Shown here one piece after another: positions 1 through 32,543 of a stretch of DNA of 32,543 bases. Made by a program: the position numbers and the translations under genes. The notes under the pieces are model-generated. The model was not told where the DNA came from, searched no databases, and was given only the letters and a program-made list of their open reading frames with translations. Source of the stretch: an uncultured Bacteroidales bacterium (GTDB taxonomy: Bacteria; Bacteroidota; Bacteroidia; Bacteroidales; WCHB1-69); contig CAMJXE010000027.1 of assembly GCA_946409645.1 (NCBI GenBank), positions 1 through 32,543 on the forward strand. Direction: 5' to 3'. Each line of letters begins with the position of its first letter. The stretch's first letter is position 1.

Positions 1-2249
1 TCGTTGAGGACGGTGGAAGGTGCGACCCCCATCTTCTTGCACCGCGCCACATCCAAATCCACGCGGTACTGCGGATAGTTGACATCGTAACTCGAATAGA
101 CCTCACCAATTTCCGGGCACTCGCTGAGTTTTTCCATAAAACGGGTGGTGACCCCGTGCAGTGTTTTCACATCCTGCCCGTTGCGGCCCTGCACCGAGAG
201 CTCAAAACCGCCGTTGCCACCGTAGCCCTCCACCATTCCGGGTTCTGAGACGAAGCTTTGCGCCTCCGTTTCCTGGGACAAAATCTCGTCTATTTTCTCC
301 ATAATGGCGGAAGATGAATGTGATTTCCCTCGGCGTTCTTTCCACGGTTTTAACTGAATGAAAATGTTGGCACCGGCTCCTACGCCTACCACACCGCCAA
401 CATCCTGCACCTCGGGCAACTCGCGGATTTTGTCGCATGCCCGGTTCATCAGGTCGAAGGTCTTGTTGGCGGTATATCCCGACGGCGGCGTAAGGTCGGC
501 AAAGAGTGTGCCCATATCCTCGTTGGGGATGAAACCCGTGGGCACCACTTTGAAGAGAACGCCGAACAGCAGCAATGTGACCGCCACGCTGCCGACCGTA
601 AGCCATTTGCGGCCAAGCAGCCAGCGGACCATATTGGTGTAATGTTTTAACAGGGTGGAGAAGGTGATTTCATATGCGGTACGAATCCATGATCGTAGGG
701 ATGATGTGCGCGATTGTTGTAGAGACGTTGCGCGCAACGTCTCTACCGATGCCGGTTTCAAAATCAATGCGCACAATGCCGGTGACAATGTCAACGCGTT
801 AATCAACGAAATGCCCACCGCAACGGCCATTGTCAGACCGAACTGTTTGAAGAAGATGCCAGTGGTACCACCCACAAAGGCCACAGGGATGAAGATGACC
901 ATAAAGACCAGCGTTGTGGTGAACAGCGTGACAGAAAGACCGCTCATGGCTTCCTCCGTGGCTTTGAGAGTAGAGACGTTGCGCGCAACGTCTCTACCTT
1001 GCCGTGTTTTCACCGCCTCCACCACCACAATGGAGTCATCGACCACCGTACCGATAACCAGCACCAACGCAAAGAGCGTCAGCAGGTTGACCGAGAAGCC
1101 CGCCACCTTCATAAAGGCGAAGGTGCCAATGAGCGAGACAACGATGCCCACGGCGGGAACCAGCGTGGCGCGTAAATCCTGCAGGAAGAAGAGCACCACA
1201 ATCAGCACAAGCACAATAGCGATGACGAGCGTCAGTATCACCTCGCGGATGGAGGCGAAGAGGAAGTCATTGGTATTGTCGAAAGTAACGATTTTCACGT
1301 CCTTGGGCAGCGATCGCTCGGTCTCCTTCAACAACCTGTCGATTTCGAGGTTGATTTTGGTGGCATTCGAGCCGGCCATCTGGCTCACCGAGCCCATCAC
1401 GCCCGGATGCCCGTTGATGCTGTTAATATAGTCGTAATCCGACTGCCCTAACTCCACATCCGCCACATCCTTCAGCAACAGCTCCTCACCGGTGGGCAGC
1501 GAGGCAATCACAAGGTTCTCGAACTCCGAAACCTCGGTTTTACGTCCCGTATAGCGCAGCATATATTGGAACACATTGTCGGAATTGCTACCTAATGAGC
1601 CTACCGAGGCCTCGATGTTCTGCTCGGCCAGCACAGCCGATATGTCGCTCGGCATCAGTTTGTGGCGCACCATCACGTCAGGTTTGAGCCAGATACGCAA
1701 GGCGTATTGCGCACCCCACACTTCCACCTTGCCAACGCCTTTGATGCGCAACAGCGCGGGACGCAGGTTGTTATAGAAATAGTTACTGAGGAAGTTCTCG
1801 TCGTAGGTGCCGTTGGGACTCTCCAGCGCGATGATACGGAGCTGTCCGGGTTGCCGTTTCTCGGTCGCCACGCCTGTCTGCAGCACCTCTGCGGGCAGCT
1901 GCGCCTGTGCCTGGATGACGCGATTCTGCACGTTCACAGCAGCCATATCGGCATTGGCGCCCTGCTCGAAATAGATGGTGACACTGGCCGATCCATTGCT
2001 TGCCGACGAGGTCATGTAGGTCATTCCCTCAACGCCATTGATGGCCTCCTCCAACGGCATCACCACGCTCTTATGCACTGTTTCGGCACTCGCGCCCGGA
2101 TAGCTCGCCCACACATAGATGGCGGGCGGCGCAATGTCAGGATAACGTTCCACCGGCAGCGACAGCAACGAAATCACCCCCAACAGCACGATAATCACGC
2201 TGATGACGATAGAGAGTAAGGGACGATGGATAAATGTCTGGGTATTCAC
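1..2249 (-). CDS. RND efflux permease (HAE1/AcrB-like), 3' end beyond window
   Basis: Inner-membrane proton-driven RND pump subunit, partial: about 749 residues are in the window, against roughly 1030-1060 for the family. The reverse strand is open without a stop from the GTG at 2249 to the window edge. The N-terminus (NTQTFIHRPLLSIVISVIIV) is a typical RND first membrane helix. TM4 has the proton-relay pair in VVDDSIVVVEAV (about residues 404-415), and LTLSPALCALILKP (about 488-501) matches TM6 of the family. An in-frame TAG lies just upstream; GTG at 2249 or TTG at 2258 are the possible starts. It lies 26 nt downstream of the membrane-fusion gene, so the two form an operon; an outer-membrane factor gene probably follows off-window. 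Two 28-bp palindromes sit inside the gene and keep the frame, adding GRDVARNVST (about 418-427) and VETLRATSL (about 503-511) in the predicted cytoplasmic TM4-TM5 and TM6-TM7 loops. Confidence 0.93.
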   Translation of the reverse strand, partial: MNTQTFIHRPLLSIVISVIIVLLGVISLLSLPVERYPDIAPPAIYVWASYPGASAETVHKSVVMPLEEAINGVEGMTYMTSSASNGSASVTIYFEQGANADMAAVNVQNRVIQAQAQLPAEVLQTGVATEKRQPGQLRIIALESPNGTYDENFLSNYFYNNLRPALLRIKGVGKVEVWGAQYALRIWLKPDVMVRHKLMPSDISAVLAEQNIEASVGSLGSNSDNVFQYMLRYTGRKTEVSEFENLVIASLPTGEELLLKDVADVELGQSDYDYINSINGHPGVMGSVSQMAGSNATKINLEIDRLLKETERSLPKDVKIVTFDNTNDFLFASIREVILTLVIAIVLVLIVVLFFLQDLRATLVPAVGIVVSLIGTFAFMKVAGFSVNLLTLFALVLVIGTVVDDSIVVVEAVKTRQGRDVARNVSTLKATEEAMSGLSVTLFTTTLVFMVIFIPVAFVGGTTGIFFKQFGLTMAVAVGISLINALTLSPALCALILKPASVETLRATSLQQSRTSSLRSWIRTAYEITFSTLLKHYTNMVRWLLGRKWLTVGSVAVTLLLFGVLFKVVPTGFIPNEDMGTLFADLTPPSGYTANKTFDLMNRACDKIRELPEVQDVGGVVGVGAGANIFIQLKPWKERRGKSHSSSAIMEKIDEILSQETEAQSFVSEPGMVEGYGGNGGFELSVQGRNGQDVKTLHGVTTRFMEKLSECPEIGEVYSSYDVNYPQYRVDLDVARCKKMGVAPSTVLN
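719..746. repeat. 28-bp perfect palindrome inside the RND gene, copy 1
   Basis: The sequence is GTAGAGACGTTGCG followed by its exact reverse complement. It is identical to the copy at 970-997. Read on the minus strand it encodes V-E-T-L-R-A-T-S-L within the loop after the LKP of TM6. The reading frame of the permease is preserved on both sides. Confidence 0.95.
970..997. repeat. 28-bp perfect palindrome inside the RND gene, copy 2
   Basis: Identical to the copy at 719-746, with centres 251 bp apart. Because 251 is not a multiple of three, this copy is read in a different frame and encodes G-R-D-V-A-R-N-V-S-T in the loop after TM4. The element therefore has at least two open translations. Confidence 0.95.
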
Positions 2250-2275
2250 GACTTTCAACTATAAATTATTATCTA

Positions 2276-3376
2276 TTAACTTTTAACTATTTTTGTTCCT
2301 TCCTCCACAAACCCCGCCCCCTTGGTGATAATCACATCTCCCTGCTTGAGACCACCGACCACCACATACTCTTTGCCGTTGTTTTGCGGAGCAACCTGAA
2401 TGATAGTGGAGACTGCCTTGCCATCCACCACTTTCATCACATACACCTTGTCCTGAATGCTGTAGGTGGCCTCCTGCGGGATGACGACGGCGTTTTTCCT
2501 CACGGATGGCATCACGATTTTACCTGTACCGCCGCTGAGCAAGAGACCATCACGGTTGTCGAAGAGGGCACACACTGAGACCGCACCTGTCGTTTCATCC
2601 ACAATGCCGCTGATACTTTCCACCAGCCCCGTTTGGCCATAGAACTGGCCGTTCGGGAGGAGCAACCGCACCTCAGGCATCTGATTAACAGCCGCTTCCA
2701 TCGTTTTGCACTTACTCAGGTAATCCATCAAGACGGTTTCGCTCATCGAAAAATAGGCACGAATGTGACGGTTATCGGCCACAACGGTGAGGCCATCCTG
2801 CAGGGTGGGACTCACAAAATCACCCTTGCGATAGCGAATTCTTCCCACCACCCCATCCGAAGGACTGCGCAATTCCGTATAACTAAGTTCGTTGCGAGCG
2901 GAAGTGAGAGTCGCTTGCGCTGCTGCCAAGTTCGCTTTTGCCATGTCAAGTTCGCTTTTCGACAAAGCCAATTCATGGTCAGAGATGACATTCTTTGCAT
3001 GGAGTTTCCGACTGCCTTCGTACTCCAGTTGTGCTTTTTCCAACGCCGCCGTCATTTGTTGCACATTGGCGTCGGCCGCTTCCACCGCTGCCTTGTAGGT
3101 CGCCGCATCCACCCGAAACAGCAGCTGTCCCTCTTTCACCTGCTCGCCTTCCTTCACGTAAATGCCTTGCAGATACCCCTCTATGCGGGAAATAATGCGA
3201 ATATCCTGCTGTCCCTTGAGCGATGCTGCATACTCGGTGGCCTGCTCATGGTCGCCGACAGTGATGGTCATCAAATCGTAATGCTTGGGCTCGTCGCCTT
3301 CGTTCTGTTGCCGCGATTCGCACGAAAGCATCAACACCGGCAGCAACAAGCATATCATCCTCTTCATTTTGTACAT
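2276..3376 (-). CDS. RND membrane-fusion (periplasmic adaptor) lipoprotein
   Basis: Periplasmic adaptor (AcrA/HlyD family, 366 residues) that links the RND permease to an outer-membrane channel. It has an SPII signal with lipobox LMLSC, lipidated at Cys19. A barrel-sandwich/lipoyl half follows (IISRIEGYLQGIYVKEGEQV, about 61-80), then a coiled-coil hairpin of about 100-165 rich in Ala, Lys and Glu. The second lipoyl half is LRSPSDGVVGRIRYRKGDFV. The rest is the beta-barrel and membrane-proximal region. ATG at 3376 is used; Met4 at 3367 gives an equally good signal peptide. It is upstream of the permease with a 26-nt gap and downstream of a LytTR two-component pair that may control it. Confidence 0.95.
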   Translation of the reverse strand: MYKMKRMICLLLPVLMLSCESRQQNEGDEPKHYDLMTITVGDHEQATEYAASLKGQQDIRIISRIEGYLQGIYVKEGEQVKEGQLLFRVDAATYKAAVEAADANVQQMTAALEKAQLEYEGSRKLHAKNVISDHELALSKSELDMAKANLAAAQATLTSARNELSYTELRSPSDGVVGRIRYRKGDFVSPTLQDGLTVVADNRHIRAYFSMSETVLMDYLSKCKTMEAAVNQMPEVRLLLPNGQFYGQTGLVESISGIVDETTGAVSVCALFDNRDGLLLSGGTGKIVMPSVRKNAVVIPQEATYSIQDKVYVMKVVDGKAVSTIIQVAPQNNGKEYVVVGGLKQGDVIITKGAGFVEEGTKIVKS

Positions 3377-3393
3377 ACTTATAAATTAGGATG

Positions 3394-3401
3394 CAAAAAT
3401 G
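3394..3401 (-). promoter_or_regulatory. Possible -7 box for the efflux operon
   Basis: On the minus strand this reads CATTTTTG, one mismatch from TAnnTTTG. A TTTTTG lies about 17 nt further upstream as a possible -33 element. It stands 18 nt before the ATG of the adaptor gene. The mismatch keeps confidence low; the genes could also be read from the upstream regulator promoter. Confidence 0.35.
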
Positions 3402-3510
3402 AGGATTTATTGGCGAAGCAAAAACTCAAAACTGGGTGAAACGGTATTTTTCGAGGATGAACCGTCATAAGAACTATTTGCTTAGAAGAAACATTATGCA
3501 GCACTCTAAC

Positions 3511-3538
3511 AACTGTCAACTATCAACTGTCAACTGTC
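3511..3538. repeat. Four tandem 7-bp repeats (AACTGTC)
   Basis: AACTGTC, AACTATC, AACTGTC and AACTGTC lie in direct succession between the response-regulator stop codon (3545-3547) and the start of the adaptor gene. This is a simple-sequence tract, not a CRISPR or a terminator. Confidence 0.85.
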
Positions 3539-3544
3539 AACTTA

Positions 3545-4297
3545 TCAGAAGTCCAGCCAGCGCTTTACCGCCGACACCTTCTCACGGCTCACTATGACCT
3601 CTGTATCGGGATAGCCTTTGAGGTGAACACGCATCTTGCCAAGAAAATAGGACGAAAGTTTTTCCACTGCCGCAGCACTGACAATATACTGCCGGTTGAC
3701 ACGCATAAACCGCTCGGGATCAAGTTGTTTTTCCAACTCATCCAGCGTCATGTACAGTGAGTGCGACTTGCCGCCAATGGTGTAGAGGCGAACGATGCCG
3801 TCGCTGATACCCACGTGGCTCATCTCGCTCACAGGCACCACGTGGAAGGTGTCGCGAAAGGCAATGAGGAAACGCTCACGGTAACGGATGCTGCCCACAG
3901 AGGCTAACAGCTGCCGGATGTCTTCTGTGGTGGTACTGCTGCGTTCCACAACCACCTTATCCAACGCATGCCGAAGTTCCTCTGCATCAACAGGTTTCAG
4001 CAGGTAGTCGAGACCATTGTATTTGAAGGCCTGCAGCGCATATTGGTCGTAGGCGGTGGTGAAAATCACGGGCACTGACTGCGGGGCGGACTTCAACCCT
4101 ACGAAACTCAAGCCATCGCCCAAGCGGATGTCCGACAAAATCACATCCGGGGCATTCTCAGCTTGCTTGAAGAAATTCTCCACTTCAGCATTGCTCGCCA
4201 ACACCGCCATGATTTCAGCATCAGGGCGAATATCTTTCACCAATCTCACCAAACGGTCGGCATTGTTCTGCTCATCTTCTATAATCAAAGTTTTCAT
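3545..4297 (-). CDS. LytTR-family response regulator
   Basis: Cytoplasmic DNA-binding response regulator (LytR/AlgR type, 250 residues). The receiver domain (about 1-120) has the acidic pair Glu7/Asp8, phospho-acceptor Asp56 in VILSDIRLGDG, the Thr in VIFTTAYDQYA and the Lys in YLLKPVDAEEL. The LytTR domain (about 145-248) shows FRDTFHVVPVSEMSHV, then RFMRVNRQYIVS, typical of the family. It follows the histidine kinase gene by 27 nt on the same strand, forming a LytS/LytR-type pair. The adaptor-permease genes next downstream are plausible targets, though this is inferred only from position. Confidence 0.95.
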   Translation of the reverse strand: MKTLIIEDEQNNADRLVRLVKDIRPDAEIMAVLASNAEVENFFKQAENAPDVILSDIRLGDGLSFVGLKSAPQSVPVIFTTAYDQYALQAFKYNGLDYLLKPVDAEELRHALDKVVVERSSTTTEDIRQLLASVGSIRYRERFLIAFRDTFHVVPVSEMSHVGISDGIVRLYTIGGKSHSLYMTLDELEKQLDPERFMRVNRQYIVSAAAVEKLSSYFLGKMRVHLKGYPDTEVIVSREKVSAVKRWLDF

Positions 4298-4313
4298 AAA
4301 CTTTCAATTTTCC

Positions 4314-4334
4314 GTTTTCAGTTTTCAGTTTTCA
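4314..4334. repeat. Three perfect 7-bp repeats (GTTTTCA) at the kinase-regulator junction
   Basis: Three consecutive GTTTTCA units, with degenerate copies on both sides (about 4301-4340). The stop codon of the kinase gene (4325-4327) lies inside the tract, so the repeats form the end of one gene and the spacer to the next. Confidence 0.85.
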
Positions 4335-5119
4335 ACTATCACCGGTACCGTTATCGCATAGCTGTCGATGCCATCTTCAATCCGCACCTTTTGGCGGGTG
4401 AGCAGACGATAGCGTTCTTCGATATTGTGAATGCCGATTTGGGTGGATTCAGGGACGGAAACAAGCCGTTTGTTATTCCTCACGGTAATATTCTTTCCAT
4501 CACTGGAAATGTCTATGGTAAGCGGGTGCGCTGTGGTGTGCTCGTTGTGCTTGATGGCATTCTCCACCATCATCTGCAACACGGCAGGCGGCACACTCCC
4601 TTGTCCGTCAGCCACTTCTGGAGAAATATTCACACGAATGGTATCGCCAAAACGCTCGCTAAGCAACTGCAGATACTGTCGCAAGTAGGTCAGCTCGTCT
4701 TGCAGGCTCACTTTGTCGTGTTCAAGGTGAGAGAGAGCATAGCGATAGACTTTGGAGAGATTCATCAGGTATTTCGAGGCTTTTTGCGGGTCCACCTCAA
4801 TCAGTTCAGCCAGCGTGCTGAAGTTGTTGAACACGAAATGCGGATTGATTTGGTTCTCCAATGCCAGCAGTTTGTAGCGGTCGCGCTCGCGTTCGGCCCG
4901 GTCGTAGGAGCGCAGGTAATAGATGGTGGCCATGAAGGTGACGAAACAGCACACGGCATAGTCAAGCAGCATCTCCAGCGGATGGAACGGCCACCCTTTG
5001 TAGAATTCCATTCTCAGATCCGGATCGAAGAGAAACCAAACCAAATAGTAAAGCAACCAGCTCATCATGGAGATGCCAGCCACGATAAGAATTCTGTGAA
5101 AGACACGTTTTTTCTTCAT
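4325..5119 (-). CDS. LytS/YehU-type sensor histidine kinase
   Basis: Inner-membrane sensor kinase of the His_kinase (PF06580) family, 264 residues. Two membrane helices lie at about 8-30 and 48-69, with little periplasmic sequence between them. A short coiled segment (RAERERDRYKLLALENQ) leads to the phospho-acceptor motif NPHFVFNNFS with His94. The ATPase N-box is MMVENAIKHNE; a glycine-containing stretch near GIHNIEERYRLL completes the ATP lid. ATG at 5119 was chosen because it begins MKKKRVFHR directly ahead of the first helix; a TTG at 5128 would add only three residues. It is first in the cluster and pairs with the LytTR regulator. The ligand is unknown. Confidence 0.92.
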   Translation of the reverse strand: MKKKRVFHRILIVAGISMMSWLLYYLVWFLFDPDLRMEFYKGWPFHPLEMLLDYAVCCFVTFMATIYYLRSYDRAERERDRYKLLALENQINPHFVFNNFSTLAELIEVDPQKASKYLMNLSKVYRYALSHLEHDKVSLQDELTYLRQYLQLLSERFGDTIRVNISPEVADGQGSVPPAVLQMMVENAIKHNEHTTAHPLTIDISSDGKNITVRNNKRLVSVPESTQIGIHNIEERYRLLTRQKVRIEDGIDSYAITVPVIVEN

Positions 5120-5146
5120 CGGAAACAAGATTCAAAAATCAGAATG

Positions 5147-5154
5147 CAAAGATA
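5147..5154 (-). promoter_or_regulatory. -7 box for the kinase/regulator cluster
   Basis: Reads TATCTTTG on the minus strand, an exact match to TAnnTTTG, 27 nt before the kinase ATG. No good -33 TTTG was seen at the usual spacing. Confidence 0.6.
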
Positions 5155-5456
5155 CAAGATGTTTCCATTAGAAAAACACAAAACTGCGATGAAGCGGGAA
5201 TTTTTGCGGATGAATTGTTACAGCAGTATTTTGACGATTTATTTCATATTTTTGCCACAAACTGATTCAAAAACTTGATAAAAGGCTCTGTCACAAATAC
5301 AAAAAAATAACCACCAGATTGTTGGTGACATGGAACAAAAATATTGCTGTGTGAGATGTTATATTTCTGATTGACTTCTAAACCACATTCAAATCATATT
5401 TTGATGTAAATATCGTATTTTTTCATATCATATCGCATTGGATACAATATTTTTTG

Positions 5457-5464
5457 TATTTTTG
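5457..5464 (+). promoter_or_regulatory. -7 box for the Fic gene
   Basis: TATTTTTG, an exact match to TAnnTTTG, 35 nt before the ATG. The -33 element is not clear (ATTG at 5437-5440 is close but badly spaced). Confidence 0.6.
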
Positions 5465-5499
5465 CAGCGAAAGAAAAACTATTTATTTCAAAACCTGAT

Positions 5500-6606
5500 A
5501 TGAAAACCCCGTATTGGATATGGCAATATGACGAATGGCCCCGTTTCTGCTGGAACAATGACAGCATCATCGCTCCATTAGCGCAGGTTCGGGAAAAACA
5601 AGGACGGCTACTGGGGCTAATGGACGGCTTGGGGTTTGACGTACAAAGAGCCTCCTCACTTGAGGTGATGACGGAGGACGTGTTGCGCAACAGTGAGATA
5701 GAAGGGTTGCTCCTCAATGCCGAGAATGTGCGTTCTTCGGTGGCGCGGCATCTCGGACTCGACATTGGCGGATTGTCCCATTCAGATCACTATACCGAAG
5801 GCGTGGTGCAAGTGATGATGGATGCTGTACAACAAGCCGACACCCCATTGACCAAAGAACGTCTGTTCAACTGGCACGCGGCATTGTTCCCCACCGGAAG
5901 AAGCGGCGCCACCCCCATCACCGTGGCGGCATGGCGTACAGGCAAAGAACCGATGTTGGTGGTGAGCGGTGCCATGGGAAAGGAGAGAATCCACTACGAG
6001 GCACCGCCGTCAGATGAGGTAGCTCATCAGATGCAACAGTTTATACAATGGTTTAACAGCGAGCCCACCACCGACCCCGTATTAAAAGCCGCCATTGCGC
6101 ACCTTTGGTTTGTCAACATACACCCCTTTGACGATGGCAACGGCCGTTTGACACGCACGCTCACCGATATGCTTTTGGCGCGGGCCGACGGATCTCCACA
6201 ACGTTTCTACAGCATGTCAGCGGCCATCTTGAGGGATAGAAGCAACTACTATGATTTGCTGGAATATATTGGCAAACACGGGCTGGACATCACCCGATGG
6301 CTTATGTGGTTCCTGCAAACTATGGAAAACGCTATCGACACCGCAGTTGAGAGAACCCAGCGGGCGATACGGAAATCGTTGTTTTGGCAGAAGTACCGCA
6401 CTATTGCACTGAATGAACGACAAATCAAAGTCGTCAACCGGCTTTGGGATGGATTTGAGGGCAAACTCAACACCAGCAAATGGGCAAAGATGACCAAGAC
6501 TTCCGCAGCCACCGCCTTGCGCGACATACAGGATCTTGTGGACAAAGGCATCCTTTGCCACACTGAAGAAGGAGGCCGTAGTACCAATTACAGATTGATT
6601 GAATAG
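5500..6606 (+). CDS. Fic/DOC-family protein with DUF4172 N-terminus and winged-helix C-terminus
   Basis: Probable AMP-transferase that modifies a target protein hydroxyl; 368 residues, a usual length for the DUF4172-Fic-wHTH architecture. The N-terminus (YWIWQYDEWPRFCWN) is the DUF4172 signature. The Fic core motif HPFDDGNGRLTR is complete at 208-219, with catalytic His208. The N-terminal inhibitory-helix motif reads N64-SEIEG, where the usual first residue is Ser or Thr; Glu68, the residue that blocks the active site, is kept. The C-terminus (about 305-368, NERQIKVVNRLWDGFEG onward) is a winged helix that may bind DNA or partners. It stands alone, with its own promoter and a terminator after it, and no antitoxin gene adjoins it; self-inhibition would replace one. 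Possible roles are regulation or a toxin-like function, neither shown. Confidence 0.93.
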   Translation: MKTPYWIWQYDEWPRFCWNNDSIIAPLAQVREKQGRLLGLMDGLGFDVQRASSLEVMTEDVLRNSEIEGLLLNAENVRSSVARHLGLDIGGLSHSDHYTEGVVQVMMDAVQQADTPLTKERLFNWHAALFPTGRSGATPITVAAWRTGKEPMLVVSGAMGKERIHYEAPPSDEVAHQMQQFIQWFNSEPTTDPVLKAAIAHLWFVNIHPFDDGNGRLTRTLTDMLLARADGSPQRFYSMSAAILRDRSNYYDLLEYIGKHGLDITRWLMWFLQTMENAIDTAVERTQRAIRKSLFWQKYRTIALNERQIKVVNRLWDGFEGKLNTSKWAKMTKTSAATALRDIQDLVDKGILCHTEEGGRSTNYRLIE

Positions 6607-6640
6607 CCAAGAAATTACAAAAGCATCCCCTACCCTTCAT

Positions 6641-6660
6641 CCTCAATAATTGGGGTTTTT
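6641..6660 (+). terminator. Rho-independent terminator after the Fic gene
   Basis: CCTCAA and TTGGGG form a 6-bp stem (one G-U pair) around a TAA loop, followed by five T. The stem is short, so the call is moderate. Confidence 0.5.
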
Positions 6661-6710
6661 AAAAAGCTAAATCCTAACAAATAAGGATGTCTTGCCAAAG
6701 ACATTTTTAC

Positions 6711-6718
6711 TATTTTTG
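6711..6718 (+). promoter_or_regulatory. -7 box for the hemerythrin/LuxR pair
   Basis: TATTTTTG, exact to TAnnTTTG, 21 nt before the ATG at 6740. It lies downstream of the possible ATG at 6692, which argues that translation begins at 6740. Confidence 0.65.
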
Positions 6719-6739
6719 CCACATCAAAACAGCTACATC

Positions 6740-7435
6740 ATGCCCCTTAAGAAAACACCATTCTCAAAAGATACCAAACTGGCCGAACTGATGGCGGAAG
6801 ACCGTCGGCTGTTGCTGCTTTTGTCCCGTTTCGGCATCGGACTGGGTTTTGGCGACCGCAATGTGGAACAGGTGTGCCAGATGAACCAGGTCAATGTCAA
6901 TCTCTTCCTGATGATTTGCGAAATCTACTCCAACGGGGATTTCAGACCGGGAAAGGAAGAACTCCAGAGAATAGACCTGGGCGACCTTCTCTCCTACTTG
7001 AAGGCTTCACATCAGTATTATCTCGACGAACGTTTCCCACACATTGAAGAGCATCTGCAAAACATCATCGAAGCCTGCGGACAGAAATACGGTCCCATGC
7101 TCAGCCATTTTTACGATGAATACAAGCAGGAGGTGATGCGGCACATACAATATTATGAAGAAGAGGTGGTGTTTCCATACATCGAGGCCTTGCTCAACGG
7201 TCAACGCAGCAATTCATACAAAATCAATGAATTTGAGCATAACCACACCAACATCCAAGACACCCTCGACGACATGATGAATATACTCTTGAAATACCTG
7301 CCCGGCGAAATTCTGCCCAAGGAACGCATCGAGATTTCACTTGACATCATGGATCTGAGCGATGACCTCAACCGCCATTCGCTCATCGAGGACCGCATAC
7401 TCATTCCCTACGTCGAATTACTTGAAAAAGCATAG
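6740..7435 (+). CDS. RIC/YtfE/ScdA-like hemerythrin-domain protein without the N-terminal cysteines
   Basis: Cytoplasmic di-iron protein, 231 residues, related to the repair-of-iron-centres (RIC: YtfE, ScdA) family. The N-terminal part (about 10-55, ELMAEDRRLLLLLSRFGIGL) fits the ScdA_N domain, but the usual Cys-Cys of that domain is replaced in GIGLGFGDRN. The hemerythrin bundle follows, with likely iron ligands His91 (KASHQYY), His135, a Glu in EEE 140-142, His167 or His169 (EHNH), His213 and Glu217 (HSLIE). Spacing after His135 is one residue longer than HxxxE. ATG 6740 is preferred to 6692, because the latter precedes the -7 box. It is 2 nt from the following LuxR-type regulator, so the two are probably co-translated. 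A sensing role for NO, oxygen or peroxide is an inference. Confidence 0.88.
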   Translation: MPLKKTPFSKDTKLAELMAEDRRLLLLLSRFGIGLGFGDRNVEQVCQMNQVNVNLFLMICEIYSNGDFRPGKEELQRIDLGDLLSYLKASHQYYLDERFPHIEEHLQNIIEACGQKYGPMLSHFYDEYKQEVMRHIQYYEEEVVFPYIEALLNGQRSNSYKINEFEHNHTNIQDTLDDMMNILLKYLPGEILPKERIEISLDIMDLSDDLNRHSLIEDRILIPYVELLEKA

Positions 7436-7437
7436 CC

Positions 7438-8025
7438 ATGAGAAACCGCGTTATCATTTGCTCGTCTTTTGAGATGGTCTCCATCGGCTTAGCTGAGATT
7501 GTTGACAGTCTGGCGCAGTTTGACGTGGTATCATGCCTCGACAGTCCTGAATACCTATCAGAGAAAATTCTTACCACCGATGCTAATATAGTCATCATCG
7601 ACCCTTCGGTATTGGGCTACCAGAACAAGGACTTTGTCTTCCAGTTCAGAAAAAAACACCCGCATGTCACACTCATCGCTTTGGTGACCACCAGCCTCGA
7701 CCATTCGTGGCTGGTGCCTTATTGCGGCGTCATCGAAATCAATGACACCCGTTCAAAAATCATCGACAAGATGAGTGAATTCGTCAAGAACGACAAGCAG
7801 AAAAAGAGCGAGGACGTGGAACTCTCGAAACGGGAGACCGATGTGCTGATTGCTATAGCCAAAGGCATGATGAACAAGGAGATAGCCGACCAGATGAACC
7901 TTTCTGTCCATACGGTCATCTCCCACAGGAAAAACATCACCCGGAAAACGGGCATCAAATCCGTCTCCGGCCTGACCGTTTATGCCTTACTCAACAATTT
8001 GATTAATGAAAAGGATTTAATTTGA
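7438..8025 (+). CDS. LuxR-type transcription regulator with degenerate receiver domain
   Basis: DNA-binding regulator of NarL/FixJ architecture, 195 residues. The C-terminal LuxR helix-turn-helix is intact (about 131-195): LSKRETDVLIAIAKGMMNKE, then IADQMNLSVHTVISHRKNI. The N-terminal half folds like a receiver and keeps an Asp at position 55 (IVIIDPS). The acidic pair after strand 1 is lost (VIICSSFE where ILIVDD is usual), and the conserved Lys late in the domain is not seen (GVIEIND). Phosphorylation is therefore doubtful. The start is 2 nt after the hemerythrin stop codon, which suggests strict co-expression and perhaps direct interaction. Its targets are unknown. Confidence 0.88.
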   Translation: MRNRVIICSSFEMVSIGLAEIVDSLAQFDVVSCLDSPEYLSEKILTTDANIVIIDPSVLGYQNKDFVFQFRKKHPHVTLIALVTTSLDHSWLVPYCGVIEINDTRSKIIDKMSEFVKNDKQKKSEDVELSKRETDVLIAIAKGMMNKEIADQMNLSVHTVISHRKNITRKTGIKSVSGLTVYALLNNLINEKDLI

Positions 8026-8086
8026 GTCTATATGACATTGAATCTGCCTCCTAATAGTTTTTTTGGTTAATGTTGTTATTGGAACC

Positions 8087-8128
8087 GGCGCCGACATCCC
8101 GCCCGCCTGTAGCGAGATGTCCGGCGCC
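8087..8128. repeat. GC-rich palindromic element, 12-bp arms
   Basis: GGCGCCGACATC pairs with GATGTCCGGCGCC (one bulged C) across a 17-nt loop. It is much richer in G and C than the surrounding sequence. No T run follows, so it is not an ordinary terminator. It may be a REP-type element or the end of a small non-autonomous insertion. Confidence 0.6.
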
Positions 8129-8323
8129 CGCTGTCCAGGGTAAAACAAAAATTGTCATTTTACCGTTTATACGCCGTCCGACAGTCGCTCAAGAAAAGCA
8201 AGAAGAAGGCAAATTTTACCCTCAAAACAATCAAACCTTTTTCTTTCCTCTATATTTTCTCGGACGCATGCAGTGCATCTCTACAAAAATTTACTTGTCC
8301 GTGTGTAATTCGAGGATTTTGTG

Positions 8324-8331
8324 TAAATTTG
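8324..8331 (+). promoter_or_regulatory. -7 box for the riboswitch transcript
   Basis: TAAATTTG, exact to TAnnTTTG, placed so that transcription would begin at the 5' edge of the aptamer (near 8338). Confidence 0.6.
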
Positions 8332-8337
8332 CCGCCG

Positions 8338-8504
8338 ATTTGGTCGCCCGATGAGGGAGCTAAGAGGGAAGCCGGTGAGAGTCCGGCGCAGTCCCGCTGC
8401 TGTAAGCTCATCAAGTTGCCCCACAATCTGTTACGTCACTGTGCGACGCCATAGCCGCATGGGAAGACAGGGGGAAAACGAGCAAGCCAGAAGACCTGCC
8501 AAAT
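8338..8504 (+). promoter_or_regulatory. Cobalamin (B12) riboswitch aptamer
   Basis: The adenosylcobalamin-type core is clear: GGGAAGCCGGTGAGAGTCC at 8366-8384, then GGCGCAGTCCCGCTGCTGTAA at 8385-8405, and the B12 box GCCAGAAGACCTGCC at 8486-8500. P1 can form between ATTTGG (8338-8343) and CCAAAT (8499-8504). It stands on the plus strand 170 nt ahead of the 1692-residue T9SS protein and no other gene intervenes. Binding of B12 derivatives normally represses the gene downstream. Confidence 0.93.
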
Positions 8505-8673
8505 TGTATTTTTATCGGTAATGCTTTCGAGGAAAGGCAATCCGGCCATAGGACTTTGCACTATCTTGCTGTAATGTGTGATGTCGTGTGTCTTCTGGTA
8601 TTCCCCCTTTGTCAGTTTTGCCGATACTGGAGATTGATGAACCTTTATTATCAACAATTAAAAGTATTAAACT
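8505..8673 (+). promoter_or_regulatory. Riboswitch expression platform and leader of the T9SS gene
   Basis: A 169-nt leader between the aptamer and the ATG. It contains a CCGGCC segment (8541-8546) and C- and T-rich stretches, but no hairpin followed by a T run that would mark a transcription terminator. Control at translation is more likely, which is usual for Bacteroidota cobalamin riboswitches; this is an inference. Confidence 0.5.
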
Positions 8674-11600
8674 ATGGTAAAAAAACTAATGACACTGATT
8701 TTGGGGCTGACACTCACATTGAGTGCCTCAGCCCAGTTGGTTACCATCGACCCGAGCGACGTGCAGTTCTGGACGGGAAGTGGTAGCAACAGCACCGTCG
8801 TCGCCATCGGCTGGGACGACAATTCAGCTTCGTACACCCCCACTGTGGTTATCTGGGGAGTGCGCTGGGAAGGAACCATTTACCTCATCAATGCCCTGGA
8901 TACCATCGCGGCATACGACGAACGCTTCTCCTACACCATGGGCAGTAGCGGTTTTCTACAGACACTTTCTTACAACGATCCCGACAATGGGCTTGTATTG
9001 ACCCCGTCGATGGAATGGAACTGCAACAGCTATGGCTCTGTTTATGGTTCCACCGTACTGACTAGCACACCACTGAGAATCAGCGAATCGACATGCGACA
9101 ACTACACCTTCACCGGCGTAAACAATATTGTATATGCCACCGACCCCAATGCGGCTTTTTCCTGTGCCAAAGCACAAGCTCTCTCATTGACAGACTTAAC
9201 GGCCAACACGGTCACAGTAAATATCACCGACACCACGTATGTGAACAACTATACTGTAATGCTCTATGCTGACGACTCATTGGTTGACAGCGTTGTCATA
9301 TCTACCCAGACCATCTCCTATACCACCCTTTCCGACAATACAGCTTATACGGTCAAGGTCTTCTCCAACTGTTCTGATGGCACACAAACTGCCAGTCGTT
9401 CAATCTCTTTCCGCACCCCATGCATAGCCGTTGCCCATACCAGTCTTCCTTGGACCGAGGACTTCCAATCGGGCACAGGTTCATCATATTCTACCGCATC
9501 AGCTTTCTTCTCCAATCATGTTTTCTGCTGGGACCTGATTAACCCGTATAGTAGTTCAGACCCCTATATCAACAGCTCTTCTTCAGTGAATGTCAGCGGC
9601 GGACAATGCCTCTATGTGAGCAGCCGTCCTTCCTCCCCCACCATTTTAGTGTTGCCTCCATTTGAAGACACACCCGATCAGCTACAGCTCAGTTTCGATG
9701 TATTATCTACCTATGGACATGGTTTTGAAGCGGGTGTCATTACGGATGTTACAGATATATCCACCTTCACCCCCATCGCCACCTGTTTGCCTACCGGTAG
9801 CGGCTGGAACCACTTCGAAGTGACCTTCGCTGGTATCACCTCAGGTCGAATTGCACTACGCCGTAATGACAACAGCTATGGCTACCTCGATAATGTGACT
9901 GTTAACGAGCTTCCTTCTTGCGTAAAGCCATCACAAGTAATTATCTCTAACATAGACACTTATTCCGCAGACATCACCATCACTGACCCCAATGCGACAA
10001 ACCACTATATGATATATGTCGCTGAGGACAGCATGGAAATCTACAGCGACAACTACACCCTCACCGACCTGCTACCCAACATGCGCTATGAGGTAGCTGT
10101 ACGCACTGTTTGCCCTGATGGACTCACGAATGCCACGGTGACGGCCTTCCGTACCGGTTGCGGCCCGATTGCAGTTCCCTATCATGAAGACTTCAGCCAG
10201 TTTGTAGATGTGGCCAACGGCTACGGCTATGCGGTGACTGACAGCACCCTACCCTGCTGGAGCTTCCTCAAGGCACGTGCTCTCGATCGCCTGGAACTTT
10301 TCACTCCGTCACAAAGTTCAACATACGGCTATGGTAATGATGGCTATACTTTGCGCATCTACGGAAACTACTCCAATTCTCGCGACATTTTGGTGCTTCC
10401 CGAACTGAACCAGGGTACTAACACTTTGGAAGTCAGTTTTATGGCTCGTCCTTCTGAGACCGGCAGCTTCGGTGGAATTTTGGAGGTAGGTTATATGACA
10501 GATCCCACCGACACGGCCAGCTTTGTTACTGTAAGCAGCAATCCTTGTGGCCAATTCACCAATGGCTATGATTTGCGGACTGCCACCTTCACCAATGCGC
10601 CCATGGATGCCCGCATCGCTCTCCGTGTTGTCCCTACCGGCGGTTCGGCAAAATCATGGTATATCGATGAACTTGACGTTCATGACATGCCCGCCTGTGC
10701 CCGCGCCAACGGCATCGATGTGGACAACATCACCACCGATGGCTTTACCCTCCATGTTGACGACCCGACCTCAGTGAATAATTACCGTTATTATATCACA
10801 TCAGAAGCAGGCATTGACAGTTTGGATTTTTACGACACCGTGGTTACCGTCACGGGCTTGGCTGCCTCCACTGACTATGAGCTCAGCGTGGTCAGCATCT
10901 GCGATGACGGCACCCTCACGCTGCCCCATACCATTTCAGCAAGCACCCTTTGCGCCCCTGTCACTGTAGTTCCTTTCGAGGAAGACTTCGAAAGTTGGAC
11001 AGCTACCCAATCACAGGGTATGAACCGTTGCTGGAACCGACTCTACTGCAATTCAAGCAACAATCTGGTTAACAACAACTATCCCTATTGCGCTTCTGGC
11101 TCAAGTTACGCACTCAACGGCTTCAAGTCTCTCAAAATGTACTCCAAAGGCACTTCTAGTGGCATCAAAGAATACTCCGTGGCTTATCTTCCTGAATTTG
11201 AAGCAAATGTCACTGGTCTGAAAGTACGTTTCTTCTACAAATATGGCGGCACCACTACCAATATCAACAAAGTGCGTATCGCGGTTGGTATCAGCGAAAA
11301 CGTGACTGACACCACCACTTTCACCCGTCTGGCCACCCTGACACCTTCCGTAATTGGCTGGAATGAATTCGAAGTGGATTTCAGCGCTTACACAGGCACT
11401 GGCAACCGCATCACTATTATGCAAACCAGTACCGGCACTACAGCTATCACAAGCTATATCGACAGTCTGGTGGTGGATACCATCAGCAGTTGCAACCGTC
11501 CCGCCACATTCGAAGTGTCTGACATTACGGCTCACGGAGCCACCCTTACTTGGACAGATCCGAGCAATGCCGATTCGTATATTATCCATTGGAGCGATGG

Positions 11601-13752
11601 CGCTTCCACCGACAGTGTCACCGTCACGGGCGAAACGTCATACGAACTTACGGATCTTGCACCGAGCAGTAACTACACGGTTGACATACGCAGCATCTGC
11701 TGGGGCGAGCCCACCAATGCCCGCACATTAAGCCTCACCACCTCTTGTGCTCCTATGCCTCTGCCCTGGAGCATGAACTTCGACAACATCAGCAATATGA
11801 ATCAGCTTTCATCCTGCTGGAACAGATACAGCGGCCGCTATGTTGACTCCACACATAGCGCCACATTGACTTCCACTACCAGCGGATGGACACGCTCCAC
11901 CACTGCTTTTGAGGGATCGTCACATGTGAAAGTCAACCTTTATGGCTCTTCATGCAAGTACTGGCTGGTTACTCCAGAAATCGACCTCGCTGAGACTGCT
12001 GAACTTACATTCGACTATATGTTGACTAAATATAACGTAACCGATGCTCCTGAAACGGGAACAGGTTTGGAAGACGACAGATTCATCGTGCTGGCCACCA
12101 CCGACAATGGTACCAGCTGGAGTCCTGTTGCCCAATGGGGAAACGACACCATCAACCGCGATGACTATTATCTTCCCGCAGTAAACAACACCTCCTCTCA
12201 CGCCACCATTTCCCTTTCCGACTTCACTGGACAAACCGTCCGCCTGGCCTTTTACGGAGAGAGCACGGTCGGTGGCACCGACAACGATTTCCATCTTGAC
12301 AATATCGCAGTTATTGTAGCCACGGATACCACGGTCACTCCCATTGATACCACAGAAATCCCTGTGGAACCTATTGAACTTTGCACAACAATCTATCCGC
12401 TGACTTATAGCGAAGATTTTGCAAGCTACACTACCAATCAAGACATTCGCCCTTATTTTGCCGGCGCACCGATACCAGATTGTTGGACGGTAATTGGCAA
12501 CGGTACTGTTCAACACAGTGGGAACGGCACTTCCACAAATTCAGATTATTTTGGCGGTGTAGGATATTCCACAAGCACTAACAATTTCGGTGCTATCGCA
12601 AGTAATGATGCATTCTTCGCATTTATCGCCAGCCAAATATACACTGGTACGAATACTGAACATATCAACAATATGCTTTCTACCGGTACACGTCGCTATG
12701 CGGTGCTGCCTGCTTTTGATGCACCTCTGTCACAGACTATTCTCACCTTCGACCACCGCACCAATATCGCAGATGCCAATGCACAGCTTTCAGTGGGTTA
12801 TATTTTAACTGACACTGCCGACTTTGTGGCTCTGGAAACCTATACTGCTGACAACAAAGTTTTGCATCATGACACCATTCATTTCAATCAACACACCAAC
12901 ATACCTGACAACGCACGTCTCACGCTAATGTGGAATGTTGCCAGCAGCACGGCAAGTTCCACTGGTCCGGGCAACCGCTACTGTGGAATTGACAATCTGA
13001 TTGTGGCTCTTGAATCCACAACACCTATTGACACTGTCATTCCCGAACCCACACCTGAAGACGCTTCTATCGCTGCCAGCGACATTTTGTTCTGGGTGGG
13101 TGAAGGTGCTAACGAAGTGGTGATGGCGGTCAACTGGGCTGACCCCGACACCTGTCTCGCTTGGGGCGTGATGTGGAATGGCTCCGCTACTGTCAAGGAT
13201 TTGATGGATTCCATCATGGCACACGACTCCCGTTTCACTTACACAGAAAACAACGGTATGCTAGGCGATATTATCTATACTGTTGATGGTCTCACCCTCC
13301 AGCTTACCGAAGAAAGTGCGTCACCATGGGGCAACTACTGGCTGTACAATGTCAATGGCACGGCCGCCCAAGACATGTTCAATGCTCATGAGGTCCACAA
13401 TGGAGACTTTGTCAAATGGGGAGATCCCAACAGCGGCACCTCCATCGGCACCGACGAATGGGGCATGGACATTCTCGTATGGACAACTACAGTTACCCCT
13501 GTTACAGTAAACACCACCGGAATTTCTGAAATAAACATGACAATCGAAAGCATTTGGCCTAACCCGACCAGCGCTATCGTCAATGTGTGCGTGAATCGTG
13601 AGGCCAAAGCGGAAATCCACGACCTTTCAGGCCGTCGTCTGGGCACCTACACATTGTCTGAAGGCAGTAACACCATCGACCTTTCTAACTTCACCGCAGG
13701 AGTCTATCTGCTTTGTATAGAAAACTCAATAAGTAAGATTGTGAAGAGATAG
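8674..13752 (+). CDS. Giant T9SS-secreted surface protein under cobalamin-riboswitch control
   Basis: Secreted multidomain protein of 1692 residues. A Sec signal peptide (about 1-20, ending ASAQ) leads to domain A (about 23-156). Then come four fibronectin III-like modules (about 164-250, 416-493, 673-760, 940-1024), alternating with five jelly-roll/cleaved-adhesin-like modules that open with PWxEDF-type motifs and a conserved CW. After a Thr/Pro linker comes domain A' (about 1464-1609). The end is a T9SS type A sorting domain (about 1616-1692, SIWPNPTSAIVNV and HDLSGRRLGTYTL). A and A' share W[TV]GxGxN, VWG/AWG-VxW and DxRF[ST]YT. A' also has W1556-LYNVNG and NGDFVKW, which resemble the DUF4430 (transcobalamin C-terminal-like) pattern. 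The riboswitch implies a role when B12 is scarce, such as corrinoid capture; binding is not shown. Confidence 0.92.
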   Translation: MVKKLMTLILGLTLTLSASAQLVTIDPSDVQFWTGSGSNSTVVAIGWDDNSASYTPTVVIWGVRWEGTIYLINALDTIAAYDERFSYTMGSSGFLQTLSYNDPDNGLVLTPSMEWNCNSYGSVYGSTVLTSTPLRISESTCDNYTFTGVNNIVYATDPNAAFSCAKAQALSLTDLTANTVTVNITDTTYVNNYTVMLYADDSLVDSVVISTQTISYTTLSDNTAYTVKVFSNCSDGTQTASRSISFRTPCIAVAHTSLPWTEDFQSGTGSSYSTASAFFSNHVFCWDLINPYSSSDPYINSSSSVNVSGGQCLYVSSRPSSPTILVLPPFEDTPDQLQLSFDVLSTYGHGFEAGVITDVTDISTFTPIATCLPTGSGWNHFEVTFAGITSGRIALRRNDNSYGYLDNVTVNELPSCVKPSQVIISNIDTYSADITITDPNATNHYMIYVAEDSMEIYSDNYTLTDLLPNMRYEVAVRTVCPDGLTNATVTAFRTGCGPIAVPYHEDFSQFVDVANGYGYAVTDSTLPCWSFLKARALDRLELFTPSQSSTYGYGNDGYTLRIYGNYSNSRDILVLPELNQGTNTLEVSFMARPSETGSFGGILEVGYMTDPTDTASFVTVSSNPCGQFTNGYDLRTATFTNAPMDARIALRVVPTGGSAKSWYIDELDVHDMPACARANGIDVDNITTDGFTLHVDDPTSVNNYRYYITSEAGIDSLDFYDTVVTVTGLAASTDYELSVVSICDDGTLTLPHTISASTLCAPVTVVPFEEDFESWTATQSQGMNRCWNRLYCNSSNNLVNNNYPYCASGSSYALNGFKSLKMYSKGTSSGIKEYSVAYLPEFEANVTGLKVRFFYKYGGTTTNINKVRIAVGISENVTDTTTFTRLATLTPSVIGWNEFEVDFSAYTGTGNRITIMQTSTGTTAITSYIDSLVVDTISSCNRPATFEVSDITAHGATLTWTDPSNADSYIIHWSDGASTDSVTVTGETSYELTDLAPSSNYTVDIRSICWGEPTNARTLSLTTSCAPMPLPWSMNFDNISNMNQLSSCWNRYSGRYVDSTHSATLTSTTSGWTRSTTAFEGSSHVKVNLYGSSCKYWLVTPEIDLAETAELTFDYMLTKYNVTDAPETGTGLEDDRFIVLATTDNGTSWSPVAQWGNDTINRDDYYLPAVNNTSSHATISLSDFTGQTVRLAFYGESTVGGTDNDFHLDNIAVIVATDTTVTPIDTTEIPVEPIELCTTIYPLTYSEDFASYTTNQDIRPYFAGAPIPDCWTVIGNGTVQHSGNGTSTNSDYFGGVGYSTSTNNFGAIASNDAFFAFIASQIYTGTNTEHINNMLSTGTRRYAVLPAFDAPLSQTILTFDHRTNIADANAQLSVGYILTDTADFVALETYTADNKVLHHDTIHFNQHTNIPDNARLTLMWNVASSTASSTGPGNRYCGIDNLIVALESTTPIDTVIPEPTPEDASIAASDILFWVGEGANEVVMAVNWADPDTCLAWGVMWNGSATVKDLMDSIMAHDSRFTYTENNGMLGDIIYTVDGLTLQLTEESASPWGNYWLYNVNGTAAQDMFNAHEVHNGDFVKWGDPNSGTSIGTDEWGMDILVWTTTVTPVTVNTTGISEINMTIESIWPNPTSAIVNVCVNREAKAEIHDLSGRRLGTYTLSEGSNTIDLSNFTAGVYLLCIENSISKIVKR

Positions 13753-13783
13753 GATCAAACCATTTTACTTTACCTTTCTTTTT

Positions 13784-13820
13784 GTCCCCGATCGTCTGAC
13801 ATGTCGCTTCGGGGACTTTT
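13784..13820 (+). terminator. Rho-independent terminator after the riboswitch-controlled gene
   Basis: GTCCCCGA (13784-13791) and TCGGGGAC (13809-13816) form a perfect 8-bp stem with a 17-nt loop, followed by TTTT. It separates the riboswitch transcript from the next T9SS gene. Confidence 0.85.
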
Positions 13821-13910
13821 CATATATAGCGCCAGCGCACCATCATAATTGAGGAATTTCCACCTTGAAAATCCCTTTAAAATAGGATAATCCAACGCCT
13901 CAAAAGAAAG

Positions 13911-13918
13911 TATTTTTG
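13911..13918 (+). promoter_or_regulatory. -7 box for the second T9SS gene
   Basis: TATTTTTG, exact to TAnnTTTG, 25 nt before the ATG. The spacer holds two direct copies of ATCAAAAAAA (13921-13940). Confidence 0.65.
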
Positions 13919-13943
13919 CCATCAAAAAAAATCAAAAAAAGTT

Positions 13944-16472
13944 ATGGCAAAAAATCTATCTTTTCTCAAAATCTTGTTTTTAGTAGCATTCATGCTGCCC
14001 TTGTTTACACTTCGTGCACAAGTGACCACATCAGACACGATTGGCAGCGGCTCAACAACTTCCATTCATTCGGCATTGCCGGGTGCATACGGCTATCACT
14101 TGTCGGCAGCATTGTATCTCGGCAATGAGATCAACCATTCGGCCGGAAACATTGAATCACTTTCCTATCACATCACATACGGGAACTATCCGGTAAATGA
14201 CGGGGACAAAAAAGTTCGGATTTACCTGTTGGAGACAACTGATCCATCTATAGATTTATCACAGACATGGAGTTCTTTGGTGGTTTCGGCCACCTTGGTG
14301 TATGATTCTATCGGCTGCGACATCCAATGGGATGATTATTGGAAGGAATTTGTTTTCTCGCAGCCTTTCCCATACAGCGGTGGCAACCTGATAGTGCTGG
14401 TAGAAGGTGAAGCCTGCGACCCCTATCCCAGCATGGGAGATTGTGAGACAGAGATTTACGTCAATAACGGAACTGTCAACAACTGCTGGAACCGTGTGCA
14501 GGATGGAACCCCTATCTCTTTCACCACGGCAATGAGCTCCATTCCCGAAGGCACGCACGGCAACAACTACGACCGTCCGAACATAGTATTCGCTTTCAGT
14601 TCTGGCGAACCGGTTTCCCCTGACACGAATTGTGTTTTGACGCTTCCCATGATGGAAACATTTGAGAGCTATCCGGGAGATTTCTCCTCCATTCCCACCT
14701 GCTGGACCAAAATCTCGCAGGAATACAACCAATACTACGGCAGCTACTACCCTGTCATCAACGGCGGTAGCGCAAGCGACCCCAACCAGTCGGTGATGTT
14801 TATACAGATGGACACTTATTCATCCTATCTTGTCATGCCTGCATTAGACAGCAACTTGACAATGCAGGATGTCTCCATGTCATTCAACTTCAAGTCCTCC
14901 CAGCAAAACATTACACATTTGGTGGTGGGCGTGATGTCGAATCCGACTGACACACTGACATTTGTACCCGTGGAAAGCGTGTGTCGCGAAGGCAGCGCCA
15001 GCAGCTGGGAATCCAAGGAAATCAATTTCGCCACCTACACCGGCACAGGCCGTTACATCACCTTCTGGTTCAGCAAAGCCAATTCCACCCACATGTTCCC
15101 GAGTTGCTTCCTTGATAATGTAGCCGTTTTTGAAACACCCGACTGTACCCCTCCCGTGCAAATTTCCACCACTTTGGACAGTCTCGACGCCACCATTTCC
15201 TGGACATACACCAACAATGCCTACGGAGCCAGAATCTATTACAAAATGACCACAGACTCCTTGTTCGACTCCGTTGAAGTCTATACGGACAACTACTTCA
15301 CCCTTTACAATTTACCTTTTAACACCGTTTACCAATATTACATTGTCACTCTTTGTGATGACGGCAGTGAATCGGAACCTTCGCCAATTTACACATTTTC
15401 AACCCCTTGTGAGACCGTGACCAACTTTCCCTGGATCGAAAGTTTTGAAAACGGGTTGGGCTGTTGGACTTTGAATGCTTCTTCAGCCGGACAAGAATGG
15501 CTGATGGTCTCTTCCGGCAGCTATCCCACATGCACACCATATTCAGGAAATTATATGATGAAATATGACTGCTGGAGCTTCCCGTCGGGCAGCTGGAGCA
15601 CAATGACTTCCCCCGCAATGACTATTTCGCAGGATATGACACTCTCATTCGCCTATTACCAGCAGGACACATATACGGCAAATGACAAGATTGAAGTTTA
15701 CCTCAACACCACTCCCGACATGGTAAATGCCACCCTTTTGACCACCGTTTATGGTTACAACCCCGCCCTGAGCGGATGGGATTCCGTATCAGTTGTCATT
15801 CCAACCCAAAATAATGACGCATATCTGATTTTCAAGGCCACCTCCGATTACGGCTATAACCTTTATATGGATCACATAACGATAGACTACTACACACCTG
15901 ACGACACGATAGCGATTGACTCCGTTTACATCACCCTGGACGCCAGCATTTGTGAAGGTGAAAGTATGGATTTAAATGGTGTTTCTTATACAGAAGCGGG
16001 TAGCTACACGTTCACCGCTAACGACACCGTTTTCACATTGAACCTGACCGTCAATCCAGTGTACAACATCATCATTAACGACAGCATTACCTCTGGAGAA
16101 ACATACATGCAGTACGGCTTCAACGAGAGTACGGCAGGCACCTACACGCAATATCTGACAACAGTCCATGGCTGTGACAGCATTATCACGCTGAATCTGA
16201 CAGTGACGACCGGCATAAACGACTATAAGGGCATGAACATCTCCATTGCTCCAAATCCCGCCCAAGATTATGTGGTGGTAACAGTAAAGGATTTGCACAA
16301 AGAGATGACATTGGAGTTAGTGGATATGTGCGGACGTGTTTTGCAAACAATGCGGTTAACGGCAGAGAATTCGATGCTTCGGGTGGAACGAAGGAATCTG
16401 CCAGACGGAATTTATATGTTACGAATGACTTCCGACGGGCAAATACAAACCCGGAAAGTGATTTTCAGATAA
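13944..16472 (+). CDS. T9SS-secreted adhesin-like protein
   Basis: Secreted protein of 842 residues. A signal peptide (about 1-26, ending LRAQ) precedes a beta-rich N-terminal module (about 27-225). A first cleaved-adhesin/jelly-roll module (about 230-400) starts near LPMMETFESYPGD. It is followed by a fibronectin III-like module (about 400-485) and a second jelly roll (about 490-650, NFPWIESFENGLGCW). Two short Ig-like repeats (about 660-760) have the ICEGE and GCDSIITLNLTV patterns common in T9SS proteins. A type A sorting domain (about 765-842) includes ISIAPNPAQDYVVVTV and ends IQTRKVIFR. Terminators on both sides and its own promoter make it a single-gene unit that is not under the riboswitch, although its middle modules resemble those of the upstream gene. 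The ligand is unknown. Confidence 0.92.
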   Translation: MAKNLSFLKILFLVAFMLPLFTLRAQVTTSDTIGSGSTTSIHSALPGAYGYHLSAALYLGNEINHSAGNIESLSYHITYGNYPVNDGDKKVRIYLLETTDPSIDLSQTWSSLVVSATLVYDSIGCDIQWDDYWKEFVFSQPFPYSGGNLIVLVEGEACDPYPSMGDCETEIYVNNGTVNNCWNRVQDGTPISFTTAMSSIPEGTHGNNYDRPNIVFAFSSGEPVSPDTNCVLTLPMMETFESYPGDFSSIPTCWTKISQEYNQYYGSYYPVINGGSASDPNQSVMFIQMDTYSSYLVMPALDSNLTMQDVSMSFNFKSSQQNITHLVVGVMSNPTDTLTFVPVESVCREGSASSWESKEINFATYTGTGRYITFWFSKANSTHMFPSCFLDNVAVFETPDCTPPVQISTTLDSLDATISWTYTNNAYGARIYYKMTTDSLFDSVEVYTDNYFTLYNLPFNTVYQYYIVTLCDDGSESEPSPIYTFSTPCETVTNFPWIESFENGLGCWTLNASSAGQEWLMVSSGSYPTCTPYSGNYMMKYDCWSFPSGSWSTMTSPAMTISQDMTLSFAYYQQDTYTANDKIEVYLNTTPDMVNATLLTTVYGYNPALSGWDSVSVVIPTQNNDAYLIFKATSDYGYNLYMDHITIDYYTPDDTIAIDSVYITLDASICEGESMDLNGVSYTEAGSYTFTANDTVFTLNLTVNPVYNIIINDSITSGETYMQYGFNESTAGTYTQYLTTVHGCDSIITLNLTVTTGINDYKGMNISIAPNPAQDYVVVTVKDLHKEMTLELVDMCGRVLQTMRLTAENSMLRVERRNLPDGIYMLRMTSDGQIQTRKVIFR

Positions 16473-16480
16473 TCTCTCAA

Positions 16481-16509
16481 GTCGCAGTCTTCGGGCTGCG
16501 GCTTTTTTT
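16481..16509 (+). terminator. Rho-independent terminator with UUCG tetraloop
   Basis: GTCGCAGTC and GGCTGCGGC form a 9-bp stem (two G-U pairs) closed by a C-UUCG-G loop, followed directly by seven T. This is a strong terminator for the T9SS gene. Confidence 0.93.
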
Positions 16510-16511
16510 AG

Positions 16512-16519
16512 TATTTTTG
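16512..16519 (+). promoter_or_regulatory. -7 box for the CDF gene
   Basis: TATTTTTG, exact to TAnnTTTG, 23 nt before the ATG and only 2 nt after the T run of the preceding terminator. The -33 region therefore lies within the terminator stem. Confidence 0.6.
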
Positions 16520-16542
16520 TAAACTCATAACTCATCATCTCC

Positions 16543-17466
16543 ATGGAACATCATCAAAATCAAGAGCACCATCACCACCATCACCATCATCACCATGCTG
16601 CGCCAACACAGTCGCTGAATGGCATTTTCATTCTGTCCATCATCCTCAACGGAATTTTCGTACTCATCGAAGCGGGAGTAGGTCTTTGGCAAGATTCCCT
16701 GTCGCTCCTCAGCGATGCGGGGCACAACCTCAGCGATGTGTTCAGCCTCTTGCTTGTACTCATCGCCTTCCGCTTAGCCAAAGTGCAGCGGAACGAACGT
16801 TTTACCTACGGATACCGCAAGTCCACTGTTCTCATTTCATTGCTGAATGCCGTCATTCTGCTGGTGGCAATCGGGGCCATCGTGATTGAGAGCATCCACA
16901 AATTCAGCGAACCCACCGAGGTAAACGGCCTTGCCATATCATGGACCGCGGGGGTGGGCATCCTCATCAACGGTGCAACAGCATTGCTGCTCATGCGAGG
17001 GCAAAAGAGCGACCTTAACGTGCGTGGCGCCTTCCTCCACATGGCAGCCGACACACTGGTATCCATCGGTGTGGTCATCAGCGGCATCATCATTTATTAC
17101 ACCGGCTGGACCATTATCGACCCCATTGTGTCGCTCATCATCACCGCCGTCATTCTCGTCTCCACCTGGGAACTACTTTCCGACAGTCTGAGACTTGCTG
17201 TGGACGGCATTCCCGACGGGGTTGAATTACAGGAAATCGAGCAACTGCTTCTCGCTGAAGAGCATGTGAAAGGAACCCATCATATCCATGTGTGGGCCAT
17301 CAGCACCACCGAGACTGCCCTCACTGCCCATGTGGTCATCGACAACCTCCACTACTGGCCGCAGGTTTCGGAACGGATCAAACACACCCTTGCCGATCAT
17401 GGTATCAGCCACGTCACCCTGGAGCCCGAAACCGAAGAGCATCAGTGCCAAGACAAGGAGTGTTAA
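16543..17466 (+). CDS. Cation diffusion facilitator (CzcD/ZitB-like, probably zinc)
   Basis: Inner-membrane divalent-metal/proton antiporter of the CDF family, 307 residues, a normal length. The cytoplasmic N-terminus carries ten consecutive His (residues 9-18) plus His3 and His4, a likely metal-binding tail. Six membrane helices follow. Metal-site motifs are in TM2 (SDAGHNLSDV) and TM5 (HMAADTLVS). The C-terminal cytoplasmic ferredoxin-like domain (about 225-295) has GTHHIHVWAIS and AHVVI, as expected. The chain ends HQCQDKEC, adding more potential ligands. Zinc or cobalt export is the usual role; the substrate is inferred from the family and the His tail. It has its own promoter and converges on a small minus-strand ORF 4 nt away. 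Confidence 0.95.
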   Translation: MEHHQNQEHHHHHHHHHHAAPTQSLNGIFILSIILNGIFVLIEAGVGLWQDSLSLLSDAGHNLSDVFSLLLVLIAFRLAKVQRNERFTYGYRKSTVLISLLNAVILLVAIGAIVIESIHKFSEPTEVNGLAISWTAGVGILINGATALLLMRGQKSDLNVRGAFLHMAADTLVSIGVVISGIIIYYTGWTIIDPIVSLIITAVILVSTWELLSDSLRLAVDGIPDGVELQEIEQLLLAEEHVKGTHHIHVWAISTTETALTAHVVIDNLHYWPQVSERIKHTLADHGISHVTLEPETEEHQCQDKEC

Positions 17467-17470
17467 AGTG

Positions 17471-17644
17471 TCACAATTCTACCTCCTGTTGATAATCTGT
17501 GAAACTGTCTTTGTCAAATACGTGTTCCCGAATCAAAAAGTTCCGTACTTTCTCCATCTTCTCCAATTCTTGCAAAGTGTGTTCCCTTTCCTGCATCGTT
17601 CTTGTCAGTTTAATGGCTCCTCCCGTAATGATATAAATGCCCAT
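17471..17644 (-). CDS. Small hypothetical protein (57 residues)
   Basis: A short reverse-strand ORF with an apparent membrane segment at the start (MGIYIITGGAIKL), then a charged helical stretch (REHTLQELEKMEKV) and the tail FTDYQQEVEL. The reading frame stays open far upstream, but a -7 box at 17702-17709 places transcription start near 17695, so the ATG at 17644 or the TTG at 17671 is the likely start. The composition looks like a real small single-pass protein. No family is recognised. Confidence 0.45.
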   Translation of the reverse strand: MGIYIITGGAIKLTRTMQEREHTLQELEKMEKVRNFLIREHVFDKDSFTDYQQEVEL

Positions 17645-17701
17645 ACTGAGTTTGATAGCATACAGGCGCAACCAACTTCTGCGATGAGGACGGTAGTGCT
17701 G

Positions 17702-17709
17702 CAAAGATA
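17702..17709 (-). promoter_or_regulatory. -7 box for the small minus-strand ORF
   Basis: Reads TATCTTTG on the minus strand, exact to TAnnTTTG, followed by GCA as in many Bacteroidales promoters. It stands about 58 nt before the proposed ATG. Confidence 0.55.
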
Positions 17710-17909
17710 CAAATTTTTTGATTACGCAACTTATAGGTTTCAAAAAAATCGGACTGACGAGAACGCAGCAGACCGAATGGTGGAAATCTGCACCGCGAGC
17801 GAAACACACGTCAAGGCCTGACAACACCTCTCCGCTCTCCGGTGCGGCAAAAACGACAAAATAAAACAACTGACTGCACAGAAACAAAATTACTATGGAA
17901 CAAATATTT

Positions 17910-17940
17910 TTTGTTTTCTGTTTGAGATTTTGTATTTTTG
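17910..17940 (+). promoter_or_regulatory. Full promoter for the FMN reductase-like gene
   Basis: TTTG (17910-17913), 19 nt, then TATTTTTG (17933-17940): an exact match to TTTG-N19-TAnnTTTG. This is the best promoter in the window and lies 36 nt before the ATG. Confidence 0.8.
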
Positions 17941-17976
17941 CAGTTCTTTATAAGAAATAAAACTCTAAACAGAAAA

Positions 17977-18618
17977 ATGATGAAGAAAATAATGATTATT
18001 GACGGCGGGCCCCGTAAGGCGATGAATACAGCCCAACTATTGCAAAAATTCGCCGAAGGTGCGAAATCCGTCAGCGGTGAAGTCGAAGTCAAGACCCTTC
18101 GCCTTTACGAATTGGACTATAAAGGCTGCATGTCGTGTATGGCCTGCAAAATCAAGGGAAAAGCCTCGAACATTTGCAAGTTCAAGGATGCATTGACTCC
18201 TATTCTGGAGGAAATATCCCAAGCTGACGGCTTAGTGCTTGGTTCACCGATATACTTCGGTCAGATTACTGGACTGATGCAGGCATTCCTGGAGCGTTTG
18301 GCATTTCCTTGGCTTTCGTACAACGACTACAGCATGACGGCTCCGAAGAAAATGCCCGTAGTACTGTTGGAGACCATGAATGGAACACCTGAGAGAAATA
18401 ACAGTCAAGGCTATGGCGCGATGGAACATTGCATCACAAGCGCCCTTGGCCAGCCTGAGCGCATCATTGCCTACAACACCTATCAAGTGAAAAATTACAA
18501 CAATTACGAACTTGCGGGATTCTCAGAAGAGGCCAAGCAAGAATATCGTGAAGAACATTGGCAACAGGATTTGCAGAATGCCTTTGACGCAGGGAAAAAA
18601 ATGGCTAACATGTTTTAA
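17977..18618 (+). CDS. NADPH-dependent FMN reductase/flavodoxin-fold oxidoreductase
   Basis: Cytoplasmic flavoprotein of the NAD(P)H-dependent FMN reductase/iron-sulfur flavoprotein-like group, 213 residues. The first strand and phosphate loop are KKIMIIDGGPRKAMNTAQLL, and the flavin-contacting GSPIYFGQITGLMQAFLERL is at about 88-107. A Cys-rich segment (Cys51, Cys54, Cys57, Cys67, in YKGCMSCMAC) resembles the compact cysteine motif of iron-sulfur flavoproteins, so it may bind a cluster or do thiol chemistry. ATG 17977 (or 17980) is used because an ATG at 17938 would overlap the -7 box. It is preceded by a near-perfect promoter. The substrate is unknown. Confidence 0.88.
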   Translation: MMKKIMIIDGGPRKAMNTAQLLQKFAEGAKSVSGEVEVKTLRLYELDYKGCMSCMACKIKGKASNICKFKDALTPILEEISQADGLVLGSPIYFGQITGLMQAFLERLAFPWLSYNDYSMTAPKKMPVVLLETMNGTPERNNSQGYGAMEHCITSALGQPERIIAYNTYQVKNYNNYELAGFSEEAKQEYREEHWQQDLQNAFDAGKKMANMF

Positions 18619-18814
18619 GATTTGAATGTGTGTTTATTCCGATGCCACTTGCTGAGGTCATGACTCGGCAAACGAGCGGGTTTCCCTTTAATCGGGCCAT
18701 TCTGAGAACTCATAACGCTTCATGATGCAGCGGAAGTCCCAGTCGATCTCATTATATCTTGGTGACAGCTTCGGGATTAATGATTATCGTGAAAGCAGGG
18801 AGAAATATTTCATG

Positions 18815-18822
18815 TAAATTTG
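18815..18822 (+). promoter_or_regulatory. -7 box for the glutathione peroxidase gene
   Basis: TAAATTTG, exact to TAnnTTTG, 22 nt before the ATG at 18845. No clear -33 element. Confidence 0.5.
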
Positions 18823-18844
18823 CCCCAAAATTAAAACAACTATT

Positions 18845-19468
18845 ATGAAAGTAAGAAACATCATTATCGCAACTCTCGCTCTGCTTGTGACGGTGAGTTG
18901 CTTCGGACAGAAAAAGAAAAGCATCTATGACTTCACAGCCAAGGACATCAAAGGCAACGATGTATCGCTGGCCAACTACAAAGGCAAGGTGCTGCTGATT
19001 GTCAATGTGGCAAGCAAGTGCGGACTGACCCCACAGTACGAGGGACTGGAAGCTCTTTATCAGAAATACAAGGACCAAGGCTTGGAAATTCTGGCATTCC
19101 CTTGCAACCAGTTCCTTGAACAAGAGCCCGGCAGCAACGATGAGATTTTGGACTTTTGCTCCGTCAATTACAACGTCACTTTCCCGTTATTCGACAAGAT
19201 TGATGTGAATGGCAAAGCGGAAAACCCGCTATACACATTTCTCAAGGCCAAAGCCCCATTCAAGGGCTATCCGGAAGGATTTGAGGCTTTTGCCAACCGG
19301 CTCACCATGATCCACCAGAAAACAGGCAGCGGCTTTGAGAAAGGCAATGCCATCAAGTGGAATTTCGGCAAGTTCCTGGTCTCCAAAGACGGCAAAACCA
19401 TCCTGCGTTTTGAGCCAATGGTAAGCCCCGAAATGCTGGAAAGCACCATTCAAGAGATGCTGAAATAA
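18845..19468 (+). CDS. Glutathione peroxidase-family lipoprotein
   Basis: Thiol peroxidase of the GPx family, 207 residues, longer than cytosolic GPx (about 160-180) because of an export signal. The N-terminus (MKVRNIIIATLALLVTVSCF) ends in a lipobox (TVSC), so it is probably an SPII lipoprotein facing the periplasm. Peroxidatic Cys59 lies in NVASKCGLT, followed by FPCNQF with Gln89. Trp172-Asn173 in KWNFGKFLV complete the catalytic set. Cysteine replaces selenocysteine, so the reductant is probably thioredoxin-like. The next gene begins 23 nt downstream and may share the transcript. Confidence 0.95.
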   Translation: MKVRNIIIATLALLVTVSCFGQKKKSIYDFTAKDIKGNDVSLANYKGKVLLIVNVASKCGLTPQYEGLEALYQKYKDQGLEILAFPCNQFLEQEPGSNDEILDFCSVNYNVTFPLFDKIDVNGKAENPLYTFLKAKAPFKGYPEGFEAFANRLTMIHQKTGSGFEKGNAIKWNFGKFLVSKDGKTILRFEPMVSPEMLESTIQEMLK

Positions 19469-19491
19469 TAGCACAAGACCAGCCTCGCAAG

Positions 19492-20412
19492 ATGCACAAA
19501 ATAATGGGAAAAATCCATCGCAAGGAAGAATGGTGTAGTTGGAAAGGAAATAACAAAAAGGATATGCAAGCACAAAACGACGATTCTGCCCCGTCGGTGC
19601 AGACCACCGAACTAATACGCACCAGCCAAAGCTGGGATGGTATGGAGCTGCCCAACTACCTGCAGGGGCGTCCCGAGCTGGTGGCCATAAAGTACGAAAT
19701 TCCTGCAGGACAGAAGCTGGCATGGCACAGTCACCCCGTGATGAACCACGGCATACTCGTGCAGGGCGAACTGACCATCATCAGCGAAGACGGCAAGGAG
19801 AAGGTGGTGCGTGAAGGCGAGGCCATTGTCGAGATGGTCAACACCATCCACCACGGTGAGAACCGGGGCTCCAAACCCGTTATCCTGTACATGTTTTATC
19901 TCTCGCAGAAGGGCATGCCCCTATCCGTGCAGCATCCCACATTCCTGCCATTTTCCTGTCCTATAAAAGAGAAAAACAACACCTTAGGGGTTGAAGAAAC
20001 CAAAACCACAGAAGAAGATACCAACACCAAAGGAAATATAGAAGGCAATGCTCTTCCCCAAACCATTCAAGACAACATCGGATCATTGCTACAGCAGCAT
20101 TGCATAGACACAAAACTATATTTACAACAGGACCTGACTCTTTTTCAGCTTGCCAGAGCTATTGGCACCAACCACAGCTATCTCAGCCAGTATTTCTCAA
20201 GCCACGGAATGACTTACAATACCTACATCAACAATCTGCGCATCAATCATTTCGTCATTCTATACCGCGAAGCTGCCACTACCCAACGCCCATTCACCGC
20301 CCAGCAATTAGCTATTGACAGCGGCTTTCGAAGCTACAGCACCTTTAGTCTAGCCTTCAAGAAGCGAATGGGACAGAATGTGACTACGTGGATTCACAAT
20401 TCAGCCAAGTAA
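19492..20412 (+). CDS. Cupin-AraC fusion transcription regulator
   Basis: Predicted DNA-binding regulator, 306 residues. A stand-alone-type cupin (about 40-145) begins TSQSWDGMELPNYLQG and has the metal-site His79/His81 in WHSHPVMNHG, a GEL, and NTIHHGENRG. A polar linker rich in Thr, Glu and Asn (about 160-190) leads to an AraC double helix-turn-helix (about 200-303: LTLFQLARAIGTNHSYLSQY, then TAQQLAIDSGFRSYSTFS). The cupin is closer to independent enzyme-like cupins than to the usual AraC sensor. It follows the peroxidase by 23 nt. Starts at 19492 or 19564 (MQAQNDD) are both possible. A 21-bp-period repeat 13 nt after its stop is a candidate binding site. Confidence 0.88.
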   Translation: MHKIMGKIHRKEEWCSWKGNNKKDMQAQNDDSAPSVQTTELIRTSQSWDGMELPNYLQGRPELVAIKYEIPAGQKLAWHSHPVMNHGILVQGELTIISEDGKEKVVREGEAIVEMVNTIHHGENRGSKPVILYMFYLSQKGMPLSVQHPTFLPFSCPIKEKNNTLGVEETKTTEEDTNTKGNIEGNALPQTIQDNIGSLLQQHCIDTKLYLQQDLTLFQLARAIGTNHSYLSQYFSSHGMTYNTYINNLRINHFVILYREAATTQRPFTAQQLAIDSGFRSYSTFSLAFKKRMGQNVTTWIHNSAK

Positions 20413-20425
20413 TCCTCACTCTGGC

Positions 20426-20466
20426 TTTCAAAATATGCAAAAACCATTTCAAAATATGCAAAAACC
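20426..20466 (+). repeat. Two direct 20-bp repeats, 21-bp period (candidate operator)
   Basis: TTTCAAAATATGCAAAAACC occurs at 20426-20445 and again, identically, at 20447-20466. The 21-bp period equals two helical turns, the usual spacing for AraC-type half-sites. It ends 44 nt upstream of the -7 box of the antiporter gene. Confidence 0.8.
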
Positions 20467-20510
20467 TGATTCCATGGGCACTTGGAGAAAGGTTTTTGGT
20501 AGAGATTTCT

Positions 20511-20518
20511 TATCTTTG
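20511..20518 (+). promoter_or_regulatory. -7 box for the antiporter gene
   Basis: TATCTTTG, exact to TAnnTTTG, followed by a 5' leader of about 110 nt. TTTG occurs at 20495-20498, too close for a standard -33. The weak -33 fits a promoter that needs an activator at the adjacent repeat. Confidence 0.55.
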
Positions 20519-20638
20519 CAAATAGTTTTAATAACTAATGCACAAATTTCAACAATCACTAAACTTTCTGTGAAGGACACAGCTTTTAACCAATAAAATT
20601 TCAGAAAATTACTACAAACAACTTATAAAATTTTCATT

Positions 20639-21982
20639 ATGGTACATGATTTATACATTTTGATGATTACTGCCGGCGTGGTCAGTCTTTTGTTTAAATT
20701 TTTGAAGCAGCCAGTAGTGCTGGGTTATATCGTTGCCGGTGTTTTGATAGGCCCATATCTGTTTGGCGAAACCCTTGTGGATGCAGAAAATGTAGAGACT
20801 TGGGGTAATATCGGCGTGCTGTTTGTGTTGTTCTGTATCGGTCTGGAATTCCGCCTCAAGAATCTTATCAGTAGCGGCAAAGTGGCGGCAGTAGGCGCAT
20901 TGACTATTATCTTGGGCATGATGATCTTGGGTTACGGTGTGGGACAATTTGCCGAATTGGATATGATCAACTCTCTTTTCCTGGCAGGCATGCTTTGCAT
21001 GTCAAGTACGACTATCGTGATGAAGGCTATTGACGAGGCAGGAAAAAGCAAAGAGCGTTTCGTCAAGGGTGCGACTAGTATTCTTATCGTGGAAGATGTG
21101 GTGGCAGTAGTATTGATGGTGCTGCTGTCCAGTATAGCCATCAAGCATCAGTTTGAAGGTGCCGAACTGATTAACAAAGTGGTCGTTTTGGCAATCACGC
21201 TCGCAGCATGGTTCATCTGCGGAATACTGATTATCCCGACACTGCTGCGCAAAATAAAACCCTATCTGAATGACGAAACACTTATCATCATCGCCTTGGG
21301 TCTGTGTTTAGGCATGGTACTGACGGCAGAAGAAGCAGGGTTCAGTAGTGCACTCGGCGCTTTTGTAATGGGTTCTATCCTTGCAGAGACGGTGGAGTCG
21401 CATCGTATCGAAAAGCTGATGACACCTCTAAAGAATGTCTTTGCCGCTATCTTCTTCGTCTCTGTGGGCATGCTGATCAACCCATCCTCATTGGTGGAAT
21501 ATTGGTCAAGTATCCTATTAGTCTGTGTGGTGATTATCATCGGAATGATTCTCTTTGGCACTTTGGGTTGCTGGTGGGGTGGCGAAACAATGCTCGACTC
21601 AATGCAGACCAGCTTCTCGTTCGTGCAAATAGGTGAATTCTCGTTCATCATTGCCTCCTTGGGCACCAGTTTAGGCGTTCTTCACCCTGCTATCTATCCT
21701 ATTATTGTGGCATCCAGTGTGGTAACAACCTTCCTCACACCCTATATCATGAAAGCATCTGTGCCATGCTATACGTTTTTATACAATCACGCTTCAGCGA
21801 ACTTACGTGCCAAGATTGACCGACGTGAGCAACAGGTGGCAGAAGCGGAGACGGCTTCCCAATCCGGCGACACACACGCGTTGGCAGACAAGGTGCGCCA
21901 TGCCGTCCGGAAGACCTTCCTCACGAAGCGTCTTGTCGATTTGTTTATCAAGAATATGAATGCTAAAAATGAAAACGAATAA
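20639..21982 (+). CDS. CPA2-family cation/proton antiporter (KefB-like)
   Basis: Inner-membrane monovalent cation:proton antiporter, 447 residues, with about 11-12 hydrophobic helices. Family patterns include QPVVLGYIVAGVLIGP (about 24-39), GVLFVLFCIGLEF, and ILIVEDVVAVVLM with the acidic pair of the transport site. GFSSALGAFVMGSILAE and FFVSVGMLINP are also present. The tail (about 385-447) is charged and lacks the TrkA-N/RCK domain of KefB/KefC, so nucleotide gating of that type is absent. An AraC-type tandem site and a -7 box stand upstream. The TamB-Omp85 gene follows after 76-115 nt with no visible promoter, so the two may be co-transcribed. Confidence 0.93.
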   Translation: MVHDLYILMITAGVVSLLFKFLKQPVVLGYIVAGVLIGPYLFGETLVDAENVETWGNIGVLFVLFCIGLEFRLKNLISSGKVAAVGALTIILGMMILGYGVGQFAELDMINSLFLAGMLCMSSTTIVMKAIDEAGKSKERFVKGATSILIVEDVVAVVLMVLLSSIAIKHQFEGAELINKVVVLAITLAAWFICGILIIPTLLRKIKPYLNDETLIIIALGLCLGMVLTAEEAGFSSALGAFVMGSILAETVESHRIEKLMTPLKNVFAAIFFVSVGMLINPSSLVEYWSSILLVCVVIIIGMILFGTLGCWWGGETMLDSMQTSFSFVQIGEFSFIIASLGTSLGVLHPAIYPIIVASSVVTTFLTPYIMKASVPCYTFLYNHASANLRAKIDRREQQVAEAETASQSGDTHALADKVRHAVRKTFLTKRLVDLFIKNMNAKNENE

Positions 21983-22097
21983 AAACAAACAATAAGTACG
22001 CAAAAATCTGTGGCTTTTCGTTTCCTAACCCAAACAATAGCGGGCAAAGTGACGAATATTGGAGAACTCCATTAACTACCAAAGGGGAAGAAAAGTT

Positions 22098-25000
22098 GTG
22101 AGCAAGAAAAGACTGATTTGGAAAATACCATGCATCACCTTAGGTGTCATCCTGGGGATAGTACTGTTGCTGTTGATAGCAGTAACGGTCGTCGTAGTGA
22201 CACCGGGTGCCCGTACGGCTGTCTTACAAAGATGCGTGAAAGAGATCAACGAGCGAACCGACCTGGATGTGGATCTGGGGCGACTCTATCTTTCTCCTTT
22301 CCATCATTCTCCGATGATTCTATACCGTGCTTACAAGGGCGAAGAAGACCTGCCGCTACACATAGAGATAGACAGTCTCTTTATAGGCCATCGCGGCCAG
22401 GATACGCTGATTTACGTGCATGACCTACGCCTGCGAGGATGTATGAAAAAACCAGGGGAAGGAGTGTCAAAAGATGATTTTCTGGCCCGCACCATCGTAG
22501 TGGACCAACTGCTACTGAAGCAAACGACTTTCCACTCCGACACTCTGATAGAAGCTGTAGGCATCAACGCAATTGTGAGACATCTGGATGTAACAAGTCC
22601 GGGACTCAACATCGCGAAAGGAGATTACCCACTGCATGGCTTGAAATTAGCGGACACGTATGTGGGCATTGACTTGCGCGATACTGAAGACGAGGACGAG
22701 GATACCACTTCAACACCAATGGCCTTCGATATACCAGACGGCGAGTTACACAATGTGCGCTTTGTGCTCAATCCGATGGGACTGGATATACGTGCCGGTT
22801 CCTTGGCCACAAATGTGTTGGCGGATGTTGGAGGCAACCGCTACGACGCGCGCCGCCTGAATATCGGGAATGCCTCGCTTACGCTCGACTCTCTGTATTT
22901 GCCTTTTGACACAATTTATGGTGATGCGATGGTGGATTTGAACACTAATCTGATCACCTCGAAGCGATTATACGCCCGCTCCGACCCGTTTGGGGCAAAA
23001 GCGGACTTGAAAGGCACAATGCTGAATCTGGAAACAATGCGGGTGGACTTGGCTGGCAATGCCGATTATCAAGGCAACAGGGCAAACCTGAGCGGTTTCT
23101 ATGATATTGACGATGAAGTGTATGATATGCTGGTGGATGTTGAGCAAGTGAACCTGAACCCCTTCCTCAAAGACAGTGCCTACGTGGAATTGACAGGCGA
23201 AATACATGCGCAAGGGAAAGGAATAGACCCTTCTTCTTCGGCGATGAAGTGTAAAGTGGCCATGAACCTGAATACCTGCATCTATAATCAAATTAATGTT
23301 TCCGGTCTGGCACTGGATGCAGAACTGGCCAATAAAACTGTGGCAGGAAACCTGCACTTGCCGGTTAAGATGACAGACAAAGACCTGCGGGTAAAGGCAG
23401 AAACGGAACATCAGTTCCGGGTATCAGACTTTCTTACACCTGAACGGATGAATGTGGATTACCATACCCAGATGAAGAATGTGCTTGCATACGTGGCCGG
23501 CGAGAATTTTGACATCACCCATCTGAATCTTGATTTCACAACGGATACCTCTACATCGTTGTTCTTGACCACAGAGGGACTTACTGTCGATGCTCAAAGC
23601 CCGATGCATGTACTCCGACTGGTGGATGAAGTACAACCGCTGCTGGGGACCGTTACAGACTCAACGTTTCTTCAGTCTATCATTTCATTGCAAGACCTGA
23701 CGAAGCTGGATACGCTCAAACGGCTTATTCCGGACATACAGGCGAAAATACAGCTGACAGAAGGCAGCCCCATCCAGTCTATTATCGAACGAGAGGGCCT
23801 GGATATAAACGAGTTGACTTTGTTGCTGAAGTCCAATTCTCTCCAGTCAGACCTGGCATTGGATGCTTCTATCCCGTATATTGACCATACTGACGACAGC
23901 ACGGGACTGCGTCTGCCCCCTACCACAGCGTCGATGCAAGTAAACATGACAGAAGGCAAAACCACTGCCTCACTTACCGCCAGTACCAACATTACCGATG
24001 GCGTAATGAGTGTGGATGACCTTTGCACCGATGCCGTACTAAAACTCAATCTTGAACGGAATGGACGAGAGCTGAGCGGAACGGGACACCTTGAGCTGGA
24101 CAGCCTCCTCTACAATAAAATGGACCTCGGAAACCGAACGGCAGACATACGGATTACGCCATCGAAGCTGTATGACAATGCCATCCGGGCTGATTTGCGC
24201 TTGGACGACATCCCGATGGAACTGGTGAACAACATCCTTGAAATGGAAGACATTGACATGGATGGTATAATACAGGCAAAGGCTACCGCAGACGGTCTGC
24301 CTGCCCAATTGGACCTCTCTGCCGAAGTGGTACCACTGGATGTGTATGCCTATTACAAACCCTACGATGTGGAGTTGAGTCTGGGAGAAACGCCTATCGT
24401 GATGGAGCATAACCAGGTGAAATTCAACAGTCTGCCTATATATGGCGCCAATGATACCTACATGACACTGAACGGTGGAATGGACCTCCATACTATGCGC
24501 TTGGACGTGGATGTGACTGCCGACAGTTTCACCCCAATGAAACTGGAACCTAATGGGCCTATCCCTGTTCATGGCGATTTGGCAACCGATATCCGCGGAC
24601 GGGTAAGCGGACCGTTGGACAGTATCTTCGCGGACGTAAATGTCACAGTTCTGCCCTCCACAGATATCACTTATCCGATAGATGACAAGAATATGGCACA
24701 AGTCAAACCGTACGGAACTGTCAATATTCAGTACAACACCGCTGTCGGAGAGCTTGACTTTGGTGGAAGGCTCTATGTGGACGAAGGCATAGTCCGCTAT
24801 TCTCCCAAGTTATATCCCATGATGCCCTTCCGCGTGGATTCGGGAAGCCATGTTATCTTCAACGGTCCCCTGGGAAATACAGACCTTAAGCTTTCCGCTT
24901 CGCAACAAGTGAAAGCGGATGTGCAATCAGCAGGTCAAGAGACACGCCGTGTGGCCTTCAATACTGGCGTCCGTGTAAATGGCATACTCGACTCGATAGG

Positions 25001-26897
25001 TCTTAACACCATAGGCTTTTTCCTCGAAGCACCGGATGACGAGACCATCACACGCGAACTAACATCTTTGGATGAGGAAACACGCGAAGGTATAGCTGCG
25101 GTGTTGCTGGCTACCGGAATGTATATGGGTGAAAGCAATGTGGCCACACAACAAAATGGATATGCCCTGTCCAGCATCATCAACAGCCGTATCAATGCCG
25201 CCATGGCTAATTCCAAGGTGGGAAATAAAATAGATATTGATATCAGTAGCGGACAAACCGTACATGCGTCCGGCAAGACCAATGATATGAATATCGCCAT
25301 CAGTAAATCACTGTTTAATGACAAACTGCGCATCACGATTGGCTCCACCATTTCTGATAATCCGGAGGTCAACAAAGCCAATGGATTGCTCAGTCTTATA
25401 TCCGCAGACCTAAAACTGACCAAATCAGGCAGTGTTTTTCTGCGTATGTTCTCACAGCGTGATTATGACAATATCTTTGAAGGCGAACTCAGAAAATCAG
25501 GTATAGGTGTGAGAGCGACCAAACAATGGAAGCGATACCAATTCATACAATCTTCGGGCGATTCTGTATTGCATACATACAACTTCACAGCGGATGCGGA
25601 TGTCGCTTATCGTTCCAACAACAGTATCGGTCCTAACCTTACCCTCGCTCAATCGATACGGAACCTCTTGGGACGAGGAGAGACCTTCTTGGTCAAGGGT
25701 TACGGGGCATATTATTGGTCGCTGCGTGACCGGCATCTGAGTAATCCGAAAACAACTGACACATACAAATTCGGAGTCGATGCCGCACTCATCTTCCCGT
25801 ATCTGCAATGGGTGGGGAAAAACAATCCCGAGGGCGATACCCGCTACCGGATAGGATACAAGTACGAGAACATAGCTGGAGGATACGGTGTTCACAAATT
25901 CTCCGGCTCCTTCTCGTATTTCATCCGCTCGTCTCAACATATCACGCATGTCTTTACACCTTTCTCGCTCTCTTTGGTCAGAGTAAAGGTTGAGTCTTCT
26001 GATTTGATTAATAATGCGGCTGATAAGCCGGAGCTCCTCAAAATACTTGCAGGCAAGGAGTTTATTCCCTCTATAAGCTATGGGTTCACCTATAGTGATT
26101 ACCGCACCACACGGAAAGTCAACACCATGTTTGATATTGAAGTCAAAGAAGCTGGGAACCTGACTAATGCCATCTATTGCATCTTTGGACGCGAGTGGAA
26201 TGAGCTGGAGAAACCGATTGGCAAAGTTCCCTTTGACGAGTTTGTCAAGGTGACGGCCGAATTGTGGAATAAATTCAACCTTCCGAAACAGGTATGTATC
26301 GCAACGCGTCTTTTCGCAGGTGCCAATATACCGTTTGGCAACTCCGAATATGCTCCGCTTTCCGAATCCTTCTATGCTGGCGGTCCCAACAGTTTGCGTG
26401 CGGCATCCCCATACGCATACGGACCGGGAAATTTCTATAGCACCAAATATAACCAGAACTTTTTCCATGCCGGTGATATAAAACTCGAAGCCAACATCGA
26501 ACTACGTTTCCCCATCGTTTGGAAACTCTATGGTGCCTTTTTCCTCGACGCTGGCAACGTATGGTGCTGGCGTAACACCTCCGACCTCATCAGTAGCGAG
26601 GATTATGCACTATTGGCCGAGAAAATGGGATTTACGGAAATAATATACGACGGTTTTATCGGAAATCCGAATATCGCGAAGCAGATCGCCTTGGGTACAG
26701 GCACAGGATTCCGTATCGACATCGATGGACTCGTCATCCGCTTGGACTTAGGTGTAGGTATCCACGCACCTTACCAAACATACAAATATGACAAGGAAGG
26801 CAAGCCTGACCTCACACGACCGATCAACAAATATTTCAATATGCCTTCTGCCCTCGATGCCCTGCGTCTCAACTTCAGTATAGGCTATCCATTCTGA
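22098..26897 (+). CDS. TamB-like protein fused to an Omp85/TamA-like outer-membrane barrel
   Basis: A single ORF of about 1599 residues that appears to span the envelope. Starting from GTG at 22098, an inner-membrane helix lies at about 8-35. A long beta-rich AsmA/TamB region (about 40-1145) follows. Its DUF490 part includes GVRVNGILDSIGLNTIGFFL and DEETREGIAAVLLATGMYMG. The TamB C-terminal pattern is ISKSLFNDKLRITIG, then GELRKSGIGVRATKQW. Normally the protein ends here; instead an Omp85-type barrel (about 1160-1599) continues. It has the loop-6 motif region FYAGGPNSLRAASPYAYGPG (Arg1434, from VRGF), GAFFLDAGNVW, and a terminal LNFSIGYPF ending in Phe, the beta-signal for BAM. No POTRA domains are seen. 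GTG 22098 is favoured by an AGGGGAAG tract upstream; TTG 22059 is the only other early start. Confidence 0.9.
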   Translation: MSKKRLIWKIPCITLGVILGIVLLLLIAVTVVVVTPGARTAVLQRCVKEINERTDLDVDLGRLYLSPFHHSPMILYRAYKGEEDLPLHIEIDSLFIGHRGQDTLIYVHDLRLRGCMKKPGEGVSKDDFLARTIVVDQLLLKQTTFHSDTLIEAVGINAIVRHLDVTSPGLNIAKGDYPLHGLKLADTYVGIDLRDTEDEDEDTTSTPMAFDIPDGELHNVRFVLNPMGLDIRAGSLATNVLADVGGNRYDARRLNIGNASLTLDSLYLPFDTIYGDAMVDLNTNLITSKRLYARSDPFGAKADLKGTMLNLETMRVDLAGNADYQGNRANLSGFYDIDDEVYDMLVDVEQVNLNPFLKDSAYVELTGEIHAQGKGIDPSSSAMKCKVAMNLNTCIYNQINVSGLALDAELANKTVAGNLHLPVKMTDKDLRVKAETEHQFRVSDFLTPERMNVDYHTQMKNVLAYVAGENFDITHLNLDFTTDTSTSLFLTTEGLTVDAQSPMHVLRLVDEVQPLLGTVTDSTFLQSIISLQDLTKLDTLKRLIPDIQAKIQLTEGSPIQSIIEREGLDINELTLLLKSNSLQSDLALDASIPYIDHTDDSTGLRLPPTTASMQVNMTEGKTTASLTASTNITDGVMSVDDLCTDAVLKLNLERNGRELSGTGHLELDSLLYNKMDLGNRTADIRITPSKLYDNAIRADLRLDDIPMELVNNILEMEDIDMDGIIQAKATADGLPAQLDLSAEVVPLDVYAYYKPYDVELSLGETPIVMEHNQVKFNSLPIYGANDTYMTLNGGMDLHTMRLDVDVTADSFTPMKLEPNGPIPVHGDLATDIRGRVSGPLDSIFADVNVTVLPSTDITYPIDDKNMAQVKPYGTVNIQYNTAVGELDFGGRLYVDEGIVRYSPKLYPMMPFRVDSGSHVIFNGPLGNTDLKLSASQQVKADVQSAGQETRRVAFNTGVRVNGILDSIGLNTIGFFLEAPDDETITRELTSLDEETREGIAAVLLATGMYMGESNVATQQNGYALSSIINSRINAAMANSKVGNKIDIDISSGQTVHASGKTNDMNIAISKSLFNDKLRITIGSTISDNPEVNKANGLLSLISADLKLTKSGSVFLRMFSQRDYDNIFEGELRKSGIGVRATKQWKRYQFIQSSGDSVLHTYNFTADADVAYRSNNSIGPNLTLAQSIRNLLGRGETFLVKGYGAYYWSLRDRHLSNPKTTDTYKFGVDAALIFPYLQWVGKNNPEGDTRYRIGYKYENIAGGYGVHKFSGSFSYFIRSSQHITHVFTPFSLSLVRVKVESSDLINNAADKPELLKILAGKEFIPSISYGFTYSDYRTTRKVNTMFDIEVKEAGNLTNAIYCIFGREWNELEKPIGKVPFDEFVKVTAELWNKFNLPKQVCIATRLFAGANIPFGNSEYAPLSESFYAGGPNSLRAASPYAYGPGNFYSTKYNQNFFHAGDIKLEANIELRFPIVWKLYGAFFLDAGNVWCWRNTSDLISSEDYALLAEKMGFTEIIYDGFIGNPNIAKQIALGTGTGFRIDIDGLVIRLDLGVGIHAPYQTYKYDKEGKPDLTRPINKYFNMPSALDALRLNFSIGYPF

Positions 26898-26921
26898 TTA
26901 ATGGATGATTCTCTTTTTGAC

Positions 26922-28952
26922 TTATCTTGTCACAACAACCTTCCGAACAAGATGATTGCCAACTTTAACAATATAAACACCTGACGGAAGTCCATTTGAG
27001 CTAACCCGACGACCTTGCATGTCGAATATGCTCACCTCACAATTATCACAGCCCTCAACCGTAATGTTACCGTTCTGGCTTGTGATGAGAACAACTTCCG
27101 TCTCAACATCATCAATGCCGACAGTGCCACCTATATGAGTCAGCGATACCGAAGATCCACCATTCGCAGTGGCGCCAAGGTAGCAATTGTCCTCAAAAAT
27201 ACTGGTACCTCCATTGACAGTTACTCCGCTCTTGAGAGTAGGTGTGTAAGGAACAGAGATGGTCATCGAAGACGAGCCGTTTCCACCAGGACCACCGCCA
27301 GGACCACCGCCAGGACCTCCACCAGGACCTCCACCGGTACTCACCTGCGGGGTATAGAAGGCGACAAGCTCGTTACCGTAGGAAAGCGAATACCAGGTGT
27401 TGCCGCTCACCGACGAGGTGCGGTAAGTAGCTTGGCTGATAGAACTGCCATTTTCCAAATTGCCGATGGCAATCAGGGTACCGCCATTGATATACACATT
27501 CTTTCCTTCCTCGGAATTGGCATCTACGGCCATCTCAGCGCCTCCCGAACCAATGGCATAAACCAAACCTCCGTTAAGGTAGCAGTTGCCGTTAGCATCA
27601 ATACCATCATTCTTGGTAGAGCGTGAATAAACATAGCCACCGGAAATGGTCATGTCCTGAGCCGAATTGATGCCATCGTCGTATGAATTGACAAAAATTT
27701 CGCCCCCGGTGATATCGAGATAGTTCTTGCTCTCGATACCTTCTCCGTTATAGCCCGAAGTCGTCACTTTGATTTTACCACCACTGATAACCATGCCACC
27801 GCTATAAGTGTAACTATTGCCGACCTGGGTCTTCAAACCGGCTTTGATACCCTTGGGCGATGAGTAATAATCACTGCTCACATTGTCGGTGTTGCCAGTA
27901 TAGTTGGTATTCTCCGTGGTACCATTATTGTAATAGAGGCCGCCAGTAGTGGTAATGGTAATGTCTCCACCGCTGATGGTCATGATACTGTCGCACTTCA
28001 TACCCTTGCCACCCGAACCGCTGGAGGTCAGGTTGAGGGTACCGCCACTGATGTTGATGTCACCATCGGCACTTATTCCGCAAGCGGCCTTGGTTTCCAA
28101 GTCATCCTCATCCCAAGTTCCTTTGCCAGAAGTGGTCACCGTGATGACAGGGTCGTCGGAGATGTAAATGTTGCCGGCACATTTGATGCCCTTGGCGGCT
28201 ATGGCCGTACAATTGATGTTGATTGTGCCGCCGCTGATATAGATATTGCCGGAATCTTCATCCTCATGACCAGTGATGACACCCGTTGAAGCTTCGCCTT
28301 CAAGATCACATTGGATACCGTCGTCACCAGTGCCACTAATATTGACAGCACCGCTTTCCATCAGGAAATACTGGTTGCACGATATGCCGTCGCCCACCGC
28401 GGAAGTGACATTGATGGTAGCGTTTTTCAGGCTGATATATTCACCGGCCTTGATGGCATGTTTCACATTGCCCACCACGTTGAGTGTACCCTGCTGCTTG
28501 AATTCGGCATGGCCTTTCACATAAAGACATCCTTTCTGGGTGCCGCCTGCCGCATCAACAAGGGTATTGGTTGTACCGGTAATAACCTTCACATTTATTC
28601 GTTTCCCATTCTGTATGTGTATGGCCGCACCACTATATACCGGATTGGCATTGGTCAGGGTAAGGCCATTCAATTCGATGGTAGCCTTGTATGAACCCGA
28701 CATATAAAACTCACCGTCAGTTGACGTGCCACTCAGCGTGTATATGATTTCACTGGCAAGACTGTCACTCTGCACAATGGAAACGTGTGCCCCATTTTGG
28801 GTGACGGTAAGATAACGGGCCGCACTATCGGCGACAACCACAGTGGCAGTAGAGCCATTATAAGTAATATTAACCGTATTGTCACTCTGTGTCTGCGCAA
28901 AAGCATACATGGCAAGTACCAACAAAAAGAATAAAAAAATCGTATTTTTCAT
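26922..28952 (-). CDS. T9SS-secreted DUF4353 (Cthe_2159-like) carbohydrate-binding protein
   Basis: Secreted protein of 676 residues. A signal peptide (about 1-19, ending AFAQ) leads to a beta-helix region (about 70-560) of repeated NI[YN]ISGG[TD][IL] and KGI-type rungs. This fits the DUF4353/Cthe_2159 family of polysaccharide-binding (pectate-type) parallel beta-helices. A (GGGP)4-type linker follows (about residues 541-555). The T9SS type A sorting domain ends the chain (about 615-676: VSIFDMQGRRVSS, GVYIVKVGNHLVRKVVVTR). The gene converges on the TamB fusion with a 24-nt gap and is divergent from an AraC gene, with which it shares a short control region. Surface binding of a plant or host polysaccharide is likely; the exact ligand is unknown. 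Confidence 0.9.
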   Translation of the reverse strand: MKNTIFLFFLLVLAMYAFAQTQSDNTVNITYNGSTATVVVADSAARYLTVTQNGAHVSIVQSDSLASEIIYTLSGTSTDGEFYMSGSYKATIELNGLTLTNANPVYSGAAIHIQNGKRINVKVITGTTNTLVDAAGGTQKGCLYVKGHAEFKQQGTLNVVGNVKHAIKAGEYISLKNATINVTSAVGDGISCNQYFLMESGAVNISGTGDDGIQCDLEGEASTGVITGHEDEDSGNIYISGGTININCTAIAAKGIKCAGNIYISDDPVITVTTSGKGTWDEDDLETKAACGISADGDINISGGTLNLTSSGSGGKGMKCDSIMTISGGDITITTTGGLYYNNGTTENTNYTGNTDNVSSDYYSSPKGIKAGLKTQVGNSYTYSGGMVISGGKIKVTTSGYNGEGIESKNYLDITGGEIFVNSYDDGINSAQDMTISGGYVYSRSTKNDGIDANGNCYLNGGLVYAIGSGGAEMAVDANSEEGKNVYINGGTLIAIGNLENGSSISQATYRTSSVSGNTWYSLSYGNELVAFYTPQVSTGGGPGGGPGGGPGGGPGGNGSSSMTISVPYTPTLKSGVTVNGGTSIFEDNCYLGATANGGSSVSLTHIGGTVGIDDVETEVVLITSQNGNITVEGCDNCEVSIFDMQGRRVSSNGLPSGVYIVKVGNHLVRKVVVTR
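27286..27333 (-). repeat. Four 12-bp tandem repeats encoding the GGGP linker
   Basis: Two units of CCAGGACCACCG and two of CCAGGACCTCCA (plus-strand reading). They encode repeated Gly-Gly-Pro-Gly on the minus strand, between the beta-helix and the sorting domain. Unit number could vary by slippage without breaking the frame. Confidence 0.9.
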
Positions 28953-28979
28953 AGAAAGAGTGTATTAAATTTTCCGTCG

Positions 28980-28987
28980 CAAAAATA
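28980..28987 (-). promoter_or_regulatory. -7 box for the carbohydrate-binding protein gene
   Basis: Reads TATTTTTG on the minus strand, exact to TAnnTTTG, 27 nt before the ATG at 28952. It faces away from the AraC promoter 88 bp away. Confidence 0.65.
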
Positions 28988-29075
28988 CCACCCTTTTATT
29001 ATTTAAAGAATAACATATAGGAGGTATCATTTGGCAAAAAGTCGGACGTAATCTTTATATCTCAAAAAAAATACG

Positions 29076-29083
29076 TATTTTTG
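29076..29083 (+). promoter_or_regulatory. -7 box for the AraC gene (possibly leaderless)
   Basis: TATTTTTG, exact to TAnnTTTG, ends only 4 nt before the ATG at 29088. Transcription would begin at or within the start codon. Confidence 0.5.
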
Positions 29084-29087
29084 TATC

Positions 29088-29936
29088 ATGAAAAATGAAC
29101 AAACATATATTCATCCCATCACTCTTCACCATCAGAAAATCAAAGAGGAAGGTATAGTAGTACTCGACGATGCAAGGGATTTGCCTTCGGGCAGCATGCC
29201 TTTTATATCGTCAGACTATGTCATTGCCATCGGACACAGGGGGCGTATAGACATCATGTACGATGACACACCTGATTTTTCCGAAAAGTCCACGGTCGCA
29301 GTCATATTTCCCAACCATAGGCTCCGCACAGTGAGCAAGACCGACAACTACTTAGCCACCCTGATTATTGTCGAGTCATCGGTACTCAACGATCCCATGC
29401 TGCAAATCATCAACCAATTGCGCTACCGTTATGAGCCGCATCCCAACGTAAAACTCGACAAACACGAATTCAAGATGATTGTGAATGTGGTGGAAGGGAT
29501 GCGTGAGATTGACCGTCTCAAGCTCCCTAACCGGAGGATGCTGATGACCCGTCTGCTCGAATTCTTCCTGCGTTTGCTCAGCCAATACCGGAAAAACAGA
29601 CTGAACGAGCCCCATGCCGGCAAACGTGTCAGCATCCAGTTTCACAACAACCTTGCCCAACACTTCCGCGAGCACCACGACGTGGGTTTCTACGCCGAGA
29701 AGGCCTGTCTGTCGCCAAAACATTTCAGCACCGTTGTCAAGCAGGAAACGGGCTACACAGCTGCCCACTGGATAAACTCACAGATTATGGCCGAAGCCAA
29801 GATGCTGCTCCATATTCGACGCGACCTCTCCGTACAAGCCATCGCCGACATGCTGGGTTTTGACGAACAAGCCTCCTTCAGCCGTTACTTCCGTCGTGAG
29901 ATGGGGATGTCCCCTTCGGAATTCCGCGACAGCTAA
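29088..29936 (+). CDS. AraC-family transcription regulator
   Basis: DNA-binding regulator, 282 residues. The N-terminal half (about 1-150) is a small-molecule sensing region of AraC_binding type without a clear metal motif. The C-terminal double helix-turn-helix (about 180-282) has DVGFYAEKACLSPKHFSTVV and LSVQAIADMLGFDEQASFSR, ending RREMGMSPSEFRDS, standard for the family. It is divergent from the DUF4353 T9SS gene and upstream of the flavodoxin lipoprotein gene (184 nt), so either could be its target. The -7 box at 29076-29083 implies a very short or absent leader. Confidence 0.93.
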   Translation: MKNEQTYIHPITLHHQKIKEEGIVVLDDARDLPSGSMPFISSDYVIAIGHRGRIDIMYDDTPDFSEKSTVAVIFPNHRLRTVSKTDNYLATLIIVESSVLNDPMLQIINQLRYRYEPHPNVKLDKHEFKMIVNVVEGMREIDRLKLPNRRMLMTRLLEFFLRLLSQYRKNRLNEPHAGKRVSIQFHNNLAQHFREHHDVGFYAEKACLSPKHFSTVVKQETGYTAAHWINSQIMAEAKMLLHIRRDLSVQAIADMLGFDEQASFSRYFRREMGMSPSEFRDS

Positions 29937-30049
29937 AAAAATATCAAAGTGTAGTATTTTCAAAGGAGGAATCACAATAAGATTGAAACGATTCAAAAAA
30001 AACATGCGACAGAAGAGTTTAAGCCTCTGTAAAATTCAAGAATTTTATG

Positions 30050-30057
30050 TAATTTTG
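30050..30057 (+). promoter_or_regulatory. -7 box for the flavodoxin lipoprotein gene
   Basis: TAATTTTG, exact to TAnnTTTG, followed by CAGCA, 63 nt before the ATG. TCTG at 30026-30029 is a near match for the -33 TTTG at 20-nt spacing. Confidence 0.6.
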
Positions 30058-30120
30058 CAGCATTTATTTTTGTTCAACAAAAAAGATTAGTCATAACAAA
30101 CACAAACTTAAACATTAAAA

Positions 30121-30675
30121 ATGAAAAACACTGCCCTTATCCTCGCCACATGCTGCCTCATGATAACAGCCTGCGCACAGAAAAACAACCAGAACAGCAA
30201 TGTATCAGAACAACAAAACAACAACTCAACAGTTCAACAAAACAACAACATGAAGACTTTAATCGTTTATTTTTCGGCCACAGGCACTACCAAGGCCGCA
30301 GCACAGAAGCTCGCCAAAGAATTCAACGCCGACCTTTATGAAATAACCCCTGAGGTACCCTACTCTGCCGCCGACCTCGACTGGCGCGACAAAACATCAC
30401 GTTCCACATTGGAGATGAAAGACAAGAGTTCCCGTCCTGCCATTAAAGGCAAATGTGAGAACATTGCCGAATACGACACTGTATGGATCGGCTTCCCCGT
30501 GTGGTGGTACACCGCCCCCACGATTGTCAACACCTTCATTGAGGCCCACGACTTGAGCGGCAAAGTGCTCAACGTCTTTGCCACCAGCGGTGGAAGTGAC
30601 GTAAAAGGCTCCGCCAACGACCTCAAAAATGCCTATCCACAGTACACGTGGGGTGAGAGCCGGCTGATGAACTAA
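30121..30675 (+). CDS. Flavodoxin with lipoprotein signal
   Basis: FMN-binding electron-transfer protein of flavodoxin type, 184 residues. An SPII signal (MKNTALILATCCLMITAC, lipidated Cys18) and a Gln/Asn-rich linker (about 19-43) precede a complete flavodoxin fold. The phosphate loop is YFSATGTTKAAA (about 49-60). The flavin loop contains WIGFPVWWYTAP, with the Trp-Trp-Tyr expected near the isoalloxazine ring. The chain ends shortly after ATSGGSDVKGS, so it is a compact variant. An in-frame Met44 (30250, MKTLIVYFSATG) sits exactly at the start of the flavodoxin fold and could give a cytoplasmic form. Flavodoxins are normally cytoplasmic, so an exported one is notable. The gene follows an AraC regulator and ends at a strong terminator. 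Confidence 0.92.
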   Translation: MKNTALILATCCLMITACAQKNNQNSNVSEQQNNNSTVQQNNNMKTLIVYFSATGTTKAAAQKLAKEFNADLYEITPEVPYSAADLDWRDKTSRSTLEMKDKSSRPAIKGKCENIAEYDTVWIGFPVWWYTAPTIVNTFIEAHDLSGKVLNVFATSGGSDVKGSANDLKNAYPQYTWGESRLMN

Positions 30676-30714
30676 AAAAATGGCATAGACCTACTTCGGG
30701 TTTATGCCATTTTT
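30676..30714. terminator. Rho-independent terminator after the flavodoxin gene
   Basis: TGGCATAGACC (30681-30691) pairs with GGTTTATGCCA (30699-30709) with one G-U pair. The stem is extended by A5/T5 and closed by a 7-nt loop. The A run before and T run after could make it work in both directions. Confidence 0.92.
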
Positions 30715-30740
30715 CATTCTGAAAACAAAATAATTAAAAC

Positions 30741-32417
30741 ATGGACTTTACAAGTATTTTAATTGCAATCCTGACCTTGACAGCTGGCATAGGCGTATTT
30801 CTCGTGGCCTGTCAAATGATGAGCTCCCACCTTGAGGCCGTGTCGTCGAAACGGCTGAAACAGCTATTTTCCAAGACAGGAAAAAACAAATGGATCGGTG
30901 TGGGCATCGGCACAGTGGGCACAGCGGCCATACAGAGCAGTGGCGCGGTAACCGTGATGGTTATCGGCTTCGTCAACGTGGGCATTCTGTCACTCACACA
31001 GGCAGCCACCATTATTTATGGCGCCAATATCGGCACAACTGTCACAGCACAATTGGTGGCCTTGGGAATGTTTGGCACCAACAGCATATCCACCACCATC
31101 ATTTTTGCCGCCTTTGCAGGCATAGGAGCATTTATGACCCTGTTCAGCAAGCGCAATTCAACCAAGCAAGTAGGCGGCATCCTGACAGGATTCGGATTGC
31201 TGTTCGTCGGTCTTTCGATGATGGCCAACGCGATGGACGAATTCGCCGCGTCGGAAGCTGTCAGACAATTTCTCGCCAGCATCAACAATGTCATACTCTT
31301 GGTAATGGTTGGCGCCACACTGACTGCCATTATACAATCATCCTCAGTTATGACGACCATTGCCATCACAATGGTCGTATCGAAATTGGTAACACTCGAT
31401 CAAGGTATCTATCTGACAATGGGAAGCAACATCGGCTCATGCGTAGTGGCCCTCATAGCAGGTGCCACAAGTGGCACCGCCGCCAAGCGAACAGCGACAA
31501 TACACCTGATTTTCAACACAATGGGTGTCATCATCTTTATGTTGATAGGTTTTCTGCTTCGCATTTCAACAGGCGGTGACTGGACTTTCGGGAACCTCTT
31601 TGAACAACTGTTCCCCTCAGCACCCCAATTGCAACTGGCCATGTTCCATACCGTGTTCAACATCTGCACCATGCTGGTTGCCATGCCTTTGACCAATGCC
31701 TTGGTGAACTTGTCTTGCAGAATCATAAAGGACGTTCCCAAAGAAAAAAGCGATGAACCTTATTTGCGTTTCCTCGACGAGCAGATGCTACGTACCCCTG
31801 TGGTCGCTATCCGCCAGATGAAGGCTGAAATTGAGAATATGGCAGAACAGGCCATGCAAAACTTCAAAAGATCAATTCATATCGTTACAAAACTGGATTA
31901 CAGTGAAATAGAAAAATTCCGAAAAACAGAAATCCTGTTGAATTACCTGAACAAAGAGCTGGTGAACTACACGGTAAAACTCTCCGACAAGCAACTTAAC
32001 AGCTTCGACCAACGCTTTCTCACTTCTTCTATACGCACAGTGAGTGACCTTGAGCGTATTGGCGACTATGCGGAAAATATTGTCGAATATGCTGATGCGC
32101 TAAAAGAACAAAATGCCACTTTCTCGAAGGAAGCCATCGCGGAAATCATGAAATTGGAACAAATGATTCTTAACCTGTATAAGGAAACCCTGCAAGCCTA
32201 CCACAAACTCGACCTCGAAGCCCTTGAACGAGCCAACAAAATCGAGGACGAGATTGATGACTTCACCGACATTATGGGCAGGAACCACATTGAACGACTT
32301 GTACACGGTGTATGCACGCCCTCTGTTGGAGCCGAATATCTCTCACTGGCGCAAAACTCAGAACGAATTGCAGACCACCTCATTAACATCGGCAAAACAA
32401 TCCGGGATTTGGTGTAA
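30741..32417 (+). CDS. Na/phosphate cotransporter (NptA/PF02690) with PhoU-like C-terminus
   Basis: Inner-membrane sodium-coupled phosphate transporter of the Na/Pi-cotransporter II family, 558 residues. Two inverted repeats carry the QSS motifs: Q65-SSGAVTVM and Q199-SSSVMTTI. They are followed by GANIGTTVTAQL and GSNIGSCVVALIAG. About eight membrane helices end near residue 320. The C-terminal part (about 345-550) is helical and PhoU-like (SIRTVSDLERIGDYAENI, then YLSLAQNSERIADHLINIG), common in bacterial members. The ATG is 27 nt after the terminator; no -7 box is visible, so it may depend on readthrough or an atypical promoter. The usual role is phosphate uptake or efflux balance; direction is not evident. 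Confidence 0.95.
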   Translation: MDFTSILIAILTLTAGIGVFLVACQMMSSHLEAVSSKRLKQLFSKTGKNKWIGVGIGTVGTAAIQSSGAVTVMVIGFVNVGILSLTQAATIIYGANIGTTVTAQLVALGMFGTNSISTTIIFAAFAGIGAFMTLFSKRNSTKQVGGILTGFGLLFVGLSMMANAMDEFAASEAVRQFLASINNVILLVMVGATLTAIIQSSSVMTTIAITMVVSKLVTLDQGIYLTMGSNIGSCVVALIAGATSGTAAKRTATIHLIFNTMGVIIFMLIGFLLRISTGGDWTFGNLFEQLFPSAPQLQLAMFHTVFNICTMLVAMPLTNALVNLSCRIIKDVPKEKSDEPYLRFLDEQMLRTPVVAIRQMKAEIENMAEQAMQNFKRSIHIVTKLDYSEIEKFRKTEILLNYLNKELVNYTVKLSDKQLNSFDQRFLTSSIRTVSDLERIGDYAENIVEYADALKEQNATFSKEAIAEIMKLEQMILNLYKETLQAYHKLDLEALERANKIEDEIDDFTDIMGRNHIERLVHGVCTPSVGAEYLSLAQNSERIADHLINIGKTIRDLV

Positions 32418-32543
32418 CAGGGCCCGTAGGCTTGGCCATGCCATGACATCGAGCACGCAGGATCGCCTACTACGACATCACCCACGGATGAGGCTGTCCG
32501 AGAACTAAATTATTCCTCAACGAGAATCGCATATTTGACTTCA

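Follow-up and report, generated by a model that had tools for sequence, protein, structure and literature searches.

The window analysed here is a 32,543-nt stretch of DNA from an uncultured Bacteroidales bacterium. On its forward strand, from a GTG at 22098 to the stop codon at 26895-26897, lies a 1599-codon gene with no internal stop that encodes a TamB-type half and an Omp85-type barrel in one polypeptide. A TTG at 22059 offers a possible upstream extension of the frame, but we place the start at GTG 22098 because the family alignment begins there. The first-pass annotation of this DNA, which had claimed a single uninterrupted open reading frame, is borne out over the full 1599 residues at 22098-26897. 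We distinguish the following features, given in window coordinates:

20639..21982, + strand: gene for a Kef-type cation/proton antiporter (PF00999), upstream of the fusion, by Pfam
22098..26897, + strand: fused TamB2-TamL2-type gene with a GTG start, 1599 amino acids, by open frame and family alignment
22113..22199, + strand: predicted N-terminal signal-anchor helix, residues 6-34, by AlphaFold2 and an uncharged stretch across the aligned rows
22266..25025, + strand: TamB/AsmA-type beta-taco, residues ~57-976, by AlphaFold2 strands, the fused-TamB HMM on TamB2 and, from residue 563 on, hhalign to canonical TamB
25041..25547, + strand: TamB C-terminal domain, helices followed by six strands, residues ~982-1150, by hhalign, AlphaFold2 (first strands at low confidence) and C-terminal alignment
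25560..26894, + strand: TamL2-type Omp85 barrel, residues ~1155-1599, sixteen strands as read from the model and a YPF end, by Pfam, NCBIfam, hhalign, AlphaFold2 and tree
26370..26429, + strand: barrel loop-6 motif, residues 1425-1444, by sequence and family alignment

Elsewhere in the window, 8674-13752 and 13944-16472 each encode a large protein that carries a type IX secretion sorting tail (PF18962); a fibronectin-III domain is present in one and a MAM domain in the other.

In the window protein Pfam finds PF01103 (Omp85) at residues 1381-1597 (E 1.3e-13; 51.6 bits against a cut-off of 24), a family matched by all 20 members of set A2, and no further domain above cut-off; there is no POTRA among the matches. 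The proposed Pfam check for both domains in one sequence thus held for PF01103 and failed for PF04357 (TamB), which has no match in the window protein. PF04357 does match the 78%-identical paralogue from the same genome (E 1.2e-14), as well as 3 of the 20 members of set A2, and is over cut-off in 4 of the 21 fused copies from 20 fusion genomes. Positions 332-747 of the NCBIfam lipo_TamL model align with residues 1157-1599 (E 3.8e-95), that is, with the barrel part only; nothing in the window protein corresponds to the N-terminal part of the model, and the score of 319.9 bits lies below the cut-off of 400.

Profile comparison by hhalign covers both halves. Against a canonical-TamB profile built from 19 sequences, of which 18 are C-terminal pieces, alignment of the whole TamB half covers residues 563-1144 (97.9%, E 4.5e-13), and residues 700-1160 alone align as far as the TamB C-terminus (98.3%, E 2.5e-14), with only 3.9% for residues 1-700 alone. 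The fused barrel matches TamL at a probability of 100% (E 1.5e-63), and the cross-comparisons (TamB parts against TamL, barrel against TamB) return 0.1-0.2%. The C-terminal 440 residues had been considered as possibly no more than additional beta-taco; that reading is rejected, the region giving 0.1% against TamB. Canonical-TamB homology stops at ~1144, where the first-pass annotation had put the end of the TamB C-terminal pattern at ~1145, and barrel homology starts at ~1161-1167. The junction is free of POTRAs, as had been proposed: with the TamB domain ending at ~1144-1150 and abutting a barrel that starts at ~1155-1167, the window protein has no space for one. Near the N-terminus, none of the 83 aligned rows fits a simple lipobox pattern (L082 and L122 begin after residue 1). 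The barrel loop-6 motif and the terminal Phe are both as earlier described, and 81 of the 83 rows end in YPF.

AlphaFold2 was run on 70-row alignments (70 of the 83 rows), as residues 1-720 and 600-1599. The N-terminal model (mean pLDDT 86.7) has a helix at residues 6-34 followed by beta strands. This agrees with the inner-membrane helix claimed earlier, as does the uncharged N-terminal stretch of the family, which has a median length of 29 residues in 80 rows (L082, L122 and L051 excluded) and is shortest, at 12 residues, in L073. The strand list of the C-terminal model (mean pLDDT 74.8, pTM 0.50) runs from helices through six strands (1046-1150) to sixteen barrel strands (1155-1595), the latter count being our own reading of the list with short loop strands excluded. 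The last TamB strand (1131-1150) and beta1 of the barrel (1155-1172) are four residues apart. The pLDDT is mostly below 60 at residues ~1020-1099, the first of the TamB C-terminal strands, and at ~1540-1599, the last of the barrel; strand pairing and barrel closure are read from the order of the strands rather than from coordinates. Foldseek matched the C-terminal model to BamA/TamA and LptD and the N-terminal model to LptD and, weakly, to the TamB chain of TamAB (E 0.009 and 0.039), all with low TM-scores that give these matches little weight.

The window genome (G000) carries a second fused copy, 78% identical, at another place (contig C4 as against C27). Full-length single-frame copies number 20 in 19 of 99 same-family genomes, and fragments or split copies are present in four more (G065, G096, G059 and G017). 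A scan of a one-genome-per-species collection (84,980 species) gave 172 relatives, of which the best 80, 54-98% identical, were kept. The record labels of these 80 place 73 in Bacteroidales and name no order for seven; by record title, 67 of the best 80 come from ruminant or horse gut (we take RUG and RUI to be rumen labels) and 13 name no source. The match is uninterrupted over more than 97% of its length in 78 of the 80 kept loci, L082 and L140 among these being cut by contig ends, and in L118 and L145 the frame is broken away from the junction. A phylum sample of 395 genomes, in which most families are thinly represented, gave no fusion outside the order at E <= 1e-50, the window's own genome being the single one to match. 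When the window copy is paired with each of four relatives, dN/dS (NG86) comes to 0.12-0.15 in the TamB half, 0.10-0.18 across the junction (residues 1100-1200) and 0.11-0.17 in the barrel; the fused junction is under purifying selection.

Two side observations concern this distribution. At G090:C30:2515-2976, ~1.8 kb before a full fused copy, a short stretch is 75% identical to residues 38-190 and is perhaps the remnant of a second fused copy. The fused barrels L080 and L050, from another family (f101), group among those nearest the window's (support 98/51), a weakly supported hint of horizontal transfer.

The fused barrel was compared with separate TamL proteins of the order. Thirty-six order genomes matched, five with the fusion and 31 with a separate TamL; our separate TamL2 set comprises 17 proteins, the best 16 from the 31 order genomes plus G779. 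A TamB-type gene lies upstream of TamL2 on the same strand in 17 of the 17 loci examined. With the start codons chosen, several of which are unsure, tamB2 and tamL overlap by 4 nt in five loci and by 14-47 nt in four, and the other eight have a gap of at most ~1 kb (L233). No TamB was found in the stretches examined around three other TamLs of TamL2 genomes (L247-L249). Among the matches listed, at least 40 of 295 order genomes have a TamL2 match that scores 700 bits or more, with frames of 627-936 amino acids, and no fusion that retains POTRAs was seen among the matches listed in these 295 genomes. L231, the one TamL2 tested, has a Pfam POTRA above cut-off; the three POTRAs that we presume for the ancestral TamL2 are carried over from F. 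johnsoniae.

HMMs of the fused halves, built without rows L082 and L140, separate these proteins by score. The barrel HMM gives 199-261 bits on the 17 Bacteroidales TamL2s, 95-154 bits on 20 TamLs of fusion genomes, 76-116 bits on eight class-level second TamLs and 128-191 bits on the other TamLs from the phylum-search loci listed, leaving aside L147 and L152, both of which belong to the 17 TamL2s. The fused-TamB HMM gives 140-260 bits on the 17 neighbouring TamB2s, its alignments beginning at model position 13-24 in 11 of them; of 19 canonical TamBs it matches seven, at 12.8-39.7 bits, and misses 12. With the C-terminal part of this HMM, 13 of the 19 score 22-49 bits. The canonical-TamB HMM scores 57.6 bits on the fused paralogue and 131-247 bits on the TamB2s, beating the fused HMM in 5 of 17. 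Because it scores the TamB2s about as highly as the fused HMM does, the origin is less firmly indicated on the TamB side than on the barrel side.

The origin tree is one of barrels only (67 rows, midpoint root, no outgroup). In it all 21 fused barrels fall into a single clade (100/100), which has a long branch (1.91) and adjoins the 17 Bacteroidales TamL2s (97/90), fused barrels and TamL2s together forming a clade with 100/99 support. A 99/97 split sets 23 canonical-type TamLs (15 from Bacteroidales and the 8 class-level second TamLs) against all other rows, and six class-level TamLs with an adjacent TamB fall on the TamL2 side of it. By its sequence, the fused barrel belongs with the TamL2 lineage; descent from canonical TamL is rejected by the tree. 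In the C-terminal alignment the TamB2s read like EGEITETGVGIVLRKK, ending after a charged tail, and the fusion reads EGELRKSGIGVRATKQW and then continues into the barrel, which locates the join at the last strand of TamB2. On the TamL2 side, 15 of the 17 TamL2s were aligned (L242 and L246 excluded). Domain searches, profile comparison, conservation, phylogeny and the AlphaFold model thus agree on the central claim of the first-pass annotation, a TamB joined to an Omp85/TamL barrel within a single chain. Its expectation that the genome would lack a separate TamL-type gene was wrong: separate TamL and TamB genes are found on other contigs.

The same is true of the fusion genomes more widely. Each of 20 has, besides its fusion or fusions, exactly one canonical TamL over the family cut-off, and no further TamL or separate TamL2 was found in these 20; twelve of the fusion-genome TamLs are in the barrel tree, all on its canonical side, and the others are placed by score alone. 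A separate TamB match is present in 19 of the 20, the exception being G095, which is 86% complete. No strong TamL2 appears among the matches listed for the five fusion genomes of the 295-genome order sample. Since canonical TamL and TamB are kept and no separate TamL2 was found, the fusion seems, from gene content, to stand in for TamB2-TamL2 and not for TamL-TamB, a pair described as essential in F. johnsoniae (PMC12045153).

A fixed gene neighbourhood was considered for the fusion and was found to be partial only. Among the 63 loci whose flank exceeds 1.5 kb, 14 have a Kef-type antiporter gene at most 1.8 kb upstream on the same strand, to which L091 adds a partial match; downstream, the gene is found in 11 of 65. 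It stands beside the fusion in 26 of 78 named loci, always in the orientation of the fusion gene (for example L010 6811-8172). It is upstream of both fused copies in the window genome and absent upstream in the close relative L067. The two paralogous antiporter-fusion pairs (G000:C27 and G000:C4) have outer neighbours that look different. Other loci carry genes for barrel-like proteins of ~270 amino acids, such as L117:7194-7997 and L127:7180-7989; such a protein is a possible client or partner of the fusion.

We consider it probable that the gene encodes a single-chain TAM, a joined tamB2-tamL2-type pair with a beta-taco bridge anchored in the inner membrane, a barrel in the outer membrane and an accessory role in delivery. 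The sister relationship to TamL2 and the fusion point would both be explained by one ancestral joining of tamB2-tamL2-type genes, in which the last strand of TamB2 came to run into beta1 of TamL2 and the lipoprotein signal and POTRA region of TamL2 were lost, as homology and phylogeny support. An uncleaved N-terminal helix would anchor the chain in the inner membrane, the hydrophobic beta-taco would cross the periplasm, and the C-terminal YPF signal would direct the barrel into the outer membrane. From this anatomy and the published TamAB structures we infer a one-chain, 1:1 bridge between the two membranes with a covalently fixed TamB-barrel contact, which may serve as a conduit. Its most likely role would be that of an accessory bridge for lipid or outer membrane protein delivery beside the retained TamB, TamL and BamA.

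The nature of the contact can be considered in the light of structural work on related pairs. Cryo-EM of E. coli TamAB describes a 1:1 hybrid barrel in which the last strand of TamB pairs with beta1 of TamA, as well as a non-hybrid state and lipid-like density in the TamB groove (PMC12800296), and models of Borrelia BamA-TamB likewise use beta1 (PMC13382580). In the fusion, adjacency of the last TamB strand and beta1 would reproduce the cryo-EM pairing within one chain. If pairing is at beta1, the C-terminal end of TamB and the first residues of beta1 are both expected at the periplasmic rim, so that a short turn suffices to connect them; a link of this kind is present in the fusion, the four residues of the AlphaFold2 model. 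This would make a hybrid barrel either permanent or readily formed, and POTRA docking unneeded. We advance tentatively, leaning slightly against it, the bolder proposal of a constitutive 22-strand hybrid barrel (six TamB and sixteen barrel strands) in a chain that spans both membranes as a locked, POTRA-free conduit for lipid or protein. Counting against the POTRA-free model, deletion of POTRA2 from E. coli TamA is reported to be lethal and deletion of POTRA1 or POTRA3 to harm growth (PMC12800296). Counting against the beta1 contact, the F. johnsoniae TamL-TamB model, also a 22-strand hybrid barrel, places TamB at the last barrel strand and not at beta1 (PMC12045153).

Other explanations of the locus are less probable. 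An error of sequencing, assembly or binning could have deleted the stop between two genes, and the window genome is indeed fragmented (147 contigs, contamination 4.75), with three homologous copies frame-broken elsewhere (L118, L145 and G096). However, the same genome has its second fused copy at another place, purifying selection spans the junction, and stop loss would leave the absence of POTRAs unexplained. The search for homologues of the same architecture proposed with the first-pass annotation found one open frame across residues ~1110-1194 in all 80 kept loci (the best 80 of 172), so that at residues 1145-1160, where a lost stop had been suspected, the open frame is missing in none of them. 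These conserved homologues rule the artefact out for practical purposes. Dedication of the fusion to one partner outer membrane protein, instead of general delivery, would fit a neighbouring gene for a secreted, barrel-like protein of ~270 amino acids. Of the 72 loci that offer 900 nt or more of upstream sequence, 31 have this gene directly before the fusion in the same orientation, in 15 of the 31 with a spacing no longer than the neighbour's stop codon; a homologue adjoins the fusion in G050 and G340. Yet the other eight of ten fusion genomes tested, G000 included, have no such homologue, nor do the TamB2-TamL2 regions L230-L249, and the barrel nature of the protein is read from sequence, with no significant match in Pfam. 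We regard such dedication as unlikely.

We give about the same low weight to a precursor that is cleaved close to the junction or after the helix, yielding a two-chain TAM or a protein confined to the outer membrane and periplasm, for which the fusion would provide co-expression and a fixed ratio only. The linker after ~1145 does vary in length among fused members, but the uncharged N-terminal stretch is long, only four modelled residues separate the last TamB strand from beta1, and a released TamB would have no POTRA for docking. In a type-V-like arrangement, for which PlpD is the comparison case, the beta-taco half would be the passenger of its own barrel. The layout, a C-terminal Omp85 barrel and a large N-terminal region in one chain, is suggestive; the N-terminal half is, however, TamB2-like with a predicted anchor helix, and Pfam finds no other domain above cut-off, making self-secretion highly improbable.

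TamB is among the few bridge proteins proposed as phospholipid carriers to the outer membrane, and its coupling to the barrel is debated: stable or passing, at beta1 or the last strand, with POTRAs or without. A conserved natural fusion that joins the last strand of TamB to beta1 and dispenses with POTRAs would show, on evolutionary grounds, that such a contact is workable. It also offers a one-chain construct for structures and cross-linking, in which the debated contact would be permanent and directly testable.

The nearest known system is the overlapping F. johnsoniae gene pair tamB2-tamL2 (Fjoh_1899/1900; PMC12045153). Gene order is as in the fusion, and the Bacteroidales pairs, which we equate with the F. 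johnsoniae pair by gene order and side of the 99/97 split rather than by F. johnsoniae sequence, match both halves. TamB2 and TamL2 are two proteins, the latter described as a predicted lipoprotein with three POTRAs (PMC12045153), whereas the fusion is one chain with neither lipobox nor POTRA. Canonical Bacteroidota TamL and TamB share superfamilies and genomes with the fusion but are separate genes, their TamL barrels lying across supported splits from the fused barrels. E. coli TamA-TamB shares the anchor helix, the beta-taco, the C-terminal helices with their six strands and the 16-strand barrel, with the last TamB strand adjoining beta1, an arrangement that in the fusion is predicted; it differs in being two proteins with hybrid and non-hybrid states and a requirement for POTRAs (PMC12800296). 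The modelled hybrid barrel of Borrelia burgdorferi BamA-TamB similarly combines six TamB strands with beta1, but in separate chains and with five POTRAs on BamA (PMC13382580). The 'noNterm' Omp85 proteins are likewise POTRA-free barrels, though described as having no N-terminal extension at all (PMC4104836). The Omp85 superfamily is characterized by at least one POTRA domain (PMC11116518), the noNterm class excepted (PMC4104836); the fusion has none and is assigned to the superfamily by PF01103. Where TAM is defined by two subunits, the fusion has one open frame. Among the titles and abstract openings listed in searches of the open-licence literature, none reports a TamB-Omp85 fusion, and we regard the one-chain TamB-TamL2 fusion as a variant of the known TAM pair.
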